The position numbers were made by a program, and so were the translations under genes. Below, one piece after another: positions 1 to 64,000 of a stretch of 64,000 nt of DNA. The notes beneath the pieces were generated by a model. It searched no databases and was not told the origin of the DNA. It was given only the letters and a program-made list of their open reading frames with translations. Source of the stretch: Clostridiales bacterium (GTDB taxonomy: Bacteria; Bacillota; Clostridia; Lachnospirales; Lachnospiraceae). The stretch lies in the NCBI GenBank assembly GCA_021201535.1, contig JAJQEU010000047.1:1-64000 (forward strand), in the 5' to 3' direction. Every line of letters begins with the position of its first letter. Positions within the stretch are counted from its first letter, which is position 1.

Positions 1-80
1 AAAAAGCTCTCTGGGTACTTGGCGTGCTTTTAAATCGGCTGTGAATAGTAACAAACAATCGGACTGTAAAGAAAAAACAC

Positions 81-109
81 TTGACACCCATCCTTATCTG
101 TGCTAATCT
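81..109 (+). promoter_or_regulatory. sigma-A promoter of ylxM-ffh
   Basis: A perfect -35 box TTGACA (81-86) and a -10 box TAATCT (104-109) are separated by 17 bp. Transcription should start near 116, so the message has only about 10 nt before the ylxM ATG at 126. This placement excludes the in-frame TTG at 81 as the start codon. Confidence 0.7.
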
Positions 110-125
110 ACGCAAGGTGATTGAT

Positions 126-467
126 ATGGAGAAGATTGGACGTCAGGTATTTTTATATGATTTTTACGGCGAACTGCTGACAGACCACCAGAAAAGCGTT
201 TATGAGGATGTTGTGCTGAATGATCTGTCCCTGAGCGAGATTGCCGACGAGCGCGGCATCAGCCGGCAGGGCGTCCATGATCTGGTGAAGCGATGTGACA
301 GGATTCTGGCTTCCTACGAGGAGAAGCTGCATCTGGTTGAGCGTTTTTTCAAAAACCGTAAGAACGTTGTCCGCATCCGCGAGTTATCCGCGGGAGGCGA
401 TGGTGACAGTTCAGAGGTTCTGGCGGAGATTTACCGGATTTCCGGTCAGATTTTAGAGGAGCTATGA
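126..467 (+). CDS. ylxM: YlxM family helix-turn-helix protein, SRP-associated
   Basis: This 113-aa protein of the UPF0122/YlxM family is a small sigma-70 region-4-like helix-turn-helix protein usually encoded directly before ffh and thought to modulate the signal recognition particle. The sequence starts MEKIGRQVFLYDFYG and carries the HTH segment LSLSEIADERGISRQGVHDL at about residues 35-55. I chose the ATG at 126 because AAGGTGA lies just upstream and the promoter covers the earlier in-frame TTG. Its stop is 1 nt before the ffh start, which indicates translational coupling. DNA binding by this family is not well established; the SRP link rests on known synteny. Confidence 0.9.
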   Translation: MEKIGRQVFLYDFYGELLTDHQKSVYEDVVLNDLSLSEIADERGISRQGVHDLVKRCDRILASYEEKLHLVERFFKNRKNVVRIRELSAGGDGDSSEVLAEIYRISGQILEEL

Positions 468-468
468 T

Positions 469-1848
469 ATGGCATTTGACAGTTTATCTGAAAAACTCCA
501 GAATGTATTTAAGAACCTGAGGAGCAAAGGCCGACTGACCGAGGCAGATGTAAAAGCCGCCCTGAAGGAAGTCAAGATGGCGCTATTAGAGGCCGATGTG
601 AATTTTCGGGTTGTAAAGCAGTTTGTGAAGGCGGTGCAGGAGCGCGCCATCGGTTCGGACGTGATGAACGGCCTGAATCCCGGCCAGATGGTCATCAAGA
701 TCGTGAATGAAGAAATGGTCAAGCTGATGGGGTCTGAGACGGTGGAGCTCCGGCTGAATCCGGGCCAGGCCACGACGATCATTATGATGGCAGGCCTGCA
801 GGGTGCCGGCAAGACGACCACGGCCGCGAAGCTCGCCGGGAAGTATAAGCAGAAGGGTAAGAAGCCTCTGCTGGTCGCCTGTGACGTATATCGTCCGGCT
901 GCGATTCAGCAGCTTCAGATCAACGGCGAGAAGCAGGGCGTTGAAGTGTTCTCCATGGGAGACGGACACAGACCGGTGAATATCGCGAAGGCAGCTGTGG
1001 AACACGCGGCAAAAAACGGAAATAATATCATTATTATAGATACGGCGGGACGTCTTCATATTGATGAGGATATGATGAATGAGCTGATCGAGATTCGGGA
1101 ACATGTGGATGTAGATCAGACGGTGCTTGTGGTGGACGCCATGACCGGCCAGGATGCGGTCAATGTAGCGAGTATCTTCGATGAAAAGGTTGGTATCGAC
1201 GGTGTGATTCTGACGAAACTGGACGGCGATACCAGAGGCGGCGCCGCGCTCTCGATTCGCGCCGTGACAGGCAAGCCGATTTTTTATGCCGGCATGGGTG
1301 AGAAGCTGTCTGATCTGGAACAGTTTTATCCGGATCGTATGGCATCACGGATTCTGGGGATGGGAGATGTGCTCTCCCTGATTGAGAAAGCGGAGGCTGA
1401 GCTGGATGAAGAGAAAGCCGCTGAGATGGAGCAGCGCATGCGCAGGGCGGAGTTTTCTTTCAACGACTATCTGGAGTCCATGAACCAGATGAAAAAGCTC
1501 GGCGGTCTTTCCAGTGTGCTCAGCATGATGCCCGGCATGGGCGGCTCCCAGATGAAACAGATCGAGGATGCGATGGATGATAAAAAGATGGCGCGCATCG
1601 AAGGGATTATCTATTCCATGACACCGGCGGAACGGGATCATCCTGACCTGCTGAATCCGGGCAGGAAACGCCGCATCGCGCGGGGCGCCGGGGTTGATAT
1701 CAGTGAGGTCAACCGTCTGGTAAAGCAGTTTGAGCAGGCGCGCAAGATGATGAAGCAGATGTCCGGCGGTAAAAAGGGCCGACGAGGCATGGGCGGCTTT
1801 GGCGGTCTGGGAGGCAAAATGGGCGGCTTTAAAGGACTGCCGTTTTAG
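469..1848 (+). CDS. ffh: Signal recognition particle GTPase Ffh
   Basis: Ffh (SRP54) binds SRP RNA and the signal sequences of nascent membrane and secreted proteins and delivers ribosomes to FtsY. The 459-aa protein has the N domain (about 1-95), the G domain with P-loop GLQGAGKTT at about residue 109, DVYRPAA, DTAGRLH and TKLDGDTRGG, and the methionine-rich M domain from about residue 300. It ends in a Gly/Met/Lys-rich tail (GGFGGLGGKMGGFKG), common in Firmicutes. Length and motifs are complete. It is coupled to ylxM and is the first of a translation and export gene run extending to rnhB. Confidence 0.98.
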   Translation: MAFDSLSEKLQNVFKNLRSKGRLTEADVKAALKEVKMALLEADVNFRVVKQFVKAVQERAIGSDVMNGLNPGQMVIKIVNEEMVKLMGSETVELRLNPGQATTIIMMAGLQGAGKTTTAAKLAGKYKQKGKKPLLVACDVYRPAAIQQLQINGEKQGVEVFSMGDGHRPVNIAKAAVEHAAKNGNNIIIIDTAGRLHIDEDMMNELIEIREHVDVDQTVLVVDAMTGQDAVNVASIFDEKVGIDGVILTKLDGDTRGGAALSIRAVTGKPIFYAGMGEKLSDLEQFYPDRMASRILGMGDVLSLIEKAEAELDEEKAAEMEQRMRRAEFSFNDYLESMNQMKKLGGLSSVLSMMPGMGGSQMKQIEDAMDDKKMARIEGIIYSMTPAERDHPDLLNPGRKRRIARGAGVDISEVNRLVKQFEQARKMMKQMSGGKKGRRGMGGFGGLGGKMGGFKGLPF

Positions 1849-1909
1849 GCCTGCCGTTCCGGGCGGGCGCAGAGACATGTCGCATGTAAACGGCAGAGCG
1901 TGATTGTAC

Positions 1910-1925
1910 CTGTTCAGGACAGTTA
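1910..1925. repeat. partial copy of dispersed TTCAGGACAGT repeat
   Basis: The 161-bp gap between ffh and rpsP holds CTGTTCAGGACAGTTA, matching the conserved core of the intergenic repeat seen at 7539, 8391, 55791 and 58285. No second arm is obvious here, so this may be a remnant or a chance match to an inverted ACTGTTC/GACAGT word. No clear terminator was seen in this gap. Confidence 0.35.
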
Positions 1926-2009
1926 TGAGTGATTTTTTCGTGACGGTTTCATACCTGAACCGCTGCGATTTCCAAATACAGAACAAATAAGATCAGGAGG
2001 TGAAGTACG

Positions 2010-2255
2010 ATGGCAGTGAAGATCAGATTGAGAAGAATGGGACAGAAAAAGGCTCCTTTTTACAGAATTGTTGTTGCTGATTCCAGAAGCCCGCGTGATG
2101 GAAGATTTATCGAAGAGATCGGTTACTATGACCCGACCAAAGATCCGTCCGTAATCCGTGTGGATGAGGAAGCAGCAAAAAAATGGCTGGCGAATGGCGC
2201 TCAGCCCACACAGACTGTAGACAAGCTTTTAAAGATCGCCGGCGTCGAGAAGTAG
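2010..2255 (+). CDS. rpsP: 30S ribosomal protein S16
   Basis: S16 is an early-binding protein of the small ribosomal subunit. The 81-aa product starts [20 protein letters not shown], the family N-terminal signature, followed by [20 protein letters not shown] strong AGGAGGTGA at 1994-2002 precedes the ATG. The gene follows ffh and precedes the KH protein by 21 bp, the usual Firmicute order rpsP-khpA-rimM-trmD-rplS. Confidence 0.98.
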
Positions 2256-2276
2256 TGAATCTATGAGGAAAACGAA

Positions 2277-2504
2277 ATGAAAGAATTAGTAGAGGTTATT
2301 GCGAGATCACTTGTCGAATTCCCGGATGAGGTTTCTGTTACAGAGACCGAAAAAGAGCATGTGATTGTTTTGGAACTCCACGTAGCACAGTCTGACATGG
2401 GAAAAGTGATCGGAAAGCAGGGGAGAATCGCAAAGGCAATCCGTTCTGTAGTGAAAGCGGCCGCAACGAGAGAAAACAAAAAGGTCGTTGTCGAGATTGT
2501 CTGA
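2277..2504 (+). CDS. khpA: KH-domain RNA-binding protein KhpA (YlqC)
   Basis: This 75-aa single KH-domain protein (old name YlqC, UPF0109) is an RNA-binding partner of KhpB/EloR in Gram-positive bacteria and influences cell division and elongation. The KH signature GKVIGKQGRIAKAIRSV (about residues 42-58) contains the GxxG loop G-K-Q-G. GAGGAA lies upstream of the ATG. It sits 21 bp after rpsP, so it is probably cotranscribed. The length is normal. Confidence 0.95.
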   Translation: MKELVEVIARSLVEFPDEVSVTETEKEHVIVLELHVAQSDMGKVIGKQGRIAKAIRSVVKAAATRENKKVVVEIV

Positions 2505-2577
2505 TGTACGATAACGTTGATATTCAGTACGTGAGTACTGAAACGGGTTGACCGTACACTGGATGAATATGCAGGGG

Positions 2578-2603
2578 AAGGACATGACGAAAGCCATGTC
2601 CTT
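2578..2603 (+). terminator. hairpin between khpA and rimM, weak terminator or processing site
   Basis: A perfect 9-bp stem AAGGACATG / CATGTCCTT with an 8-nt loop is followed only by TTTATC. The T run is short, so it may attenuate rather than end transcription before rimM. The rest of the 146-bp gap contains a second short inverted repeat, CAGTACGTGAGTACTG near 2525. Confidence 0.45.
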
Positions 2604-2650
2604 TATCTATCGTCAAAAATATTTTCGTTTAAAGGAAATGGTATATAATT

Positions 2651-3160
2651 ATGGAAGACAGATTTCAGGTCGGCATCATTACAAGCCCGCACGGTATCGC
2701 GGGAGAGGTGAAGGTTTTCCCGACGACAGATGATATTAGACGTTTTCGGGAGCTGAAGCATGTAATCCTGGATACCGGCAGAGAGGAAATGAATCTGGAG
2801 GTCTCGCAGGCTCGTTTTTCCAAACAGATGGTGATCTTAAAATTCAGGGAATTTCAGAATATCAATGAGGTAGAGCGTTTTCGCGGAAAAAGCCTGTATG
2901 TGACAAGAGAAAACGCGGTGAAGCTCGAAAAAGATGAATACTTTATCGCAGACATGATCGGCATGAATGTGGTCGCGACAGACGGCGAAAATCTGGGGAT
3001 TCTGAAGGATGTCCTGCAGACCGGTGCGAACGATGTATACATTGTGGAGGAGCCGGATGGGACGGAGCTTCTGCTCCCGGCCATTCATGACTGTGTCAGA
3101 GATGTAGATATGAACCGAAGGGTGATTACGGTGTTTCTGATGCCGGGCCTGCGGGATTAA
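2651..3160 (+). CDS. rimM: 16S rRNA processing protein RimM
   Basis: RimM binds S19 and helps mature the head of the 30S subunit. The 169-aa protein has the N-terminal RimM barrel (FQVGIITSPHGIAGEVKVFPTTDD, the PHG-xxGE-xK-V signature cut short here) and the C-terminal PRC-barrel (about residues 95-165, containing DEYFIADMIGM and VYIVEEPDGTELLLPAI). It is followed by trmD after 10 bp. No strong Shine-Dalgarno site is seen; AAAGGAAATGG lies about 13 nt upstream of the ATG. Confidence 0.95.
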   Translation: MEDRFQVGIITSPHGIAGEVKVFPTTDDIRRFRELKHVILDTGREEMNLEVSQARFSKQMVILKFREFQNINEVERFRGKSLYVTRENAVKLEKDEYFIADMIGMNVVATDGENLGILKDVLQTGANDVYIVEEPDGTELLLPAIHDCVRDVDMNRRVITVFLMPGLRD

Positions 3161-3170
3161 AGGAGGAAGG

Positions 3171-3920
3171 ATGCGTTTTCATATTTTAACGCTGTTTCCG
3201 GATATGGTACGTCAGGGTCTGGAGACCAGCATCATCGGAAATGCGATTCAAAACGGGATTCTGGAACTGGATCTTGTGGATATCCGCGACTATACCGCAG
3301 ACCGCCATAAAAAAGTAGACGACTATCCCTACGGAGGCGGAGCCGGTATGGTGATGCAGGCGCAGCCTGTCTATGACGCATGGCGGGCCGTGAACGCATC
3401 CGGCAAAGGGAGACCGCGCTGTATCTATCTGACTCCGCAGGGCAGGCGCTTTGATCAGTCTATGGCAAAGGAACTTGCCGGGGAGGAGGATCTGATTCTG
3501 CTCTGCGGTCATTATGAGGGCATCGATGAACGGGTTCTGGAGGAGATTGTGACAGATCAGGTTTCCATCGGCGATTATGTTCTGACCGGCGGTGAACTGC
3601 CGGCCATGGTACTGGTGGATGCTGTATCCAGAATGATTCCCGGCGTGCTGACAAATGACGCATCCGGCAGTTCTGAGTCTCTGGAGGGCGGATTGCTGGA
3701 ATACCCGCAGTACAGCCGCCCGGCCGAGTGGATGGGAAGAAAGGTGCCGCAGGTGCTTTTATCCGGCGACCATCAGAAGATTGAAAACTGGCGCCGTGAA
3801 CAGTCTGTGCTGCGCACACTGCGCCATCGTCCGGATCTTCTGGATGAGGCAGATCTGTCGTACCGGGATGTAAAACTGATTCTGGATCACGCGTCTGAAA
3901 CGAAGGATCACACGTCTTGA
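3171..3920 (+). CDS. trmD: tRNA (guanine-37-N1)-methyltransferase TrmD
   Basis: TrmD methylates G37 next to the anticodon using S-adenosylmethionine and so prevents +1 frameshifting. The 249-aa protein has the SPOUT trefoil-knot motifs LCGHYEGIDERV (about 110-121) and IGDYVLTGGELPAM (about 132-145), and the conserved N-terminus MRFHILTLFPDM. AAAGGAGGA precedes the start. It is coupled to rimM. Confidence 0.97.
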   Translation: MRFHILTLFPDMVRQGLETSIIGNAIQNGILELDLVDIRDYTADRHKKVDDYPYGGGAGMVMQAQPVYDAWRAVNASGKGRPRCIYLTPQGRRFDQSMAKELAGEEDLILLCGHYEGIDERVLEEIVTDQVSIGDYVLTGGELPAMVLVDAVSRMIPGVLTNDASGSSESLEGGLLEYPQYSRPAEWMGRKVPQVLLSGDHQKIENWRREQSVLRTLRHRPDLLDEADLSYRDVKLILDHASETKDHTS

Positions 3921-4059
3921 AACGAAGGATTGTGAGTGCTGACAGCGATTGCGGGAGTGCGAAGCACGGGAGACATCGACTTTTATAGATCGTAATGACT
4001 GCGGAGCTACTCATTTTCGTTCACTTGGAAATGATTATATATTTTTGCTGAGAAAACAC

Positions 4060-4088
4060 TTGCAAAGTAATGTATCCTGTGGTAAAGT
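4060..4088 (+). promoter_or_regulatory. candidate promoter of rplS
   Basis: TTGCAA (4060-4065) and TAAAGT (4083-4088) are separated by 17 bp. This would give rplS its own promoter and a leader of about 70 nt, separate from the trmD transcript. Confidence 0.5.
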
Positions 4089-4110
4089 ATTGATTGTTGT
4101 GAATTAAAGA

Positions 4111-4160
4111 GATGGTCCTCTGTTACGTTATTGTATTAAGAACATCCATTAGACAGGAGG
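4111..4160 (+). promoter_or_regulatory. possible structured L19 leader overlapping the Shine-Dalgarno site
   Basis: CCTCTGT at 4117-4123 can pair, with one bulge, with ACAGGAGG at 4153-4160, which is the rplS ribosome binding site. A weaker GATG (4111-4114) / CATC (4143-4146) pair would interleave with it as a pseudoknot. L19 leaders that autoregulate rplS are known in Firmicutes; this candidate rests on visible pairing only. Confidence 0.35.
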
Positions 4161-4167
4161 TCACAAG

Positions 4168-4521
4168 ATGAACGCAAATGAAATTATCAGAAGTATTGAA
4201 GCAGAGCAGATGAAAACAGACCTGCCGGATTTCCGCGAGGGCGATACCGTCCGTGTACATGCGAAGATCAAAGAGGGCAACCGTGAGCGTATCCAGGTGT
4301 TCGAGGGCACTGTGATCAAGAGACAGGGCGGCAGCAGCCGTGAGACGTTTACCGTCCGCAAGTTTTCAAACGGTGTCGGCGTAGAAAAGACATGGCCGAT
4401 TCACTCCCCGATCGTAGAAAAGATCGAAATAGTCCGCCGCGGTAAAGTTAGACGAGCGAAGCTCTATTACCTGAGAGGACGCGTCGGCAAGAAGGCGAAA
4501 GTCAAAGAGTTAGTGAGATAA
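4168..4521 (+). CDS. rplS: 50S ribosomal protein L19
   Basis: L19 lies at the 30S-50S interface. The 117-aa sequence shows the family blocks [47 protein letters not shown] and [19 protein letters not shown]. Length is normal. A strong ACAGGAGGT precedes the ATG. The gene has its own candidate promoter, and an intrinsic terminator follows at 4543. Confidence 0.98.
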
Positions 4522-4542
4522 ACATATGCTTTGTTTGCGGAA

Positions 4543-4577
4543 GGGGTTGTGAGATACACAGCTCCTTTTTGTCTTTT
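4543..4577 (+). terminator. intrinsic terminator after rplS
   Basis: A 9-bp stem GGGGTTGTG / CACAGCTCC (two wobble pairs) with a 5-nt loop is followed by TTTTTGTCTTTT. It ends the rplS transcript. Confidence 0.75.
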
Positions 4578-4580
4578 ATA

Positions 4581-4696
4581 GGAAACGACATTAAGTCGTT
4601 TCCTTTGCGCCAGACGCAAGGCTGCGAAAGCAGCCATTCCTCATGCGTCTGTGTGCATTCTTTATAGTGAATGACAAATTATTTTTGTCGCTCACT
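4581..4696. repeat. multi-hairpin intergenic element upstream of lepB
   Basis: Three successive inverted repeats fill the gap. GGAAACGAC/GTCGTTTCC lies at 4581-4603. The second is a CAGACGCA/TGCGTCTG stem (about 4611-4650) that encloses GGCTGC-GAAA-GCAGCC. The third is TATAGTGAATGACAAA paired imperfectly with TTGTCGCTCACTATA (about 4664-4699). The first hairpin recurs at 22897-22919 and the TATAGTGAACGACAAA half recurs near 15053, so these are dispersed modules. Confidence 0.55.
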
Positions 4697-4762
4697 ATAA
4701 ACGCATCGCGATCCGGGATATCACTGAACAGAAAATTACGCTTGCAAAACAGGAGGACGGAA

Positions 4763-5347
4763 ATGGCACCATTACGCACAAAAGGACTGAGCTTCCGAAG
4801 AAGGAAAAAAAAGTTTTCCCTGTCCATGTCAAAAAACATCGCATTGATGGCAATCAAGATATTGATCGCGCTGTTTCTGGCCTTTGTGGTTGTATATTCT
4901 GTAGGCATGAAGGTGACTGTCTCGGGCAACTCCATGGAAAGTATCATCTCGGACGGAGATCGAGTGCTGGTAAACCGCCTTGTCTACAGTCTGAGCGAAC
5001 CGAAGGCAGGAGATGTTATCGTGTTTCTGCCAAACGGAAATGAAAAAAGTCACTATTATGTCAAACGTGTGGTTGCTGTTCCCGGTGATACAGTTTATAT
5101 CAGTGACGGCGTACTCTATGTCAATGGCGAGATGTATGATGATGAGGATACCGAAGCGATCGTCAATGCCGGTCTTGCAGAGGAGGAGATCACGATTGGC
5201 GAGGACGAGTATTTTGTACTGGGTGATAACCGCAACAGCAGCGAGGACAGCCGTTATGCAAATATCGGTAATATTAAAATGGAATATATTGTCGGGAAAG
5301 CCTGGTTTTATTACAGCTCCATCCGCGATATGGGACGGGTGCAGTGA
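4763..5347 (+). CDS. lepB: Signal peptidase I
   Basis: Type I signal peptidase removes signal peptides from secreted proteins on the outer face of the membrane. The 194-aa protein has a basic N-terminus, one membrane segment (about residues 28-46), the catalytic serine in SGNSMESII, the catalytic lysine in YYVKRVVAVPGDTV, and the late box GDNRNSSEDSRY. I chose the ATG at 4763 because AGGAGG lies at 4751-4756; an upstream extension would run through the hairpin element. An acidic insert (YDDEDTEAIVNAGLAEEE) precedes the last box. Confidence 0.95.
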   Translation: MAPLRTKGLSFRRRKKKFSLSMSKNIALMAIKILIALFLAFVVVYSVGMKVTVSGNSMESIISDGDRVLVNRLVYSLSEPKAGDVIVFLPNGNEKSHYYVKRVVAVPGDTVYISDGVLYVNGEMYDDEDTEAIVNAGLAEEEITIGEDEYFVLGDNRNSSEDSRYANIGNIKMEYIVGKAWFYYSSIRDMGRVQ

Positions 5348-5416
5348 TGTATATGGGGCAAAACTGTCAGGCCAAGACAAAAATTGACGTTTCGGACGAA
5401 AAGGAGGCAGCCGGAG

Positions 5417-6277
5417 ATGGATTTTCAGTGGTATCCGGGGCATATGACAAAGGCAAAGCGCCAGATGCAGGAAGATATAAAACTGATTGATCTGATGATC
5501 GAACTGGTGGATGCGCGCATCCCCCGGAGCAGCAGGAACCCGGATATCGATGATCTGGGGAAAAATAAGGCCAGATTGATTTTATTAAATAAAGCCGATC
5601 TTGCGGATGCAGAAAAAAACAGACTCTGGAAAGAGTATTTTCAGAAAAAGGGATATTTTGCGGTGGAACTGGACGCAAGAAACCGCAGCGGCATGAAGGC
5701 CGTTCAGCATGTCATACAGGAGGCCTGCAGGGAAAAAATCGAAAGGGACAGAAAGCGCGGAATCAAAAATCGTCCGATCCGCGCCATGGTTGTGGGTATT
5801 CCGAATGTCGGGAAATCGACTTTCATCAATACTTTTGCCGGAAAAGCCTGTGCAAAAACAGGCAATAAGCCGGGAGTTACAAAGGGAAAACAATGGATCC
5901 GCCTGAACAAACATGCAGATCTTCTGGATACGCCGGGCATCTTATGGCCAAAGTTCGACGATCAGTCGGCAGGTATGCGTCTGGCCTGGATCGGATCCAT
6001 GAATGATCAATTGCTGAACACAGATGAACTTGCTCTGGAACTGATCCGATATCTTACGGAAGCTTATCCGGGAGTTCTGGCAAAGCGTTACGGCGTGAAT
6101 GAACAGACGGGTGAGCCGGCTGATCTGCTCGGAGGGATTGCGAAGAACAGAAACTGTATCCGTACCGGCGGCGACATCGACTATAGCAAGGCATCCATTC
6201 TGTTTATTGACGATTTCCGCGCAGGACGTCTCGGTCGGATCACACTGGAGACACCGGTTTATGAAAGGAAACAGTGA
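5417..6277 (+). CDS. rbgA: Ribosome biogenesis GTPase RbgA (YlqF)
   Basis: RbgA is a circularly permuted GTPase needed for late 50S assembly (L16 incorporation). The 286-aa protein starts MDFQWYPGHMTKAKRQM, then shows the G4 motif LNKADL (about residue 58), G1 GIPNVGKST (about 129), G2 GVTKGKQW and G3 DTPGILWP, the permuted order expected. AAGGAGG at 5401-5407 supports the ATG at 5417. Its TGA overlaps the rnhB ATG, indicating coupling. Confidence 0.96.
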   Translation: MDFQWYPGHMTKAKRQMQEDIKLIDLMIELVDARIPRSSRNPDIDDLGKNKARLILLNKADLADAEKNRLWKEYFQKKGYFAVELDARNRSGMKAVQHVIQEACREKIERDRKRGIKNRPIRAMVVGIPNVGKSTFINTFAGKACAKTGNKPGVTKGKQWIRLNKHADLLDTPGILWPKFDDQSAGMRLAWIGSMNDQLLNTDELALELIRYLTEAYPGVLAKRYGVNEQTGEPADLLGGIAKNRNCIRTGGDIDYSKASILFIDDFRAGRLGRITLETPVYERKQ

Positions 6278-7038
6278 TGGCTCTGAAAAAAATAACGGAG
6301 ATCCGGGAAGAACTGAAACAGATATCCGACTGCGCCCTCGACGGATTTATCTGGGAATATGCCGCCGATGAACGTGCCGGCGTACAGACGCTTGTCGCTC
6401 AGGCAAGAAAACGGCTGGAAAAGCTGGAAGCGGAACTGGCGCGGACGGAAAGGCTGAAAAAATATGAACGCAAATATGCCGATTATGAGTATATCTGCGG
6501 GATCGATGAGGTGGGGCGCGGGCCGCTGGCCGGACCGGTGACGGCGGCAGCGGTGATCCTGCCGAAGAACTGCGGCATTCTGTACATCAATGATTCGAAG
6601 AAGCTCTCTGCAAAAAGGAGGGAGGAACTGTACGAGATTATTATGGAACAGGCAGTTTCCGTCGGAATCGGCATGCGCAGCCCACAGCGCATCGATGAAA
6701 TCAATATTCTGCAGGCGACCTATGAGGCGATGCGCGAAGCGGTGAGTAAGCTGAGTCCGCAGCCGACGCTGCTTCTGAACGATGCGGTGACCATACCGGG
6801 TCTGGCGATTGATCAGGTCCCGATCATTCACGGCGACGCGGAGAGCATTTCAATCGGAGCGGCGAGCATCGTTGCCAAAGTGACACGTGACCGGCTGATG
6901 ATGGAATATGACGCTTTAATGCCGGAATACGGCTTCGCCGCAAATAAAGGGTATGGTTCCGCGGAACATATCAAAGCTCTGAAAACATACGGCCCGACGC
7001 CGATTCACAGGAGAAGCTTTATCGGAAATTTTGTATAA
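6277..7038 (+). CDS. rnhB: Ribonuclease HII
   Basis: RNase HII cuts the RNA strand of RNA-DNA hybrids and removes misincorporated ribonucleotides. The catalytic block CGIDEVGRGPLAGPV starts near residue 72, followed by NDSKKLS, a later acidic residue in LLNDAVTIPG, and IVAKVTRDRLM. An N-terminal segment of about 70 residues precedes the catalytic domain, as in other clostridial RnhB proteins. The start ATG overlaps the rbgA stop (ATGA); an in-frame GTG sits 3 nt earlier. Confidence 0.96.
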   Translation: MALKKITEIREELKQISDCALDGFIWEYAADERAGVQTLVAQARKRLEKLEAELARTERLKKYERKYADYEYICGIDEVGRGPLAGPVTAAAVILPKNCGILYINDSKKLSAKRREELYEIIMEQAVSVGIGMRSPQRIDEINILQATYEAMREAVSKLSPQPTLLLNDAVTIPGLAIDQVPIIHGDAESISIGAASIVAKVTRDRLMMEYDALMPEYGFAANKGYGSAEHIKALKTYGPTPIHRRSFIGNFV

Positions 7039-7118
7039 AAATCGTTCGTCTGGAATTATATTATGCAAAAATTGGATAACCGAAGCGTTTTTTTGCATAA
7101 AAGCTTTGGATGCGAATG

Positions 7119-7147
7119 TTGAATCTGACCGTCCGACATGTTATAAT
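7119..7147 (+). promoter_or_regulatory. strong sigma-A promoter for the 7186 gene
   Basis: TTGAAT (7119-7124), a 17-bp spacer and a perfect TATAAT (7142-7147). This gives the small unknown gene its own transcription unit with a leader of about 30 nt. Confidence 0.7.
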
Positions 7148-7185
7148 AAAGATACTTTTGAGAAAATATATAAGGAGGAAATGAT

Positions 7186-7503
7186 ATGGCGCTTACATAT
7201 TATAAGACGAGGGGTTGGAAGGAATCAGCGAATACACCGAAGTACTATAAGACGCACGGTATCGTACAGCTGTACAGTATCGACGCGGTCAGAGCTGACG
7301 TATACGAGTCCGGCAAATCCGAGATGAACTACGATGTGATCATGGTTGAGGAGCCGAAGGACTATGTATTCCCCGATGGGGAGACCGCGAAGGGGTTCAA
7401 GTACATCTATCGCTGGAGCACGAATCCGTTTGGCGGCGTTGTAAAGTGCAGCGATGTTGTAGAATGCCCGGATGAGTTTATCAAAGGCTATTGTACAGAG
7501 TAA
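7186..7503 (+). CDS. Small protein of unknown function
   Basis: I do not recognise this 105-aa protein. It starts MALTYYKTRGWKESANTPKY and contains several Tyr/Trp-rich stretches (GFKYIYRWSTNPFGGVVKC) and three cysteines towards the C-terminus (VKCSDVVECPDEFIKGYC). There is no signal peptide or membrane segment, so it is probably a cytoplasmic beta-rich protein. TAAGGAGGAAATGAT precedes the ATG and a near-consensus promoter lies upstream, so it should be well expressed. A hairpin terminator nested in a dispersed repeat follows. It is a single-gene unit between rnhB and the DUF1015 gene. The motif K-C-x4-E-C-x8-C might bind metal, but that is a guess. Confidence 0.75.
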   Translation: MALTYYKTRGWKESANTPKYYKTHGIVQLYSIDAVRADVYESGKSEMNYDVIMVEEPKDYVFPDGETAKGFKYIYRWSTNPFGGVVKCSDVVECPDEFIKGYCTE

Positions 7504-7538
7504 ACACTTGTGACAGGTTTTATACACTTGAAAGTATG

Positions 7539-7671
7539 TAACTATTCAGGACAGTACTTTGCACTTGCTGCGAAGTACGTATGATAACGTAGATCACACA
7601 GGGAAAAGTCCCATCGCGCAGCGATTATAAATGGGCTTTTCCTCGTAACTGTGAAAGTACTGAACAGTTAC
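7539..7671. repeat. dispersed intergenic repeat with nested terminator hairpin
   Basis: The left end TAACTATTCAGGACAGT (7539-7555) pairs with AAGTACTGAACAGTTA near the right end, bracketing the word ACGTATGATAACGTA and a hairpin GGGAAAAGTCCCAT / ATGGGCTTTTCC (7601-7642). The nested hairpin has U-rich 3' sequence in its own stem and may act as a terminator. Related copies lie at 8391, 54208, 55791 and 58285. Confidence 0.65.
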
Positions 7672-7702
7672 GAAAGTATCAGTTCAAAAATGGAGGTATA
7701 AG

Positions 7703-8380
7703 ATGGCAGATGTGAGACGTTTTCAGGCTGTACGGCCCGAAAAGGAAGAAGCGATCGGGATGGGTGTCCTGTCCTATGAGGAGGTAGTCGGGAGATACCA
7801 GTCGGGCAGACTGTTCCAGAATCATTTCGGAGAGTTTTTTGTTTATCAGGTAAAGGACGGCGGCAAGGTATATGACGGCATTTATGCCTGCGCATCCGTG
7901 GACGATTATCTGAAAGGTGTGATTCGCAACCACAGCTGGGCGAGCGACCAGGTGACGGAAGAGAAGCTCAGCAAGCTCGAGACAGACAAGCTTCAGACAG
8001 AGCCTGTGATTATTGCTTATCATAAGCAGCCTTTTGTAACGGTCCTGATGAACAAAGCGAAGAGTTTTGCGCCGGCCTATCATTTTATCACACCGGACGG
8101 TGTGGAGCATACGATCTGGGAGATGTATGATTATGCCCTGGCAAAGCTTCTGATTGAAGCCATGCAGGGGACCGCAGATCTGTATGTTGCGGCCGGACAT
8201 GAGATCGCGGCGGCGTCCGTTGCACATTGTCAGGACATGCGGAAGGCGGATCGCCACTATGATCCGTCGGCAGAGTTCAATTACTTTATGTGCGTGCTGC
8301 TTGATTATGAGTCGATCACGGAAGACGGCGTGGTCACGGTACCCAGGTTCCAGCCGAACATGTTCTGCCATGCGATTTAG
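7703..8380 (+). CDS. Short DUF1015 family protein
   Basis: The N-terminus ADVRRFQAVRPEKEEA matches the DUF1015 opening (usually IKPFxAIRP), and the stretch FFVYQVKDGGKVYDGIYACA with SVDDYLKGVIRNH matches its central region. The family normally exceeds 400 aa; this one is 225 aa. The segment that should hold the usual DGHHR motif reads VAAGHEIAAASVAH, so key conserved residues are changed. The function of DUF1015 is unknown, although it often sits near serine or central-metabolism genes. AATGGAGGTATAAG precedes the ATG. It is a single-gene unit followed by a strong terminator. Confidence 0.75.
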   Translation: MADVRRFQAVRPEKEEAIGMGVLSYEEVVGRYQSGRLFQNHFGEFFVYQVKDGGKVYDGIYACASVDDYLKGVIRNHSWASDQVTEEKLSKLETDKLQTEPVIIAYHKQPFVTVLMNKAKSFAPAYHFITPDGVEHTIWEMYDYALAKLLIEAMQGTADLYVAAGHEIAAASVAHCQDMRKADRHYDPSAEFNYFMCVLLDYESITEDGVVTVPRFQPNMFCHAI

Positions 8381-8390
8381 ATTGTTGGCA

Positions 8391-8427
8391 GCTATTCAGG
8401 ACAGTGCTCTGCACCTGCCTGAATAGA
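8391..8427. repeat. short hairpin copy of the dispersed repeat
   Basis: GCTATTCAGG (8391-8400) and CCTGAATAGAC form a 9-bp stem around ACAGTGCTCTGCACCTG. The left arm carries the repeat core found at 7539, 55791 and 58285. Confidence 0.5.
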
Positions 8428-8468
8428 CATGGATGCGTTGCTTATGCATCGCGTATGCATGATTTGAG

Positions 8469-8520
8469 AGAGGATATACACAGAGCCAGAGACGGCAGCG
8501 TGTATATCCTCTTTTGATTT
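8469..8520 (+). terminator. intrinsic terminator after the DUF1015 gene
   Basis: A perfect 13-bp stem AGAGGATATACAC (8469-8481) / GTGTATATCCTCT (8500-8512) with an 18-nt loop is followed by TTTGATTTTT. Confidence 0.85.
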
Positions 8521-8629
8521 TTGTACAGGTCGCGTAAGGAAATTTTGCTGCTTTGCTGCACGCGCCCGCACAACGAGTATGAGGCAAAAGCTGCCTCCCG
8601 CTCGATTGAGAGAGTAGAAAGGTGGTTTT

Positions 8630-8998
8630 ATGCAGAACAAACGCAGAGTCGGTGCCGTGAAGGAAGACAGAGCAGCAGAATGGCTGAGACACCGGGGATA
8701 CCGTGTTCTGGAAAAGAATTTTCGATGCCGCTTCGGCGAGATCGATCTGATCATGACAAAAGACGGCTGTCTTGTTTTTGTCGAGGTAAAATACAGGAGC
8801 ACGGGCAGCTGCGGCGCGCCGCAGGAGGCGGTAGACGCCAGAAAACAGCAGAGGATCTGCAATGCGGCCTCATGCTATCTGTACATGCATCACTGTCCGC
8901 CGGATACACCCTGCCGCTTTGACGTCGCGGCGATCTCCGGGGATGAGATAGAACTGATCAGCAATGCTTTTCCATATTGCGGAAATTTTAAGGTATAA
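8630..8998 (+). CDS. yraN: YraN family endonuclease-fold protein (UPF0102)
   Basis: YraN proteins have a Holliday-junction-resolvase-like fold of uncertain role. The 122-aa protein has the family blocks GAVKEDRAAEWLRHRGYRVLE, FGEIDLI (catalytic-type Asp) and LVFVEVKYR (E-x-K), a PD-(D/E)xK arrangement, and a final FDVAAIS block. The family usually lies between rnhB and downstream genes, as here with two extra genes inserted. AGAAAGGTGGTTTT precedes the ATG. Confidence 0.92.
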   Translation: MQNKRRVGAVKEDRAAEWLRHRGYRVLEKNFRCRFGEIDLIMTKDGCLVFVEVKYRSTGSCGAPQEAVDARKQQRICNAASCYLYMHHCPPDTPCRFDVAAISGDEIELISNAFPYCGNFKV

Positions 8999-9007
8999 AA
9001 AAGACAC

Positions 9008-9036
9008 TTGACATTTTTTCCGCAAAGTGTTATAGC
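9008..9036 (+). promoter_or_regulatory. sigma-A promoter for the 9098 transporter
   Basis: A perfect TTGACA (9008-9013), 17-bp spacer and TATAGC (9031-9036), about 60 bp before the transporter start. Confidence 0.65.
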
Positions 9037-9097
9037 AGATGTTGGCGCACTGCGACAGCAGTGCATGTCCATTTAAAAAGTAACGGGAGGTGTTAAC

Positions 9098-10462
9098 ATG
9101 AGTACGATGGATATGACATCCATTCCACTGTGGGTATGTCTGCCTTTTGCGGCGCTTCTGGTCTGTATTGCAGTGATGCCGCTTGTGGCGGGAGAATGGT
9201 GGGAAAAGCATCAGCTATATGTGATCATTCTGTTATCTGTGTTTTTTATTGTTCCCTTTGCCGTGCTGTTCGGGACAGGCACAGCCGCGGAGACGGTGCT
9301 GGAATGTCTGTTCAATGACTATCTCACTTTTATTGTCCTGCTATTCGGCCTCTACTGTGTCGCCGGAAATATTCATCTGGAGGGAGATCTGGCGGGGTCG
9401 CCCAGAGTTAATGTTCTGATGCTGCTTCTGGGCACGATACTGGCGAGTTTTATCGGGACGACCGGTGCGAGCATGCTGTTGGTCCGTCCGGTGATCAAGA
9501 TGAACTCATGGAGAAGGAACAGGGCCCATATCATGGTTTTCTTTATTTTCCTGGTGTCCAATATCGGAGGCTGCCTGACGCCGATCGGCGATCCGCCGCT
9601 TCTGATGGGATTTTCCAGAGGCGTTCCTTTTGCGTGGAGCTTCCATCTGCTCCCGATTCTGGCTGTGAATACGGTTCTCTTACTCCTGATTTTCTGCGTG
9701 ATTGACCGCAGAGCGTACCGGAGCGATATCGTGGCCGGCATGCGGCCGGATATCAGCGGGAACGGTACAAAGATTTCCCTGAAGGGCATCCATAATTTTA
9801 TCTTCATCGGAATGATCATTTTTGCGGTCATTTTAAGCGGCGCACTGCCAAAACTGTCCGCGTTTCAGGACGCGGCGGGGGAGACCATCGGCATTCATAT
9901 TTTCGGTGATGTGAGTTTCCCGATTTCCTCTCTGATCGAGGTGATCATCATCCTGCTCGCTGCGTTTTTGTCCTTCCGCACGACAAAGAAGACCGTGCGC
10001 GTGGCAAATCACTTTACCTGGGGCGCAATCCGGGAGGTTGCCATTCTTTTTATAGGTATTTTTATTACCATGCAGCCGGCGCTGATGATTCTGAAAGCAA
10101 GGGGCGGAAGCCTGGGATTGTCCGAACCGTTCCAGATGTTCTGGGTGACGGGCGCACTGTCAAGCTTCCTTGATAATACGCCGACGTATCTGGTATTTCT
10201 GACGACGGCCGGTGCGATGGATTTCAGCTCCGGTATCGCTACGACTGTCGGAATAATTCCGGTAAAGATGCTGATGGCGATCTCCGCGGGCGCGGTCTTT
10301 ATGGGAGCCAATACTTACATTGGAAATGCGCCGAACTTTATGGTGAAATCCATTTCCGAGGAGAACGGTATCCGCATGCCGTCTTTTGTTGCATACCTGA
10401 CCTGGTCGGTTCGTTTTCTGATCCCGGTGTTTGTGATCGATATGCTGCTCTTTTTCCTGTAG
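9098..10462 (+). CDS. ArsB/NhaD superfamily ion transporter, putative Na+/H+ antiporter
   Basis: The 454-aa membrane protein belongs to the ion transporter superfamily that includes NhaD Na+/H+ antiporters and citrate or arsenite carriers. About 11-12 hydrophobic segments are visible. The two inverted-repeat signatures are present: SNIGGCLTPIGDPPLLMGF (about 151-169) and, in the second half, SSFLDNTPTYLVFL with GANTYIGNAPNFMVKSI. The Asp and Thr/Asn residues in these hairpins are typical of substrate sites. Substrate is inferred only. GGGAGGTGTTAAC precedes the ATG. The kinase-like gene follows with its Shine-Dalgarno site overlapping this stop, so they form an operon. Confidence 0.8.
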   Translation: MSTMDMTSIPLWVCLPFAALLVCIAVMPLVAGEWWEKHQLYVIILLSVFFIVPFAVLFGTGTAAETVLECLFNDYLTFIVLLFGLYCVAGNIHLEGDLAGSPRVNVLMLLLGTILASFIGTTGASMLLVRPVIKMNSWRRNRAHIMVFFIFLVSNIGGCLTPIGDPPLLMGFSRGVPFAWSFHLLPILAVNTVLLLLIFCVIDRRAYRSDIVAGMRPDISGNGTKISLKGIHNFIFIGMIIFAVILSGALPKLSAFQDAAGETIGIHIFGDVSFPISSLIEVIIILLAAFLSFRTTKKTVRVANHFTWGAIREVAILFIGIFITMQPALMILKARGGSLGLSEPFQMFWVTGALSSFLDNTPTYLVFLTTAGAMDFSSGIATTVGIIPVKMLMAISAGAVFMGANTYIGNAPNFMVKSISEENGIRMPSFVAYLTWSVRFLIPVFVIDMLLFFL

Positions 10463-10474
10463 GAGGTGACCGTT

Positions 10475-11503
10475 ATGGAAGAAATCAAATCATTGGATCT
10501 GCGTGAACTGGCGGAACGCATCTATAATCTGGATGAAAAAGCATATGCCGTTACCGGTTCCGCCCTCGGAAGAGTCTACAACGGAGACAAAGAGCATGCG
10601 ATTCAGTATATCATTGATCTGCTGGAGGCGAAAAAGGGCTCTGATATTCTGCGGGATGAGCTGGCGCTGATCGGCAATATGGGAAAAACGATTGCAGAAA
10701 AGCAGGGGCGGAGTGATGTGCTGGACGAGTACAACGCCATCACAAAGCTGACAAAATGGCAGGCGGACCATTATACCCGGGTAGATATTCTGGATACGTC
10801 CCGGGCGCACCTGAATTCTATCGCGCTGAATAAGCGGGTTTCGGAGAATGATAAGAAGATTATCTGCATTGCGAGAACGTACGGCAGCGGCGGTCACGAG
10901 ATCGGATTTGCTCTGGCAAACCGGGAGAATCTGGCTTATTATGACAAAAAGATCTTCATGGAGATCATGAAGCGCATGTCGGTGGGAAATAAAAGCATCT
11001 GGGAACATGAAGACTATTACGAGAGAGCGGATATCGGGAATCCGGTTTATGCCGGCATGCCTTTCGAGAAGGATAACCTTCCCTTTTTCCGGCAGGTGAA
11101 AGAGGATTTCTCCAAGTTTCACGGACTGCCGCGGCGGGACGCCCTGTTTTTTACACAGAGCAAAATGATCCTGAATCTGGCAAAGTCGGAAAACTTTGTC
11201 ATGCTGGGGCGTTATGCAGATGTGGTACTCTCAAATGAAAATATCCCCCATATCAGCATTTTTATCACGGCGCCCTTTGAAAAACGCGTGGAACGTCTGG
11301 CCTCCATGCACACGGAGATGACCGAAAAACAGATTCGCAGGATGCTGATTCAGTCGGACAAAATCCATCTGCGGGATTACCGCTATTTTACCGGAAGGAT
11401 GTGGGGCAGAGCGGAAAATTATGACTTGACGATCAACAGCGCCAGCTACGGCGTCTCCGGTTCGGTAGATCTTCTGATGGATATGCTGGAGGGGAAACTG
11501 TAA
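10475..11503 (+). CDS. Cytidylate kinase-like protein with N-terminal extension
   Basis: The C-terminal part, from about residue 128, matches the cytidylate kinase-like family (AAA_26): IICIARTYGSGGHEIGFALA holds a GSGGxEIG nucleotide-binding loop rather than a classical GxxxxGKS, and FVMLGRYADVVL and DKIHLRDYRYFTGRMWG match later blocks. The first 127 residues are a helical region not found in Cmk. Phosphorylation of CMP is not assured; many members of this group are uncharacterised. The ATG at 10475 follows AGGAGGT at 10461-10467. It is cotranscribed with the transporter, a pairing that suggests a link to ion or osmotic regulation (inference). Confidence 0.75.
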   Translation: MEEIKSLDLRELAERIYNLDEKAYAVTGSALGRVYNGDKEHAIQYIIDLLEAKKGSDILRDELALIGNMGKTIAEKQGRSDVLDEYNAITKLTKWQADHYTRVDILDTSRAHLNSIALNKRVSENDKKIICIARTYGSGGHEIGFALANRENLAYYDKKIFMEIMKRMSVGNKSIWEHEDYYERADIGNPVYAGMPFEKDNLPFFRQVKEDFSKFHGLPRRDALFFTQSKMILNLAKSENFVMLGRYADVVLSNENIPHISIFITAPFEKRVERLASMHTEMTEKQIRRMLIQSDKIHLRDYRYFTGRMWGRAENYDLTINSASYGVSGSVDLLMDMLEGKL

Positions 11504-11573
11504 AGGGTTATGCAGACGCATGTGGATGGCTGTCAGCGCAATCAGATACAGCATAAATGAAATAAAAGAGAGA

Positions 11574-11620
11574 AAGAACCCTGTCTTCACAGTTATTTCG
11601 GCAGGGTTCTTATTTTTTTA
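11574..11620 (+). terminator. intrinsic terminator after the transporter-kinase operon
   Basis: A perfect 10-bp stem AAGAACCCTG (11574-11583) / CAGGGTTCTT (11602-11611) is followed by ATTTTTTTA. It separates this operon from the copper operon promoter that starts at 11622. Confidence 0.85.
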
Positions 11621-11621
11621 C

Positions 11622-11650
11622 TTGCATTATACCCATCAGGGGTATATAAT
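11622..11650 (+). promoter_or_regulatory. csoR-copA promoter with CsoR-type operator
   Basis: TTGCAT (11622-11627), a 17-bp spacer and a perfect TATAAT (11645-11650). The spacer contains TACCCATCAGGGGTA (11630-11644), an inverted repeat with C and G tracts like known CsoR operators. Repressor bound there would block RNA polymerase; copper would release it. This fits autoregulation of the operon. Confidence 0.75.
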
Positions 11651-11761
11651 AGGGCACGAAACCGGACAGATTACGAATGATTTCGCACAGCGGAACAATC
11701 CGTGAACCGGTTTTGACACCTGAATCAATTTTCAGATCATAAAACAGAAAAGGAAAATCGA

Positions 11762-12112
11762 ATGGAAGAGAATTTACTGAATATTCCGGAGAAAACAGCA
11801 GATACGGGAGATTCCTGCAGCTGCTGTGAGTCCTGCAAGACAAAGGAGCGCTCTCCGGAAGAGTATCGGAGTCTGATGAACCGCCTGAGCCGCATCGAGG
11901 GACAGGTACGCGGCGTGAAGGGCATGATCGAGCGGGATGCTTACTGCGTAGATATCCTGAACCAGGTGTCTGCGATTAATTCCGCGCTGAACAGTTTTAA
12001 TAAAGAACTTTTGGGGAATCATATACGCAGCTGTGTGGTGGAGAACGTGCGGTCCGGCAATGATGAGATCATTGACGAGCTCGTAAAGACCATACAGAAA
12101 TTAATGAAATGA
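11762..12112 (+). CDS. csoR: CsoR-family copper-sensing repressor
   Basis: This 116-aa protein belongs to the CsoR/FrmR (DUF156) family. The Cu(I) ligands typical of CsoR are present with the right spacing: Cys62 (AYCVDIL), His87 (GNHIRSC) and Cys91. The segment RLSRIEGQVRGVKGMIERD is the family N-terminal helix. Oddly, residues 20-26 add a cluster CSCCESC before the core, a possible extra metal site. The gene lies between a CsoR-like operator and copA, so it probably represses copA until copper binds. The ATG follows AAAAGGAAAATCG. Confidence 0.92.
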   Translation: MEENLLNIPEKTADTGDSCSCCESCKTKERSPEEYRSLMNRLSRIEGQVRGVKGMIERDAYCVDILNQVSAINSALNSFNKELLGNHIRSCVVENVRSGNDEIIDELVKTIQKLMK

Positions 12113-12122
12113 TGATATAAGG

Positions 12123-12196
12123 GACAAAAGGTCAGAAATCGGATGCTCGCATCCGTATTTCCGGATTTGGGGTCTGTAGTGTCATACCCTTTTGTC
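12123..12196. repeat. branched palindromic element between csoR and copA
   Basis: Outer arms GACAAAAGG (12123-12131) and CCTTTTGTC (12188-12196) enclose GGATG-CTCG-CATCC (12141-12154) flanked by AAATC/GGATTT. The element lies inside the operon, so the RNA could shape csoR:copA expression or stability. No T run follows the whole structure. Confidence 0.55.
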
Positions 12197-12231
12197 GCCC
12201 GAATCATAAACTAAAACAAGGAGTAAATTTT

Positions 12232-14922
12232 ATGGAACAATATTCAGTGACCGGCATGAGCTGCGCGGCCTGCAGCGCCCATGTGGAGAAAGCCGTGCAG
12301 AAGGTGCCGGGCGTGACGGACGTGGCAGTCAGCCTGCTGACGAACTCCATGCGTGTGGATGGCACCGCGTCTTCAAAGGAAATCATTGATGCGGTCATGG
12401 CCGCGGGTTACGGGGCTTCGCTGAAAGGGAAGGAATCCTCCGGCACAAATGCAGAAGTTAATGAGGAAGCGCTCGCGGACCACGAGACGCCAAAGCTTCT
12501 GAAACGTCTCATCGTTTCCGTGGTGATCCTGTTGCCGCTGATGTATGTCTCAATGGGTCATATGATGTGGAACTGGCCGCTACCGGCCGCCATGGAGGGA
12601 AATCATATCGCGATGGGGCTTTATGAGATGCTTCTCACGATCCTGATCATGGTGATCAATCAGAAGTTTTTTGTCAACGGATTTACCAGCCTGCTGCGTC
12701 GTTCACCGAACATGGATACTCTGGTCGCCATGGGTTCGGCTGCGTCTTTTGCCTACAGTACCTACGCACTCTTTGCCATGACCGGCGCGCAGCTCCGGAT
12801 GGACATGGATGCCGTGATGACCTATATGGATGAGTTTTATTTTGAATCAGCGGCCATGATCCTGACACTGATCACCATCGGGAAGACGCTGGAGGCATAT
12901 TCCAAGGGGAAGACGACGAATGCACTGCGCGGCCTGATGCAGCTGGCGCCGAAGACGGCCCATGTCATCCGAAATGGTACGGAGGAGACGATCTCCGTCG
13001 ATCAGGTTCAGATCGGAGATGTTTTTGTGGTTCGTCCTGGCGAGAGTATCCCCGTGGACGGCGTTGTGCTCGAGGGGATCAGCGCCGTGGACGAGGCGGC
13101 GCTGACCGGCGAGAGCATTCCGGTGGACAAGGAAGAGGGAAGCACTGTCTCGGCGGCGACCATGAATCAGTCAGGATTTCTAAAATGCAGAGCTGTCCGC
13201 GTCGGAGAAGATACCGTTCTCTCACAGATCATTCAGATGGTCAGCGACGCGGCGGCGACAAAAGCACCGATCGCAAAGGTGGCAGATCGGGTGTCCGGTA
13301 TTTTTGTACCGTCCGTACTTCTGATTGCAGCGGCGACTTTCGTCATCTGGCTGCTGGTCGGGCAGACGTTCGGATTCTCCCTGGCCAGAGCGGTTTCCGT
13401 CCTTGTGATCAGCTGTCCCTGCGCGCTGGGTCTGGCGACTCCGGTGGCGATCATGGTCGGCAATGGCGTCGGAGCCAGAAACGGCGTCCTGTTTAAGACA
13501 GCGCTTTCTCTGGAGGAGACCGGGAAGATCGATATTGTAGCGATGGACAAGACCGGAACGATCACGACCGGGAAACCAAAGGTGACGGACGTCCTGCCGG
13601 TGGTGCCGGCACAGACAAAAAGAAGTGGGATAAAGGAGACGGAGATATATAAAAACCGAAGTATTGATGACGGAAGTGTTGAAACGACAGGGAGAGAATC
13701 ACAGGATACCGCGGAGTATGAGCGTGCGAAACAGGAGCTGCTGAGAATCGCTTATGCTCTGGAACAGAAGAGTGAACATCCTCTGGCACGGGCGATCGTA
13801 GAATATGCGGAAGAAAACGGACTGACCGCAGCGGCGGCGGAGGAGTTTCAGGCGGTTGTCGGCAACGGACTGACCGGTCTGTGGAACGGCGTGCGTCTCT
13901 ATGCCGGCAGCCAGAAATACATTTCTTCCGTCGCACCGATTCCGGACAGGATCAGACAACAGGCGTCTGATTTGGCGGAACAGGGAAAGACTCCCCTGTT
14001 TTTTGTAAAAGATCAGACTGTCTGCGGGATGATCGCCGTGGCGGATGTGATGAAGGAAGAAGCCCCGGAAACGATCCGCCAGCTCCACGGGATGGGGATC
14101 CGGGTGGTCATGCTGACCGGCGACAATATCCGCACCGCGCGGGCCATCGGTGCACAGGCGGGCGTCGATCATGTCATCGCGGATGTTCTGCCGGGCGATA
14201 AGGAGACTGTGATCCGCAGACTTTCTGAAAAAGGAAAGGTCGCCATGGTGGGCGACGGCATCAACGATGCCCCTGCACTGACGCGGGCGGACATCGGCAT
14301 TGCCATCGGCGCCGGTACGGATATCGCATTGGATGCGGCGGACGTGGTTCTGGTTAAAAGCAATCTGGACGATGTGCCGACCGCGATCCGGCTCAGCAGG
14401 CGGGTGCTCCGGAATATCCATGAGAATCTGTTCTGGGCATTCTTTTATAATATCATCGGCATTCCGCTTGCAGCCGGCGCATGGTATTATCTGTTTGGAT
14501 TAAAGCTGAATCCGATGTTCGGCGCAGCGGCCATGAGCTTATCCAGCTTCTGCGTCGTCATGAACGCGCTGCGTCTGAATTTTATAAAGGTTCACAGCAC
14601 ACACCGGGACAAACAAAAAAGACATGCGATATCAGACAGCCTGTTTGAAGAACTCTTCGGCGGACAGGATGATATGAATACAACACAAAACAGGAAGGAG
14701 GAGACAGAACCCATGACAAAGACCATCGAGATTCAGGGTATGATGTGCGGACACTGTGAGAAGCATGTCAAAAATGCGCTGGAGGCGCTCGACGGCGTGA
14801 CACAGGCGGAGGCCAGTCACGAGAAAGGCACCGCTATTGTGACGCTGAGCGCGGATGTGACGGATGACGTGCTGAAAAAAGCGGTGGAGGACGCGGATTA
14901 TGAGGTGATCGCGATCCGCTGA
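12232..14922 (+). CDS. copA: Copper-exporting P1B-type ATPase with fused C-terminal CopZ-like domain
   Basis: CopA pumps Cu(I) out of the cell. The 896-aa protein has an N-terminal HMA domain (GMSCAAC near residue 8), about eight membrane segments, the actuator motif TGES (about 291), the CPC copper site in ISCPCALG (about 395), the phosphorylated Asp in DKTGTITTG (about 440), SEHPLA, and GDGINDAP (about 674). After the last membrane segment a linker leads to a second HMA domain (residues 828-896, GMMCGHC). A C-terminal HMA is uncommon in bacterial CopA and resembles a fused CopZ chaperone. A linker of about 30 polar residues (TKRSGIKETEIYKNRSIDD) follows the phosphorylation site. AAGGAGTAAATTTT precedes the start. 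Confidence 0.95.
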   Translation: MEQYSVTGMSCAACSAHVEKAVQKVPGVTDVAVSLLTNSMRVDGTASSKEIIDAVMAAGYGASLKGKESSGTNAEVNEEALADHETPKLLKRLIVSVVILLPLMYVSMGHMMWNWPLPAAMEGNHIAMGLYEMLLTILIMVINQKFFVNGFTSLLRRSPNMDTLVAMGSAASFAYSTYALFAMTGAQLRMDMDAVMTYMDEFYFESAAMILTLITIGKTLEAYSKGKTTNALRGLMQLAPKTAHVIRNGTEETISVDQVQIGDVFVVRPGESIPVDGVVLEGISAVDEAALTGESIPVDKEEGSTVSAATMNQSGFLKCRAVRVGEDTVLSQIIQMVSDAAATKAPIAKVADRVSGIFVPSVLLIAAATFVIWLLVGQTFGFSLARAVSVLVISCPCALGLATPVAIMVGNGVGARNGVLFKTALSLEETGKIDIVAMDKTGTITTGKPKVTDVLPVVPAQTKRSGIKETEIYKNRSIDDGSVETTGRESQDTAEYERAKQELLRIAYALEQKSEHPLARAIVEYAEENGLTAAAAEEFQAVVGNGLTGLWNGVRLYAGSQKYISSVAPIPDRIRQQASDLAEQGKTPLFFVKDQTVCGMIAVADVMKEEAPETIRQLHGMGIRVVMLTGDNIRTARAIGAQAGVDHVIADVLPGDKETVIRRLSEKGKVAMVGDGINDAPALTRADIGIAIGAGTDIALDAADVVLVKSNLDDVPTAIRLSRRVLRNIHENLFWAFFYNIIGIPLAAGAWYYLFGLKLNPMFGAAAMSLSSFCVVMNALRLNFIKVHSTHRDKQKRHAISDSLFEELFGGQDDMNTTQNRKEETEPMTKTIEIQGMMCGHCEKHVKNALEALDGVTQAEASHEKGTAIVTLSADVTDDVLKKAVEDADYEVIAIR
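14713..14922 (+). CDS. Possible internally initiated CopZ-like copper chaperone
   Basis: Inside copA and in frame, an ATG at 14713 is preceded by GGAAGGAGG (14693-14701, 11 nt spacing), a much stronger ribosome site than expected inside a gene. Translation from it would give a free 69-aa HMA protein starting MTKTIEIQGMMCGHCEKH, the size and motif of CopZ. This is inferred from sequence; the fused domain is certain, the separate product is not. Confidence 0.4.
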   Translation: MTKTIEIQGMMCGHCEKHVKNALEALDGVTQAEASHEKGTAIVTLSADVTDDVLKKAVEDADYEVIAIR

Positions 14923-15023
14923 GCGCCGGAATGACCATTCTCAGCTATTCGTCTCACATGCGCAAAAGCAGCTGTTTCACGTCCGGCACAGCATGAGAAT
15001 ATAAAGATCATCTGCCTTTTTTC

Positions 15024-15052
15024 TTGCAAAACGGATAGTGTGATGTTAATAT
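15024..15052 (+). promoter_or_regulatory. candidate promoter of the acetate transporter gene
   Basis: TTGCAA (15024-15029), 17-bp spacer and TAATAT (15047-15052), about 100 bp before the gene. The stretch just after it (TATAGTGAACGACAAA) matches half of the hairpin element at 4664-4699. Confidence 0.5.
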
Positions 15053-15148
15053 ATAGTGAACGACAAAATATATTCTGTCGGACAGGATACGCAATCATGA
15101 ATCCGGACGACACCGCATGTTCGGAGAAAACAGGGAGAGGAGATTGAT

Positions 15149-15712
15149 ATGTCTGAAGTTACTGCACACAAGGAAGCGAACGCAGGTCCTCTGGGACTGC
15201 TCGGATTCGGAATGACCACGGTTCTTCTGAATCTGCACAACGCCGGGGTGATCGAGATGTCCGTGATGATTCTTGCCATGGGTCTCGCAATGGGAGGTCT
15301 CGCACAGTTTATCGCCGGTCTGATGGAGTTCAAAGCCGGCAACACCTTCGGCGCCACCGCGTTTACTTCGTACGGACTGTTCTGGTGGTCGCTGGTCATC
15401 ATACTGGTGAATCCGTCTGGTTTAGGCGCTGAGGCGGCGGACGGCAGATCTCTGGGATTTTATATGCTGCTGTGGTGTATCTTTACACTGTTCATGTTTA
15501 TCGGAACGATGAAGGCGAACCATGCGACACAGATTGTATTTTTTACGCTGATGCTGCTGTTTCTGCTTCTGGCGATTGAGAACTTTACGGGTGTACATAT
15601 CGTCGGCATCATCGCCGGTATCGAGGGTATCGTCTGCGGCGCGTCCGCGATCTATACGGCAGTGGCCGGTATTGTGGACGGAGAGTTCAATAAGCCGATC
15701 ATGCCGGTGTGA
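15149..15712 (+). CDS. Acetate uptake transporter, GPR1/FUN34/SatP (YaaH) family
   Basis: The 187-aa protein has six hydrophobic segments and the family signature near the N-terminus, NAGPLGLLGFGMTTVLLNL (canonical NPAPLGLxGF), plus FGATAFTSYGLFWWS. Members move acetate and succinate with protons. The role here is probably acetate uptake or release in a fermenting cell. AGGGAGAGGAGATTGAT precedes the ATG. It is a single-gene unit with its own candidate promoter and a terminator at 15773. Confidence 0.88.
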   Translation: MSEVTAHKEANAGPLGLLGFGMTTVLLNLHNAGVIEMSVMILAMGLAMGGLAQFIAGLMEFKAGNTFGATAFTSYGLFWWSLVIILVNPSGLGAEAADGRSLGFYMLLWCIFTLFMFIGTMKANHATQIVFFTLMLLFLLLAIENFTGVHIVGIIAGIEGIVCGASAIYTAVAGIVDGEFNKPIMPV

Positions 15713-15772
15713 TACCGGTGAACGGGAAGCACTGCAACAGATCAGGAAGCAGAATATGCGGCGAGTGAGACC

Positions 15773-15816
15773 GCAAATACCACGATGTTGTGTACATTGT
15801 GGTATTTTGCGTTTTT
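15773..15816 (+). terminator. intrinsic terminator after the acetate transporter gene
   Basis: Stem GCAAATACCAC (15773-15783) / GTGGTATTTTGC (15799-15810) with a 15-nt loop, then GTTTTT. Confidence 0.8.
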
Positions 15817-15886
15817 CGGGATGGATCGCAGTCATTCATTTTTTCGGAATGATACTGCCGCCGACCCGGCGGAGGAACAAAACACC

Positions 15887-16366
15887 ATGAACATCACCAT
15901 CTACGCGGTAGGGAAAATAAAAGAATCTTTCTTCCGACAGGCGGTTGACGAATATGCGAAACGCCTTGGCCGTTACTGTAAACTGAAGATTGTGGAAGTC
16001 GCGGATGAAAAGACGCCGGATCACACCGGTCCGGCCCTGACCGCACAGATCAAAGACAGAGAGGGGGAACGTCTGCTCGCCCGGATTCGTGACGGCACGT
16101 TTCTGATCACGCTGGCTTTAGACGGAGAAAAACTGGATTCCGTTGCCTTTGCCGAGAAGATACGTCTGCTGGGACTGCATGGAAAAAGCGATCTGGGCTT
16201 TGTGATCGGCGGTTCTCTCGGCCTGTCCGACGCGGTTTTGGCGCGCGCAGACTTATCCATCAGTTTTTCTGATATGACCTTTCCTCATCAGCTCATGCGC
16301 GTCATTCTGCTGGAGCAGATCTATCGGGCATATCGAATCACGGCAAATGAACCATATCATAAATAA
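15887..16366 (+). CDS. rlmH: 23S rRNA (pseudouridine-1915-N3)-methyltransferase RlmH
   Basis: RlmH is a small SPOUT methyltransferase acting on pseudouridine 1915 in helix 69 of 23S rRNA. The 159-aa length is exactly typical. Motifs: MNITIYAVGKIKE, LALDGEKLDSVAFAEKI, FVIGGSLGL (SAM-binding loop), MTFPHQLMRVILLEQIYRAY and a C-terminal EPYHK. The ATG at 15887 follows GGAGGAAC at 15871. Confidence 0.97.
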   Translation: MNITIYAVGKIKESFFRQAVDEYAKRLGRYCKLKIVEVADEKTPDHTGPALTAQIKDREGERLLARIRDGTFLITLALDGEKLDSVAFAEKIRLLGLHGKSDLGFVIGGSLGLSDAVLARADLSISFSDMTFPHQLMRVILLEQIYRAYRITANEPYHK

Positions 16367-16416
16367 AAATTCACTGATCACCCCGGCCTTCCGCCGGCTA
16401 CAGAAAGGAGAGCTTC

Positions 16417-16698
16417 ATGAATACACTGGAATTACTTGACACATTGCAAAAGAAAGCGCTGCATGACGAGGCGCTGCGCGCGGAGCTTCTCGCCACCCGG
16501 CAGGCCGATGATCCGTTTTCCGCTTTCTGCACAAAATGCCGGGAGCTCGGTTATGAGATTTACGAGATGGAACTGCTCCAGGCCGGCGAAGAGTTTGTCG
16601 CCACCATGAAGCGGAGTACCAACGGCGGCGGGGAGAATTCGCCCATGCTGCTTGGCGAAGATGATTTTTATGAAATGTTTTTTGATGCGCTGCAATAG
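16417..16698 (+). CDS. Small acidic protein, weakly Nif11-like
   Basis: This 93-aa protein has no certain assignment. Its first half, LELLDTLQKKALHDEALRAE then FSAFCTKCRELGYEIYEMEL, resembles the helical Nif11 leader-peptide domain, and a GGG follows at about residue 72 (NGGGENSPMLL). No peptide-modifying enzyme or peptide exporter lies nearby, so a RiPP role is not supported. The C-terminus is acidic and aromatic (GEDDFYEMFFDALQ). AGAAAGGAGAGCTTC precedes the ATG. It sits between rlmH and yqfC. Confidence 0.65.
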   Translation: MNTLELLDTLQKKALHDEALRAELLATRQADDPFSAFCTKCRELGYEIYEMELLQAGEEFVATMKRSTNGGGENSPMLLGEDDFYEMFFDALQ

Positions 16699-16740
16699 TC
16701 CGCTGTTCTTTCAGAACTGTTTATTTCATACATATACAGT

Positions 16741-17022
16741 ATGAGGAAATCCAAAAACAGAAAAGTCGCGGAACGCATGGCGGACGGATTCCATCTGCCG
16801 AAGGATCTGATGCTCGGCGCCCCGATCGTGACGATCACGGGCCGGAGCGATATGACCGTGGAGAACTACAGAGGGATTCTGGTCTATGAGGATTCTCTGA
16901 TCCGCCTGTCTTTAAAACACGGGCAGATACAGATATCCGGGGTCGGGCTGAATATCGAATACTATACCAATGACGACATGAAAATTTCCGGAAGGATTGA
17001 TAAGCTGGAATACACGTTCTGA
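16741..17022 (+). CDS. yqfC: Sporulation protein YqfC
   Basis: This 93-aa protein of the YabP/YqfC family is made in the mother cell under sigma-E in Bacillus. The sequence KDLMLGAPIVTITGRSDMTVENYRGILVYEDS (given here as several joined blocks: KDLMLGAPIVTITGR, ENYRGILVYEDS) and MKISGRIDKLEYTF are typical. No Shine-Dalgarno site is visible before the ATG; instead CATACATAT lies at 16727-16735, resembling the sigma-E -10 element CATACANT, though no convincing -35 was found. It is followed by yqfD, as in other spore formers. Confidence 0.9.
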   Translation: MRKSKNRKVAERMADGFHLPKDLMLGAPIVTITGRSDMTVENYRGILVYEDSLIRLSLKHGQIQISGVGLNIEYYTNDDMKISGRIDKLEYTF

Positions 17023-17090
17023 TCAGGAAGGTGTCCGGTATATGATTTTCTGACGGCAATCATGATTCTTATGACAGGTGAGGATGTTCA

Positions 17091-18350
17091 GTGTTTCAAT
17101 TCATCAAGTTTTTTCAGGGGTATCTGTATGTATATCTGAGCGGGTATTCTCCGGAGCGTTTTCTGAATCTCTGCGGCAGGAAAAATATCGTCCTCTGGGA
17201 TCTGCAGCGGGAACAGGAGGGATACCGTTTTTTTATCAGCCGGAAGGCATTTGCCCTGATTGGACCCCTGCTTGACAGGACGGGCACGCAGGTTCATGTG
17301 ATCCGTCAAAACGGCGTCCCGTATCTGATGAAAAAGTATAAAAAACATGCTTCCTTTTTCATCGGCATTTTCTGCGCCTGTTTTCTTCTGTTTTTTATGT
17401 CCCGTTTTATCTGGAAAGTTGAAATTGAAGGAAATTCTTACTACTCTACACAGACGATTCTGGATTATCTTCATGAAAACGGAATCGGCTATGCCTCACT
17501 GAAATCCGGAATCAATTGTAAAGAACTCCAGAACATGCTCCGGAAGGAGTTCACCGATATGACCTGGGTTTCAGCCAAAACAGAGGGTACCGTGCTGTAT
17601 CTGGTGATTCAGGAGCGGATGAAGGGTAATGACGCGGAGACAGACCCTGATGCAGACACGGCGACCAGTCTGATCGCAAAAAACAGCGGAACGATCGCGT
17701 CGATCACGGTTCGACGGGGGACGCCGCTCGTCTCCGCCGGAGATACAGTGGAGGCGGGAGATATACTGGTCTCCGGCGTGCGGGAGATTCTGAATGATGC
17801 CGGCGAGGTCTCCGCCCGCAACTATGTGTCAAGCGACGCTGATGTTCAGATTCATACAACGCTTTCCTATTCGGATGAATTTTCAGAAAAATATGAAACA
17901 TATATTCTGACGGAAAAAAAGAAGATCCGGTTTGCCGTGTGTCTTGACGCCTGGCGGGCGGTGCCGTTTTTTGAACCGAAGGAGGGAAATTATATTAAAA
18001 TGGAGAACATCTGCTCCGCGCGGATTGGTACGGACTTTTATCTGCCCTTTGTGATTATAAAAACAGAGTATCTGGAATATGAAATTCAGACCGGAACCTA
18101 TACAAAAGAGGAGGCGGAAGCCCTGGCTCAGGAGCATTTAAATCTCTATTGTGAAAATTTGGCGGAAAATGGGGTTCAAATTTTATCAAATAGTGTTATT
18201 ATAGAGCATAGTGGGGAAAATATCCTCGTTCATGGAGATCTGGAGGCTCTGGTCAGCCAGGATTCTTATGAGGAGATTTTGCAGAGAGAGATGGAGGAAG
18301 GAACAGACCCGGATGGAATTGATACAGCAGATGATGGACATTCCGATTGA
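17091..18350 (+). CDS. yqfD: Sporulation protein YqfD
   Basis: YqfD is a membrane-anchored sporulation protein of unknown biochemical role, expressed in the mother cell in Bacillus. The 419-aa protein has a soluble N-terminal part (about 1-85), one membrane segment (about 90-105, ASFFIGIFCACFLLFFMSRF) and a long extracytoplasmic domain with a POTRA-like opening (VEIEGNSYYSTQTILDYL). The start is GTG with GAGG about 8 nt upstream. Its end overlaps the phoH start by 38 bp, indicating coupling. Confidence 0.92.
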   Translation: MFQFIKFFQGYLYVYLSGYSPERFLNLCGRKNIVLWDLQREQEGYRFFISRKAFALIGPLLDRTGTQVHVIRQNGVPYLMKKYKKHASFFIGIFCACFLLFFMSRFIWKVEIEGNSYYSTQTILDYLHENGIGYASLKSGINCKELQNMLRKEFTDMTWVSAKTEGTVLYLVIQERMKGNDAETDPDADTATSLIAKNSGTIASITVRRGTPLVSAGDTVEAGDILVSGVREILNDAGEVSARNYVSSDADVQIHTTLSYSDEFSEKYETYILTEKKKIRFAVCLDAWRAVPFFEPKEGNYIKMENICSARIGTDFYLPFVIIKTEYLEYEIQTGTYTKEEAEALAQEHLNLYCENLAENGVQILSNSVIIEHSGENILVHGDLEALVSQDSYEEILQREMEEGTDPDGIDTADDGHSD

Positions 18351-19314
18351 CCATATGGCAAATGTGTTCGGCCAGTTTGATGCCTGGCTGAAACTGATGG
18401 AAAAACGCCTTGGCGTTACGATCGTCGTACGAGACGGAAATCTGAAGGTGATGGGAGAACAGGAGGCGGTGGACGCCGCCTGTTCTGTGTTGGATCAGAT
18501 GGTCACGCTCTCCGCCAGAGGGAATGATATCACTGAACAGAATGTCACGTATGCCATAGATACCTGCCCGTACAATCGTCATGCGTTGCTGGAAGCGGAC
18601 AGTGAGATCATCTGCCACACCATAGACGGCAAGGCAGTAAAGCCGAAGACGCTCGGGCAGAAAAACTATGTCGATCAGATCCGCGAGAAGATGATCGTGT
18701 TCGGTATCGGCCCCGCCGGTACCGGCAAGACGTATCTGGCGATGGCGATGGCGATCACTGCTTTTAAAAATGAGGAGGTCGGGCGCATCATCCTCACCAG
18801 ACCGGCGATCGAGGCGGGGGAGAAGCTCGGTTTCCTTCCGGGAGATCTGCAGAGCAAGGTGGATCCGTATCTGCGCCCGCTCTACGACGCGCTGTATCAG
18901 ATCATGGGTCCGGAGAGTTTTCTGAGAAATCAGGAAAAGGGTCTGATCGAGGTGGCACCGCTGGCCTACATGCGCGGCAGGACGCTGGACAACGCTTTCA
19001 TCATTCTGGATGAGGCACAGAACACAACGCCGGCACAGATGAAGATGTTTCTGACCCGGATCGGTTTCGGCTCGAAGGTGGTGGTAACGGGCGACGCCAC
19101 GCAGAAGGATCTCGCGCCCGGGGTAAAATCCGGACTGGACGTAGCGATGCAGGTTCTGAAAAAAGTGAATGATATCGCTTTTTGCCGCCTGACCAGCCAG
19201 GATGTAGTGCGGCATCCGCTGGTCCAGAAGATCGTAAAGGCTTATGAAGAGTATGAAAACAGACAGGCTTCCCGGGAAAAAAGCCGCACGGCAAAAACGA
19301 GGAGGACGGTATAA
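18313..19314 (+). CDS. phoH: PhoH family ATPase
   Basis: PhoH-like proteins are cytoplasmic ATPases with a helicase-type fold, commonly next to ybeY and linked to RNA metabolism. The 333-aa protein has Walker A GPAGTGKTYLA (about 133), RPAIEAGEKLGFLPGD, and Walker B FIILDEAQNTTP. The N-terminal region has a KH-like segment (GVTIVVRDGNLKVMGE). I chose the ATG at 18313, preceded by GGAGGAAGG; it lies inside the end of yqfD. Confidence 0.95.
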   Translation: MELIQQMMDIPIDHMANVFGQFDAWLKLMEKRLGVTIVVRDGNLKVMGEQEAVDAACSVLDQMVTLSARGNDITEQNVTYAIDTCPYNRHALLEADSEIICHTIDGKAVKPKTLGQKNYVDQIREKMIVFGIGPAGTGKTYLAMAMAITAFKNEEVGRIILTRPAIEAGEKLGFLPGDLQSKVDPYLRPLYDALYQIMGPESFLRNQEKGLIEVAPLAYMRGRTLDNAFIILDEAQNTTPAQMKMFLTRIGFGSKVVVTGDATQKDLAPGVKSGLDVAMQVLKKVNDIAFCRLTSQDVVRHPLVQKIVKAYEEYENRQASREKSRTAKTRRTV

Positions 19315-19315
19315 T

Positions 19316-19813
19316 ATGACGATTCATATCATCTGTGAGCAGAAGCCGGAGTTTTCTTTCTCTTACCGCAGTCTGGCACAGCAGGTCGCGGAGGCTTCTC
19401 TGGATGCGGAACAGTTTCCCTTTGAGGCGGAGATTTCCCTTACGCTGGTGGGAGATGAACGGATGCGGTCCATCAATCAGGAAACGCGGGGGATTGACGC
19501 GCCGACGGATGTACTGTCCTTTCCCATGCTGGATTACCCGGCTCCGGCTGACTTTTCAGGAGTGGAAGATCAGTGGGAGGGATGTGTCAATCCGGACACG
19601 GAGGAGGTCATGCTGGGCGATATCGTGATCTCACTGGACCGGGTGCGGGAACAGGCGGAAGCCTACGGGCACAGCCAGAAAAGAGAATATGCCTTCCTGA
19701 TCACGCACAGTATGCTTCACCTGATGGGATATGACCATATGGAGGCGAAAGACGCTGCCGTGATGGAAGCGCATCAGCGTGCCATTTTGGATGCGCTGCA
19801 GATCAGCCGGTGA
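19316..19813 (+). CDS. ybeY: rRNA maturation endoribonuclease YbeY
   Basis: YbeY is a zinc metalloprotein needed for 16S rRNA maturation and ribosome quality control. The 165-aa protein has the zinc motif HSMLHLMGYDH (H-x3-H-x5-H) near the C-terminus, and TDVLSFPM and EVMLGDIVIS upstream. The ATG at 19316 follows GAGGAGGACGG, and the phoH stop is 1 nt upstream. A normal partner of phoH. Confidence 0.96.
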   Translation: MTIHIICEQKPEFSFSYRSLAQQVAEASLDAEQFPFEAEISLTLVGDERMRSINQETRGIDAPTDVLSFPMLDYPAPADFSGVEDQWEGCVNPDTEEVMLGDIVISLDRVREQAEAYGHSQKREYAFLITHSMLHLMGYDHMEAKDAAVMEAHQRAILDALQISR

Positions 19814-19848
19814 TGTCGCATGATGCGGGCTTCGGTAAAGCATTTACG

Positions 19849-19905
19849 GCCTGAGATTCACATGTCAGGCGATGCAGGATACATCAGTTGTTTTGCAATA
19901 GTTCC
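19849..19905. repeat. dispersed repeat, copy 1 of a pair
   Basis: GCCTGAGATTCACATGTCAG (19849-19868) begins a hairpin GCCTG...CAGGC, followed by GATGCAGGATACATCAGTT. The copy at 28999-29055 has the same layout and most of the same bases, and both run into an AGTTCCT word shared with the other repeat family. Confidence 0.5.
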
Positions 19906-19973
19906 TCAGGATCCGCCGACCGTTTCACAGGCCTGATTAAAATACAGATAAATACGAAAAGGAGAACGAACGA

Positions 19974-21125
19974 ATGAAAAAACGGGCGATTTTTGCCATG
20001 ACGGGGGTCTTATGCATGGCACTTTTTTCTGCTTGCGGAACAGAAGATACTTCCTCCGCGGCATCGGATACACAGCAGGAGATCAGTATCGTGGAAGTAG
20101 AGGATCTGGCTGCGGCGCAGTCGGGTTCCGAAACGGAAACAGAAGCAGAGACAGAAGCGACGCATGAGGGGGAGGCGAGGAGCGACCTGACCGGCGAATG
20201 GATCGACGAGGAACTCGCCGCGCAGCGTCCGTTTGCCGTGATGATCGGAAATACAAAGATTGCCACGCCGCAGTACGGTATTGGGTCCGCCGATATTATC
20301 TATGAAGCGCCGGTGGAGGGCTCCGAGACACGGCTGATGGCGTTTTTCCAGGATTATCAGAGCGTGGAAAAAATCATGTCCATCCGCAGCTGCCGTCTGT
20401 ATTATATTGACTGGGCGTTGGAATTCGACGCGATCTACGGACATTACGGACAGGCTTACCTCGCGGAGGACATGCTGAGCCAGTCCTATGTGGACAATCT
20501 AAACGGGCTGGAGGGTCAGCTGGAAAATATCATGTATTTCAGGGATTCCTCTAAAAATGCACCACACAATGCCTATACGACCGGCGCTGGAATTCTCCAG
20601 GGCATCAGCCTTAAAGGATATGCGATACAGCACGATGCCGATTATGAATCACACTATCAGTTCAATGAGGACGATGAGAACGAGATCACGCTGACGGACG
20701 GCGTGGCGGCCTTGGTCGTACAGCCGGGGTATCTTGTCAACAAGCCGTGGTTCGTGTATAATGCCGGGACAGGGCTGTATGAGCGTTATCAGAACAGCGC
20801 AGAGCAGATCGATGCGCTCACAGACGAACAGCTTACGGTAAAAAACATTCTGATTCAGGTCTGCGACTGGTATACCGCGAACACGGATACCGGATATCTG
20901 GACGTGGAGACGATCGGTTCCGGGACAGGCTGGTATGTGACAAACGGGCAGGCGATTCCGGTCACCTGGACGAAAGCCTCACAGACGGGAGCGACAAGAT
21001 ATTATGATTCCGCCGGGAATGAGATCACCCTGAATCAGGGCAGGACCTGGGTCTGCATCGTGCAGGACACCTATGAGGATAATATCACGTTCTACGCCAG
21101 CGAGGAGGCATTCTCCGCACAGTAG
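19974..21125 (+). CDS. DUF3048 domain lipoprotein (YerB-like)
   Basis: The 383-aa protein has a lipoprotein signal peptide (MKKRAIFAMTGVLCMALFSA then Cys21 in FSACG), an acidic Glu/Thr linker (about 22-65), and the DUF3048 domain. Typical blocks are RPFAVMIGN, QYGIGSADIIYEAPVEG, TRLMAFFQDY and IRSCRLYYIDWA. A C-terminal part with WYVTNGQAIPVTW and GRTWVCIV matches the second YerB-like domain. It is probably anchored to the outer face of the membrane. Function is unknown. AAAAGGAGAACGAACGA precedes the ATG. Confidence 0.9.
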   Translation: MKKRAIFAMTGVLCMALFSACGTEDTSSAASDTQQEISIVEVEDLAAAQSGSETETEAETEATHEGEARSDLTGEWIDEELAAQRPFAVMIGNTKIATPQYGIGSADIIYEAPVEGSETRLMAFFQDYQSVEKIMSIRSCRLYYIDWALEFDAIYGHYGQAYLAEDMLSQSYVDNLNGLEGQLENIMYFRDSSKNAPHNAYTTGAGILQGISLKGYAIQHDADYESHYQFNEDDENEITLTDGVAALVVQPGYLVNKPWFVYNAGTGLYERYQNSAEQIDALTDEQLTVKNILIQVCDWYTANTDTGYLDVETIGSGTGWYVTNGQAIPVTWTKASQTGATRYYDSAGNEITLNQGRTWVCIVQDTYEDNITFYASEEAFSAQ

Positions 21126-21220
21126 AGCCTGTAACATCCACGCATGCTCACTGAAATAATGATGGTACGTGACTTTATGACGTTTACAGCAGGAGCGCGC
21201 AAAAACAACAGAGGTAATTT

Positions 21221-22879
21221 ATGAGCAGTAAAAAAAATGACACATCGTTTCTGGTACAGGGATCCGTTCTGGCGATCGCGTCGATCGTCAGTCGGATCAT
21301 CGGTCTTCTCTACCGCATTCCCATGACAAATATCATCGGTGAGTACGGTAATGATTATTACAGCTGTGCTTACGAGATATACAGCATGGTTCTCCTGATT
21401 TCATCCTACAGCCTGCCGATGGCGGTCTCAAAAATGGTATCCGCGCGCATGGCAAAACATCAGCAGGAAAATGCATATCGCGTGTTTCAGGGCGCACTGA
21501 TCATTGCGCTTATAACCGGGACTGCCGGATGTCTGTTTGTGTTTTTCGGCGCGGAGTTTCTGACGAAGATTTTTCAGACGCCGCTCAGCTTTTATGCACT
21601 GCGCGTGCTGGCGCCGACGCTGATCATCGTAGCGGTACTCGGCGTGATCCGCGGATTTTTTCAGGGGCTCGGGACGATGATTCCCAGCGCGATCTCTCAG
21701 ATACTGGAGCAGATCGTCAACGCAGTCGTCAGTGTCGCCGCGGCCTTCGTGCTGTTCGGATACGGAACCAGAATCGCCGCGGTACTCGGCGGAGAACAGC
21801 ATTATGCGGAGGCTTACGGCGCTGCAGGCGGCACACTCGGCACGAGTACGGGAGCGGCGATCGGGCTTATCTTCTGTGCGCTTGTATTCTTTGCCTACCG
21901 TAAAACCATAAAAAAAGGGATTGCCAGAGAACGGAGAGCCGGCACGAGAAAGCCGGAAAATTTCGGATCTATGATGAGGATTCTGATTCTGACGATCGTT
22001 CCGATTCTTCTGAGTACCACGCTCTACAACCTCGTTTCCATCGTGGATCAGGGTCTGTTTAAAAATCTTGCGATTCTGCAGGGGAATGACAGTGACTCCG
22101 TCTCGCTCTGGTGGGGCGTTTACTCCGGCTATTACCGTGTGCTGGTCAATGTGCCGATCTCCATATCGACGGCGCTCGCCACAAGCAGCGTGCCGGCGCT
22201 CGCCGCCGCTTTCGCAAAAAGGGATCATGACCAGGTGCGTAAAAAGATCGGATTATCAATGCGCTTTATCATGGTGATCGCGCTTCCATGTACGGTCGGA
22301 ATGGCCGTTCTGGCAGGCCCGATCATGCGGCTTTTGTTTTCCACGACGAACGATCTGGCCGGACATCTGCTTCAGGCGGGAGCGATCAGCATCATTTTTT
22401 ACTCGATATCCACCCTGTCCAACGCTGTCCTGCAGGGCATTGACCGCATGCGCATCCCGATCCGCAACGCTTTGATCGCTCTGGCTGCGAATGTAGTGTC
22501 GCTGCCGATCTCGCTCTATGTATTTGACCTGAATATCTACGCCATGATCGTGGGCAATATCGTATTTTCTCTGGTCATGTGTATTTTAAATGCGCTCTCG
22601 GTTCGGAAATATTCCGGTTTTCGTCCTGATATCACGAAAACCTATGTCAAGCCGGCGGTCGCTTCGGTACTCATGGGCGTGATCGTATACGCGGTTTATT
22701 TTGCCCTGTACAGAGGAGTGAACAGCAACGCGGTCGCCACGATCATTGCAATCCTGGCAGGAATCGTAAGCTACGCAGTTATTCTTCTGTTGGTGAAGGG
22801 ACTGACGGAGGAGGAGCTGAAGAGCTTCCCGATGGGAACCCGGATCATCCGGATTGCGAAGAGGCTGCATCTGCTGTAG
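21221..22879 (+). CDS. Lipid-linked oligosaccharide flippase-like protein, SpoVB/MurJ family
   Basis: This 552-aa membrane protein belongs to the MOP/MATE superfamily polysaccharide transporters close to SpoVB and the MurJ-type lipid II flippases. It has about 14 hydrophobic segments. Blocks: SVLAIASIVSRIIGLLYRIP, GEYGNDYYSCAYEIYSMVLL, RGFFQGLGTMIPSAISQILEQ and SISTALATSSVPALAAAFAK. The SpoVB branch acts in spore cortex synthesis, but vegetative paralogues exist, so the exact role is inferred. AGAGGTAATTT precedes the ATG. Confidence 0.88.
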   Translation: MSSKKNDTSFLVQGSVLAIASIVSRIIGLLYRIPMTNIIGEYGNDYYSCAYEIYSMVLLISSYSLPMAVSKMVSARMAKHQQENAYRVFQGALIIALITGTAGCLFVFFGAEFLTKIFQTPLSFYALRVLAPTLIIVAVLGVIRGFFQGLGTMIPSAISQILEQIVNAVVSVAAAFVLFGYGTRIAAVLGGEQHYAEAYGAAGGTLGTSTGAAIGLIFCALVFFAYRKTIKKGIARERRAGTRKPENFGSMMRILILTIVPILLSTTLYNLVSIVDQGLFKNLAILQGNDSDSVSLWWGVYSGYYRVLVNVPISISTALATSSVPALAAAFAKRDHDQVRKKIGLSMRFIMVIALPCTVGMAVLAGPIMRLLFSTTNDLAGHLLQAGAISIIFYSISTLSNAVLQGIDRMRIPIRNALIALAANVVSLPISLYVFDLNIYAMIVGNIVFSLVMCILNALSVRKYSGFRPDITKTYVKPAVASVLMGVIVYAVYFALYRGVNSNAVATIIAILAGIVSYAVILLLVKGLTEEELKSFPMGTRIIRIAKRLHLL

Positions 22880-22896
22880 AAACAATCCAAAGCAAA

Positions 22897-22919
22897 GGAA
22901 ACGACCTAATGTCGTTTCC
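22897..22919 (+). terminator. hairpin after the flippase gene, shared with 4581
   Basis: GGAAACGAC (22897-22905) / GTCGTTTCC (22911-22919) forms a 9-bp stem with a 5-nt loop and is nearly identical to 4581-4603. T richness is limited to the stem, so it is a weak terminator or a dispersed module. Confidence 0.5.
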
Positions 22920-22939
22920 TGTAAATATCGTGTGATTTG

Positions 22940-24214
22940 ATGATGGCAGGAAACATGAAAGATACAGATCAGAAGAACAGAAAAGCAGATGTGATCGTGA
23001 TCGGAGCCGGTGCATCCGGTATGATGGCCGCCGTCACGGCGGCGGAAAAAGGTGCTTCCGTTATCGTCCTCGATCACAATGCTGTCTCCGGGAAAAAGAT
23101 TTTATCGACCGGAAACGGAAAATGCAATTTCACCAACGAGCGTCAGGAGCCGGATTGTTACCGGAGTGATGATCCCGATCTGGTGAAGCGTGCGCTGGAT
23201 CAGTTTTCATGCGGGGAGACAGTTTCTTTTTTTGAACGTCTGGGTGTTTGTTCAAAGGCAAAGAACGGTTATTATTATCCGCGCAGCGGTCAGGCATCCG
23301 CGGTCCGTGACGCGCTGATTGCAGAGACACGGCGTCTGCATATACGGATTTTCAATAAAATCGAAATCACAGAGATTCAAAAAGACGGAGATGCTTTTCT
23401 CATCCGGACAAAGCCAGAACCATATTCCGCCGGTCGGTGCATTCTGGCGACAGGGGGAATTGCCGCGCCGAAAACCGGCAGCGACGGCTGCGGCTATCGC
23501 TATGCGAAACAGTTTGGGCACACGATCATCCGGCCGCTGCCTGCCCTGGTTCCGCTCGTGTCTGACGAAAACTGGCTTTCTCTTACAGCCGGCGTCCGCT
23601 GTGACGCCCGTGTCACATTGTATATAGATGGCGAAAATCAGGCAGAGGATACCGGTGAGCTGCAGTTGACGGAGTATGGTATTTCCGGGATTCCGGTCTT
23701 CCAGATCAGCCGGTATGCGGCTGTCGCCCTTTCTGAAAAACATAAGGTCGATGTTTCGGTGGATTTTTTGCCGGAGATGACCCTTCAGAAAACGAATCAG
23801 TTTTTAACCGCTGCGGCAGACAAAACAGGAGATTACAGAAACTGGGAGCAGATCCTCTGTGGTCTCTGCAATCGGAAGATCGCGCATATGATCTGCGAAA
23901 AACTGCATCTGCAGGATGTGTCTGTGCGGAACCTGCCTGAAAAGACATTTCAAATGCAGCTGTCACTGATCGTGCGGCAGTTGAAGAATACTTCGGTGCG
24001 TATTGTCGGAACACGCCCCGCTGAGCAGGCGCAGGTGACCTGCGGCGGCATTCCATTAAAAGAAGTCGACGTTACGATGCAGTCAAAGATTGTGCATGGA
24101 CTGTATTTTTCAGGCGAGATACTGAACGTGGACGGTATCTGCGGGGGATATAATCTCCAGTGGGCGTGGACCAGCGGATATCTTGCCGGGTTGCATGCGG
24201 CCATTGCGGGGTAA
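22940..24214 (+). CDS. FAD-dependent oxidoreductase, HI0933/BaiN family
   Basis: This 424-aa flavoprotein has the FAD-binding Rossmann motif VIVIGAGASGMMAAVTAAE near the N-terminus, then the family signature SGKKILSTGNGKCNFTN. Later blocks are GRCILATGGIAAPKTGSDG and, at the C-terminus, GEILNVDGICGGYNLQWAW. Members include BaiN, proposed in bile acid reduction, but most are uncharacterised. Start is uncertain: two tandem ATGs at 22940 and 22943, or ATG at 22955 with CAGGAAAC just before; a TTG lies at 22937. No strong ribosome site was seen. Confidence 0.88.
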   Translation: MMAGNMKDTDQKNRKADVIVIGAGASGMMAAVTAAEKGASVIVLDHNAVSGKKILSTGNGKCNFTNERQEPDCYRSDDPDLVKRALDQFSCGETVSFFERLGVCSKAKNGYYYPRSGQASAVRDALIAETRRLHIRIFNKIEITEIQKDGDAFLIRTKPEPYSAGRCILATGGIAAPKTGSDGCGYRYAKQFGHTIIRPLPALVPLVSDENWLSLTAGVRCDARVTLYIDGENQAEDTGELQLTEYGISGIPVFQISRYAAVALSEKHKVDVSVDFLPEMTLQKTNQFLTAAADKTGDYRNWEQILCGLCNRKIAHMICEKLHLQDVSVRNLPEKTFQMQLSLIVRQLKNTSVRIVGTRPAEQAQVTCGGIPLKEVDVTMQSKIVHGLYFSGEILNVDGICGGYNLQWAWTSGYLAGLHAAIAG

Positions 24215-24254
24215 GCTGTTATCTGTTGTTTCTGATTCTGTATGTGAATGAATA

Positions 24255-24743
24255 TCAGCTGGAATAGTTCTCCAGGAATCCGTACAATTCCTCCAGACTG
24301 TCAAAAGCAATTCCGATTTCTGCCGCTTCCTGAATATCCTCCGGCAGATCGGATATCCTCAGACCGGTATCAAAATATACTTCGTCAGAATCTCCCTGAT
24401 AGACAGACAGATAACTCCCGTTCTTTCTCAGATAATATACATCATCTGATGATTCTGATATATTCTTTCCGACAGAATTCAAAGTATCATTTTCTTCATT
24501 ATCATTCCCGGCAGAGATATTTTCTTCAACAGTCATGGAATACTGATCTGTTGTCCCGGCAGCATTTGTCATTGTCTCGGAAGCATCCGATTCGCTCTCA
24601 ATATACAGGTCTGACGTATCGTCCTCTGCGGCGGAAGATACATTTTGTTCCGTGTTTCCAAAGTAGTATCCGGCCCAGAATGCGACAATCACCAGTACAG
24701 CACATACAATAAAAGAAATGCGGATGACACGGTCTGTTTTCAT
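24255..24743 (-). CDS. BofC-like membrane-anchored protein
   Basis: This 162-aa protein on the minus strand has an N-terminal membrane anchor (IRISFIVCAVLVIVAFWAG, about 7-25), an acidic Ser/Thr-rich linker, and a C-terminal domain. The last part, YYLRKNGSYLSVYQGDSD then GLRISDLPEDIQEA and FDSLEELYGFLENYSS, matches the BofC C-terminal domain. In Bacillus, BofC restrains SpoIVB signalling to pro-sigma-K processing. Here the N-terminal BofC domain is replaced by a linker, so only the domain is assured. CAAGGAGTTACGAGC precedes the ATG on this strand. It is one of two minus-strand genes in the window. Confidence 0.8.
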   Translation of the reverse strand: MKTDRVIRISFIVCAVLVIVAFWAGYYFGNTEQNVSSAAEDDTSDLYIESESDASETMTNAAGTTDQYSMTVEENISAGNDNEENDTLNSVGKNISESSDDVYYLRKNGSYLSVYQGDSDEVYFDTGLRISDLPEDIQEAAEIGIAFDSLEELYGFLENYSS

Positions 24744-24854
24744 GCTCGTAACTCCTTGCTGTGAATATGTATCTTAAGCCAGTCTCATTTAATATGATTC
24801 ACATTTTCCGGATTTTTATTCAGTTTTACCGGATTTTAAGATTGTCTACACTGC

Positions 24855-24883
24855 TTGAAAAACCGGAGACCTTATGTTATCAT
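24855..24883 (+). promoter_or_regulatory. promoter for the AAA-ATPase gene
   Basis: TTGAAA (24855-24860), 17-bp spacer and TATCAT (24878-24883), 100 bp before the ATG. The 239-bp divergent gap also serves the minus-strand BofC-like gene; an AT-rich stretch with a repeated CCGGATTTT word lies at about 24809-24840. Confidence 0.6.
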
Positions 24884-24982
24884 TTTTATTGGTAAAAGAA
24901 ATGCGGAAGCACGCAGTTAAAAATGCCGAAGATGATGAATGATAAAGGATGACATTTTTATCGGAGAAGGAGAACCGGGCTT

Positions 24983-26173
24983 ATGGGCTTATATTTAAAT
25001 CCGGGCAACGAAGGTTTTGCGGAGATCAGAAGAGATATCTACGTTGATAAAACCGGTCTGATTGCCTATATAAATGATCTGATTGGCAAGCCAAAGCCGT
25101 TAGTCAGCTTTAGCAGACCAAGACGCTTTGGCAAATCTTATACCGCAAATATGCTGTGTGCTTATTATGACAGGAGTTGTGATTCGCATGTCCTGTTTGA
25201 GGATCTGGAAATCGCGAAATCCGACAGTTTCGAGATTATGATGAATCAGTTTAATGTGATTTCTTTTGATGTGACCGGATTTATTGCTGAATCAAGGGAT
25301 AACGATACAAATGTTATTTCGGAAATTAAGAATTCCATTTTGAAGGAATTAAGGGATTCTTTTCATGAATGTATCGGTGAAGAAGAGAGGAATCTCGGAA
25401 AAGCACTCTACACAGTTGTATCAAAAGGAAACGCAAAATTCGTTTTTGTAATCGATGAATGGGATGCGCTGTTTCGGGAATTTAAGGATGACAAAAAGCT
25501 TCAAAAAGATTATATCCTGTTTTTGCGAAGTATTAAAAATAAAGATCTGACTTCAAAAACTATTGCCGCAGCATACATGACAGGAATTCTTCCGATCAAA
25601 AAATATGGTACGGAATCCGCACTGTCTGATTTTAAAGAATTTTCGATGGCGGATCCGCTTATATTGTCAGAATACGTTGGATTTACCGAGTCGGATGTTC
25701 AGGTACTCTGCAACAGATATCACATCAGTTATGATGAAATGAAACTGTGGTATGACGGCTATTCATTTGAAGATGCAGGATCTGTTTACAGTCCGAATTC
25801 GGTGATAAATGCCATAAAATTCAAAAAATTTCGAAATTACTGGACACAGACGGAAACGTTTGAAAGCCTGAAACGGTATATCGGGGAGAATTATGACGGC
25901 CTCAAAGATGCTATTATATTGATGCTGGGAGGACAGCGTGTCAAAATAGATATCAATACGTTTCAAAACGATATCACTTCTTTTGAAAATAAAGACGATG
26001 TGCTGACATTGCTCATTCATCTTGGATATCTGGCTTATGATCAGCTGAAGGAAGAGGCGTATATTCCCAACCGCGAAGTCGCCGAGGTATTTCGTGTGTC
26101 AACTAAAGGAAGTAAATGGAAAGAAGTAGAGCGGGCTATCTCACAGGCAGAGGGTGTCATTGAACGTGTGTAA
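24983..26173 (+). CDS. AAA-ATPase-like protein lacking its usual C-terminal nuclease domain
   Basis: The N-terminal part matches the AAA-ATPase_like family (often annotated AAA family ATPase / DUF1703): YVDKTGLIAYINDLIG, Walker A-type SRPRRFGKSYTANML, Walker B-type FVFVIDEWDALF, and YMTGILPIKKYG. Full members usually run past 500 aa and end in a PD-(D/E)xK domain. This 396-aa version stops after the family segment YIPNREVAEVFR, so the nuclease domain is absent. The gene is clearly more AT-rich than its neighbours, which suggests transfer. The role of the family is unknown; multicopy members are common in gut anaerobes. AGAAGGAGAACCGGGCTT precedes the ATG. Confidence 0.85.
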   Translation: MGLYLNPGNEGFAEIRRDIYVDKTGLIAYINDLIGKPKPLVSFSRPRRFGKSYTANMLCAYYDRSCDSHVLFEDLEIAKSDSFEIMMNQFNVISFDVTGFIAESRDNDTNVISEIKNSILKELRDSFHECIGEEERNLGKALYTVVSKGNAKFVFVIDEWDALFREFKDDKKLQKDYILFLRSIKNKDLTSKTIAAAYMTGILPIKKYGTESALSDFKEFSMADPLILSEYVGFTESDVQVLCNRYHISYDEMKLWYDGYSFEDAGSVYSPNSVINAIKFKKFRNYWTQTETFESLKRYIGENYDGLKDAIILMLGGQRVKIDINTFQNDITSFENKDDVLTLLIHLGYLAYDQLKEEAYIPNREVAEVFRVSTKGSKWKEVERAISQAEGVIERV

Positions 26174-26314
26174 GTTGTATTGTTCCCGGATATGACACTG
26201 AGGATTGCACCGCTTTGAAGATCAGGATCGTTTCATGAAGAAATTGTAAGGGAGACGGGCAGAACAGCCTGAGAATTAAGAAGCAGCTGCGAGGCGGAAT
26301 GCGGGAGGGTTTTA

Positions 26315-27148
26315 ATGGAAGTGGAGAAACGGATGAATGGACGAATAATTCGCGGCACCCTTTGCCTGCTCGTAATGACGCTTCTGTTGGGTGGCTGCGG
26401 AAATGTAAAGACCGTCTCGAAACCGGATACAAACGACTGGCAGAGCTGGCGCATTGGCGTGCCGCTCGCGTGGAGTTCAGACTACTACCTGACCACGAAT
26501 GCGGATATACCGAGTACAAATCTTTACCGCTATGACAGCGCGGGCGACTGTATCATGGCTCTGAAATTCGGATATATAGACGCGATCGCGGTGGATTCGC
26601 TCTATTCGTATGAAGTGCTGCAGCAATATTCTGAATTTGAAGTGCTGGATGAGCCAATCGGAGACGACGCGATTGTCGCCTATGTTACGCCGACGCGCGC
26701 GGACCTGCTGGAAGAGATCAACAGGTATATCCCGGTTTTCCGGGACAGCGAGGCGTATGAGGACTTATATGCCCGCGCCAACGCGGAGGATTTTGTCCCG
26801 GATATGGATATTCCGGTGTGCGAGGATGGCGAAGTGATCCGGGTCGGAATTGATACGTCGTCGGGCAACTATCCCTATACCTATTATGACTTCGGGTCAA
26901 GCGAGCCTCAGGGCGTTGACATTGAATTCATTGCGCATTTTGCCGCTGAGTATGGCTATCGGATCGAGTGGGTGGATGGATCCTGGGACGCGGGAGCGAT
27001 CGCGGTCACGAACGGGGATATTGATATTTTCGTGTGCGCGGTATCCGAATATTATGTGGAAGAAACCGAATTAACAGGCGCATGTCTGTGTTCAGATGCT
27101 TATTTTGACCTGGAGCTGGTACTGATTGTACGGTCGGATGAGTCATAA
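26315..27148 (+). CDS. ABC transporter substrate-binding lipoprotein with unusual lobe order
   Basis: The 277-aa protein has a lipoprotein signal (LVMTLLLGGCG). Two SBP_bac_3-like segments follow, but in reverse order. Residues about 45-150 (WRIGVPLAWSS, DCIMALKFGYIDAIAVDS, LLEEINRYI) look like lobe II of a polar amino-acid binding protein. Residues about 172-272 (VIRVGIDTSSGNYPYTYYDF, GVDIEFIAHFAAEYGYRIEW, GDIDIFVCAVS) look like lobe I. The product may be a circular permutation or the joined halves of a tandem pair. GGGAGGG lies 6 nt before the ATG. It is first of a three-gene transporter operon. Confidence 0.75.
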   Translation: MEVEKRMNGRIIRGTLCLLVMTLLLGGCGNVKTVSKPDTNDWQSWRIGVPLAWSSDYYLTTNADIPSTNLYRYDSAGDCIMALKFGYIDAIAVDSLYSYEVLQQYSEFEVLDEPIGDDAIVAYVTPTRADLLEEINRYIPVFRDSEAYEDLYARANAEDFVPDMDIPVCEDGEVIRVGIDTSSGNYPYTYYDFGSSEPQGVDIEFIAHFAAEYGYRIEWVDGSWDAGAIAVTNGDIDIFVCAVSEYYVEETELTGACLCSDAYFDLELVLIVRSDES

Positions 27149-27190
27149 AACGCCTGACACAGGCAGAACCATGGATATGAGGAGAAAATA

Positions 27191-27883
27191 ATGGGTCTGA
27201 TTACATATCTTCAGGACGCGATTTACTGGAACCTGATATATGAAAGCCGGTACCAGCTGATTGTATCCGGGCTTTGGATTACGCTGCTTCTGACATTCGC
27301 GTCCTTTTTCTTTGGGACGCTCTTCGGGATGCTGTTCTGTATGGCGAAGGGGAGCAAAAACAGGGTTCTCCGAGGACTCTGCAACATATTCACAGGGTTG
27401 TTGGTCAAGCTCCCGCCGCTGATGCTCTTAATGATTTTTGCTTATCTGATTCTGGCCGGGACCGGCCTGAGTTCTGTCGTGATCGCCATCATCACCTTTA
27501 CTCTGAAATGTTCGGCGCACCTGGCAGAAATGTTCCGCTCTGCCGTGGATTCTGTGGAAAAGGGCGAGATAGAGGCGGCGCGCACGCTGGGCTATTCGAA
27601 ATGGCAGGCTTTCTTCCGTGTCGTATTCCCACAGGCGGTGCATCAGGTGATGCCTTTGTATAAAACACAGTTTGTCCTCACCATGCAGGACACTTCAGTC
27701 GTCAGTCTTCTGGCGATTCAGGATATGACCCGCGCAGTAACGATTATCACCTCCCGCACGATGGATCCGATCATCGCGCTGGTGATTACCTCGGTCATTT
27801 ACCTGCTGCTCGGCTTTGCGGCAAACCGGATGCTGGGGGCAGCTGACCGGAACAGGCATTTTAAGAACACGGAGCTGATGTAA
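27191..27883 (+). CDS. Amino-acid ABC transporter permease
   Basis: This 230-aa inner-membrane permease of the HisM/GlnP family has about five membrane segments. The coupling-helix EAA region is GEIEAARTLGYSKWQAFFRVVFPQA (shown here as GEIEAARTLGYSKWQ and FRVVFPQA, about 125-150). The N-terminal segment YQLIVSGLWITLLLTFAS is typical. It forms a pore, probably as a homodimer, for a polar amino acid of unknown identity. ATGAGGAGAAAATA precedes the ATG. The stop is 1 nt before the ATPase ATG. Confidence 0.92.
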   Translation: MGLITYLQDAIYWNLIYESRYQLIVSGLWITLLLTFASFFFGTLFGMLFCMAKGSKNRVLRGLCNIFTGLLVKLPPLMLLMIFAYLILAGTGLSSVVIAIITFTLKCSAHLAEMFRSAVDSVEKGEIEAARTLGYSKWQAFFRVVFPQAVHQVMPLYKTQFVLTMQDTSVVSLLAIQDMTRAVTIITSRTMDPIIALVITSVIYLLLGFAANRMLGAADRNRHFKNTELM

Positions 27884-27884
27884 A

Positions 27885-28961
27885 ATGGCAATGATAAAGA
27901 TCGAAAACCTTTGTAAGTCCTATGGCAGCAACCTGGTATTTCACGACATAAATGTTGATATTGACCAGGGCGACTGCATTTCTGTGATCGGACCCTCCGG
28001 CTGTGGGAAAAGCACTTTCCTGCGTTGTATCAATCTCCTGGAGACGCCGACCTCCGGCCGTGTATTTATCGACGGTGAGGAAATCACCGCGAAAAAAGCG
28101 CCGCTGGATCGGATTCGCCGGAAAATGGGCATGGTCTACCAGAGCTTTAACCTGTTTTCCCATAAGACAGTCCTGGAAAATGTCATGATGGCTCCCATGC
28201 AGTTGAAAGGCCTGTCACAAAAAGACGCTTATATACTCGCCATGGATTGCCTGACACAGGTCGGTATGGCGGAGCGGGTCGATTATATGCCATCCCAGCT
28301 CTCCGGCGGTCAGAAGCAGCGCGCAGCGATCGCCCGCTGTGTCGCGATGAAGCCGGAAATTATCCTGTTTGACGAGCCGACCTCCGCTCTGGATCCGACG
28401 ATGGTGGACGAGGTGCTCGCGGTCATCCGCAGGCTCGTGAACAGCGGTATGACCTGCGTCATTGTGACACATGAGATGAATTTCGCGAAAGCGATCAGCA
28501 CCCGCGTGATTTACATGGATGAAAAAGGGATCTATGAGATGGGACCGCCAGCCCAGATTTTTGACAATCCGCAGAGAAAAAAGACCCGTGCCTTTATCAA
28601 TCGCCTGAAGGTCTATAGCAGTACCATCACCGAGCGTAATTTTGATATCTATGACCTGAACGCGGGCGCGGCAGAGTTCTGCAAAAAACAGTTCGCGTCA
28701 GAGAAACAGACCTACCAGGTGCAGCTCGCGCTGGAAGAGCTTCTGGTACATATTATCATTCCTCAGCTGAAGGCGGAAAAGATAGCGGTCGAGGTGACTT
28801 TGGAATATAATTCGAAGGACAGCGTCCTTGCCGTCTGCGTCTCCGCCGGAGAAGAGATTACCCTCCAAAGCGGAGACGAAGACAGCCTGTCCGTGATGCT
28901 GCTGGAGGGCATCTGTTCCAGGATTCTGCAGGAGGAGCAATGCATACGGCTGTTTTTATGA
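27885..28961 (+). CDS. Amino-acid ABC transporter ATPase with RsbW-like C-terminal extension
   Basis: Residues 1-240 form a GlnQ-type ATPase: Walker A GPSGCGKST, Q-loop YQSFNLF, signature LSGGQKQR, Walker B IILFDEPTSALD and H-loop THEMNFA. GlnQ proteins end near 245 aa; this one is 358 aa. The extra region (about 250-358) contains YQVQLALEELLVHIIIPQL and later VLAVCVSAGEEI, resembling the N-box and G-region of RsbW/HATPase_c_2 serine kinase folds, though the usual D-x-G-x-G is not preserved (DSLSVMLLEGICSRIL). A regulatory role is inferred. It is last in the operon and directly follows the permease. Confidence 0.8.
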   Translation: MAMIKIENLCKSYGSNLVFHDINVDIDQGDCISVIGPSGCGKSTFLRCINLLETPTSGRVFIDGEEITAKKAPLDRIRRKMGMVYQSFNLFSHKTVLENVMMAPMQLKGLSQKDAYILAMDCLTQVGMAERVDYMPSQLSGGQKQRAAIARCVAMKPEIILFDEPTSALDPTMVDEVLAVIRRLVNSGMTCVIVTHEMNFAKAISTRVIYMDEKGIYEMGPPAQIFDNPQRKKTRAFINRLKVYSSTITERNFDIYDLNAGAAEFCKKQFASEKQTYQVQLALEELLVHIIIPQLKAEKIAVEVTLEYNSKDSVLAVCVSAGEEITLQSGDEDSLSVMLLEGICSRILQEEQCIRLFL

Positions 28962-28998
28962 GACCATCAGGTCACTGGGCTACGGTCAGGCTTTTAGA

Positions 28999-29055
28999 GC
29001 CTGCGATTCGCGTATCAGGCGGTGCAGGATGCATAAGTTATTGATCGACAGTTCC
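28999..29055. repeat. dispersed repeat, copy 2 of a pair
   Basis: GCCTGCGATTCGCGTATCAG (28999-29018) followed by GGTGCAGGATGCATAAGTTA matches the copy at 19849-19905 at most positions and ends in CAGTTCCTTA. It lies in a 234-bp gap that otherwise holds only the promoter for the next gene. Confidence 0.5.
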
Positions 29056-29101
29056 TTACTCCTCCCGGCCCGGGAAAACCCTGCAGCAATGTAAACGGGA
29101 C

Positions 29102-29130
29102 TTTACACAGGTCCGGAAAACAGTTATAAT
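29102..29130 (+). promoter_or_regulatory. promoter for the COG2509 flavoprotein gene
   Basis: TTTACA (29102-29107), 17-bp spacer and a perfect TATAAT (29125-29130), about 65 bp before the ATG. Confidence 0.65.
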
Positions 29131-29195
29131 AGGCGGAAATGGTTGCTTTGCAATCATCATATCCATGAAAGTTTTATGCTGGAGAAAACGCATTT

Positions 29196-30860
29196 ATGAC
29201 GAAGATCATTCGTGTGTCGCAGATCGCGGTTCCGCTGCGGCATGACATGGAACAGGTCTTTCAGAAGGCCTGCCGCACAGCCGGCATCCGAGACCGGGAT
29301 GTATGCCGGTACCGGATTGCAAAACAGTCGGTTGACGCCAGACATAAGGAAGATTTAAAATACATTTACTCGATCGACCTGACGATCGGAGATCATACAT
29401 CTTTTAAACGGAAGGATGGCCGCGTGCAGGAGATCACTCCCGTGGCATATCATCCGAAGGCAGGCGGGAATCTCCCGATGGCCGCGCCTGTCGCCGTGAT
29501 CGGTTCCGGTCCTGCCGGTCTTTTCTGTGCTTATCTGCTGGCAAAGTACGGTTATCGGCCGATTGTTTTTGAGCGCGGGAAACGTGTGGACGAGAGACAG
29601 GCTGACGTGGAGCGCTTCTGGAACGGAGGCGCGCTGCTCCCGGAATCGAATGTCCAGTTCGGGGAGGGCGGAGCCGGCACCTTTTCGGACGGAAAGCTGA
29701 ACACACTCGTAAAGGATAAATATGGAAGAAACCGTTTTGTCCTGGAGACGTTCGTTTCCTGCGGCGCCCCGGAGGACATTCTATACGTAAACCGGCCGCA
29801 TATCGGCACGGACATTCTGCGAGCCGTCGTCTCAAATATGCGGAATGAGATTCTGCGTATGGGCGGGCTTTTTTATTTTTCATCAAAAATAACAGATCTG
29901 ATGATCATGAATCATCGGCTCTGTGCGCTTGAAATCAATCAGGAAGAACGCATCCCGGTCTCCGCAGCTGTGCTGGCAATCGGACACAGCGCGCGAGATA
30001 CCTTTGAAATGCTGCGGAAACGCGGCGTAGCGATGGAGTCCAAGCCTTTCGCAATCGGCATGCGCGTGGAGCATCCGCAGGATGAGATCGACCGGAGTCA
30101 GTACGGCGCGGAGGCGGATCTGTCCCTTCTGCCGACGGCTTCCTATAAGCTGACGCACCGCGCCTCAAACGGCAGGAGCGTCTATTCTTTCTGCATGTGT
30201 CCGGGCGGGTATGTAGTCAACGCGTCCTCCGAACCGGAACGACTGGCCGTCAACGGGATGAGCTATCATGCCAGAGACAGCCGGAACGCGAACAGCGCGA
30301 TCATCGTCTCGGTCACGCCGGAGGATTTTCCGGATCCGGCCGACCCGCTGTCCGGCGTGGCGTTTCAGAGAAAACTGGAGGAGAAGGCATGGAGAGCCGG
30401 AGGCGGGAAGATACCGCAGCAGCGCTTTGGGGATTTCGAGTCAGGTATTTTTCAGACAGATTTAAATTTTGCTACGAATGGCTCCTCATCTGAGAATGGC
30501 AATTTTTCGGAAAACGATGCAGTGGATCAGATAAAAATCCGAACGGCTTTTTCAACCTGTACGAAAGGTCCGGCTGCAGCGGCAAATCTGCGTGATATTT
30601 TCCCAAATGACATCTCGGAAGCCTTCATTGAGGGAATGCATGCGTTTTCCCGCAAAATACCCGGTTTTGACCGGGAGGATGCGATTCTCTCCGCTGTGGA
30701 GAGCCGAACCTCATCCCCGGTGCGTATCGTGAGGGGAGAGGATTTCCAGAGCAATGTCCGGGGATTATATCCGTGCGGAGAGGGAGCCGGATATGCCGGC
30801 GGGATCATGTCGGCGGCAATGGACGGACTGAAAGCGGCGGAAGCAATCATGAATACATGA
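29196..30860 (+). CDS. FAD-dependent oxidoreductase, COG2509 family
   Basis: This 554-aa flavoprotein opens with a small N-terminal domain (IIRVSQIAVPLRHDMEQV, about 1-85) typical of COG2509 dehydrogenases, then has the FAD site VAVIGSGPAGLFCAYLLA (about 99). Further family blocks are ESNVQFGEGGAGTFSDGKLN, LAIGHSARDTFEML and LYPCGEGAGYAGGIMSAA. No substrate is established. An insertion near residue 430 (GSSSENGNFSENDAVDQI) is Ser/Asn-rich. No strong ribosome site precedes the ATG (GGAGAAAACGCATTT is the best). Confidence 0.9.
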   Translation: MTKIIRVSQIAVPLRHDMEQVFQKACRTAGIRDRDVCRYRIAKQSVDARHKEDLKYIYSIDLTIGDHTSFKRKDGRVQEITPVAYHPKAGGNLPMAAPVAVIGSGPAGLFCAYLLAKYGYRPIVFERGKRVDERQADVERFWNGGALLPESNVQFGEGGAGTFSDGKLNTLVKDKYGRNRFVLETFVSCGAPEDILYVNRPHIGTDILRAVVSNMRNEILRMGGLFYFSSKITDLMIMNHRLCALEINQEERIPVSAAVLAIGHSARDTFEMLRKRGVAMESKPFAIGMRVEHPQDEIDRSQYGAEADLSLLPTASYKLTHRASNGRSVYSFCMCPGGYVVNASSEPERLAVNGMSYHARDSRNANSAIIVSVTPEDFPDPADPLSGVAFQRKLEEKAWRAGGGKIPQQRFGDFESGIFQTDLNFATNGSSSENGNFSENDAVDQIKIRTAFSTCTKGPAAAANLRDIFPNDISEAFIEGMHAFSRKIPGFDREDAILSAVESRTSSPVRIVRGEDFQSNVRGLYPCGEGAGYAGGIMSAAMDGLKAAEAIMNT

Positions 30861-30861
30861 G

Positions 30862-30958
30862 CGCAAGCGAGAAGAATGCGCTTGCGCATTCGGCGAACGG
30901 CGAAATGATATCATGAATCGCAGATTCATGATATCATATGAGCGAGCCAACGGCTCGC
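30862..30958. repeat. cluster of three hairpins upstream of mutS
   Basis: Three perfect inverted repeats follow one another: GCGCAAGCG/CGCTTGCGC (30862-30888), ATGATATCATGAATC / GATTCATGATATCAT with a 3-nt loop (30905-30937), and GCGAGCC-AAC-GGCTCGC (30942-30958). None is followed by a T run. They lie between the flavoprotein stop and mutS. Confidence 0.7.
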
Positions 30959-31025
30959 GACTAAGCACGGTAGAGTTAATGACAGACTAAGCACGGCAGA
31001 GTTAATGACAGACTAAGCACGGCGG
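30959..31025 (+). repeat. 26-bp tandem repeat, 2.6 copies
   Basis: Units beginning GACTAAGCACGG and ending GTTAATGACA occur at 30959-30984 and 30985-31010, with a partial third at 31011-31025. The two full units differ at one base (T/C). The array ends about 45 bp before the mutS ATG. Confidence 0.85.
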
Positions 31026-31068
31026 ATTTCTCGATATTGCAGCAGTGTATTAATAAGGAGGAACTTCT

Positions 31069-32097
31069 TTGACATACGAACAGATTGACACCGAAAAACT
31101 GACGCCCATGATGACGCAGTATCTTGAGACAAAAAAGGAATATCCCGGCTGCATCCTGTTTTATCGTCTCGGGGATTTCTATGAAATGTTTTTTGACGAC
31201 GCCGTCACAGTTTCTCAGGAGTTGGAGCTGACGCTGACCGGAAAAAGCTGCGGCCTGGATGAGCGCGCCCCCATGTGCGGCGTACCCTTTCACGCGGTGG
31301 ATGGGTATCTGACCCGTCTGGTCTCGAAGGGATATAAGGTCGCCATCTGCGAGCAGGTGGAGGATCCGAAGCTGGCGAAGGGGCTCGTGCGCCGGGAGGT
31401 GGTGCGCATTGTGACGCCGGGAACGAACCTTGACACAAATGCGCTGGATGAGAGCAAAAACAATTATATCATGAGTATTGTGTATGTGGATTCGAGATAC
31501 GGGATTTCCGTAGCGGATGTGACGACCGGAGATTTTTTTGTGACGGAACTGGATTCGGAACGGAAGCTGCTGGATGAAATCAGCAAATATGTTCCGTCCG
31601 AGATCATCTGCAATGAACCGTTCCTGATGAGCGGGATCGATCTGGAGGACCTGCGCCACCGCATGGGCATTGCGGTCTACGCGCTGGATGCCGGATATTT
31701 CGACGATGCCGCCGCATGCCGGACATTGCTGGATCATTTTCACATGAATCACACAGCCGAACTGGGTCTTTCGGATTACGACTGCGGTATTCTGGCCGCC
31801 GGTTCCCTGCTGAACTATTTAAAGGAGCTGCAGAAAACGGATCTTTCCCATATGACAAAGCTCGTGCCCTATGTCACGGGTAAATATATGATTCTGGACA
31901 GCACGACCCGGAGAAATCTGGAGCTTACGGAGACGCTCCGCGAAAAACAAAAGCGCGGCTCTCTGCTCTGGGTGCTGGACAGCACGAAGACCGCCATGGG
32001 AGCCAGAACCCTGCGCGCTTATATCGAACAGCCGCTGATCGAAAAGGCAGAGATCGAACGGCGCCTGGACGCGGTAGCCGAACTCAAAAAAACATGA
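31069..32097 (+). CDS. mutS: DNA mismatch repair protein MutS, N-terminal part (frameshifted)
   Basis: This reading frame encodes the MutS mismatch-recognition domain (MTPMMTQYLETKKEYP-like start, LFYRLGDFYEMFFDDA with the Phe-x-Glu mismatch motif FYEMF, APMCGVPFHA), the connector domain and the first part of the core (RNLELTETLREKQKRGSLLW). It stops after RRLDAVAELKKT at a TGA. An A7 run at 32086-32092 precedes the stop; one extra A would continue directly into the next frame (AELKKNMITREELREYL). Full MutS is about 870-890 aa; the two parts total 888. AAGGAGGAACTTC precedes the ATG at 31069... read here as start MTYEQIDTEKLTPMM. Confidence 0.9.
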   Translation: MTYEQIDTEKLTPMMTQYLETKKEYPGCILFYRLGDFYEMFFDDAVTVSQELELTLTGKSCGLDERAPMCGVPFHAVDGYLTRLVSKGYKVAICEQVEDPKLAKGLVRREVVRIVTPGTNLDTNALDESKNNYIMSIVYVDSRYGISVADVTTGDFFVTELDSERKLLDEISKYVPSEIICNEPFLMSGIDLEDLRHRMGIAVYALDAGYFDDAAACRTLLDHFHMNHTAELGLSDYDCGILAAGSLLNYLKELQKTDLSHMTKLVPYVTGKYMILDSTTRRNLELTETLREKQKRGSLLWVLDSTKTAMGARTLRAYIEQPLIEKAEIERRLDAVAELKKT

Positions 32098-33734
32098 TCA
32101 CCCGCGAGGAGCTGCGGGAATACTTACATCCGGTCTACGATCTGGAACGTCTGATCAGCCGCGTGGTCTATCACACCGCAAATCCGCGGGACCTGATTGC
32201 CTTTAAGACATCTCTCCAGATGCTGCCTGCGATACAGACACTGATGCAGGATTTTTCCTCGGAACTCCTGTGTGAACTGAACCAACAGCTGGACACGCTG
32301 GACGATATCTGTGGTCTCATCGGACAGGCCATCGAAGACGACCCGCCGATCTCTGTCCGGGAGGGCGGAATGATACGAACCGGCTTTCATCCGGAGATCG
32401 ACCGTCTCCGCAGCGCAAAAACAGAGGGAAAGAGCTGGCTGGCAAAGATCGAGGAGGAGGAACGGGAGAAGACCGGCATCAAAAACCTCCGGATCAAATA
32501 TAATAAGGTCTTCGGTTATTATCTCGAAGTGACGAACTCTTATAAGGATCTTGTTCCGGACTATTATACCCGGAAACAGACGCTGACGAACGCGGAACGG
32601 TACATCACACCGGAGTTAAAGGAACTGGAGGAGACGATACTGGGCGCTGAGGACAGGCTGACTGCCCTGGAATATGATCTGTTCTGTGAGGTTCGGAATC
32701 AGATCGCGGAGCAGGCCGTGCGGATCCAGACGACGGCAAAGTCAGTCGCCGCCATCGACGTATTTGCCTCCTTTGCAGCAGTGGCGGAGCAGAACGGTTA
32801 TACCCGGCCGAAGATCAATGAAAAGGGCTTGCTGAAGATCAAAAACGGACGCCATCCCGTGGTAGAACGGATGATGAACAACGATATGTTTATCGCGAAC
32901 GATACCTTTCTGGACAGCAAAGATAACCGCATCTCCATCATCACCGGTCCGAATATGGCGGGCAAATCCACCTACATGAGGCAGAATGCCCTGATCGTGT
33001 TGATGGCGCAGATCGGCTCCTTTGTTCCGGCCGAATCCGCGAACGTCGGGATCGTGGACCGCATCTTTACACGGGTGGGCGCGTCGGACGACCTTGCCTC
33101 CGGGCAGAGCACCTTTATGGTGGAGATGAACGAGGTGGCAAATATCCTGAAAAACGCGACGTCGAGCAGTCTCCTGATCCTGGATGAGATCGGACGGAGG
33201 ACGAGCACGATCGACGGCCTTTCTATCGCATGGGCGGTCGTCGAATACATCAGCAATCCGAAGCTGCTCGGCGCAAAGACGCTGTTTGCGACGCATTACC
33301 ATGAGCTGACGGAACTGGAGGGGAAGCTTTCCAATGTAAAAAATTACTGTATCGCCGTCAGAGAAAAGGGAGACGACATCGTTTTCCTGCGAAAGATCAT
33401 TCCCGGAGGAGCGGATCGAAGCTACGGCATTCAGGTGGCGAAGCTGGCCGGCCTTCCCGATACCGTGATCGAGCGCGCGAAGATCATCTGCGAGGAGCTG
33501 GAGAGCGCCAACCTGAGCAATATCACAAGGCGGCTGGATGTAGGAGCTCTCATTGATATAAAAGCCAGAAAACAGCCGGATGAGGTGGATATGGCTCAGA
33601 TTTCTCTGTTTGATACCGTAAAGGATGACGATATCATCCGGGAACTGTCCGAAATAGACCTGACACACATCACACCTTTTGACGCGCTGAACAGGTTGTA
33701 TGAATTGCAGAACAAGATTAAGAACCGATGGTAG
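32094..33734 (+). CDS. mutS: DNA mismatch repair protein MutS, C-terminal part (frameshifted)
   Basis: This second part carries the lever, clamp and ATPase domains of MutS: NLRIKYNKVFGYYLEVTNSY, Walker A GPNMAGKSTYMRQ (about residue 285 of this part), DDLASGQSTFMVEM, Walker B LLILDEIGRRTSTIDG and ATHYHEL. The family residue after the Walker B is usually GRGTST; here it reads GRRTST, a Gly-to-Arg change. An ATG at 32094 overlaps the TGA of the first part (ATGA), so separate translation by coupling is possible. Whether the cell makes full MutS depends on the A7 run being real. Confidence 0.9.
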   Translation: MITREELREYLHPVYDLERLISRVVYHTANPRDLIAFKTSLQMLPAIQTLMQDFSSELLCELNQQLDTLDDICGLIGQAIEDDPPISVREGGMIRTGFHPEIDRLRSAKTEGKSWLAKIEEEEREKTGIKNLRIKYNKVFGYYLEVTNSYKDLVPDYYTRKQTLTNAERYITPELKELEETILGAEDRLTALEYDLFCEVRNQIAEQAVRIQTTAKSVAAIDVFASFAAVAEQNGYTRPKINEKGLLKIKNGRHPVVERMMNNDMFIANDTFLDSKDNRISIITGPNMAGKSTYMRQNALIVLMAQIGSFVPAESANVGIVDRIFTRVGASDDLASGQSTFMVEMNEVANILKNATSSSLLILDEIGRRTSTIDGLSIAWAVVEYISNPKLLGAKTLFATHYHELTELEGKLSNVKNYCIAVREKGDDIVFLRKIIPGGADRSYGIQVAKLAGLPDTVIERAKIICEELESANLSNITRRLDVGALIDIKARKQPDEVDMAQISLFDTVKDDDIIRELSEIDLTHITPFDALNRLYELQNKIKNRW

Positions 33735-33811
33735 GAATCTCATCTGAACGAAAGACGTTCTGCCATATGCGATACTGATGTCATTTTAAGAACGACGGAA
33801 TGGAGATAAAT

Positions 33812-35767
33812 ATGCCGCTGATACAGGTACTGGATGAACAGACCATAGATAAGATCGCGGCGGGCGAAGTGGTGGAACGCCCGTCCTCCGTGGTAAAAGA
33901 ACTGGTTGAAAATGCGATCGATGCCAAAGCCACCGCTGTGACCGTGGAGATCCGAGACGGCGGAACGACAATGATCCGGATCACGGACAACGGCTGCGGA
34001 ATCACACAGGATCAGATACCGGTCGCTTTTTTTCGTCATTCCACGAGCAAGATTCGCTCGGTGGATGATCTTGTGACGATCTCTTCCCTGGGTTTCCGGG
34101 GAGAAGCGCTGTCCAGCATTGCCGCTGTCTCACAAGTGGAGCTGATCACGAAAACGATGGATGCTTTTACCGGCAGCCGTTACCTGATCGAGGGCGGGAA
34201 AGAGGTTCTGCTGGAGGAGGTCGGCGCGCCGAACGGCACCACCTTTCTGGTCAGAAATCTTTTTTATAATACGCCGGCCCGCAGGAAATTTTTAAAAATG
34301 CCTCAGACAGAAGCCGGATATATCAACGATATGATGGAGCGGATCGCGCTTTTTCATCCCGATGTTTCCTTTAAGTTTATCAACAACGGACAGGTTCGCC
34401 TGCACACCTCCGGAAACGGGAATCTGAAGGACAATATCTATCACATCTACGGACGGGATATTGCCGCGAACCTGCTGGAAGTTCAGGAAACGTTTGAGAA
34501 TTTTACCGTTTCCGGCTATATCGGGAAACCGGTCATATCCAGAGGAAACCGACATTTTGAGAGTTATTTTATTAATGGAAGATACATAAAAAACAGCATC
34601 ATCGCAAAAGCTATCGAGGACGGATATCGCGGTTTTCTGATGCAGCACAAATATCCGTTCACGGTCCTCTCCATCTGTCTGGACGGGAATCTGGTTGATG
34701 TAAATGTACATCCGAATAAGATGGAGCTTCGCTTTTCCGATGAAGAGGAGCTGTACCGGCAGATCCTGCATCTGATTCACCGCACGCTGCAGAAGAAGGA
34801 GCTGATCGCCGATGTCACACTGAAAGAAGAGAAAAAATCAGCGGAAAAGTCTTCGTATGACCGGAAAAAGATACCGGAACCGTTTGAGAAAAACCGGCTG
34901 GATAAGATTCGGGAGTCCGTCCGGCAGGACAGTCCCTATGAGCCGAAGTATGAGAGGAAGGCGGGTGAATCCGCATCAAATCCGGCTCCTGAGCCGGGGT
35001 TCAGACAGATGTCCGAATCAGAACATAAGCTGAGAGAATCTGTTTCTTACGGAAAAAACATCACCGATCAAAGTAAAGAAAATATTAGTCAAAACGACGA
35101 ATCTGATGATCAGAACCGGGAACAGCCGGTGCAGGCTTCCCTGTCCGACTATGTATCAGATGAGACGCATCTGCTCTCTGAGGAGGTTCTTCCGAAGCAC
35201 CGGATCATCGGACAACTGTTCGGCACGTACTGGCTGGTGGAATATGAGGAACGTTTTTACATGATCGATCAGCACGCCGCACATGAAAAGATCCTGTTTG
35301 AAAAGATGATGAAAAGATACCGGGAAAAGGAGTTTACCTCTCAGGTCATCAGTCCGCCGATTCTTCTCTCGCTCACGATGCAGGAGGAAGTTCTTCTGAA
35401 AAAATTTAAAGAAGATTTTGAAAAGCTTGGATTCGTCATTGACTCTTTCGGCGGAAAAGAGTACACTGTCAGCGCACTTCCGGACAACCTGTACGGCCTG
35501 AACGGACAGAGTCTGCTGCTGGAACTGATCGACGGGCTTGGAAGCATCTCCGGAAAGGACACGCCGGATATGGTGATTGAGAAGATTGCCTCCATGTCCT
35601 GCAAGGCGGCCGTGAAGGGAAACCATAAGCTTTCCGGTGCGGAAGCAGAACAGCTGATTGATGATCTGCTGAAACTGGAAAATCCCTGGTTCTGTCCGCA
35701 CGGCAGACCGGTCATCATTTCCATGACAAAATATGAGATAGAGAAAAAATTCAAGCGGATCGTTTAG
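33812..35767 (+). CDS. mutL: DNA mismatch repair protein MutL
   Basis: MutL couples mismatch recognition by MutS to downstream repair. The 651-aa protein has the GHKL ATPase motifs IAAGEVVERPSSVVKELVEN, DNGCGI, and FRGEALSSIAAVS then GTTFLVRNLFYNTPARRKF. A charged linker (about 340-440) leads to the C-terminal dimerization domain. That domain holds the endonuclease-type motif QHAAHEKILFE (the DQHAxxER form) and ACKAAVKGN-like CKAAVKGNHKLS, with CPHGRP at the end, so it is probably a nicking MutL. I prefer the ATG at 33812, with GGAG 6 nt upstream; an ATG at 33800 would add four residues. Confidence 0.95.
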   Translation: MPLIQVLDEQTIDKIAAGEVVERPSSVVKELVENAIDAKATAVTVEIRDGGTTMIRITDNGCGITQDQIPVAFFRHSTSKIRSVDDLVTISSLGFRGEALSSIAAVSQVELITKTMDAFTGSRYLIEGGKEVLLEEVGAPNGTTFLVRNLFYNTPARRKFLKMPQTEAGYINDMMERIALFHPDVSFKFINNGQVRLHTSGNGNLKDNIYHIYGRDIAANLLEVQETFENFTVSGYIGKPVISRGNRHFESYFINGRYIKNSIIAKAIEDGYRGFLMQHKYPFTVLSICLDGNLVDVNVHPNKMELRFSDEEELYRQILHLIHRTLQKKELIADVTLKEEKKSAEKSSYDRKKIPEPFEKNRLDKIRESVRQDSPYEPKYERKAGESASNPAPEPGFRQMSESEHKLRESVSYGKNITDQSKENISQNDESDDQNREQPVQASLSDYVSDETHLLSEEVLPKHRIIGQLFGTYWLVEYEERFYMIDQHAAHEKILFEKMMKRYREKEFTSQVISPPILLSLTMQEEVLLKKFKEDFEKLGFVIDSFGGKEYTVSALPDNLYGLNGQSLLLELIDGLGSISGKDTPDMVIEKIASMSCKAAVKGNHKLSGAEAEQLIDDLLKLENPWFCPHGRPVIISMTKYEIEKKFKRIV

Positions 35768-35835
35768 CTTTTCACTCAAACGCTGTAACAGCCGGAAAAA
35801 GTTCCGGAGATCCGCAGCGGTCGGGAGAACGTTTC

Positions 35836-36828
35836 ATGCAGCATGTTTCAGATACAGGGAAAAAACCATTACTGATTTTAACCGGTCCGACCGCGGTCGG
35901 AAAAACCGACCTCTCGATCGCGCTGGCACAGGCGTTGAACGGAGCTGTCGTTTCCGCGGATTCCATGCAGGTTTACCGCGGCATGGATATCGGTTCGGCC
36001 AAGATCCGTCCGGAGGAGATGCGGGGTGTCCCGCATTATCTGGTGGACATTCTGGAGCCGGATGAGGAATTTCATGTCGTGCGCTTTCAGAAGCTTGCGA
36101 GAGAGGCTCTGGCTGACATTTACCGGAAGGGACAGATTCCCATCGTCGTCGGCGGAACCGGTTTTTACATTCAGGCGCTGCTCTATGATATTGACTTTAC
36201 CGAACAGGATGAGGATACAGTTCTGCGGAGAGAATATGAACGGCTGGCACGCGAAATGGGCGCGCATTTTCTTCATGAGAAACTGCGTGCCGTAGACCCT
36301 GTCTCAGCGGACGCGATTCATGAAAATAATATCAAGCGAACCATCCGTGCGCTGGAGTTTTATGAGAAATCCGGACAGCCGATCTCTGCGCACAACGAGC
36401 GGGAGAGAAAAAAAGAATCTCCCTACGATTTCCGGTATTTTGTTTTAAATGATAACCGTGAACGTTTATATAAACAAATTGACAGGCGGGTGGATCTCAT
36501 GCTGGAGCAGGGACTTGTAAATGAGGTCATAGCTTTGCGCGAACGCGGTTTTAACCGGTGCATGGTTTCCATGCAGGGGATCGGATATAAAGAGATTCTG
36601 TCCTGGCTGGACGGTGAGATCAGCTATGAGGAGGCCGTCCGCATTTTAAAGCGTGATACACGGCATTTCGCGAAGCGGCAGCTTACCTGGTTTCGGCGGG
36701 AAAGAGATGTGATCTGGATTAATAAACCGGATTTTGAATATCAGAATGACAGAATTCTGGAATACATATTACAGAGATGCGGAAATACCATGATTTCTTC
36801 GCCATCCGCTGCTTCGGTTTCAGGGTAG
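35836..36828 (+). CDS. miaA: tRNA dimethylallyltransferase MiaA
   Basis: MiaA adds the dimethylallyl group to A37 of tRNAs reading UNN codons. The 330-aa protein has the P-loop LTGPTAVGKTDLS, SADSMQVYRGMDIGSAK, VVGGTGFYIQALL and the C-terminal RDTRHFAKRQLTWFRR. It follows mutL in the conserved mutS-mutL-miaA order. GGGAGAACGTTTC precedes the ATG. Confidence 0.97.
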   Translation: MQHVSDTGKKPLLILTGPTAVGKTDLSIALAQALNGAVVSADSMQVYRGMDIGSAKIRPEEMRGVPHYLVDILEPDEEFHVVRFQKLAREALADIYRKGQIPIVVGGTGFYIQALLYDIDFTEQDEDTVLRREYERLAREMGAHFLHEKLRAVDPVSADAIHENNIKRTIRALEFYEKSGQPISAHNERERKKESPYDFRYFVLNDNRERLYKQIDRRVDLMLEQGLVNEVIALRERGFNRCMVSMQGIGYKEILSWLDGEISYEEAVRILKRDTRHFAKRQLTWFRRERDVIWINKPDFEYQNDRILEYILQRCGNTMISSPSAASVSG

Positions 36829-36849
36829 AACGGCATACAGGGAGGAACT

Positions 36850-38151
36850 ATGTCAGAACATACAATCAGACAACAGTATAAAGATATGGGGATTTCATCC
36901 GCGGTGTATGAATTCGGAAAGAGAACAGAAGATTCTCTCCGGGCACGGTTTGATGAGATCGATCAGATCACGGAATATAACCAGCTGAAGGTGATTGGCG
37001 CGATGCAAAAATGCCGCGTCAGTGCGGAGTGTTTTCAGTCATCGACCGGTTACGGCTACGATGATCACGGACGGGATACACTGGAGGAAGTCTACGCCGC
37101 CTGTTTTCATGGAGAGGCGGCGCTGGTACGTCCGCAGATCACCTGCGGTACACACGCTCTTGCCCTGGCACTGATGTCAAATCTGCGTCCGGGCGACGAG
37201 CTTCTCTCGCCTGTCGGGAAACCGTATGATACGCTGGAAGAAGTGATCGGTATCCGTCCGTCCCGCGGCTCCCTGGCAGAGTACGGCATCACATACAGGC
37301 AGGTGAATCTGATTGACAACCGGGATTTTGATTATGAAGGTATTCGAAATGCCATTCATGACAAAACCAGGCTGGTAACCATTCAGCGCTCTAAGGGTTA
37401 TCAGACACGGCCATCATTTTCTGTTGAACAGATCGGAGAACTGATTTCTTTTGTAAAAAAAATAAATCCGGACATCATCTGTATGGTTGATAACTGTTAC
37501 GGAGAGTTTGTGGAAACGCGGGAGCCGCTGGACGTCGGAGCCGATATGATCGTAGGTTCCCTCATAAAAAATCCCGGCGGCGGTCTTGCGCCCATCGGCG
37601 GATATATTGTCGGCAGAAAAGAATGTGTGGAAAACGCAGCCTGCCGTCTCACGTCTCCGGGACTGGGACGGGAAGTGGGCGCGTCGCTCGGTGTGACCCG
37701 ATCCTTTTATCAGGGACTGTTCCAGGCTCCGGCAGTCGTCGGCGGAGCTCTGAAAGGCGCTGTATTCGCCGCAAACATTTACGAAAGACTCGGATTTCCG
37801 GTCATTCCGAACGCGACAGAGTCCCGGCACGATATCATCCAGTCCGTGACGTTCGGTTCCCCGGAAGGCGTGATCGCCTTCTGCCAGGGCATTCAGGCCG
37901 CGGCGCCGGTCGATTCTTTTGTCACACCTGAGCCATGGGATATGCCCGGATATGACAGTCGGGTGATCATGGCGGCCGGCGCCTTCGTACAGGGGTCCTC
38001 GATCGAGCTGAGCGCGGACGCGCCCATTCGGGAACCCTACGCCGTCTATTTTCAGGGAGGACTGACCTGGCATCACGCCAAGATGGGTATCCTGATGTCG
38101 CTGCAGAAGCTGACGGACCGGGGACTGGTTTCGCCGGAGGATTTCGTGTAA
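36850..38151 (+). CDS. PLP-dependent methionine gamma-lyase-like protein (YnbB/COG4100)
   Basis: This 433-aa aminotransferase-fold enzyme matches the group once called aluminium resistance protein. Visible blocks are FQSSTGYGYDDHGRDTLEEV, ALVRPQITCGTHALALAL, RSKGYQTRPSF, MVDNCYGEFVE, and the PLP lysine in GSLIKNPGGGLAPIGGY. The reaction is inferred from fold and family (Cys/Met metabolism); substrates are not established. It commonly follows miaA in clostridia. CAGGGAGGAACT precedes the ATG. Confidence 0.92.
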   Translation: MSEHTIRQQYKDMGISSAVYEFGKRTEDSLRARFDEIDQITEYNQLKVIGAMQKCRVSAECFQSSTGYGYDDHGRDTLEEVYAACFHGEAALVRPQITCGTHALALALMSNLRPGDELLSPVGKPYDTLEEVIGIRPSRGSLAEYGITYRQVNLIDNRDFDYEGIRNAIHDKTRLVTIQRSKGYQTRPSFSVEQIGELISFVKKINPDIICMVDNCYGEFVETREPLDVGADMIVGSLIKNPGGGLAPIGGYIVGRKECVENAACRLTSPGLGREVGASLGVTRSFYQGLFQAPAVVGGALKGAVFAANIYERLGFPVIPNATESRHDIIQSVTFGSPEGVIAFCQGIQAAAPVDSFVTPEPWDMPGYDSRVIMAAGAFVQGSSIELSADAPIREPYAVYFQGGLTWHHAKMGILMSLQKLTDRGLVSPEDFV

Positions 38152-38279
38152 GGAACTATTCATATTTTTTCAGGAAAACTTAACTATACATAAAAAAAGT
38201 TTTATGTTATGATAGATGAGCGCGGGCACGGCGGCTTTATTTACGCTGTGCCGGTTTGAGAGAGTAGACAGGACATCAT

Positions 38280-38987
38280 ATGGAAAACGGATGGACGATG
38301 AAGGATCTGCCGGATCCCGAGAAACCGTATGAGAAATGCATGCGGCAGGGGCCGGCGGCACTGTCCGATGCGGAGCTGCTCAGTGTGATCATCCGGACCG
38401 GCTCCAAAGGAGAGAGGAGTACGGACCTGGCTGTCAGGATCCTGAACGCAGGACCGGACGGTCTTTTAAACCTCATCTATCTGCAGCCCGATGATTTTAT
38501 GCAGATCCGGGGCATCGGCCAGGTAAAGGCTGTACAGCTGAAATGCGTGGGAGAGCTCTCCAGGCGCATGGCCTCTGCAGTCAGACATGTGGATCCGGTC
38601 TTTGCCGGTCCCGACGAGATTGCCGCGTACTATATGGAGCGCATGCGACATGAGACGAAGGAAATCCTCATGCTGGCCATGTTTGACCGCAAAAATATGC
38701 TTCTCGGCGATCAGGTGATCTCCGTGGGTACATCCAACGCCTCCCTGATCTCTCCCGGAGAGATTTTTAAGGCGGCGCTGCTAAAGAAAGCGGAGTTTAT
38801 CATCCTGCTTCACAATCATCCCAGCGGCAATCCGGAGCCCAGCAGGGAGGATATCCGGGTCACACAGCGCATCCGTGAGTGCGGGGATCTGCTGGATATT
38901 CCGATGATGGATCATATTATCATCGGAGACAACTGTTATTTCAGTTTCTGTGAGAGAGGTTTTCTGAGCGAAGTTACAGAATCATAA
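38280..38987 (+). CDS. radC: RadC/YeeS JAMM-domain protein
   Basis: RadC has an N-terminal HhH-type region and a C-terminal JAB/MPN metalloprotease-like domain of uncertain role. The zinc motif is HNHPSGNPEPSREDI (H-x-H-x10-D), with an upstream Glu in APG-type EIFKAALLKKAEFI. The HhH region contains RGIGQVKAVQLKCVGELSRR. Length (235 aa) is normal. It sits directly before mreB, the common Firmicute order. Shine-Dalgarno is weak (GACAGGACATC). Confidence 0.94.
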   Translation: MENGWTMKDLPDPEKPYEKCMRQGPAALSDAELLSVIIRTGSKGERSTDLAVRILNAGPDGLLNLIYLQPDDFMQIRGIGQVKAVQLKCVGELSRRMASAVRHVDPVFAGPDEIAAYYMERMRHETKEILMLAMFDRKNMLLGDQVISVGTSNASLISPGEIFKAALLKKAEFIILLHNHPSGNPEPSREDIRVTQRIRECGDLLDIPMMDHIIIGDNCYFSFCERGFLSEVTES

Positions 38988-39020
38988 ATACTTACGTTTT
39001 GATGAGAAAGGGAGAGTAAG

Positions 39021-40034
39021 ATGGCAAACATTTACGGCGTTGATCTTGGCACATGCAATCTGAAAATCTTCAACAAGCATACCAATAAGATCATCAAAGA
39101 GAAAAATACAATTTCCGTTATCAATAAGAATCAGCTGTACGCATATGGTGACAACGCCTACGCGATGTATGAAAAGGCCCCCGAAGCGATTCAGGTATCT
39201 TTTCCGGTCTCAGGCGGCGTGATCGCCGACTATAACAATATGCAGATTATGGTGCAGGAGCTGCTGGAAAAGAATTCCCGGGGACATGTCCGCGGTTCCG
39301 AGTTTATTGTGGCTGTTCCCACCGATATTACGGAGGTGGAGAAGAAGGCTTTTTACGATCTTTTTTTCAAAAGCAAAATGAAACCGAAACAGGTTCAGCT
39401 CTGTGACAAACCCATTGCGGACGCGCTCGGGCTCGGTCTGGATGTAAATGATCCGACCGGCGTGATGGTCGTGGACATCGGAGCTGACACCACGGAGATT
39501 TCAGTGATCTCCCTCGGCGGGCTGGTCTTAAGCGATCTGATCCACTTTGGTGGGAACCGTCTGGACGAGTCCATTATCTCCTACATCAAAAAGTCTTTCA
39601 ACCTGGTCATCGGACAGAAGACGGCCATGCAGCTGAAGGAGCATATCGGCTCTGCGCTCCCGGGCCGGGAGGGCGAATATACCGTCGTCGGACTCGATGT
39701 GGTCAGCGGTCTTCCCATAGAGGTTCAGATCAACGCGTCCCTGATCTATGAGGCCATGAAGGACAATCTCGCCTCGATCTGCAATGCGATCCGCATGATC
39801 CTTGAGAAGACGCCGCCGGAGCTCGCACGGGATATCATACACTCCGGGATCTATCTGACCGGAGGCGGTTCACAGGTGGCGAACATGGATAAACTGTTTA
39901 CACAGATCACAAATATTGCCGTCAATACCTGTGAGGATCCGGACGAGACGGTCGTGCGCGGCTTAAGTCTTGTCGTGACAAATGATAAATACAAACACCT
40001 GGCATATAACATGAGAACCAGAATTTTCAGATAA
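39021..40034 (+). CDS. mreB: Rod-shape actin MreB
   Basis: MreB polymerises under the membrane and directs the elongation machinery. The 337-aa protein has the actin-fold phosphate-1 motif YGVDLGTCNLKIF, the phosphate-2 motif VVDIGADTTEISVISLGG, and the adenosine motif SGIYLTGGGSQVANMD. The opening DLGTCNLK differs from the usual DLGTANT by Cys and Asn-Leu. AAAGGGAGAGTAAG precedes the ATG. First of mreBCD-mrdA-rodA. Confidence 0.94.
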   Translation: MANIYGVDLGTCNLKIFNKHTNKIIKEKNTISVINKNQLYAYGDNAYAMYEKAPEAIQVSFPVSGGVIADYNNMQIMVQELLEKNSRGHVRGSEFIVAVPTDITEVEKKAFYDLFFKSKMKPKQVQLCDKPIADALGLGLDVNDPTGVMVVDIGADTTEISVISLGGLVLSDLIHFGGNRLDESIISYIKKSFNLVIGQKTAMQLKEHIGSALPGREGEYTVVGLDVVSGLPIEVQINASLIYEAMKDNLASICNAIRMILEKTPPELARDIIHSGIYLTGGGSQVANMDKLFTQITNIAVNTCEDPDETVVRGLSLVVTNDKYKHLAYNMRTRIFR

Positions 40035-40052
40035 CAACAGGGGCATGTATAT

Positions 40053-40922
40053 ATGAAGCGTAAAAAAAAGAGTAAGTTTCCCGCAAAATACGTACTCCTG
40101 ATCATGACGATTTTTTGTTTTGTGATTATCGGCTGCAGCGTGAAACTGTCCTGGTCAAGCACGGCGGCAAATACCGTCGTCGGATATGTGATCATACCGA
40201 TGCAGAAGGGGATCAATTACGTTGGCGGGCTCCTGACGGACATGCGGGACAATTTTGTCTCCAAACAGGAGCTGATGCAGGAGAACGAAGATCTGAAGGA
40301 AGAGCTTGCCGGCGTCCGGGAGGAGCTGAACCAGGTTCAGATCGATCAGGACGAGCTGGAACAGCTTCAGGAGCTTTATGACATGGATCAGACCTGGTCT
40401 GATTATGATAAAATAGCGGCCAGCGTGATCGGGAAGGATTCCGGGAACTGGTTTTCTACATTTGTGATCGACAAGGGCACCAATGATGGCGTGACGGAGG
40501 GCATGAACGTGATCGCAGACGGCGGTCTGGCCGGGATTGTCACCTCGGTCGGCCCGAATTATGCCACGGTCCGCTCTATCATCGACGACAGCAGCAATGT
40601 CAGCTGCAAGGATCTGTCGACGAGTGACCTTCTGATCGTGAGCGGCAGTCTGCAGTCCATGAATGAGAGCGGTCTGATCACCTTCTCAGATCTGAGCGAC
40701 AGCGACGACGCCGCATCTGTGGGAGATCAGATTGTGACATCAAATATCAGCGATCTGTATCTGCCGGGGATACCCGTGGGGTACATTACGGAGATCACGC
40801 CGGATTCCAATAAGCTGACAAAATCCGGGACGGTGGCCACGATTGTCGATTTTGAACATCTGGAGAAGGTTTTTGTCATATTACAGACAAAGGATTCCAC
40901 AACTGAAGATGAGGGGGAGTAG
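40053..40922 (+). CDS. mreC: Rod-shape protein MreC
   Basis: MreC is a bitopic scaffold that links MreB to the extracellular synthesis machinery. The 289-aa protein has an N-terminal membrane segment (VLLIMTIFCFVIIGC, about 13-28), a coiled coil (about 70-112, ELMQENEDLKEELAGVREEL) and the C-terminal beta domain (SVIGKDSGNWFSTFVIDKG, GMNVIADGGLAGIVTSVG). It overlaps none and is 3 bp from mreD. Confidence 0.94.
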   Translation: MKRKKKSKFPAKYVLLIMTIFCFVIIGCSVKLSWSSTAANTVVGYVIIPMQKGINYVGGLLTDMRDNFVSKQELMQENEDLKEELAGVREELNQVQIDQDELEQLQELYDMDQTWSDYDKIAASVIGKDSGNWFSTFVIDKGTNDGVTEGMNVIADGGLAGIVTSVGPNYATVRSIIDDSSNVSCKDLSTSDLLIVSGSLQSMNESGLITFSDLSDSDDAASVGDQIVTSNISDLYLPGIPVGYITEITPDSNKLTKSGTVATIVDFEHLEKVFVILQTKDSTTEDEGE

Positions 40923-40925
40923 GCT

Positions 40926-41444
40926 ATGAGACGTAAATTATCCATTGCAGTCATCATCATTGTCTGCTTCCTTTTGCAGTCTACTGTCTTTCAATCCCTG
41001 GCGATCGCGTCGATCTCTCCGAACCTGCTGGTCGTGGTGACGGCGGCGTTCGGATTTATGCGCGGCCAGAAGGAAGGACTGTTTGTAGGGTTTTTCTGCG
41101 GCCTGATCATAGATCTGACATTCGGAAGTGTCCTCGGGTTTTATGCGCTGGTTTATATGTTTATCGGATTTACCAACGGGTTTTTCAAACGGATCTTTTT
41201 TCCGGATGAGATACGGCTCCCGATTGCATTGATCGCACTCAGTGATTTTTGCTGCAATCTTGTGATATATTTTATCTGGTTCTGGTTCCGGAACAGATTT
41301 TCATTCGGATATTTTCTGCTGCACACGATCATCCCGGAGCTGGTTTATACCATGCTGGCGGCCATCGTGCTGTACTTTATCCTGCTGAAGATAAACCAGA
41401 AGCTGGAGGAGATTGAAAAGAAGAGCGAAACGAAATTCGGTTAA
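40926..41444 (+). CDS. mreD: Rod-shape protein MreD
   Basis: MreD is an integral membrane protein of the elongasome. The 172-aa protein has five or six hydrophobic segments. Typical stretches are LLQSTVFQSLAIASISPNLL, GFMRGQKEGLFVGFFCGLI then DLTFGSVLGFYALVYMFIGF. GAGGGGGAGTAGGCT precedes the ATG and overlaps the mreC stop. The C-terminal tail is charged (KINQKLEEIEKKSETK). Confidence 0.92.
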   Translation: MRRKLSIAVIIIVCFLLQSTVFQSLAIASISPNLLVVVTAAFGFMRGQKEGLFVGFFCGLIIDLTFGSVLGFYALVYMFIGFTNGFFKRIFFPDEIRLPIALIALSDFCCNLVIYFIWFWFRNRFSFGYFLLHTIIPELVYTMLAAIVLYFILLKINQKLEEIEKKSETKFG

Positions 41445-41479
41445 GGACTGTCGCAACAGCTGAAAAGGAGCAGTACGGT

Positions 41480-44305
41480 TTGATTGATGTAATAAAAGAA
41501 TGGCTTGTGAAAACGTTAAAATCACGTCTCTTTGTTTTCTGGATCATTATGATCTTTATCTGTATCATTGTGATCCAGCGGCTTTTTACGCTGCAGATCA
41601 TAAATGGTGAAGACTACTTAAACAATTATACGCTGAGTATCGAGAAGGAGATCACCGTCGAGGGCACCAGAGGCAATATCTACGACAAAAACGGTGTGCT
41701 TCTGGCCCACAACGAGCTTTCCTACACGATCACGCTGGAGGATAACGGCACTTATGACAGCACGAGCGAAAAAAACGAAGAGCTGAACGCTGAGATCAGT
41801 ACACTGATCGATATGATTGAATCCAACGGTGATACGATCGTCAACGACCTGGATCTCTATATGGATGAGAGCGGCACGCTTTCTTTCCTTGTGGACGGGA
41901 CAAGTCTGCAGGGATTCCGGCGCGATGTCTACGGGCGTTCTTCCATCGACGAGCTGAGCGTGAACTCCGAATACGGCTACGACGAGGCAAAGGCGACGAC
42001 GGAACAGATGTTTGAATATCTTCTGGATAAGTTTGGCCTGGACACGGAGACCTGGGGCAGATACCGCGCCTACCAGATCATGACGATCCGCTATGCCCTC
42101 TCGCTGAATTCCTACCAGAAGTATATCTCTACGGATATCGCCCAGGATGTCTCAGATGAGACGGTCGCTGTGATCGAGGAGCATCTCTATGAACTGCAGG
42201 GCGTGGAGGTCAGTGAGGACACGAAGCGCGTCTACGATTATCCGGAATATTTTTCCCATATCATCGGTTATACCGGCAAGATATCCACGGATGAATATGC
42301 GGAACTCAGCGAATCGGACGACTCCTATACTCTAAATGATATTGTAGGAAAAGCCGGCATCGAGCAGGTGATGGAGCTGGAACTCCAGGGTGTCAAGGGT
42401 TATGAGACCGTCTATGTCAACAACGTCGGCAAGATTCTGGAGGTCAAGGAATCCACAGATCCAGCTGCCGGAAATGACGTGTATCTTTCTATTGACGCGA
42501 ATCTCCAGATCGTGGTGTATGATCTGCTTGAACAGGAGCTCGCGGGTATTATCTACTCTAAGATCATCAACGCGAAAACGAGCGACAGTTCGGATCTGTA
42601 TATTCCGATCTATGATGTTTATAACGCACTGATTGAAAACAGCGTGATTGACATTTCCGCCATGGCGGAAGCGGAATCCGGCACATATCAGAATGCGGTT
42701 TATCAGATTTTTGCCGCATCTCAGAGTACCGTATATCAGGAGGTTGCCTCTGCGCTGAACAGCGATACAGCCTATGAGGACCAGTCAGAGGAGATGCAGG
42801 AGTATCTGACTTACATTGTCACTTACCTGCAGGACACCGGCGTATTTGACACGACAGATGTCTCTTCCTCAGACGAGATGTATACCAGCTGGCGGAGCGG
42901 ATCTGTATCTGTCAGGGATTATCTGGAATACGCGATCGAGGCTTCCTGGATCCAGGTAACTGCGCTCGATCTGGAGGACAGATATGCGGACACGGAAGAG
43001 ATTTACGACGCGCTGGTGACTTATGCTGTGGAGCAGATTCAGAGTTCGACTTCTTTTGACAAGATTATCTATAAATATCTGATCTACAATGACCATATAT
43101 CCGGCAGTCAGCTCTGTCTGATCCTGTTTGAACAGGGCGTGCTGGATGCGGATGAGGAGTCTTACAGTGCTCTGGCGAACGGAACTGCCAGCGCCTATAA
43201 TTTCCTGAAGGAGAAGATCGGCAATCTGGAAATCACGCCGGCGCAGCTGGCGCTTGATCCGTGTACCGGATCCTGTGTGATCATGGATCCGGATACGGGC
43301 GAATTGCTTGCCTGTGTGACCTATCCGGGCTATGACACAAACCGTCTGGCGAATTCCATGGATTCCGCTTACTACAATCAGCTTCTGGCTGACGGATCGC
43401 TTCCGCTGTATAATAATGCGACACAGCAGACGACGGCCCCCGGTTCCACCTTTAAGATGGTGATGGCTGCGGCCGGACTGACAGAAAATGTGATTACACC
43501 GACGACCGAGATCGTTGATACAGGAGCTTTTGAAAGACTGGATTATTACCTGAAATGCTGGATTTATCCGTCCGCCCATGGCTCGGAGACGGTAGCGGAG
43601 GCCATCCGCGATTCCTGCAATACCTTTTTCTGCGAGGTGGGTTACCGCCTCAGCCTGATCGGGGATACCTTCAGTGAATCCACCGGTCTGTCCGTGATTC
43701 AGCAGTACGCGGAGATGTTCGGACTGGGCGATGATACGAACATTGAGTTATCCGAGGGTGTCTCCCAGATCGCGGATGAATATCCGGTCAGCGCGTCTAT
43801 CGGACAGAGTAACCACCGGTACACCACGGTACAGCTCTGCAGATACGCTGCAGCCATAGCCAGTGAGGGATCCGTATATGATCTTACGCTGCTGAATAAA
43901 GTGACCGATTCTGACGGAAACACACTGGAGACATACGAACCGGCGCTTCGAAGTGAGATCACGGAGATATCCGCCTCCACGTGGTCGGTCATCAAGGAAG
44001 GCATGGAGATGGTCGTTGAGGATCACAGTCAGTTTGACGACCTGACCGTCACCCTCGCCGGCAAGACCGGTACCGCCCAGGAAAACGAGGAGCGTCCGAA
44101 CCATGCGCTGTTTATCGGCTATGCGCCCGCCGATGATCCGGAGATCGCGATCGCGGTGCGGATTGCCTACGGCTATACCTCCGGCAATGCCTGCGATTTT
44201 GCGGATGATGTGGTGAAATATTATTTCGGAGAAGCGACGGAGGATGAGCTGCTCAACGGCCAGGCCGCGGATGTCGGATCATCCACCAACGGATTCACGG
44301 ATTAA
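41480..44305 (+). CDS. mrdA: Class B penicillin-binding protein 2 with large insertion
   Basis: This D,D-transpeptidase crosslinks peptidoglycan during elongation with RodA. It has an N-terminal membrane anchor (FVFWIIMIFICIIVIQRLFT, about 15-35), the PBP dimerization domain (EGTRGNIYDKNGVLLA; YFSHIIGYTGKIS), and the transpeptidase motifs Ser656 (STFK), SCN at about 712 and KTG at about 862. The start is TTG with AAGGAG 10 nt upstream. At 941 aa it is about 250 residues longer than usual. The extra helical, acidic segment (about residues 355-590, with repeats of Tyr/Asp/Ser) lies between the two domains. It is coupled to mreBCD and rodA. Confidence 0.93.
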   Translation: MIDVIKEWLVKTLKSRLFVFWIIMIFICIIVIQRLFTLQIINGEDYLNNYTLSIEKEITVEGTRGNIYDKNGVLLAHNELSYTITLEDNGTYDSTSEKNEELNAEISTLIDMIESNGDTIVNDLDLYMDESGTLSFLVDGTSLQGFRRDVYGRSSIDELSVNSEYGYDEAKATTEQMFEYLLDKFGLDTETWGRYRAYQIMTIRYALSLNSYQKYISTDIAQDVSDETVAVIEEHLYELQGVEVSEDTKRVYDYPEYFSHIIGYTGKISTDEYAELSESDDSYTLNDIVGKAGIEQVMELELQGVKGYETVYVNNVGKILEVKESTDPAAGNDVYLSIDANLQIVVYDLLEQELAGIIYSKIINAKTSDSSDLYIPIYDVYNALIENSVIDISAMAEAESGTYQNAVYQIFAASQSTVYQEVASALNSDTAYEDQSEEMQEYLTYIVTYLQDTGVFDTTDVSSSDEMYTSWRSGSVSVRDYLEYAIEASWIQVTALDLEDRYADTEEIYDALVTYAVEQIQSSTSFDKIIYKYLIYNDHISGSQLCLILFEQGVLDADEESYSALANGTASAYNFLKEKIGNLEITPAQLALDPCTGSCVIMDPDTGELLACVTYPGYDTNRLANSMDSAYYNQLLADGSLPLYNNATQQTTAPGSTFKMVMAAAGLTENVITPTTEIVDTGAFERLDYYLKCWIYPSAHGSETVAEAIRDSCNTFFCEVGYRLSLIGDTFSESTGLSVIQQYAEMFGLGDDTNIELSEGVSQIADEYPVSASIGQSNHRYTTVQLCRYAAAIASEGSVYDLTLLNKVTDSDGNTLETYEPALRSEITEISASTWSVIKEGMEMVVEDHSQFDDLTVTLAGKTGTAQENEERPNHALFIGYAPADDPEIAIAVRIAYGYTSGNACDFADDVVKYYFGEATEDELLNGQAADVGSSTNGFTD

Positions 44306-44356
44306 GAAACGCCGCTGCAGGTGATGCCGCGTCTGTTTCGAATCGGGAGGAACTCT

Positions 44357-45502
44357 ATGTTTAAGCAATACAAAATAAAAGATTACAGGTTTCGCCTGGT
44401 TGCCTATGTGGTGCTGCTCACGATCATCGGAATCCTGGTGATCGGAAGCGCGAAGGAATCCGTGCAGGGGAAGCAGATCATGGGAATGTTTGCCGGTGTG
44501 ATCATAATGGTCGTCGTGTCACTGATCGATTACAGCGTGATACTGAAATTCCGGCGCATCTGGTATCTGGCGATCATCGTACTGCTCGGCCTTGTGCTGG
44601 TTCCGGGCGTCGGAAATGAAGTCAGCGGCGCCACCCGATGGATTGAGGTCGGCGGATTTCAGTTCCAGCCTTCGGAATTATGTAAAATTATACTGATCGT
44701 GTTTTTTTCCGCCTTTTTCATGCGATTTCACGAGACGCTGAACACATGGAAGATACTGCTGTTATCCATCATCCTGATCGCGATACCGCTCGGACTGATC
44801 TTAAGAGAACCGGATCTCTCCACATCGATCGTGGTCGTGCTGATCTTTATCACACTGATCTTTGTCGCAGGATTAAGCTATAAGATCATTCTGCCGATCC
44901 TGATCGTCGCTATCCCGGGTGCGATCATCAGCCTCGTGCTGATGCTGCGGGAGCAGTTCCCGTTCCTGCAGCCCTATCAGTACAGCCGTATTTTATCCTG
45001 GTGGGATCCGGAGAATTATACAGACTCATCCAGACAGCAGCAGAACTCGATCATCGCCATCGGCTCCGGCCAGCTGTGGGGGAAGGGATTAAACAATTCA
45101 TCCATCACATCCCTGAAAAACGGCAATTATCTCTCCGAACCGCAGACAGATTTTATCTTTACGATCGTGGGAGAGGAGCTTGGATTTGTCGGATGCATCA
45201 TCATCATCATCCTGATCATGCTGATTATATTTGAATGTGTCTGGATCGCAAAAAATGCCAAGGATCTCGGCGGACGACTGATCTGCTGCGGCATGGGCGG
45301 CCTGATCGGTTTTCAGTCCTTTATCAATATCGGTGTGACGACGGGTCTGCTTCCGAATACCGGACTGCCGCTGCCATTTGTCAGCTACGGACTGACGTCT
45401 CTGATCAGTATGTATATCGGCATCGGCCTTGTCCTGAATGTCGGTCTGCAGCGCCAGAAATATAACGGGATACTCATGACAAAGGAGGACATCATCGAAT
45501 GA
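44357..45502 (+). CDS. rodA: Peptidoglycan glycosyltransferase RodA
   Basis: RodA is a SEDS-family polymerase that extends glycan strands with PBP2. The 381-aa protein has about ten membrane segments and the SEDS signatures GNEVSGATRWIEVGGFQFQP with SELCKI, LREPDLSTSIVVV (catalytic Asp in the EPD motif), GEELGFVG, and TGLLPNTGLPLPFVSYGLTS. ATG at 44357 follows CGGGAGGAACTCT. The stop overlaps the next ATG (ATGA). Confidence 0.95.
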   Translation: MFKQYKIKDYRFRLVAYVVLLTIIGILVIGSAKESVQGKQIMGMFAGVIIMVVVSLIDYSVILKFRRIWYLAIIVLLGLVLVPGVGNEVSGATRWIEVGGFQFQPSELCKIILIVFFSAFFMRFHETLNTWKILLLSIILIAIPLGLILREPDLSTSIVVVLIFITLIFVAGLSYKIILPILIVAIPGAIISLVLMLREQFPFLQPYQYSRILSWWDPENYTDSSRQQQNSIIAIGSGQLWGKGLNNSSITSLKNGNYLSEPQTDFIFTIVGEELGFVGCIIIIILIMLIIFECVWIAKNAKDLGGRLICCGMGGLIGFQSFINIGVTTGLLPNTGLPLPFVSYGLTSLISMYIGIGLVLNVGLQRQKYNGILMTKEDIIE

Positions 45503-46500
45503 CGCATATCCGGAAAACCAATAAAAAAATCGCCTTTCTGCTGATTGCAGCCGCCTGTCTGCTTCTGACCGGATGCACCGAACGGCAGGATGTGGAAAAT
45601 GCCTACGGACTTTATGATACGACGGAGACGTATGTCTCGTTTGAGGACAGCTCTTCCGCATCGGCGTTATCTCTGTTCGCCTCAGATCTCTGCGTCGGCG
45701 GTACGGAAAACACCGAGTCGGACAGCGTGATAGCGGACTGTGCAGAGAGTGCCGCACTGTTCATTGTGGACAGCGGGGACATCGCCTATGCACAGAATAT
45801 TTATGAGAAATGTTATCCGGCCAGCACAACCAAAATCCTGACCGCATATATTGCATTGAAGTATGGGGATCCGGACGAGGTGCTGACCGTCTCGGACGCG
45901 GCCATCGACGACCTGGATCCGTCGTCCTCCGTCTGCGGTCTTCAGAAGGGCGATCAGATCACGCTCCGAAACGCGCTGTACGGTCTGATGCTCTGCAGCG
46001 GCAATGATGCCGCCAATGTGATCGCCGAGGCCATTTCCGGAAGTACGGATGCGTTTGCCGATCTGATGAATGAGGAGGCGCTCGCCCTCGGTGCGACACA
46101 TTCCCATTTTGTCAACCCGCACGGACTGCCGGACGATGATCATTACACGACCGCATACGACCTCTATCTGATCTTCCAGGAGGCGATTCAGGATGAGGAT
46201 TTTGTGTCGATCATATCCACGCTTTCCTACAACGCGAGCTATCTTGACGCATCGGGCAATACGGTGACGCAGACCTGGACCAATACGAACGGATATCTGA
46301 CAGGAGCATATTCCCAGCCGGACGGTGTGACCGTGATCGGCGGAAAGACGGGGACGACGTCAGCGGCAGGGTACTGTCTGGTACTGTACAGCCAGAATGA
46401 AGACTCATCACCGGTGATCTCCATCGTACTCAACGGGAATTCGCGGTCAGATATGTATAAGATCATGACGCAGATGCTGAGTACATTTGCAAACGGCTGA
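45499..46500 (+). CDS. D-alanyl-D-alanine carboxypeptidase, lipoprotein form
   Basis: This 333-aa DacF/PBP5-type enzyme (peptidase S11) trims the terminal D-Ala from peptidoglycan stems. It has a lipoprotein signal (LLIAAACLLLTGC), then the active motifs STTK (Ser109), SGN (Ser167) and KTG (Lys283). The usual C-terminal PBP5 domain is absent; the protein ends after LSTFANG, so the lipid anchor may replace the amphipathic tail. It is coupled to rodA by an ATGA overlap and ends the elongasome operon. Confidence 0.92.
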   Translation: MTHIRKTNKKIAFLLIAAACLLLTGCTERQDVENAYGLYDTTETYVSFEDSSSASALSLFASDLCVGGTENTESDSVIADCAESAALFIVDSGDIAYAQNIYEKCYPASTTKILTAYIALKYGDPDEVLTVSDAAIDDLDPSSSVCGLQKGDQITLRNALYGLMLCSGNDAANVIAEAISGSTDAFADLMNEEALALGATHSHFVNPHGLPDDDHYTTAYDLYLIFQEAIQDEDFVSIISTLSYNASYLDASGNTVTQTWTNTNGYLTGAYSQPDGVTVIGGKTGTTSAAGYCLVLYSQNEDSSPVISIVLNGNSRSDMYKIMTQMLSTFANG

Positions 46501-46545
46501 CCGGATTCGCGGGTGTGATACTTTTCTGAATTTTAAATTTTACGG

Positions 46546-46574
46546 TTGTATTTTAAGGGTGGATATAATATAAT
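46546..46574 (+). promoter_or_regulatory. promoter of the 46644 P-loop gene
   Basis: TTGTAT (46546-46551), 17-bp spacer and a perfect TATAAT (46569-46574). A second TATAAT overlaps at 46564. Confidence 0.6.
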
Positions 46575-46643
46575 CAGTTTATAAAAAGAACGGAGCGGAG
46601 ATGAAATACAGGACGCTTCCGTCTGGTTTAGGAGGATAAGACA

Positions 46644-47063
46644 ATGGTTGAGATTATTGCCGGCGAAAAAGGTAAAGGTAAAACAAAATATTTATTGGAC
46701 ATGGTAAACAGTGCTGTCGCACACGCCACCGGGAATATTGTATATCTGGATAAAAGTCAGAAGCATATGCATGAGTTGACGAATAAGGTTCGTCTGATCA
46801 ATGTGGCGGAATACCCGATTACGAATATGGACGAGTTTCTCGGTTTTATCTGTGGTATCGTTTCGCAGGACTATGATCTTCAGGAGATGTATCTGGACAG
46901 TTTTCTCACGATTGCCAATTTGAATGACGATCAACTGGTACATATGATAGAAAAGCTTGATGTGATCAGTGAGAAATACTCAATAAAGTTTGTCTTAAGC
47001 ATTTCCAGAAATGAGGCGGATCTGCCCGAGTCCGCACAGGCAAGAGTACTCATTTCTTTGTAA
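46644..47063 (+). CDS. Small P-loop protein of unknown function
   Basis: The 139-aa protein starts MVEIIAGEKGKGKTKYLLDM, holding a Walker A motif G-E-K-G-K-G-K-T, but is too short for a full ATPase of known type. A hydrophobic stretch near YLDSFLTIANL may serve as Walker B. Similar Clostridial proteins are sometimes loosely called PilT-like, which I do not think is justified. TTAGGAGGATAAGACA precedes the ATG, and a consensus promoter and a strong terminator make it a single-gene unit. Function is unknown. Confidence 0.8.
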   Translation: MVEIIAGEKGKGKTKYLLDMVNSAVAHATGNIVYLDKSQKHMHELTNKVRLINVAEYPITNMDEFLGFICGIVSQDYDLQEMYLDSFLTIANLNDDQLVHMIEKLDVISEKYSIKFVLSISRNEADLPESAQARVLISL

Positions 47064-47078
47064 ACGGCAGAATGGATC

Positions 47079-47112
47079 AGGTGTCTTAAGGGGGAGCTTA
47101 AGACACCTTTTT
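47079..47112. terminator. bidirectional terminator between 46644 and the minus-strand DUF378 gene
   Basis: A perfect 12-bp stem AGGTGTCTTAAG (47079-47090) / CTTAAGACACCT (47097-47108) with a 6-nt loop is followed by TTTTT. The two genes converge on it; the reverse direction has fewer Us. Confidence 0.85.
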
Positions 47113-47115
47113 CCG

Positions 47116-47337
47116 TCATTGACGGTCGTCGCTTCCCATGGAGCGCAGCCGTCCGAAAGCACTTATCATATAAAGTCCGCTCAGTCCTACGACCGCGTAG
47201 ATCACACGGGTCAGCCATGTCATATTTCCAAACAGATATGAGATCAGATTGAATCGGAAAAATCCGACCAGTCCCCAGTTGACCGCGCCTATGATCACCA
47301 GGACCAGGAGAATGATATCCAGAACCTTGGTATTCAT
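47116..47337 (-). CDS. DUF378 small membrane protein
   Basis: This 73-aa protein has two membrane segments (IILLVLVIIGAVNWGLVGFF and a second around LTRVIYAVVGLSGLYMI). The signature GAVNWGLVG and F-N-L are typical of DUF378, whose role is unknown. It is on the minus strand, opposite the flanking genes, and ends at the shared terminator. AAGGAGGTATGCATAA precedes its ATG on that strand. Confidence 0.93.
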   Translation of the reverse strand: MNTKVLDIILLVLVIIGAVNWGLVGFFRFNLISYLFGNMTWLTRVIYAVVGLSGLYMISAFGRLRSMGSDDRQ

Positions 47338-47420
47338 TTATGCATACCTCCTTTTCTTTAATAGTAGTATGGACATATCAGCCGGTTTTATACCGCTGTT
47401 ATGCATATGAAAGGGAAAAT

Positions 47421-48824
47421 ATGAAAAGAAAGCAGAAAAAGAATATACTGCGCTATCGAAGACAGTTTCATATCAATATCGGAGTGATTGTATTTGCGTT
47501 CGTTCTGGTTTACTTTCTGATTTATTTTTTTAATTATATGACGAGCAGCCATGTTTCCATCTATGAGGTCCAGAAGGGTCAGATTATGAAGACGTCGTAT
47601 TACACAGGTCTGATCCTGCGTTCTGAAACCGTGACTTACGCAGAGGAGACAGGGAAGATCAACTACTACAGCAAAGAGGGAGACAAGGCGGGATATAACG
47701 ACCTGGTCTGTTCTATCGACCGGGAAGGTTCTGTGTCCGATGAGATTACGGCAGCCGGACTGGATGGAACGACGCTGACCAAGGATGAGCTTCTGGAAGT
47801 TCAGGAGCTGGTGACGGATTTCACATCCAACTACTCCGCGACACAGTTTTATAACGTGTATTCTTTTTCTCAAAATCTGAACGCCAGCGTGCAGGAAAAT
47901 CTTTACCTGGCCGCCCTGGAACAGCTGTCGGGCGAAACGCTGACCTCCTTTTCACTGATCCGTGCGCAGACGGACGGCATACTCGCGTTTTATACGGATG
48001 GCTATGAAAATGTAACGCCGGACACGTTTTCCCCTGATATGTATCAGGCATCCGAATATCAGAAAAACAATCTGAAATTCAATACTTCCGTATCCTCCGG
48101 ACAGGCTCTCTACAAAACAGTCACCGATGAGGACTGGTATATGATGATTCCTCTCGATGAGGATGAGGCGGCGCTGTATCAGGCTGAGATGGAAGAGGAT
48201 GAAGATACCTTTACGATCCTTGTCACCTTCCAAAAGGATCAGGCTCAGGCCTACGCGACGGCGTCCATCCGTTCTTATGATTCCGGATATTTTCTTGAGC
48301 TTAAGTTTAACAGTTCCATGGTACGCTATATTTCGGAACGCTATATGGAAGTGGAGCTCGGATCCAATGATGAGAGCGGTTTAAAGATTCCGAATTCCTC
48401 CATCACACAGAAAGAATTCCTGCTGATTCCGGAGGATTATATCAGCCAGGGCGGCAGCACGACTGATAAGGGTGTACTCAAAGTGACATCGGATAAGCAG
48501 GGCAATGAATCGGTTGAGTTTGTCAGCACCACCGTCTATGCTACGGATGAGGACGGATACTGTTATATTGATGAGGATGATCTTGCCCTGGGCGACACGC
48601 TGCAGATGACAGATTCATCCGACCGGTATGTGATCCGGGAGACCGGAGAGCTGAGCGGCGTCTACAATATGAACAAAGGATATGCCGTATTTAAACTGAT
48701 CGATGTGATCACGTCGAATGAAGAATACACGATCGTAAATACGGGCACCAGCTATGGTCTTTCTCTGTATGACCGCATCGCACTGGACGGTGATTCCATC
48801 TCGGAGGGAGAGTTTGCAAACTAA
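47421..48824 (+). CDS. HlyD-like membrane-anchored protein near sepF
   Basis: The 467-aa protein has a basic N-terminus, one membrane segment (VIVFAFVLVYFLIYFFNYM, about 20-38) and a long outside domain. The segment YEVQKGQIMKTSYYTGLILRS (quoted as YEVQKGQIMK and GLILRSETV) resembles HlyD/RND adaptor beta-barrel repeats, and a C-terminal barrel part contains VSTTVYATDEDGYCYID and LGDTL. It lacks an adjoining exporter gene. Similar genes sit before yggS-sepF in other Lachnospiraceae, which suggests a link to division or envelope assembly (inference). The ATG at 47421 has only AAAGGGAAAAT upstream. Confidence 0.75.
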   Translation: MKRKQKKNILRYRRQFHINIGVIVFAFVLVYFLIYFFNYMTSSHVSIYEVQKGQIMKTSYYTGLILRSETVTYAEETGKINYYSKEGDKAGYNDLVCSIDREGSVSDEITAAGLDGTTLTKDELLEVQELVTDFTSNYSATQFYNVYSFSQNLNASVQENLYLAALEQLSGETLTSFSLIRAQTDGILAFYTDGYENVTPDTFSPDMYQASEYQKNNLKFNTSVSSGQALYKTVTDEDWYMMIPLDEDEAALYQAEMEEDEDTFTILVTFQKDQAQAYATASIRSYDSGYFLELKFNSSMVRYISERYMEVELGSNDESGLKIPNSSITQKEFLLIPEDYISQGGSTTDKGVLKVTSDKQGNESVEFVSTTVYATDEDGYCYIDEDDLALGDTLQMTDSSDRYVIRETGELSGVYNMNKGYAVFKLIDVITSNEEYTIVNTGTSYGLSLYDRIALDGDSISEGEFAN

Positions 48825-48830
48825 AGGTCT

Positions 48831-48994
48831 TGTTCACGACCCGACGGAATCCGATAACAGACTTGTCGTGCCTGCACGTAAGAGGCTGTTATCGGATTCC
48901 GACGAGTCCTGTGAAACAGGACCTCCACCCACATAAGCAATTTCAGCACGTTTTTTGTGCTGAAATTGCGCATGCGAGCGGAGGGTCGTGAACA
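48831..48994. repeat. three-armed cloverleaf element with terminal inverted repeats
   Basis: A closing stem TGTTCACGACCC (48831-48842) / GGGTCGTGAACA (48983-48994) is perfect over 12 bp. Inside lie three hairpins. The first is CGGAATCCGATAACAG (48845-48860) with CTGTTATCGGATTCCG (48886-48901), a perfect 16 bp. The second is GTCCTGT-GAA-ACAGGAC (with GAA loop; 48906-48922). The third is GCAATTTCAGCAC / GTGCTGAAATTGC (48937-48969). It fills almost the whole gap between the HlyD-like gene and yggS. No ORF, no T run. It could be a miniature mobile element or a structured RNA. Confidence 0.85.
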
Positions 48995-49026
48995 TGTAAA
49001 CAGTATGATTCAGGAGGTATCTATCC

Positions 49027-49737
49027 ATGGTGAAAGAAAATCTGACAGAAGTTGAACAACGGATTCAGGCAGCCTGCAGACGCGCAGGTCGCGACCGCAG
49101 CGAGGTCACCCTGATCGCCGTGAGCAAGACCAAGCCCGTTCCGATGCTTGAGGAAGCCTATCAGTGCGGGATCCGCGAATTCGGAGAAAATAAAGTACAG
49201 GAGATGATGGACAAATACGAAGTCATGCCGCAGGATATCCGCTGGCATATGATCGGGCATCTCCAGAGAAACAAAGTAAAATATCTGATGGGAAAGGCAT
49301 ATCTGATCCACTCCGTGGATTCGCTGCGGCTCGCGGAGGAGATCAGTGCACAGTCCGTCAAACATCAGGTGCAGACCAATATCCTGATTGAGGTCAATAT
49401 TGCCGGCGAAGAGTCAAAGTTCGGTATTTCCGGGGAAGAAACCCTCCGGCTTGTTATAGCGGCAGCCGCCCTCCCCAACATCCATGTGAAAGGCCTGATG
49501 ACGATTGCACCTTTTGTCGACAATCCGGAAGACAACCGGGTATATTTTCAAAAAATCAGGGAATTATCTGTTGACATTGGCTGTAAAAAAATAGATAATG
49601 TAGACATGCATATTCTTTCCATGGGTATGACGGGAGACTATGAGGTTGCCATTGAAGAGGGTGCGACCCACATTCGTGTGGGGACCGGTATATTTGGCGA
49701 GAGAGATTACAACAGGAACGGATCATTTCAGATGTAA
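49027..49737 (+). CDS. yggS: YggS family PLP homeostasis protein
   Basis: YggS (YlmE/PLPBP) is a single-domain PLP-binding protein that balances pyridoxal phosphate and amino-acid pools. The 236-aa protein has the PLP lysine in LIAVSKTKP, FGENKVQEMMDK, WHMIGHLQRNK, VNIAGEESKFG and the final SMGMTGDYEVAIEEGATHIRVG (split here: SMGMTGDYEVAIEEG, THIRVGTGIFG). CAGGAGGTATCTATCC precedes the ATG. It lies directly before sepF as usual. Confidence 0.96.
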   Translation: MVKENLTEVEQRIQAACRRAGRDRSEVTLIAVSKTKPVPMLEEAYQCGIREFGENKVQEMMDKYEVMPQDIRWHMIGHLQRNKVKYLMGKAYLIHSVDSLRLAEEISAQSVKHQVQTNILIEVNIAGEESKFGISGEETLRLVIAAAALPNIHVKGLMTIAPFVDNPEDNRVYFQKIRELSVDIGCKKIDNVDMHILSMGMTGDYEVAIEEGATHIRVGTGIFGERDYNRNGSFQM

Positions 49738-49785
49738 TTGACACATCTTCCGTCATCGGAAATGACAGATTGGAGATACAGACAA

Positions 49786-50346
49786 ATGGGAATGATGGAT
49801 AAATTTTTAAATGCGATGCGATTGAATTCTGATGAGGACGATTACTTTGACGAAGACTTTTATGACGATGATGATACAGAAGAGGAGTATGAGCCTCCGA
49901 AAAAGACTTCTCGTCGGGAGCGTCATAAAAGAGAGATTGAGAAGGAAGAGCCGGAGATCACGGTATCGAAGGAGCCGAAGCCTGCAGCCAGGCCGGTACC
50001 TTCTTCCGGCAAGATCACTCCGATGCGTTCTTCCAGAAGATCACAGGGGGGCCAGACAGCGATGGAAGTATGTGTAATTAAACCGTCAACCGTAGAAGAC
50101 GCCAGAGAGATTACCGAGACTCTGCTGGCAGGCAGAACAGTTGTATTGAATCTGGAAGGTCTGGATCTGGAGATCGGTCAGAGGATTATAGATTTTACAT
50201 CCGGATCCTGTTTTGCAGTGGAAGGCAATCTGCAGAAGATTTCCAACTACATCTTCATTGTAACCCCGCAGAATGTTGATATTTCCGGAGATTTCCAGAA
50301 TATCATGAGTGCGTTTGACGCCTCTTCCCTGCAGGTAGACATCTGA
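49786..50346 (+). CDS. sepF: Cell division protein SepF
   Basis: SepF anchors FtsZ to the membrane through an N-terminal amphipathic helix and polymerises at the septum. The 186-aa protein starts MGMMDKFLNAMRLN (helix), has an acidic then basic linker (about 18-85), and the conserved domain VCVIKPSTVEDAREITETLL, RTVVLNLEGLD and IGQRIIDFTSGSCFAVEG. GGAG 10 nt upstream supports the ATG at 49786; a TTG at 49738 would overlap the yggS end. Terminator follows. Confidence 0.95.
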   Translation: MGMMDKFLNAMRLNSDEDDYFDEDFYDDDDTEEEYEPPKKTSRRERHKREIEKEEPEITVSKEPKPAARPVPSSGKITPMRSSRRSQGGQTAMEVCVIKPSTVEDAREITETLLAGRTVVLNLEGLDLEIGQRIIDFTSGSCFAVEGNLQKISNYIFIVTPQNVDISGDFQNIMSAFDASSLQVDI

Positions 50347-50413
50347 TTACCAGCCGTTTTTGGCGGTATCCATAATACCGGTACACCGTCTTCAAATAAC
50401 GATGTACCGGGAG

Positions 50414-50447
50414 AGCCAGTCAATTTCGCGATACAGACTGGCTTTTT
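50414..50447 (+). terminator. intrinsic terminator after sepF
   Basis: Stem AGCCAGTC (50414-50421) / GACTGGCT (50436-50443) then TTTTCTG. An extra hairpin CCGGTAC/GTACCGG lies just before it (about 50378-50410). Confidence 0.75.
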
Positions 50448-50520
50448 CTGTGTATATACAGACTGACTGCCATATCGTAAAACCCGGAGGGATGTCATAA
50501 TCGTAACAGGAGTTTAACGA

Positions 50521-51048
50521 ATGAATAGAAAAATCAGACCTTCATTCAGCATTATCACCGGCATCGTCTGTTTTGTCGTGCTGACCATGCTTGATCAGGT
50601 CACAAAGGAGCTGGCCGTTCTGAGGCTGAAGGGTCAGGAACCGGTCATTTTGATCCGCCAGGTGTTTCAGCTGTATTATCTGGAAAATCACGGTGCCGCG
50701 TTCGGCATCCTTCAGGGAAAACAAAGCGTATTTTTCATCATCACCATCGTTATTTTAGCGGTTATCGTGTATGTCTATGCGTGTCTTCCATTTGTTCGGA
50801 AGTATCGTGTGATCCGTGTCTTTCTGGTGATGATTTCTGCCGGAGCGATCGGTAATCTGATCGACCGGGTCTCACAGGGGTATGTGGTGGATTTCTTTTA
50901 TTTTAATCTGATCGATTTTCCGGTCTTTAATGTGGCGGATATCTATGTTACCTGCGCAACAATTCTGCTTGTGCTGACTGTACTGTTCCGGCTGAAGGAG
51001 GATGACATCACAGAGATCGTCCGGAGTATCAGAATAAGGAAAACCTAA
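50521..51048 (+). CDS. lspA: Lipoprotein signal peptidase (signal peptidase II)
   Basis: LspA cleaves the signal peptides of lipid-modified prolipoproteins. The 175-aa protein has four membrane segments. Motifs: MLDQVTKEL, LYYLENHGAAFGIL, ISAGAIGNLIDRVSQGYVVD (with the first catalytic Asp in VVDFF) and FNVADIY (second Asp). The weak GGAGTTTAACG precedes the ATG. In most clostridia lspA is followed at once by rluD; here rluD is 6.3 kb away. Confidence 0.96.
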   Translation: MNRKIRPSFSIITGIVCFVVLTMLDQVTKELAVLRLKGQEPVILIRQVFQLYYLENHGAAFGILQGKQSVFFIITIVILAVIVYVYACLPFVRKYRVIRVFLVMISAGAIGNLIDRVSQGYVVDFFYFNLIDFPVFNVADIYVTCATILLVLTVLFRLKEDDITEIVRSIRIRKT

Positions 51049-51093
51049 CAGATTTCAAAAATAAAATAATACAAACGGGAGAGGAAAAACAGT

Positions 51094-52761
51094 ATGATGA
51101 AAAAAAACAGAACCTTCAGATTTGTGGCATTTTTACTGGCAGCCGCCTTGTGTTTGTCCATGATCTCGTCGTCTGCTTTCGCAACGGAGGCAACGGGCTC
51201 ATATGAGAGCGCCAGCGATGTCATCGTATCAGAGGAAACGGACTCATATGCGAACGGCAGCGATGTGACTGTACCGGAGGAAACGGACTCAGAAGAGGAT
51301 GCAGATGCTCTGATTTCCTCTTATGCCTCGACTTCCGATAACACTGACGAAAATTCAGAATCTTCTGAATCTGAAAGCATGGTCGTATATTCCGGACATG
51401 CGCAGACGTACGGAGATCTGACATCCGTCACAGATGGCGCGGTGCTTGGAACGACCGGTCAGTCAAAGCGTCTGGAAGCGATCAGCATTTCAAAGGGAAC
51501 CGCTCTTTCTGACGTGGATGGCAGCATTCAGTACCGCGTACATGTGCAGAGCTACGGTACACTCGACTGGGTTTCTGATGGAGCGTCGGCGGGAACAACC
51601 GGTGAATCCAAACGGATCGAAGCGATTCAGATCCGGCTGACCGGAGAGCTTTCCGAACAGTATGATATCTATTACTCCATGCACGTTCAGAAATACGGCT
51701 GGACAAACTGGACCAAAGGCCTGAGCGAAACTGACAGCGCGGACGGCACAGACGGATGGTGCGGCACAAACGGCCTGTATCTTCGTGTGGAGGCTATTCA
51801 GGTGATCCTTGTGGAAAAAGGCGGAGAAGCGCCGACCAGCTCCGGATCATGGTCGTACCTTACCTGGTCAGACATGGGGAATCTCACATACAGCGGTCAT
51901 CAGCAGTCTGCCGGAAATCTGTCAGCAGTTTCAAACGGCTCCGTTCTCGGATCAGCGGGAAGCGGAAAACGTCTGGAAGCCGTAAGTCTTTCGGTTTCGG
52001 GCGCATCCGTATCCGGAGGCATTACCTACCGCACACACCTTCAGACATACGGATGGCAGAGCTGGAGTTCTGACGGTTCCTTATCCGGTACGACAGGCCA
52101 GTCGAAACGAATGGAGGCCATCGAGATCAAACTGACCGGAAATCTCGCGAATTACTGTGATGTCTGGTACAGAGTCTACGTGGAACAGTACGGCTGGCTG
52201 GGATGGGCGACGAACGGTCAGACCGCGGGAACCACGGGTATTTCCTATCAGATCGAAGCTGTACAGATTCAGATTGTTCCGAAGGCGGCTCCGACTCCGG
52301 GTGAAAACAGCGGCTACTATAAAGATACGCCCAAAATGTCGGCGGCAGATCAGCGGATTTACAACAGTGTTGTGGCTGTCTACAATTCTGTCGGAAAGGA
52401 TCTCTATGCCTGCTTCAAATGGGTTGTGAATAACATGACATACGAGAGGATCAACGGCCATCTGACTCCGCCGACCGGTTACACCAGATGCCAGTGGTAT
52501 GCGGTGAAGGCTTTTGAAACGCATCAGGGAAATTGCTACTGTTACGCGGCGGCCTTTTATTATCTGGCGATCTATCTGGGCTATGACGCGGAGTATGTGG
52601 AAGGACAGGTGACAAAACGCGGCGGAGGATATACCCCTCACGGCTGGGTGGTCATTGACGGCGCTTATATCTGCGACCCGGAGGGACAGGCGGAGATCAG
52701 TCCGAGCCTTAATTTCTATATGCAGCCGATCAACAATACACTGTTAACCTATGTCAGATAA
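51094..52761 (+). CDS. Secreted ChW-repeat protein with transglutaminase-like domain
   Basis: The 555-aa protein has a signal peptide (FLLAAALCLSMISSSAFA), an acidic repeat linker (about 35-95) and six ChW (clostridial hydrophobic W) repeats in two triplets (about 97-250 and 265-405), each with GTTGxSKRxEAI-type and YGWxxW-type words. The C-terminal 150 residues have a transglutaminase-like triad: Cys481 (GNCYCYAAAFYY), His516 (PHGWVVI) and Asp528 (CDPEGQ). ChW repeats are linked to surface binding. It may be a protease or crosslinker. It lies directly after lspA. ACGGGAGAGGAAAAACAGT precedes the ATG. Confidence 0.9.
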   Translation: MMKKNRTFRFVAFLLAAALCLSMISSSAFATEATGSYESASDVIVSEETDSYANGSDVTVPEETDSEEDADALISSYASTSDNTDENSESSESESMVVYSGHAQTYGDLTSVTDGAVLGTTGQSKRLEAISISKGTALSDVDGSIQYRVHVQSYGTLDWVSDGASAGTTGESKRIEAIQIRLTGELSEQYDIYYSMHVQKYGWTNWTKGLSETDSADGTDGWCGTNGLYLRVEAIQVILVEKGGEAPTSSGSWSYLTWSDMGNLTYSGHQQSAGNLSAVSNGSVLGSAGSGKRLEAVSLSVSGASVSGGITYRTHLQTYGWQSWSSDGSLSGTTGQSKRMEAIEIKLTGNLANYCDVWYRVYVEQYGWLGWATNGQTAGTTGISYQIEAVQIQIVPKAAPTPGENSGYYKDTPKMSAADQRIYNSVVAVYNSVGKDLYACFKWVVNNMTYERINGHLTPPTGYTRCQWYAVKAFETHQGNCYCYAAAFYYLAIYLGYDAEYVEGQVTKRGGGYTPHGWVVIDGAYICDPEGQAEISPSLNFYMQPINNTLLTYVR

Positions 52762-52779
52762 CGCGGGAGAGGAGCAGCC

Positions 52780-54195
52780 ATGGTTTTCAGCTCGATGGTA
52801 TTCCTGTGCGTATTCCTTCCCATCGTGTTTGTAGTGTATCATATCCTTCCTTCTCTGAAAGGAAGGAATATGATACTGATTATATGCAGCCTGTTTTTTT
52901 ACGCATACGGGGAGCCGGTGTATGTGATTCTGATGGTGATCAGTACCATCTTGAATTACCTGTTCGGGCGCCTGCTCGGAGCGCCCGGCCGGGCCGGGAA
53001 AAAGGGGATCCTGGCGTTTGCGGTTCTGTGTAATCTCGGCATCCTCGGCTTCTTTAAATACGCGAATATGCTGATCGGGACGGTAAATACCCTGTTTGGA
53101 CAGGACATCAGTCTTCTGGAACTCAGTCTTCTGGAACTCAGTCTGCCGATCGGGATATCCTTTTTTACATTCCAGGCAATGTCCTATATCATAGATGTGT
53201 ATCGCGGGGATGTGGAATGCCGGAAAAGTTATCCGGATGTTCTTCTCTATGTCTCCTTTTTCCCGCAGCTGATCGCCGGACCGATCGTGAAATTCCATGA
53301 TATTCAGGCGCAGATTGCCGATCGAAAAACGGATGTCGGGGAGATTGCCGCCGGATTCCGCAGATTTATCTTCGGTCTTGGAAAAAAGGTATTGATTTCA
53401 AATGTCCTGGCTGCCGCGGCAGACGCTGTTTTTGAAATGTCCGGTGCTGAAGCAGGATTCCTGGGAGTCTGGGTCGGAGCGGCGGCCTATATGCTTCAGA
53501 TTTATTATGATTTCAGCGGTTACAGTGACATGGCGATCGGTCTGGGCCATATGTTCGGATTTTCTTTTAAGGAAAATTTTCGTTATCCCTATATGGCGGA
53601 AAATATCCAGGATTTCTGGCGCAGATGGCATATTTCTCTTTCCACCTGGTTTAAAGAATATCTGTATATTCCTCTCGGCGGAAATCGAAAAGGACGGATG
53701 CGTACCTGTCTCAATAAACTCATCGTATTTTTCTGCACCGGACTGTGGCATGGCGCCAGCTGGACCTTTGTCGTGTGGGGACTCTTTCACGGGATATTCC
53801 TGCTGCTGGAAGAGGCTCTGCCGATTCGCAGGCTTCCGAAAGCACTCGGTCATATTTATGCTGCTGCGGTTGTGTGTGTCGGATTTGTCATCTTCCGTGC
53901 GGATACGCTCCGGCAGGGCCTGGGGATGATCGGAACCATGTTTGCCGGATGGAATGCCGATGAGTTCCTCACCACAGCCGCGCTGGAGCAGCTTACGCCG
54001 ATGTTTTTATTCATATTCGCGGTCGCGGTCGCCGGATGTTTTCCGATCATTCCCCGGATGCGGACACACTTTGCCGGGAAATCGACAATGCCGGTTCGCG
54101 CAGCGGGCTGCGGAGCGAGTGTGGTTCTGCTGCTTTTGTGTATGTTCAGCCTGTCATCCGGAAATTATAACCCGTTTATCTATTTTCGATTCTGA
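52780..54195 (+). CDS. MBOAT family membrane O-acyltransferase (AlgI/DltB-like)
   Basis: This 471-aa membrane protein has about ten hydrophobic segments and the MBOAT signatures IGISFFTFQAMSYIIDVYRG, FFPQLIAGPI, YYDFSGYSDMAIGLGHMFG, and FWRRWHISLSTWFKEYLYIP, plus the catalytic-type His324 in GLWHGASWTFVVWG. It moves acyl (often acetyl) groups across or onto envelope sugars, working with a DHHW or SGNH partner, which is next door. A 15-bp tandem duplication gives LLELS twice near residue 115. GGGAGAGGAGCAGCC precedes the ATG. Confidence 0.93.
   Translation: MVFSSMVFLCVFLPIVFVVYHILPSLKGRNMILIICSLFFYAYGEPVYVILMVISTILNYLFGRLLGAPGRAGKKGILAFAVLCNLGILGFFKYANMLIGTVNTLFGQDISLLELSLLELSLPIGISFFTFQAMSYIIDVYRGDVECRKSYPDVLLYVSFFPQLIAGPIVKFHDIQAQIADRKTDVGEIAAGFRRFIFGLGKKVLISNVLAAAADAVFEMSGAEAGFLGVWVGAAAYMLQIYYDFSGYSDMAIGLGHMFGFSFKENFRYPYMAENIQDFWRRWHISLSTWFKEYLYIPLGGNRKGRMRTCLNKLIVFFCTGLWHGASWTFVVWGLFHGIFLLLEEALPIRRLPKALGHIYAAAVVCVGFVIFRADTLRQGLGMIGTMFAGWNADEFLTTAALEQLTPMFLFIFAVAVAGCFPIIPRMRTHFAGKSTMPVRAAGCGASVVLLLLCMFSLSSGNYNPFIYFRF
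53113..53142 (+). repeat. 15-bp in-frame tandem duplication in the MBOAT gene
   Basis: CTTCTGGAACTCAGT occurs at 53113-53127 and again, identically, at 53128-53142, so residues LLELS are doubled in a loop before SLPIGISFF. Identical units suggest a recent slip. Confidence 0.9.
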
Positions 54196-54207
54196 CTGAT
54201 CAGAATC

Positions 54208-54275
54208 AGGAACTGTTCAGAAATAAGGAACTGTCGGAAAATAACTTGTGCAGATTGTGCCGAATAATGCGTGAA
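54208..54275. repeat. dispersed repeat, partial copy
   Basis: AGGAACTGTTCAGAAATAA (54208-54226) is the exact reverse complement of 55902-55920, and the following AATAACTTGTGCAGATTG / AATAATGCG words match 55858-55890. It lies between the MBOAT gene and the DHHW gene. Confidence 0.6.
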
Positions 54276-54313
54276 GAACAGGTCATAAAAAAACGTAGCC
54301 GTAGCGGGCAGGT

Positions 54314-55777
54314 ATGTTTACAGACAAAAAGGAAATGGGACAACCGATGAAAGAGGAAAAACAAAAGAATAAACGCTGCATAATATATATCGTTCTGATT
54401 CTGATTTTGCTGGTGATTCCCTTCGCCGGTATGAGTTTTTGGGCGACAGACAGCACAACGGAAAACCGGGAGCTTGCCGAGTGGCCTTCTCTGACAGAGG
54501 ACGGGACGGTCAACCTGTCTTATCTGGAGGATGTCGGCACCTGTCTGGAAGATCATCTGGCCTTCCGGTCACAGATGCTGACAGCAAACGCGCTGATCTG
54601 GGGTGCCGGATTTCGGACAAGTACGACCGATCAGGTCATTGTCGGGAAAGGCGACTGGCTGTATTACGGCGGGACACTGGACGATTATACCGGAGAAGAT
54701 TTGCTGTCAGACAGGGAACTTCGCGCAGTCGTTCATAATCTTTCCCTGATGCAGGATTACGTTGAGGAGCAGGGCTCGGAGTTTGTTTTAGTAATTGCGC
54801 CGAATAAAAATACGTTGTATAATGATTTTATGCCTTACTACTATTCGGAAGGGGAGACGAACAATCTTGAGAATCTGGTTCCGCTCCTGGCTGACGCCGG
54901 AATACAGTACGTAGATCTCGTCGAGGCTTTTTCCGCACAGGAGGAGGTTTTATATTTCCATCGCGATACGCACTGGAACAATGCCGGCGCACTCCTGGTG
55001 TTCTCAACAGTGATGGACCAGATTGGAAAAGAACACGAGACCTATCGGAATGTCCCTTATGAGATACGGACAGATCATATCGGCGACATTGATGAGCTGC
55101 TCTATCCGCTTGCCGCACAGGCGGAGGATAATGTTTACTACGACATAGTCCGGGGTTATCAGTATGTCAATGAGGTGGAAGACGACATGGACTCCTGGAT
55201 TGAGACGGAGAATACTGACAGACAGGGCGTCCTGCTCATGTACCGGGATTCTTTCGGCGAGAGCCTGCTTCCTTTTTTTGCGGACGAATACAACATGGCA
55301 TATTTTTCCAGACTGGTTCCTTATGATTTGTGTAATGTAGACGATTACCATCCGGACACGGTGATCGTGGAGCGGACGGAGCGAAAGATCGCGGCGTTTG
55401 CGACGGAGATTCCCATGATGGAGGGACCGGTGACGGAGAATCTGTCGGCGCCGGAGCGCGAGACGGAGACGACGCTGACCGCAGAGATGGATGGTTCCTG
55501 GCTGATCCTGCGCGGCCTGATCGACGAAGCGTGCATGGGAGATAATACCGATATCTATGTGGCAGTCAGCGACAGCAATCGTACGCAGACAGTGACGTAT
55601 GAGACTTTTTATACACTGACGAACAGCGGAGACGGCAACGGCTACTGGCTGTATGTGAAACAGTCTTCCCTGCCCTCGGATGAGATACATGTCAACATCA
55701 TCGTGTCAGACGGATCGCAGCGGTGGATTGTAAAGACAGAAGACATTTCACTAGAGGCGTTATCTTCGGACAGTTAG
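54314..55777 (+). CDS. DHHW family protein, partner of the MBOAT acyltransferase
   Basis: This 487-aa protein has an N-terminal membrane anchor (IIYIVLILILLVIPFAGM, about 26-43) and an outside domain of the DHHW/AlgX-like (SGNH-fold) type. Key parts are FVLVIAPNKNTLYNDFMP, the YFHRDTHWNNAGALLVF motif (D-x-H-W) and YRDSFGESLLPFF, probably holding a serine in a GDS-like position. These proteins accept the acyl group from MBOAT partners and move it to glycans. A C-terminal beta domain of about 100 residues follows. Start is uncertain: ATG 54314 or ATG 54347 (MKEEKQ, with AAAGGAAATGG upstream). Confidence 0.88.
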   Translation: MFTDKKEMGQPMKEEKQKNKRCIIYIVLILILLVIPFAGMSFWATDSTTENRELAEWPSLTEDGTVNLSYLEDVGTCLEDHLAFRSQMLTANALIWGAGFRTSTTDQVIVGKGDWLYYGGTLDDYTGEDLLSDRELRAVVHNLSLMQDYVEEQGSEFVLVIAPNKNTLYNDFMPYYYSEGETNNLENLVPLLADAGIQYVDLVEAFSAQEEVLYFHRDTHWNNAGALLVFSTVMDQIGKEHETYRNVPYEIRTDHIGDIDELLYPLAAQAEDNVYYDIVRGYQYVNEVEDDMDSWIETENTDRQGVLLMYRDSFGESLLPFFADEYNMAYFSRLVPYDLCNVDDYHPDTVIVERTERKIAAFATEIPMMEGPVTENLSAPERETETTLTAEMDGSWLILRGLIDEACMGDNTDIYVAVSDSNRTQTVTYETFYTLTNSGDGNGYWLYVKQSSLPSDEIHVNIIVSDGSQRWIVKTEDISLEALSSDS

Positions 55778-55790
55778 TTAGACGTATATA

Positions 55791-55920
55791 ATGATTCAGG
55801 ACAGTCCTTCGCATCGCTGCGAAGGACGTATGATAACGTAAGGAACTGTTTATTCAAAAATAACTTTGCAGATTGAGCAGGCTAATGCGCAAATCGCAAA
55901 GTTATTTCTGAACAGTTCCT
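55791..55920. repeat. dispersed intergenic repeat, full copy
   Basis: It begins TGATTCAGGACAGTCC, holds GTCCTTCGC-(6)-GCGAAGGAC (55804-55827) and ACGTATGATAACGTA, then AGGAACTGTTTATTC...GAACAGTTCCT with a stem on AATAACTTTGC / GCAAAGTTATT (to 55920). Shares the core with 7539-7671 and 58285-58346. Confidence 0.7.
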
Positions 55921-55951
55921 GAATGACGAATTAAGAAAAGGAGATTTTAAG

Positions 55952-57121
55952 ATGAAAATGAAAATGACAGCATGTCTGCTGGCATCGCTTCTTGGCATGG
56001 GCATGGTCATGACCGGATGCGGCAGCAGTGCGGAGGATTCGGAAATCAGCATATCTGAAGAAAGTGCTCCGGAAGAAACAGAAGTATCTTACCAGACAAT
56101 CGGAAATGAATCGGAAGACGCATATTCGATATTGCTGACAAATCAGATGGGGAGCACGATTACGGGGCTGTCTGTGAGAAACTCTGAGGAGACGGATTAT
56201 CCTGCCGACATGATGAAATCAGATCAGCAGATTGAAGATGGGGAGACCGTTGTGTTCTTTTATCTGCCTGATGATGCCGGGACGGATCTTTCCGAAGAGT
56301 CCGGGACAGATGAGGCGACGGATACGGTCTCGGAGGAAACGTCAGAGACTCAGTCGGATGATACCGATGGTGCTGATGACAGCACATCGGATCTGGCAGA
56401 CGTCCGGATCAACATCACATATTTTCTGCAGGTGACTGTAGAGGACGGAACTGTATATGAGCTGTCGTACTTTGCGATCGATGATATGGACGAAGTTGTC
56501 CTTTGTTATGAGGATGATGTCGCATATCTGGAATATACAAGTCTCTCTGAGAATATAGATATCAGCACGAAAGAGGCGGAGCTGGCCGTTAAAGCAGACA
56601 GGGAAACGGCACAGGCCGTGGTGGAACAGATAGACGCTGTCGGCGAAGTCACATTAGACAGCGAAGAGGCGATTCAGACAGCCAGGGCAGCCTATGACGC
56701 TTTGACAGACAGTCAGAAGCTGCTGGTTACAAACGCAGATCTCTTAACACAGCAGGAAAATGAGCTGGCTGCGCTGAAACAGCAGGCTGCGGAGGAAGCT
56801 GCAGCAGCTCAGGCTGCAAGTACCGGCAGCAGTTCCGGCTCTTCGGGCAGTTCGGGCAGCAGCTCGAGCTCTTCGGGCAGCAGTTCGGGTTCTACCGGAA
56901 GCAGTTCGAGCTCTTCGGGCAGCAGTTCAAGTTCTACCGGAAGCAGTTCAAGTTCTGCCGACAACAGTTCGAGCTCTGCCGACAGCAGCTCCGGCAGTTC
57001 TGACAGCAGCTCGAGTTCTTCAGACAGCAGTTCAGGCACTTCTGACAGCAGCAGTTCAGACAGTTCTTCAGGAAGCCAGAGCACGGAGGGATGCCTGGAT
57101 GATGTGATCATTAATCAGTAG
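55952..57121 (+). CDS. Ser/Gly-rich surface lipoprotein
   Basis: The 389-aa protein has a lipoprotein signal (MACLLASLLG-like start, MVMTGCG, Cys23), an acidic domain, then a short helical unit (AVVEQIDAVGEVTLDSEEAI, ALTDSQKLLVTNADLL) seen in other Firmicute surface proteins, and a 95-residue tail made almost only of Ser, Gly, Asp and Thr (about 286-385). The tail is built from SSSSSG- and SSADS-like words. It is probably a flexible wall-spanning stalk. Function is unknown. It closes the surface cassette. AAAGGAGATTTTAAG precedes the ATG. Confidence 0.85.
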   Translation: MKMKMTACLLASLLGMGMVMTGCGSSAEDSEISISEESAPEETEVSYQTIGNESEDAYSILLTNQMGSTITGLSVRNSEETDYPADMMKSDQQIEDGETVVFFYLPDDAGTDLSEESGTDEATDTVSEETSETQSDDTDGADDSTSDLADVRINITYFLQVTVEDGTVYELSYFAIDDMDEVVLCYEDDVAYLEYTSLSENIDISTKEAELAVKADRETAQAVVEQIDAVGEVTLDSEEAIQTARAAYDALTDSQKLLVTNADLLTQQENELAALKQQAAEEAAAAQAASTGSSSGSSGSSGSSSSSSGSSSGSTGSSSSSSGSSSSSTGSSSSSADNSSSSADSSSGSSDSSSSSSDSSSGTSDSSSSDSSSGSQSTEGCLDDVIINQ

Positions 57122-57285
57122 CTAGTACCTCGAATATTAAGTAACTAGCCATATCGCTTGCCTGATTTCCCATGTGCCGCGTTGTCGTCAGTCGACGTAG
57201 CCACCGCTACGCCTCCTTCCTCCGCCTTGCACATGAAAAATCATTCGGCGCGCTATAGCCAGTTATTAATTATTCGATGTACTAG
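57122..57285. repeat. 164-bp imperfect palindrome
   Basis: Left arm CTAGTACCTCGAATATTAAG and onwards (57122-57170) matches the reverse complement of the right arm ending ATTCGATGTACTAG (57285) at most positions. At the centre CGTAGC-CACC-GCTACG (57196-57211) closes a hairpin. It starts on the base after the lipoprotein stop and fills most of the gap before rluD. It would fold into one long imperfect hairpin and has no T run. Confidence 0.8.
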
Positions 57286-57335
57286 ATAGTACCTGCGGGT
57301 TCAAAACACAAAAATGTTAAGGAACAGATTCTGAT

Positions 57336-58259
57336 ATGAGACAGGAGTTTGAGGTTTCGGAAGAATATTCCGGGGAGCGTCTGGATAAATTTCTGGCACA
57401 GATTTATACGGGACAGTCACGATCGTTCTTCCAGCGCCTGATCAAATCCGGACAGGTAACCGTGCAGGAACAGATCGTCACCAAAAACGGTACGGTGGTA
57501 GGAATGGGCGATATGGTCCGTGTCCAGATACCGGAGGCACAGTCTGTCGCCATTCAGCCCGAACCGATTCCGCTGGATATTCTGTACGAAGATTCCGATC
57601 TGATGGTCGTAAACAAACCGAAAGGCATGGTCGTACATCCCTCCGCGGGTCATTACAGCGGGACTCTGGTCAATGCCGTTATGTATCACTGTGCAGACAG
57701 TCTTTCCGGTATTAACGGAGAGATACGTCCCGGAATTGTACACCGGATCGACAAAGACACCACCGGATCCCTGATTGTCTGCAAAAATGATGCTGCCCAT
57801 ATAGATATCGCCGGACAGATTCGAGATCATTCCGTGACGAGGATTTACCGTGGGATCGTCTGCGGAGTTTTAAAGCATGACGAGGGAACCGTGACCGGAG
57901 CGATCGGCCGACACCCGTCGCAGCGCAAAAAGATGTCGGTAAATCCCAAAAACGGAAAGCCTGCAACGACACATTACCGGGTTCTGGAGCGATTTCAAAA
58001 ATATACCAGTGTGCAGTTTCAACTGGAAACCGGACGCACACACCAGATACGCGTTCATATGTCGCACATCGGGCATCCTCTGCTCGGAGATGAACTCTAT
58101 GGCGGCACATCTAAAAATTATCATATCAACGGCCTGTGCGGACAGACACTGCATGCCATGACGATCGGCTTTGTACATCCGTCCACCGGAGCATATATGG
58201 AATTTTCAGCTCCGCTTCCTGCATATTTTGAGGAATTGCTGCTGCGGTTCCGCCGATAA
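57336..58259 (+). CDS. rluD: RluA-family pseudouridine synthase (RluD-like)
   Basis: The 307-aa enzyme makes pseudouridine in rRNA; the RluD subgroup acts on 23S helix 69. It has an N-terminal S4-like domain (GERLDKFLAQIYTGQSRSFF), the catalytic HRIDKDTTGSLIV (Asp at about 143), and GRTHQIRVHMSHIGHPLLGD. It is normally the next gene after lspA. No strong ribosome site is seen before ATG 57336 (GGAACAGATTCTGAT). Confidence 0.95.
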   Translation: MRQEFEVSEEYSGERLDKFLAQIYTGQSRSFFQRLIKSGQVTVQEQIVTKNGTVVGMGDMVRVQIPEAQSVAIQPEPIPLDILYEDSDLMVVNKPKGMVVHPSAGHYSGTLVNAVMYHCADSLSGINGEIRPGIVHRIDKDTTGSLIVCKNDAAHIDIAGQIRDHSVTRIYRGIVCGVLKHDEGTVTGAIGRHPSQRKKMSVNPKNGKPATTHYRVLERFQKYTSVQFQLETGRTHQIRVHMSHIGHPLLGDELYGGTSKNYHINGLCGQTLHAMTIGFVHPSTGAYMEFSAPLPAYFEELLLRFRR

Positions 58260-58284
58260 CCTGTCATATGACTTAGTAAACGGG

Positions 58285-58346
58285 TAACTATTCAGGACAG
58301 TTAAATGGACTTTGCCACGTAACTGTGAAGACACTGAACAGTTCCT
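58285..58346. repeat. dispersed intergenic repeat, short copy at the ABC exporter start
   Basis: TAACTATTCAGGACAGTT (58285-58302) pairs with ACTGAACAGTTCCT (58333-58346) around a short loop. It ends about 18 bp before the exporter ATG, where a ribosome site would be expected. Confidence 0.65.
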
Positions 58347-58363
58347 TATGTAAACAGAAATGT

Positions 58364-60160
58364 ATGATTATGATGTGGAAATATATTAAGCGCTATCTTC
58401 CGATGATGATTCTTGCCGCTCTGCTGATGGTGGGAGAGGTATGGATCGATCTCATCCAGCCGAACCTCATGAGCCGGATTGTGGACGAGGGCGTGCTGGG
58501 TCTCTATAACGACAATGTGGGCGATCTGAATCTCATCGTGCGGCTCGGGTTCCGTATGATCGCACTGGTACTGGCTGGTTGTCTCTGCGGTTCCCTGAAC
58601 AATGTCTTTTGCCAGATTTCCTGCCAGAACGCAGGAAATCTGATTCGCAGGGATTGCTTTCACAATATCATGACGTTTTCCTTTCCCCAGACAGAACGCT
58701 TCGGAACAGGTTCACTGGTGACAAGGATGACAAACGATATCACACAGATTCAGAATCTTTTATCCACATTCATTCGCGGTCTGATCCGAACAGCCATGTT
58801 CCTGTGCGGGAGCATCTTTTTTATGTTTCGCATTAATGTACAGTTCGGTCTGATCGTACTCTGCGCCACTCCGTTTATCGTCGCCTGCATGGCCAACTGT
58901 CTGATCCGGGCGAACCCTCTGTTTTCCAGACTGCAGGAGCAGCTGGACAGAGTCAATTCCATCATGCAGGAGGATGTGTCCGGGATCCGGATCATCAAAG
59001 CCTGTGTGAAGGAAGGCTATGAACGGCTTCGTTTCGGTAAAGCTAATGAAGAGCTCGTCCGCACACAGCTACATGTTCTGATTATCTTTGCATTTATGAA
59101 TCCCGTTGTCAATGCAGTGCTTTACATTGTGATTGCCATCCTGCTTCTGGCCGGCTCTTATCAGGTTGATGCCGGCACGGTGACGCCGGGGAATATTATG
59201 GCCGGCATTACCTATGCGACACAGCTGCTCAACGGCATGATGATGCTGATCATGCTCTTCCAGAACTTTTCCAGAGGAATTGTCTCCTGGAAGCGGTTGA
59301 AGGAGGTTCTCCAAAGTGAACCGGAGATCCGGGACGGTGAATCGGAATCCGCCGAAGCGGCGATGAAAAAAGGTTCCTCCATAGATATACAGGCAGATTC
59401 CGGCTGTTCAAATGAGGATACCCCATGGATCGAGTTTCGCGATGTATCCTTCCGATATCCGGAGAGCGGCAGACTGATATTAGAACACATCAATCTGTCT
59501 GTCCGCCGCGGCGAAACCCTCGCCGTCATGGGCGCGACCGGCTGCGGCAAAACAACGCTGATCAGCCTCATTCCCCGGTTTTACGATGTAACGGAAGGAA
59601 CTGTTCTGGTGAATGGCATAGATGTGCGTGAGTACAGGCTGAAGGAATTACGGGATAATATTTCCTTTGTCCTGCAAAAGAATGAACTATTCAGCGAATC
59701 TGTACGGGACAATATCGCCTGGGGAAATCCGGATACAACAGATGGCTTCATCCGTGCAGCCGCAAAAACTGCCCAGGCAGAAGAATTCATTGTCTCCCTG
59801 CCGGAAAAATACGATACCATCGTCGCAGAGCGCGGCATGAATCTCTCGGGCGGGCAAAAACAGCGCATCGCCATCGCCCGGGCCGTTTTAAAACCGGCGG
59901 AGATTCTGATCTTTGATGACTCGACCAGCGCACTAGATCTGAAAACAGAAGCGAATCTGTATGAAGCGCTGGAAAAAGAAAAACCGCAGTCAACCATCAT
60001 TCTGGTAGCACAGCGAATCGCGACCGTGCGCAGAGCGGACCGGATCGCCATCCTGGAAAACGGGACGATCTCTGACTGTGGATCCCATGATGAGCTGATG
60101 CTTCGTTCACAGACCTACCGGGATATCTATTATTCCCAGATAGGCGATGAACAGACATAA
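58364..60160 (+). CDS. ABC exporter half, degenerate-site subunit
   Basis: This 598-aa half-transporter has six membrane segments then an ATPase domain: Walker A GATGCGKTT, Q-loop SFVLQKNELFS, signature LSGGQKQRIAIARA, and Walker B ILIFDDSTSALD. The usual catalytic Glu after Walker B is Asp here (DD), a mark of the degenerate site of heterodimeric exporters. An insert of about 30 residues lies before the ATPase (EPEIRDGESESAEAAM). The start is uncertain: ATGs at 58364, 58370 and 58373, none with a Shine-Dalgarno site, since the repeat lies there. It pairs with the next gene. Confidence 0.9.
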   Translation: MIMMWKYIKRYLPMMILAALLMVGEVWIDLIQPNLMSRIVDEGVLGLYNDNVGDLNLIVRLGFRMIALVLAGCLCGSLNNVFCQISCQNAGNLIRRDCFHNIMTFSFPQTERFGTGSLVTRMTNDITQIQNLLSTFIRGLIRTAMFLCGSIFFMFRINVQFGLIVLCATPFIVACMANCLIRANPLFSRLQEQLDRVNSIMQEDVSGIRIIKACVKEGYERLRFGKANEELVRTQLHVLIIFAFMNPVVNAVLYIVIAILLLAGSYQVDAGTVTPGNIMAGITYATQLLNGMMMLIMLFQNFSRGIVSWKRLKEVLQSEPEIRDGESESAEAAMKKGSSIDIQADSGCSNEDTPWIEFRDVSFRYPESGRLILEHINLSVRRGETLAVMGATGCGKTTLISLIPRFYDVTEGTVLVNGIDVREYRLKELRDNISFVLQKNELFSESVRDNIAWGNPDTTDGFIRAAAKTAQAEEFIVSLPEKYDTIVAERGMNLSGGQKQRIAIARAVLKPAEILIFDDSTSALDLKTEANLYEALEKEKPQSTIILVAQRIATVRRADRIAILENGTISDCGSHDELMLRSQTYRDIYYSQIGDEQT

Positions 60161-60180
60161 AACCGGAGAGGAGGCATGTG

Positions 60181-62073
60181 ATGAGTGAAACAAAACGGGA
60201 AAAGAAAGCGTTTTCAAACTTACCGGGCGGTCCCTCCATCCGCCCCGGTGGACCGCCGCCCAGACCGGGAAGCGTAGAAATCCAGCATCCCGAAAATGCC
60301 GGATCCGTCATCAAACGGATGACCCTGTATTTTTTAAAAGAAAAACTGCTGATTATCTGTCTTCTTGCCGTGGTGATTTTCGGTACAGTCTGCGGGATAT
60401 GGGCACCGAGCCTGCAGAGCCATGCGATCGATATCATCGCCGGTTCCAGAACCGGAAATTTGCTGCGCGCTGTGATGATCATGCTCATCGTCTATCTCAG
60501 CTACAGCGTCAGTCAGCTGCTGAAAAGTTTTTTCAGCGCAAAACTCAGCCAGCGAATTGTGAAACGTCTCCGTGAGGAATTGTTTGATAAAATCGTAAAT
60601 CTTCCGATCCGCTATATGGATACGCATTCCCACGGAGACGTTATGAGCCGGATGACCAACGATATCGAAAACATATCATCCACGGTCTCACAATCGCTGC
60701 CATCCCTTTTTTCCGGCGTTCTGACAATCATCGGTACGGTTTCGATCATGATCTGGTACTGCTGGCAGCTGGCCCTGCTCAGTTTTACCACAGTGATACT
60801 GACTCTGGTCGTAACCCGATTTTTCTCAGAGAGGATGCGCCGTTTCTCCCGTGAGCGTCAGCGGCTGCTCGGTCAGCTGAACGGAACAGTGGAAGAGATG
60901 GTGTCCGGATACCGCACGGTTGTCGCATACAATCATCAGAAACCCGCGGAAGAAAGCTTCCGCCAGACAGCCGACGCGCTCACAAAAGCCGGAATCAAAG
61001 CAGAATCCTTCGGCGGCATCATGGGTCCTGTCATGAACTGTATCGGGAATATCGGTTTCGTGATCATCGCGGCCTTCGGCGGATATTTTTCCATACAGGG
61101 ACTGATTTCAATCGGCGTAATCTCTGCATTCATCGTCTACGCAAAACAATTCAGCCGCCCGATCAGTGAAATCGCCCAGATTTACGGTCAGCTGCAGACC
61201 GCCGCGGCCAGCGCGGAGCGTGTCTTTGCGATGTTGGATGAGGAAAATGAGAACAGGGACGGAGATGCATTATTTCTCGAAGACTCTGCTAATGGCAGCG
61301 AAAAAAGAACAATTGTTCCGGATTCAGACAGACAGCCGGCCGAAATATGGTTCCGCCATGTTGACTTCGCCTACGAACCCAATCATCCGGTTCTCAGGGA
61401 TTTTTCCCTCCATGTACCTTCGGGGAAAAAAGTTGCCCTTGTCGGTGCAACCGGCAGCGGAAAAACGACAGTCGTCAACCTTCTGATGCGTTTTTATGAC
61501 GTCGACAGCGGTGAAATCCGCATTAACGATCAGGATATCCGCAATATTTCGAGGGACAGTCTGCGCAGGCATGCAGCCATAGTACTGCAGGACACAGTGT
61601 TATTTTCCGATAGTATACGAAGCAATCTGAGATACGGAAATGAACATGCGTCGGAGAAACAAATACAGGATGCGCTGGAGATGAGCCGTTGTGAAAATTT
61701 TATCCGCGGACTGCCGCATGGATGCGATACAGAACTGACCGCGTCCGGAACCAATCTGAGTCAGGGTCAGAGACAACTCCTTGCAATTGCGCGCGCGTTT
61801 GTCGCCGATCCATCCATTTTAATTCTGGATGAAGCCACGTCAAATGTGGATACGCGCACAGAAAAAAACATTCAGGATGCCATGCAGCTTGTGATGAAAG
61901 ACAGAACAAGCATTGTGATCGCGCACAGATTGTCCACAATCCGTGATTCGGATATCATCGTCGTCATGGACCAGGGAAGAATCGTGGAAAGCGGAAACCA
62001 CGAAGAACTGCTTGCAAAACAGGGGAAATATTACGAACTGTATATGACACAGTATGCCGGGTTTGCGACATAG
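60181..62073 (+). CDS. ABC exporter half, canonical-site subunit
   Basis: This 630-aa partner has a Pro/Gly-rich N-terminus (NLPGGPSIRPGGPPPRPG), six membrane segments, Walker A GATGSGKTT, Walker B ILILDEATSNVD with the catalytic Glu, and an altered signature LSQGQRQLLAIARA. Pairing this changed signature with the neighbour's Asp Walker B gives one working and one degenerate site, as in BmrCD or TM287/288. The substrate is unknown (drug, lipid or peptide). GAGAGGAGG 7 nt upstream supports the ATG at 60181. Confidence 0.92.
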   Translation: MSETKREKKAFSNLPGGPSIRPGGPPPRPGSVEIQHPENAGSVIKRMTLYFLKEKLLIICLLAVVIFGTVCGIWAPSLQSHAIDIIAGSRTGNLLRAVMIMLIVYLSYSVSQLLKSFFSAKLSQRIVKRLREELFDKIVNLPIRYMDTHSHGDVMSRMTNDIENISSTVSQSLPSLFSGVLTIIGTVSIMIWYCWQLALLSFTTVILTLVVTRFFSERMRRFSRERQRLLGQLNGTVEEMVSGYRTVVAYNHQKPAEESFRQTADALTKAGIKAESFGGIMGPVMNCIGNIGFVIIAAFGGYFSIQGLISIGVISAFIVYAKQFSRPISEIAQIYGQLQTAAASAERVFAMLDEENENRDGDALFLEDSANGSEKRTIVPDSDRQPAEIWFRHVDFAYEPNHPVLRDFSLHVPSGKKVALVGATGSGKTTVVNLLMRFYDVDSGEIRINDQDIRNISRDSLRRHAAIVLQDTVLFSDSIRSNLRYGNEHASEKQIQDALEMSRCENFIRGLPHGCDTELTASGTNLSQGQRQLLAIARAFVADPSILILDEATSNVDTRTEKNIQDAMQLVMKDRTSIVIAHRLSTIRDSDIIVVMDQGRIVESGNHEELLAKQGKYYELYMTQYAGFAT

Positions 62074-62239
62074 AACTATTCGTTAAAGCTGCCTTCTCTT
62101 TCACGAAAGCGGTTTTCCCGTAGGGAAAATGCAGGGCAAGCGGTAGTTCGTAACGTGCGACATTAGTTCTCCCGTTGGAGCACGTTGTGTTACGAACTAT
62201 TTGTGAAAGAGAGCTTTAACGAAAGCGGAGCGGTAGTTC
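62073..62239. repeat. branched palindromic element after the ABC exporter
   Basis: Outer arms TTCGTTAAAGCT (62079-62090) and AGCTTTAACGAA (62212-62223), plus CTCTTTCAC (62096-62104) / GTGAAAGAG (62203-62211), close on two inner hairpins: TTTTCCC-GTA-GGGAAAA (62113-62129) and TAGTTCGTAACGTGC (62144-62158) with GCACGTTGTGTTACGAACTA (62180-62199, one 5-base bulge). The ends are GAACTA and TAGTTC. No ORF inside. Confidence 0.75.
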
Positions 62240-62268
62240 AAAACCGATAACGCTGGTATCAAACTTTT

Positions 62269-62310
62269 AAGAGACTCTAGCTATTAATAGCTGGGGTCTC
62301 TTTTTGTTTT
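62269..62310 (+). terminator. intrinsic terminator before the right-edge ORFs
   Basis: AAGAGAC (62269-62275) / GTCTCTT (62296-62302) with inner AGCTATTAATAGCT (62279-62292), then TTTGTTTTGT. Confidence 0.8.
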
Positions 62311-62359
62311 GTCTTTAGTTTCTCTAGTATAAAATAACAGAGAAAGAGAGGTAACAAAG

Positions 62360-62644
62360 ATGGCAAATGAACTAATGAAAGCAGCTGATCTGGAAACTGT
62401 TCTGGAGCGCACAACAAAGAAAATGGATGCAGAATCTTCGTATCTGCTCGAATTCTGGAAGTATAATGACTCGCCGTTTCTTGTACGGGTTAACATGGAA
62501 GACAGCTTCTGTCACAAATACTCCGGATATTTTGAAGCGCTTTGTGATGTCGGGTTGTTTGATGATGATGATCTGAAAGCTGCGCGTATTTATCTTGAAA
62601 CGTTTAGTAGTATACTGCTTGATTCTGCTTATGGCTGTGTTTAG
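62360..62644 (+). CDS. Small protein of unknown function, right-edge ORF 1
   Basis: I do not recognise this 94-aa acidic protein (MANELMKAADLETVLERTTK; FDDDDLKAARIYLETFSS). It is probably soluble. GAGAGGTAACAAAG precedes the ATG, and a weak promoter (TTGTTT-18-TATAAA, 62304-62333) lies upstream. Its stop is 12 bp before the next start. It opens a run of short, closely packed, AT-rich genes that differ in style from the chromosome to the left. Confidence 0.65.
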   Translation: MANELMKAADLETVLERTTKKMDAESSYLLEFWKYNDSPFLVRVNMEDSFCHKYSGYFEALCDVGLFDDDDLKAARIYLETFSSILLDSAYGCV

Positions 62645-62656
62645 GAGGTGTCCGGT

Positions 62657-62947
62657 ATGACTGAGAATGAAAGATATTTGATGATGGTTGAAAAATTGTC
62701 GCAGAAACATGCAGCCATTGCGCTTATGATCGTGAACCAGAAATGCGGCCTTGTGGAATGCTCAAATGCAGTTCAGCAGTTTTTGTACTTTGGAAAGGGC
62801 TGTGCTTATGTCTGCCGTTGTTTCGGGGAGATTACCGGAGCGCAGTATCATGATCTTAAGAATATGATATTGGATTCTGTCAGGCAGTTGAATGAACTGA
62901 TATGCAGGACAATTTTGCATGAAGATGTTTCCGAAGCGGGTATTTGA
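62657..62947 (+). CDS. Small protein of unknown function, right-edge ORF 2
   Basis: A 96-aa protein with no known family. It has five cysteines (KCGLVEC, GKGCAYVCRCF) and mostly helical prediction by eye (MTENERYLMMVEKLSQKHAA). AGGAGGTG at 62643-62650 sits 6 nt before the ATG, and a GTG at 62648 is rejected as start. The stop overlaps an upstream TTG of the next ORF. Function unknown. Confidence 0.65.
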   Translation: MTENERYLMMVEKLSQKHAAIALMIVNQKCGLVECSNAVQQFLYFGKGCAYVCRCFGEITGAQYHDLKNMILDSVRQLNELICRTILHEDVSEAGI

Positions 62948-62949
62948 AC

Positions 62950-63171
62950 ATGTATATTGTGATGGAAAAACAGGTTGATACTGATTCTTGGCTGGGTAAT
63001 GATTTTACTTTAAAGTCTTTTGATAATTATTCTGATGCCATTAGCTATATATATCATAGGTTTGCTATGAATGGTGAGGAATTACGTGAAGTCAGGCTTT
63101 ATGAATTACAGATTAAGGAAATTATTGATTCTACATTTTTTAAAAGAAAGGTGAACAGATATGAGAATTAA
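62950..63171 (+). CDS. Small protein of unknown function, right-edge ORF 3
   Basis: A 73-aa soluble protein (MYIVMEKQVDTDSW; FDNYSDAISYIYHRFAMNGE) with no known family. It starts 2 bp after the previous stop and ends 11 bp inside the next gene, so the three are coupled. No clear ribosome site. It is AT-rich. Confidence 0.6.
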   Translation: MYIVMEKQVDTDSWLGNDFTLKSFDNYSDAISYIYHRFAMNGEELREVRLYELQIKEIIDSTFFKRKVNRYEN

Positions 63172-63412
63172 AGTAGCATTCAGAGGAACATTGATTAACG
63201 CGAAGCCTGAGGAGTCCCGGGACGGCAAGAATACATATTATAAAGTTTCACTCGATCAGAACGGCGAGGCCGGAAGCATGTCTTGTAATAAAGACGTTTA
63301 TGACATGGTTGCGAGCGGCGAACTGGAGAAGTATTCGGAGATTGACTTCCAGGCGGCCTATAACGATCAGTATAAAAATATGCAGGTTTTTGACGCATTC
63401 CCTGCTTCCTGA
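63161..63412 (+). CDS. Small beta-rich protein, possible ssDNA-binding protein
   Basis: An 83-aa protein: MRIKVAFRGTLINAKPEES, GKNTYYKVSLDQNGEAGS, DFQAAYNDQYKNMQVFDAF. The alternating aromatic and charged strands and size resemble small phage ssDNA-binding OB-fold proteins (G5P-like), but I see no firm signature. AAAGAAAGGTGAACAGAT precedes the ATG. Its position after three tiny genes fits the layout of filamentous phages (inference). Confidence 0.5.
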   Translation: MRIKVAFRGTLINAKPEESRDGKNTYYKVSLDQNGEAGSMSCNKDVYDMVASGELEKYSEIDFQAAYNDQYKNMQVFDAFPAS

Positions 63413-63519
63413 TCGTTGATGTAGGTTTCATCATTTCATTTCTTTTATATAGCGTCGCAGTTTCCCGGGGTAAAAAGGCTGTACGGGTAAAAAATCCTCC
63501 TGCGTCTCTGTCTCTGTTA

Positions 63520-63554
63520 CCTGCCAGATTGGGCGCTTCGTCTTATCTGGCAGG
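63520..63554. repeat. perfect 10-bp hairpin before the last ORF
   Basis: CCTGCCAGAT (63520-63529) / ATCTGGCAGG (63545-63554) with a 15-nt loop, followed by AAGAGG and so not a terminator. It lies in the 159-bp gap between ORF 4 and the membrane protein. Confidence 0.7.
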
Positions 63555-63571
63555 AAGAGGAAAGGAAGACT

Positions 63572-63994
63572 ATGTATGTATTATATGATTCGGTTTATAT
63601 CGCAGATGATCTTTTATACTGCGCGAGTGGCGATCCGGTCGCTGATCTGGTCAATTACTCGGTTAATTCGGTCGGTAGTCAATCGTCGGAAATACAAATA
63701 GCATCGGAAGCAGCTGAAGATCCTACTGGAACGGCAGAAGATGCTTCTGCCGGTGCAGAAGTTGAAGATTTGCCTGAGCAGAGTTCAGATCAAACTTCTG
63801 GTAGTGATGATGATTCTGCTGATAGTGAAGATGATGGTACTTCTGATACCGATAATACTGAATCTGTGACGATTACAGATATTTATGATGTGACTGTTAC
63901 CCAGTCTTATTTACTGGCCGTGATTGCTTTTGGTGTATTCCTTGCTTGCGGTATATTACTTGGTAAAGCATTTTGGGACAGATTAAAACGGTGA
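63572..63994 (+). CDS. Acidic membrane-anchored protein, right-edge ORF 5
   Basis: A 140-aa protein with a long Asp/Ser/Glu/Thr-rich middle (about 40-105), one C-terminal membrane segment (SYLLAVIAFGVFLACGILLG, about 113-132) and a basic tail (KAFWDRLKR). The layout acidic outside part, one membrane span, basic inside tail matches virion-type or surface proteins of filamentous phages in broad terms only. AGGAAAGGAAGACT precedes the ATG. A further gene probably begins just after the window (GAGGATTT at the end). Confidence 0.6.
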   Translation: MYVLYDSVYIADDLLYCASGDPVADLVNYSVNSVGSQSSEIQIASEAAEDPTGTAEDASAGAEVEDLPEQSSDQTSGSDDDSADSEDDGTSDTDNTESVTITDIYDVTVTQSYLLAVIAFGVFLACGILLGKAFWDRLKR

Positions 63995-64000
63995 GGATTT

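Follow-up and report, generated by a model that had tools for sequence, protein, structure and literature searches.

The DNA analysed here, a stretch of 64,000 nucleotides from a Clostridiales bacterium of the Lachnospiraceae (the window, whose position 1 is also position 1 of its contig), carries on its + strand a gene of the HlyD_2 family (47340-48824) followed by yggS (start at 49027), with sepF and lspA-type genes downstream of yggS. The spacer between the hlyD-like gene and yggS holds a cloverleaf element of 174 bases (approximately 48826-48999, an extent derived from homologous copies and a covariance model), which begins 1 bp past the stop of the former gene, ends 27 bp before the start of the latter and lies in the sense direction relative to both, all three being co-directional. 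Folded as DNA, positions 48831-48994 reach -57.8 kcal/mol as against -22.5 +/- 3.3 kcal/mol for shuffled sequences (z = -10.7), an energy matched by 0 of 200 dinucleotide shuffles. The closing stem, TGTTCACGACCC / GGGTCGTGAACA, consists of 12 complementary bases, 11 of which pair in the minimum free energy fold, and its two arms (48831-48842 and 48983-48994) are at the same time the left and right terminal inverted repeats, the left one having drifted from the family consensus GTTACTATTCACAG. Arm 1 (48845-48901) is a perfect 16-bp stem (48845-48860 / 48886-48901), hypervariable yet paired in relatives, and is topped by a small conserved hairpin with the apical motif TGTCGTGCCTGCACGTAAGA (48864-48883), which it has in common with two further copies from the same genome (L003 and L005) and with those of G017, a related genome. 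Arm 2 (48906-48922) is a 7-bp stem with a GAA loop (GTCCTGT GAA ACAGGAC; 48906-48912 / 48916-48922), and arm 3 (48923-48983), reading CTCCACCCACATAAGCAATT...ATTGCGCATG...GGAG, has an inner stem of 13-14 bp (48937-48950 / 48956-48969) along with short outer stems, its flanks CACATAAGCAA / TTGCGCATG recurring in nearly all aligned copies. A preliminary description of the locus had reported a three-armed cloverleaf at 48831-48994 that is not a tRNA; the closing stem and all three arms are indeed present there, the true unit being slightly wider than that extent, and ARAGORN calls no tRNA or tmRNA gene in 48700-49100.

At gathering thresholds Rfam returns no match for the window copy, while at relaxed thresholds the Clostridiales-1 model (RF01699) aligns with it over its full length (model positions 1-166 of 166) at 27.3 bits. 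Since this score misses the gathering threshold of 48 bits, the element is not filed under RF01699, and it is a divergent but plainly related relative rather than a member. Both have a closing stem, a long arm 1 ending in a conserved apical hairpin, an arm 2 and one additional arm, and both occur in many copies in Lachnospiraceae, this genome included, whereas the sequences of the ends, arm 2 and arm 3 of the window copy differ from those of Clostridiales-1. The genome itself (2.77 Mb in 128 contigs) contains 42 matches to RF01699, 23 of them over the cut-off, and its copy L005 scores 47.1 bits. Matches at E <= 0.001 are found in 33 of 61 related genomes, namely in 19 of 20 within the genus (the exception being G013), 12 of 17 that belong to the family but not to the genus, and 2 of 24 that belong to the order but not to the family. 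Sub-threshold Rfam hits to microRNA models on arm 3 and on L005 were taken as chance hairpin matches and set aside.

The window copy falls in a sub-family, designated type A here, with the conserved blocks TTCAC, TCGTC..G / C..GTAAGA (the apex), CTGTGAA.CAGG, the two arm-3 flanks and GTGAA. A covariance model built from 17 other copies, the window copy being excluded, recovers it over the full model (1-197) with 129.2 bits (E 1.5e-33), as a complete but old copy that is otherwise ordinary within its family. Type-A matches number 24 in G017, 19 in G018, 12 in G007 and 8 in the genome of the window; the type occurs mainly in this genus and sporadically in four other genera, the nearest named records being unclassified Lachnospiraceae and Clostridiales MAGs. 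The family came to light with the help of the apex motif GTCGYGCNNGCRCGTAAGA and of covariance models. A search of the genome for close DNA copies nearly missed it, and a search for the ends of the window copy, which the preliminary description had proposed, found no other copy of TGTTCACGACCC, because these ends have drifted. Plasmid and phage records yielded no match to the element, and viral contigs gave only isolated matches of 14-17 bases to its ends.

Better-preserved copies give evidence of mobility. Type-A elements in congeners are units of approximately 196 bp with the ends GTTACTATTCACAG...CTGTGAATAGTAAC, most of them measuring 193-198 bp without inserts. When left and right flanks of 41 end pairs, a few of which are alternative pairings of one locus, are compared at different lags, 8 bp is the only lag to stand above the values from shuffling (identity 44% vs 29%, z 6.7); seven pairs have at least 6 of 8 flank bases equal where approximately 0.36 would be expected. 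One locus (L123) has a perfect 8-bp duplication, AGCCCGCT, and a 48-bp deletion derivative (L196) still retains 7 of 8 duplication bases. Canonical RF01699 copies (in G021, G009, G018 and G027) have inverted-repeat ends of a different sequence, GATACCAGGGTCAA...TTGACCCCAACATC, lengths of 183-210 bp and, in contrast to the 8 bp of type A, 7-bp duplications of the form ATNNNAT, with lag 7 alone standing out (82% vs 61%, z 6.9). Their right inverted repeat lies outside the Rfam model, in G021 approximately 35 bases beyond the point where the Rfam match stops on its 3' side. An initial lag analysis of main-type copies, in which the ends were taken from folds, gave no signal, since true ends cannot be read from the fold. 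The ends of the window copy are degenerate, the repeats having drifted while remaining complementary, and no clear target duplication is visible because the copy is too degenerate; it probably no longer moves.

Comparison of orthologous sites agrees with mobility. In most congeners (G016, G013, G003 and others) the hlyD-like gene and yggS are separated by a short spacer without the element, as the preliminary description had suggested checking. In the closest congener (G010, yggS 96% identical) the site reads AAAGG directly joined to GTTGTGAACATG, which fits a deletion between two AGG triplets (microhomology) that kept most of the right end; because this deletion left the right end behind, the window element probably predates the split from G010. 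A different member of the family occupies the same spacer in G004, flanked by ATCAAAAT, and G015, which is 97% identical to G004, is empty at that insertion site; a further presence/absence difference distinguishes L076 from L078. The spacer between ptsH and ptsI holds three different members or remnants in three species (L163 in G010, L164 in G016 and L003 in the genome of the window), which suggests either preferred insertion spacers or repeated turnover. The frequent lack of an element at the window site is also what would be seen if the cloverleaf were a palindrome that arose by chance between two genes, but a fold energy at z -10.7 and the many homologous copies with covariation make coincidence hardly conceivable.

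The fold itself is conserved. An alignment of 18 sequences supports 57 consensus pairs, with 96.9% of cells paired and 31 of the 57 pairs changed on both sides, as the covariation check proposed in the preliminary description had looked for. None of 500 shuffles reaches any of five covariation measures, bearing in mind that shuffles ignore relatedness, and slid structures are 30-43% paired, a control that somewhat favours the structure, as the consensus was derived from the tested alignment. Covariation is centred on arm 1, where 20 of 21 pairs have changed on both sides in relatives, while 6 of 15 pairs in the end stem never vary. Folding of 41 canonical copies gives three arms in 38, and 31 of these 38 carry the CUUG-type loop GCTTGC at the arm-1 apex. 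The preliminary description had named the lack of any other copy and of covariation as what would leave only a chance structure; copies and covariation have both been found.

Such covariation need not reflect selection on the structure. In a miniature inverted-repeat transposable element (MITE), template-switch (quasipalindrome) correction could transfer changes from either arm to its partner, and the frequent swapping of arm-1 pairs by double transversions (for example C-G 10, G-C 6) with few unpaired cells is of the kind this would produce. One-sided changes and mismatches between the near-identical copies L107 and L117 argue against it, as does the sequence conservation of the short arm 2 and of the apex motif, for which correction alone does not account; we regard this origin of the pairing as unlikely.

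The fold could alternatively be that of a structured non-coding RNA, the copies being paralogous RNA genes or mRNA-borne regulatory or stability elements whose mobility is incidental. The strong covariation, above all in arm 1, the CUUG-type apex and the sense placement of the window copy, tightly fitted between co-directional genes, speak for this, and the RNA status of Clostridiales-1 has been put forward before: it is entered as probably RNA and probably not cis-regulatory among the candidates of Weinberg et al. 2010 (PMC2864571). The exact inverted-repeat ends, the 7-8-bp target duplications and the absence from orthologous sites argue against it, as does the canonical right inverted repeat, which lies beyond the Rfam model. 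A search around the window copy found neither a promoter-like site nor, on the sense strand, a terminator-like one, the lone terminator-like match there being on the - strand and within chance expectation. Young copies also occur in both orientations. Of the copies located between tandem genes in G017 and G007, 8 are sense and 7 antisense; with the type-A copies of the window's own genome that have called neighbours (5 of 5 sense), this gives 13 sense to 7 antisense (p 0.26), ORF-based counts in short flanks having been left out as unreliable.

The loops bear on the same question. GNRA is the tetraloop form favoured by RNA, whereas in DNA great stability is known for GNA triloops and for GNNA loops with a C-G closing pair. 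Arm-2 GNNA tetraloops have a pyrimidine as third base in 17 of 19 cases, being mostly C-GNYA-G rather than GNRA, and canonical arm-3 loops are mostly C-GNA-G with any of the four bases in the middle. Loop types and unbiased orientation together lean towards a fold that acts in DNA, a lean and not proof because the copies share ancestry. An RNA serving as the primary identity of the family is rather improbable, and of the structured-RNA reading offered in the preliminary description the conserved fold stands while the RNA gene is unsupported. Retained copies may nonetheless have a role in RNA, the five type-A copies of this genome with called neighbours all being sense, and the window copy is probably carried in the hlyD-like/yggS/sepF transcript.

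The feature is very probably a gene-less, MITE-like DNA transposon of the non-autonomous kind, approximately 175-198 bp long and present here as an old copy, the best explanation because of the inverted-repeat ends, the target duplications and the absence from orthologous sites. Its mobile-element interpretation, the other one offered in the preliminary description, accordingly gains from the additional copies, the terminal inverted repeats, the 7-8-bp duplications, the site absence and the nested insertions, and it does not exclude the structured fold, because the structure is also conserved by covariation; fold and mobility are both supported. As in bacterial MITEs generally, the elements are shorter than 250 bp, lack an ORF, have terminal inverted repeats and a target duplication, lie in intergenic DNA and show nested insertions and deletion derivatives (down to the 48-bp derivative), and at the level of the family there are sharp inverted-repeat ends, duplications of fixed length and presence/absence polymorphism. 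They differ in that no parent transposon has been found and in that covariation and cross-species conservation extend to the internal arms, a trait that is unusual for MITEs and suggests an added function at the level of the fold.

In the proposed mechanism, the two terminal inverted repeats double as the closing stem and bracket the three internal hairpin arms, and a transposase acting in trans would cut at these repeats and insert the element into intergenic DNA by an 8-bp staggered cut, leaving 8-bp target duplications. The combination of inverted repeats and duplications of 7-8 bp is characteristic of DDE-type cut-and-paste transposition, from which we infer that a DDE-type transposase moves the elements; no autonomous partner or transposase ORF was recognised near approximately 40 loci in five genomes, most of them chosen for isolated ends. 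Internal pairing may be kept since the element must fold, and it would more probably do so as DNA, extruded or single-stranded while it moves or is replicated, than as a dedicated RNA gene. More tentatively, Clostridiales-1 and its relatives may form a superfamily of transposable elements whose three-armed fold is selected at the DNA level through structure-dependent mobilisation by a trans-acting transposase; within each type the ends are nearly fixed in sequence while the arms covary, the prevailing loops of arms 2 and 3 are of forms unusually stable in DNA, and both insertion orientations occur.

An HUH (Y1) transposase that moves the element in single-stranded form, as for REP/RAYT or IS200/IS605-like elements, would also suit hairpin-rich intergenic repeats, and the genome has a single RAYT/IS200-like Y1_Tnp gene (PF01797; L067, G000:C97:1322-1648). 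HUH single-stranded transposition, that of RAYT elements included, makes no target duplication, however, whereas duplications of 8 bp and 7 bp are seen here along with long terminal inverted repeats, and no copy of the element lies beside the Y1 gene in the stretch inspected, so that this route appears very improbable. REP/BIME sequences with RAYT are likewise intergenic palindromic repeats but differ from the present family, which has target duplications and long inverted repeats and no RAYT association that could be seen. The BOX and RUP elements of Streptococcus pneumoniae, too, are structured repeats in intergenic DNA and are probably mobilised in trans; set against their general description, the window element is unlike them in sequence, host and ends.

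The findings suggest that RF01699 itself is also a jumping element. In Rfam it is classed as 'Gene; sRNA', with a model that lacks the right inverted repeat, and is not described as a transposable element. Full-text literature searches found no paper describing Clostridiales-1 or these elements as mobile, so that to our knowledge the mobile-element reading of Clostridiales-1 is apparently undescribed in the literature searched; a later survey has pointed out that REP sequences or terminators may underlie palindromic RNA candidates (PMC8040213). An entry catalogued as a structured RNA without known function appears to be mobile DNA. This would correct an annotation on which genome and metagenome pipelines draw, and it is a warning that an RNA gene is not established by covariation alone. 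What makes the family interesting is the new reading of an Rfam entry and the question of why its fold persists: hundreds of natural copies keep the three-armed fold while their sequence changes, making a role in DNA or in RNA directly testable.

The window contains further members of the family. An internally deleted type-B element, GATATAAGGGACAAAAGG...CCCTTTTGTCGCCCGAATCAT (12111-12210, + strand), which resembles the ends of L038 and L076, is flanked by a gene whose end is at 12112 and a copA-like P-type ATPase gene whose start is at 12232, and a Clostridiales-1-type remnant consisting of arm 3 and the right end, CGATTGCGGGAGTGCGAAGCACGG...ATCGACTTTTATAGAT, is found at 3925-3992 (+ strand; RF01699 21.4 bits at C40:3869-3987). 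A probable fragment on the - strand (1-52), with the exact type-A end GTTACTATTCACAG at 39-52, is cut by the contig start. Window and contig thus begin inside a probable type-A end, and several contigs of G021 break at such elements too; because of these breaks, the copy numbers given are probably underestimates.

Several small repeats are associated with the elements. The GCTTGC/GCTGGC apex of arm 1 can carry a 45-bp hairpin insert, CAAGGTGAATTGCCGC....GCGGCAAGAGA.GGTGGCCTGGGCCA, which occupies this identical spot in approximately 10 of 12 matches, drawn from several genomes and from two sub-families (carriers include L040, L045, L109, L120, L125, L175 and L195), and resembles a micro-element with the hairpin tip as its target. 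A second micro-insert of approximately 42 bp, AAGTGAGATAGGAAATCT..GATTTCCGTAATCGAACTTATG, lies nested within either arm 3 or arm 1 of the elements and also occurs solitarily elsewhere (L101, L109, L111, L115, L125, L128, L041, L059 and L279), and a third, GCGCAAGATGTCCAGTGGACATCTG.TTTGCGCCGACCG, is located mostly between arm 2 and arm 3 (L108, L112, L115 and L048). The Y1-type transposase gene of the genome is not linked to the cloverleaf elements. A 40-bp hairpin repeat, ATGTTGGCGCGCTGCGACAGCAGCGCATGGAAGTTTA, present in the window at 9038-9080 and at 40 places in the genome, often lies directly 3' of Clostridiales-1-type copies and also occurs alone.
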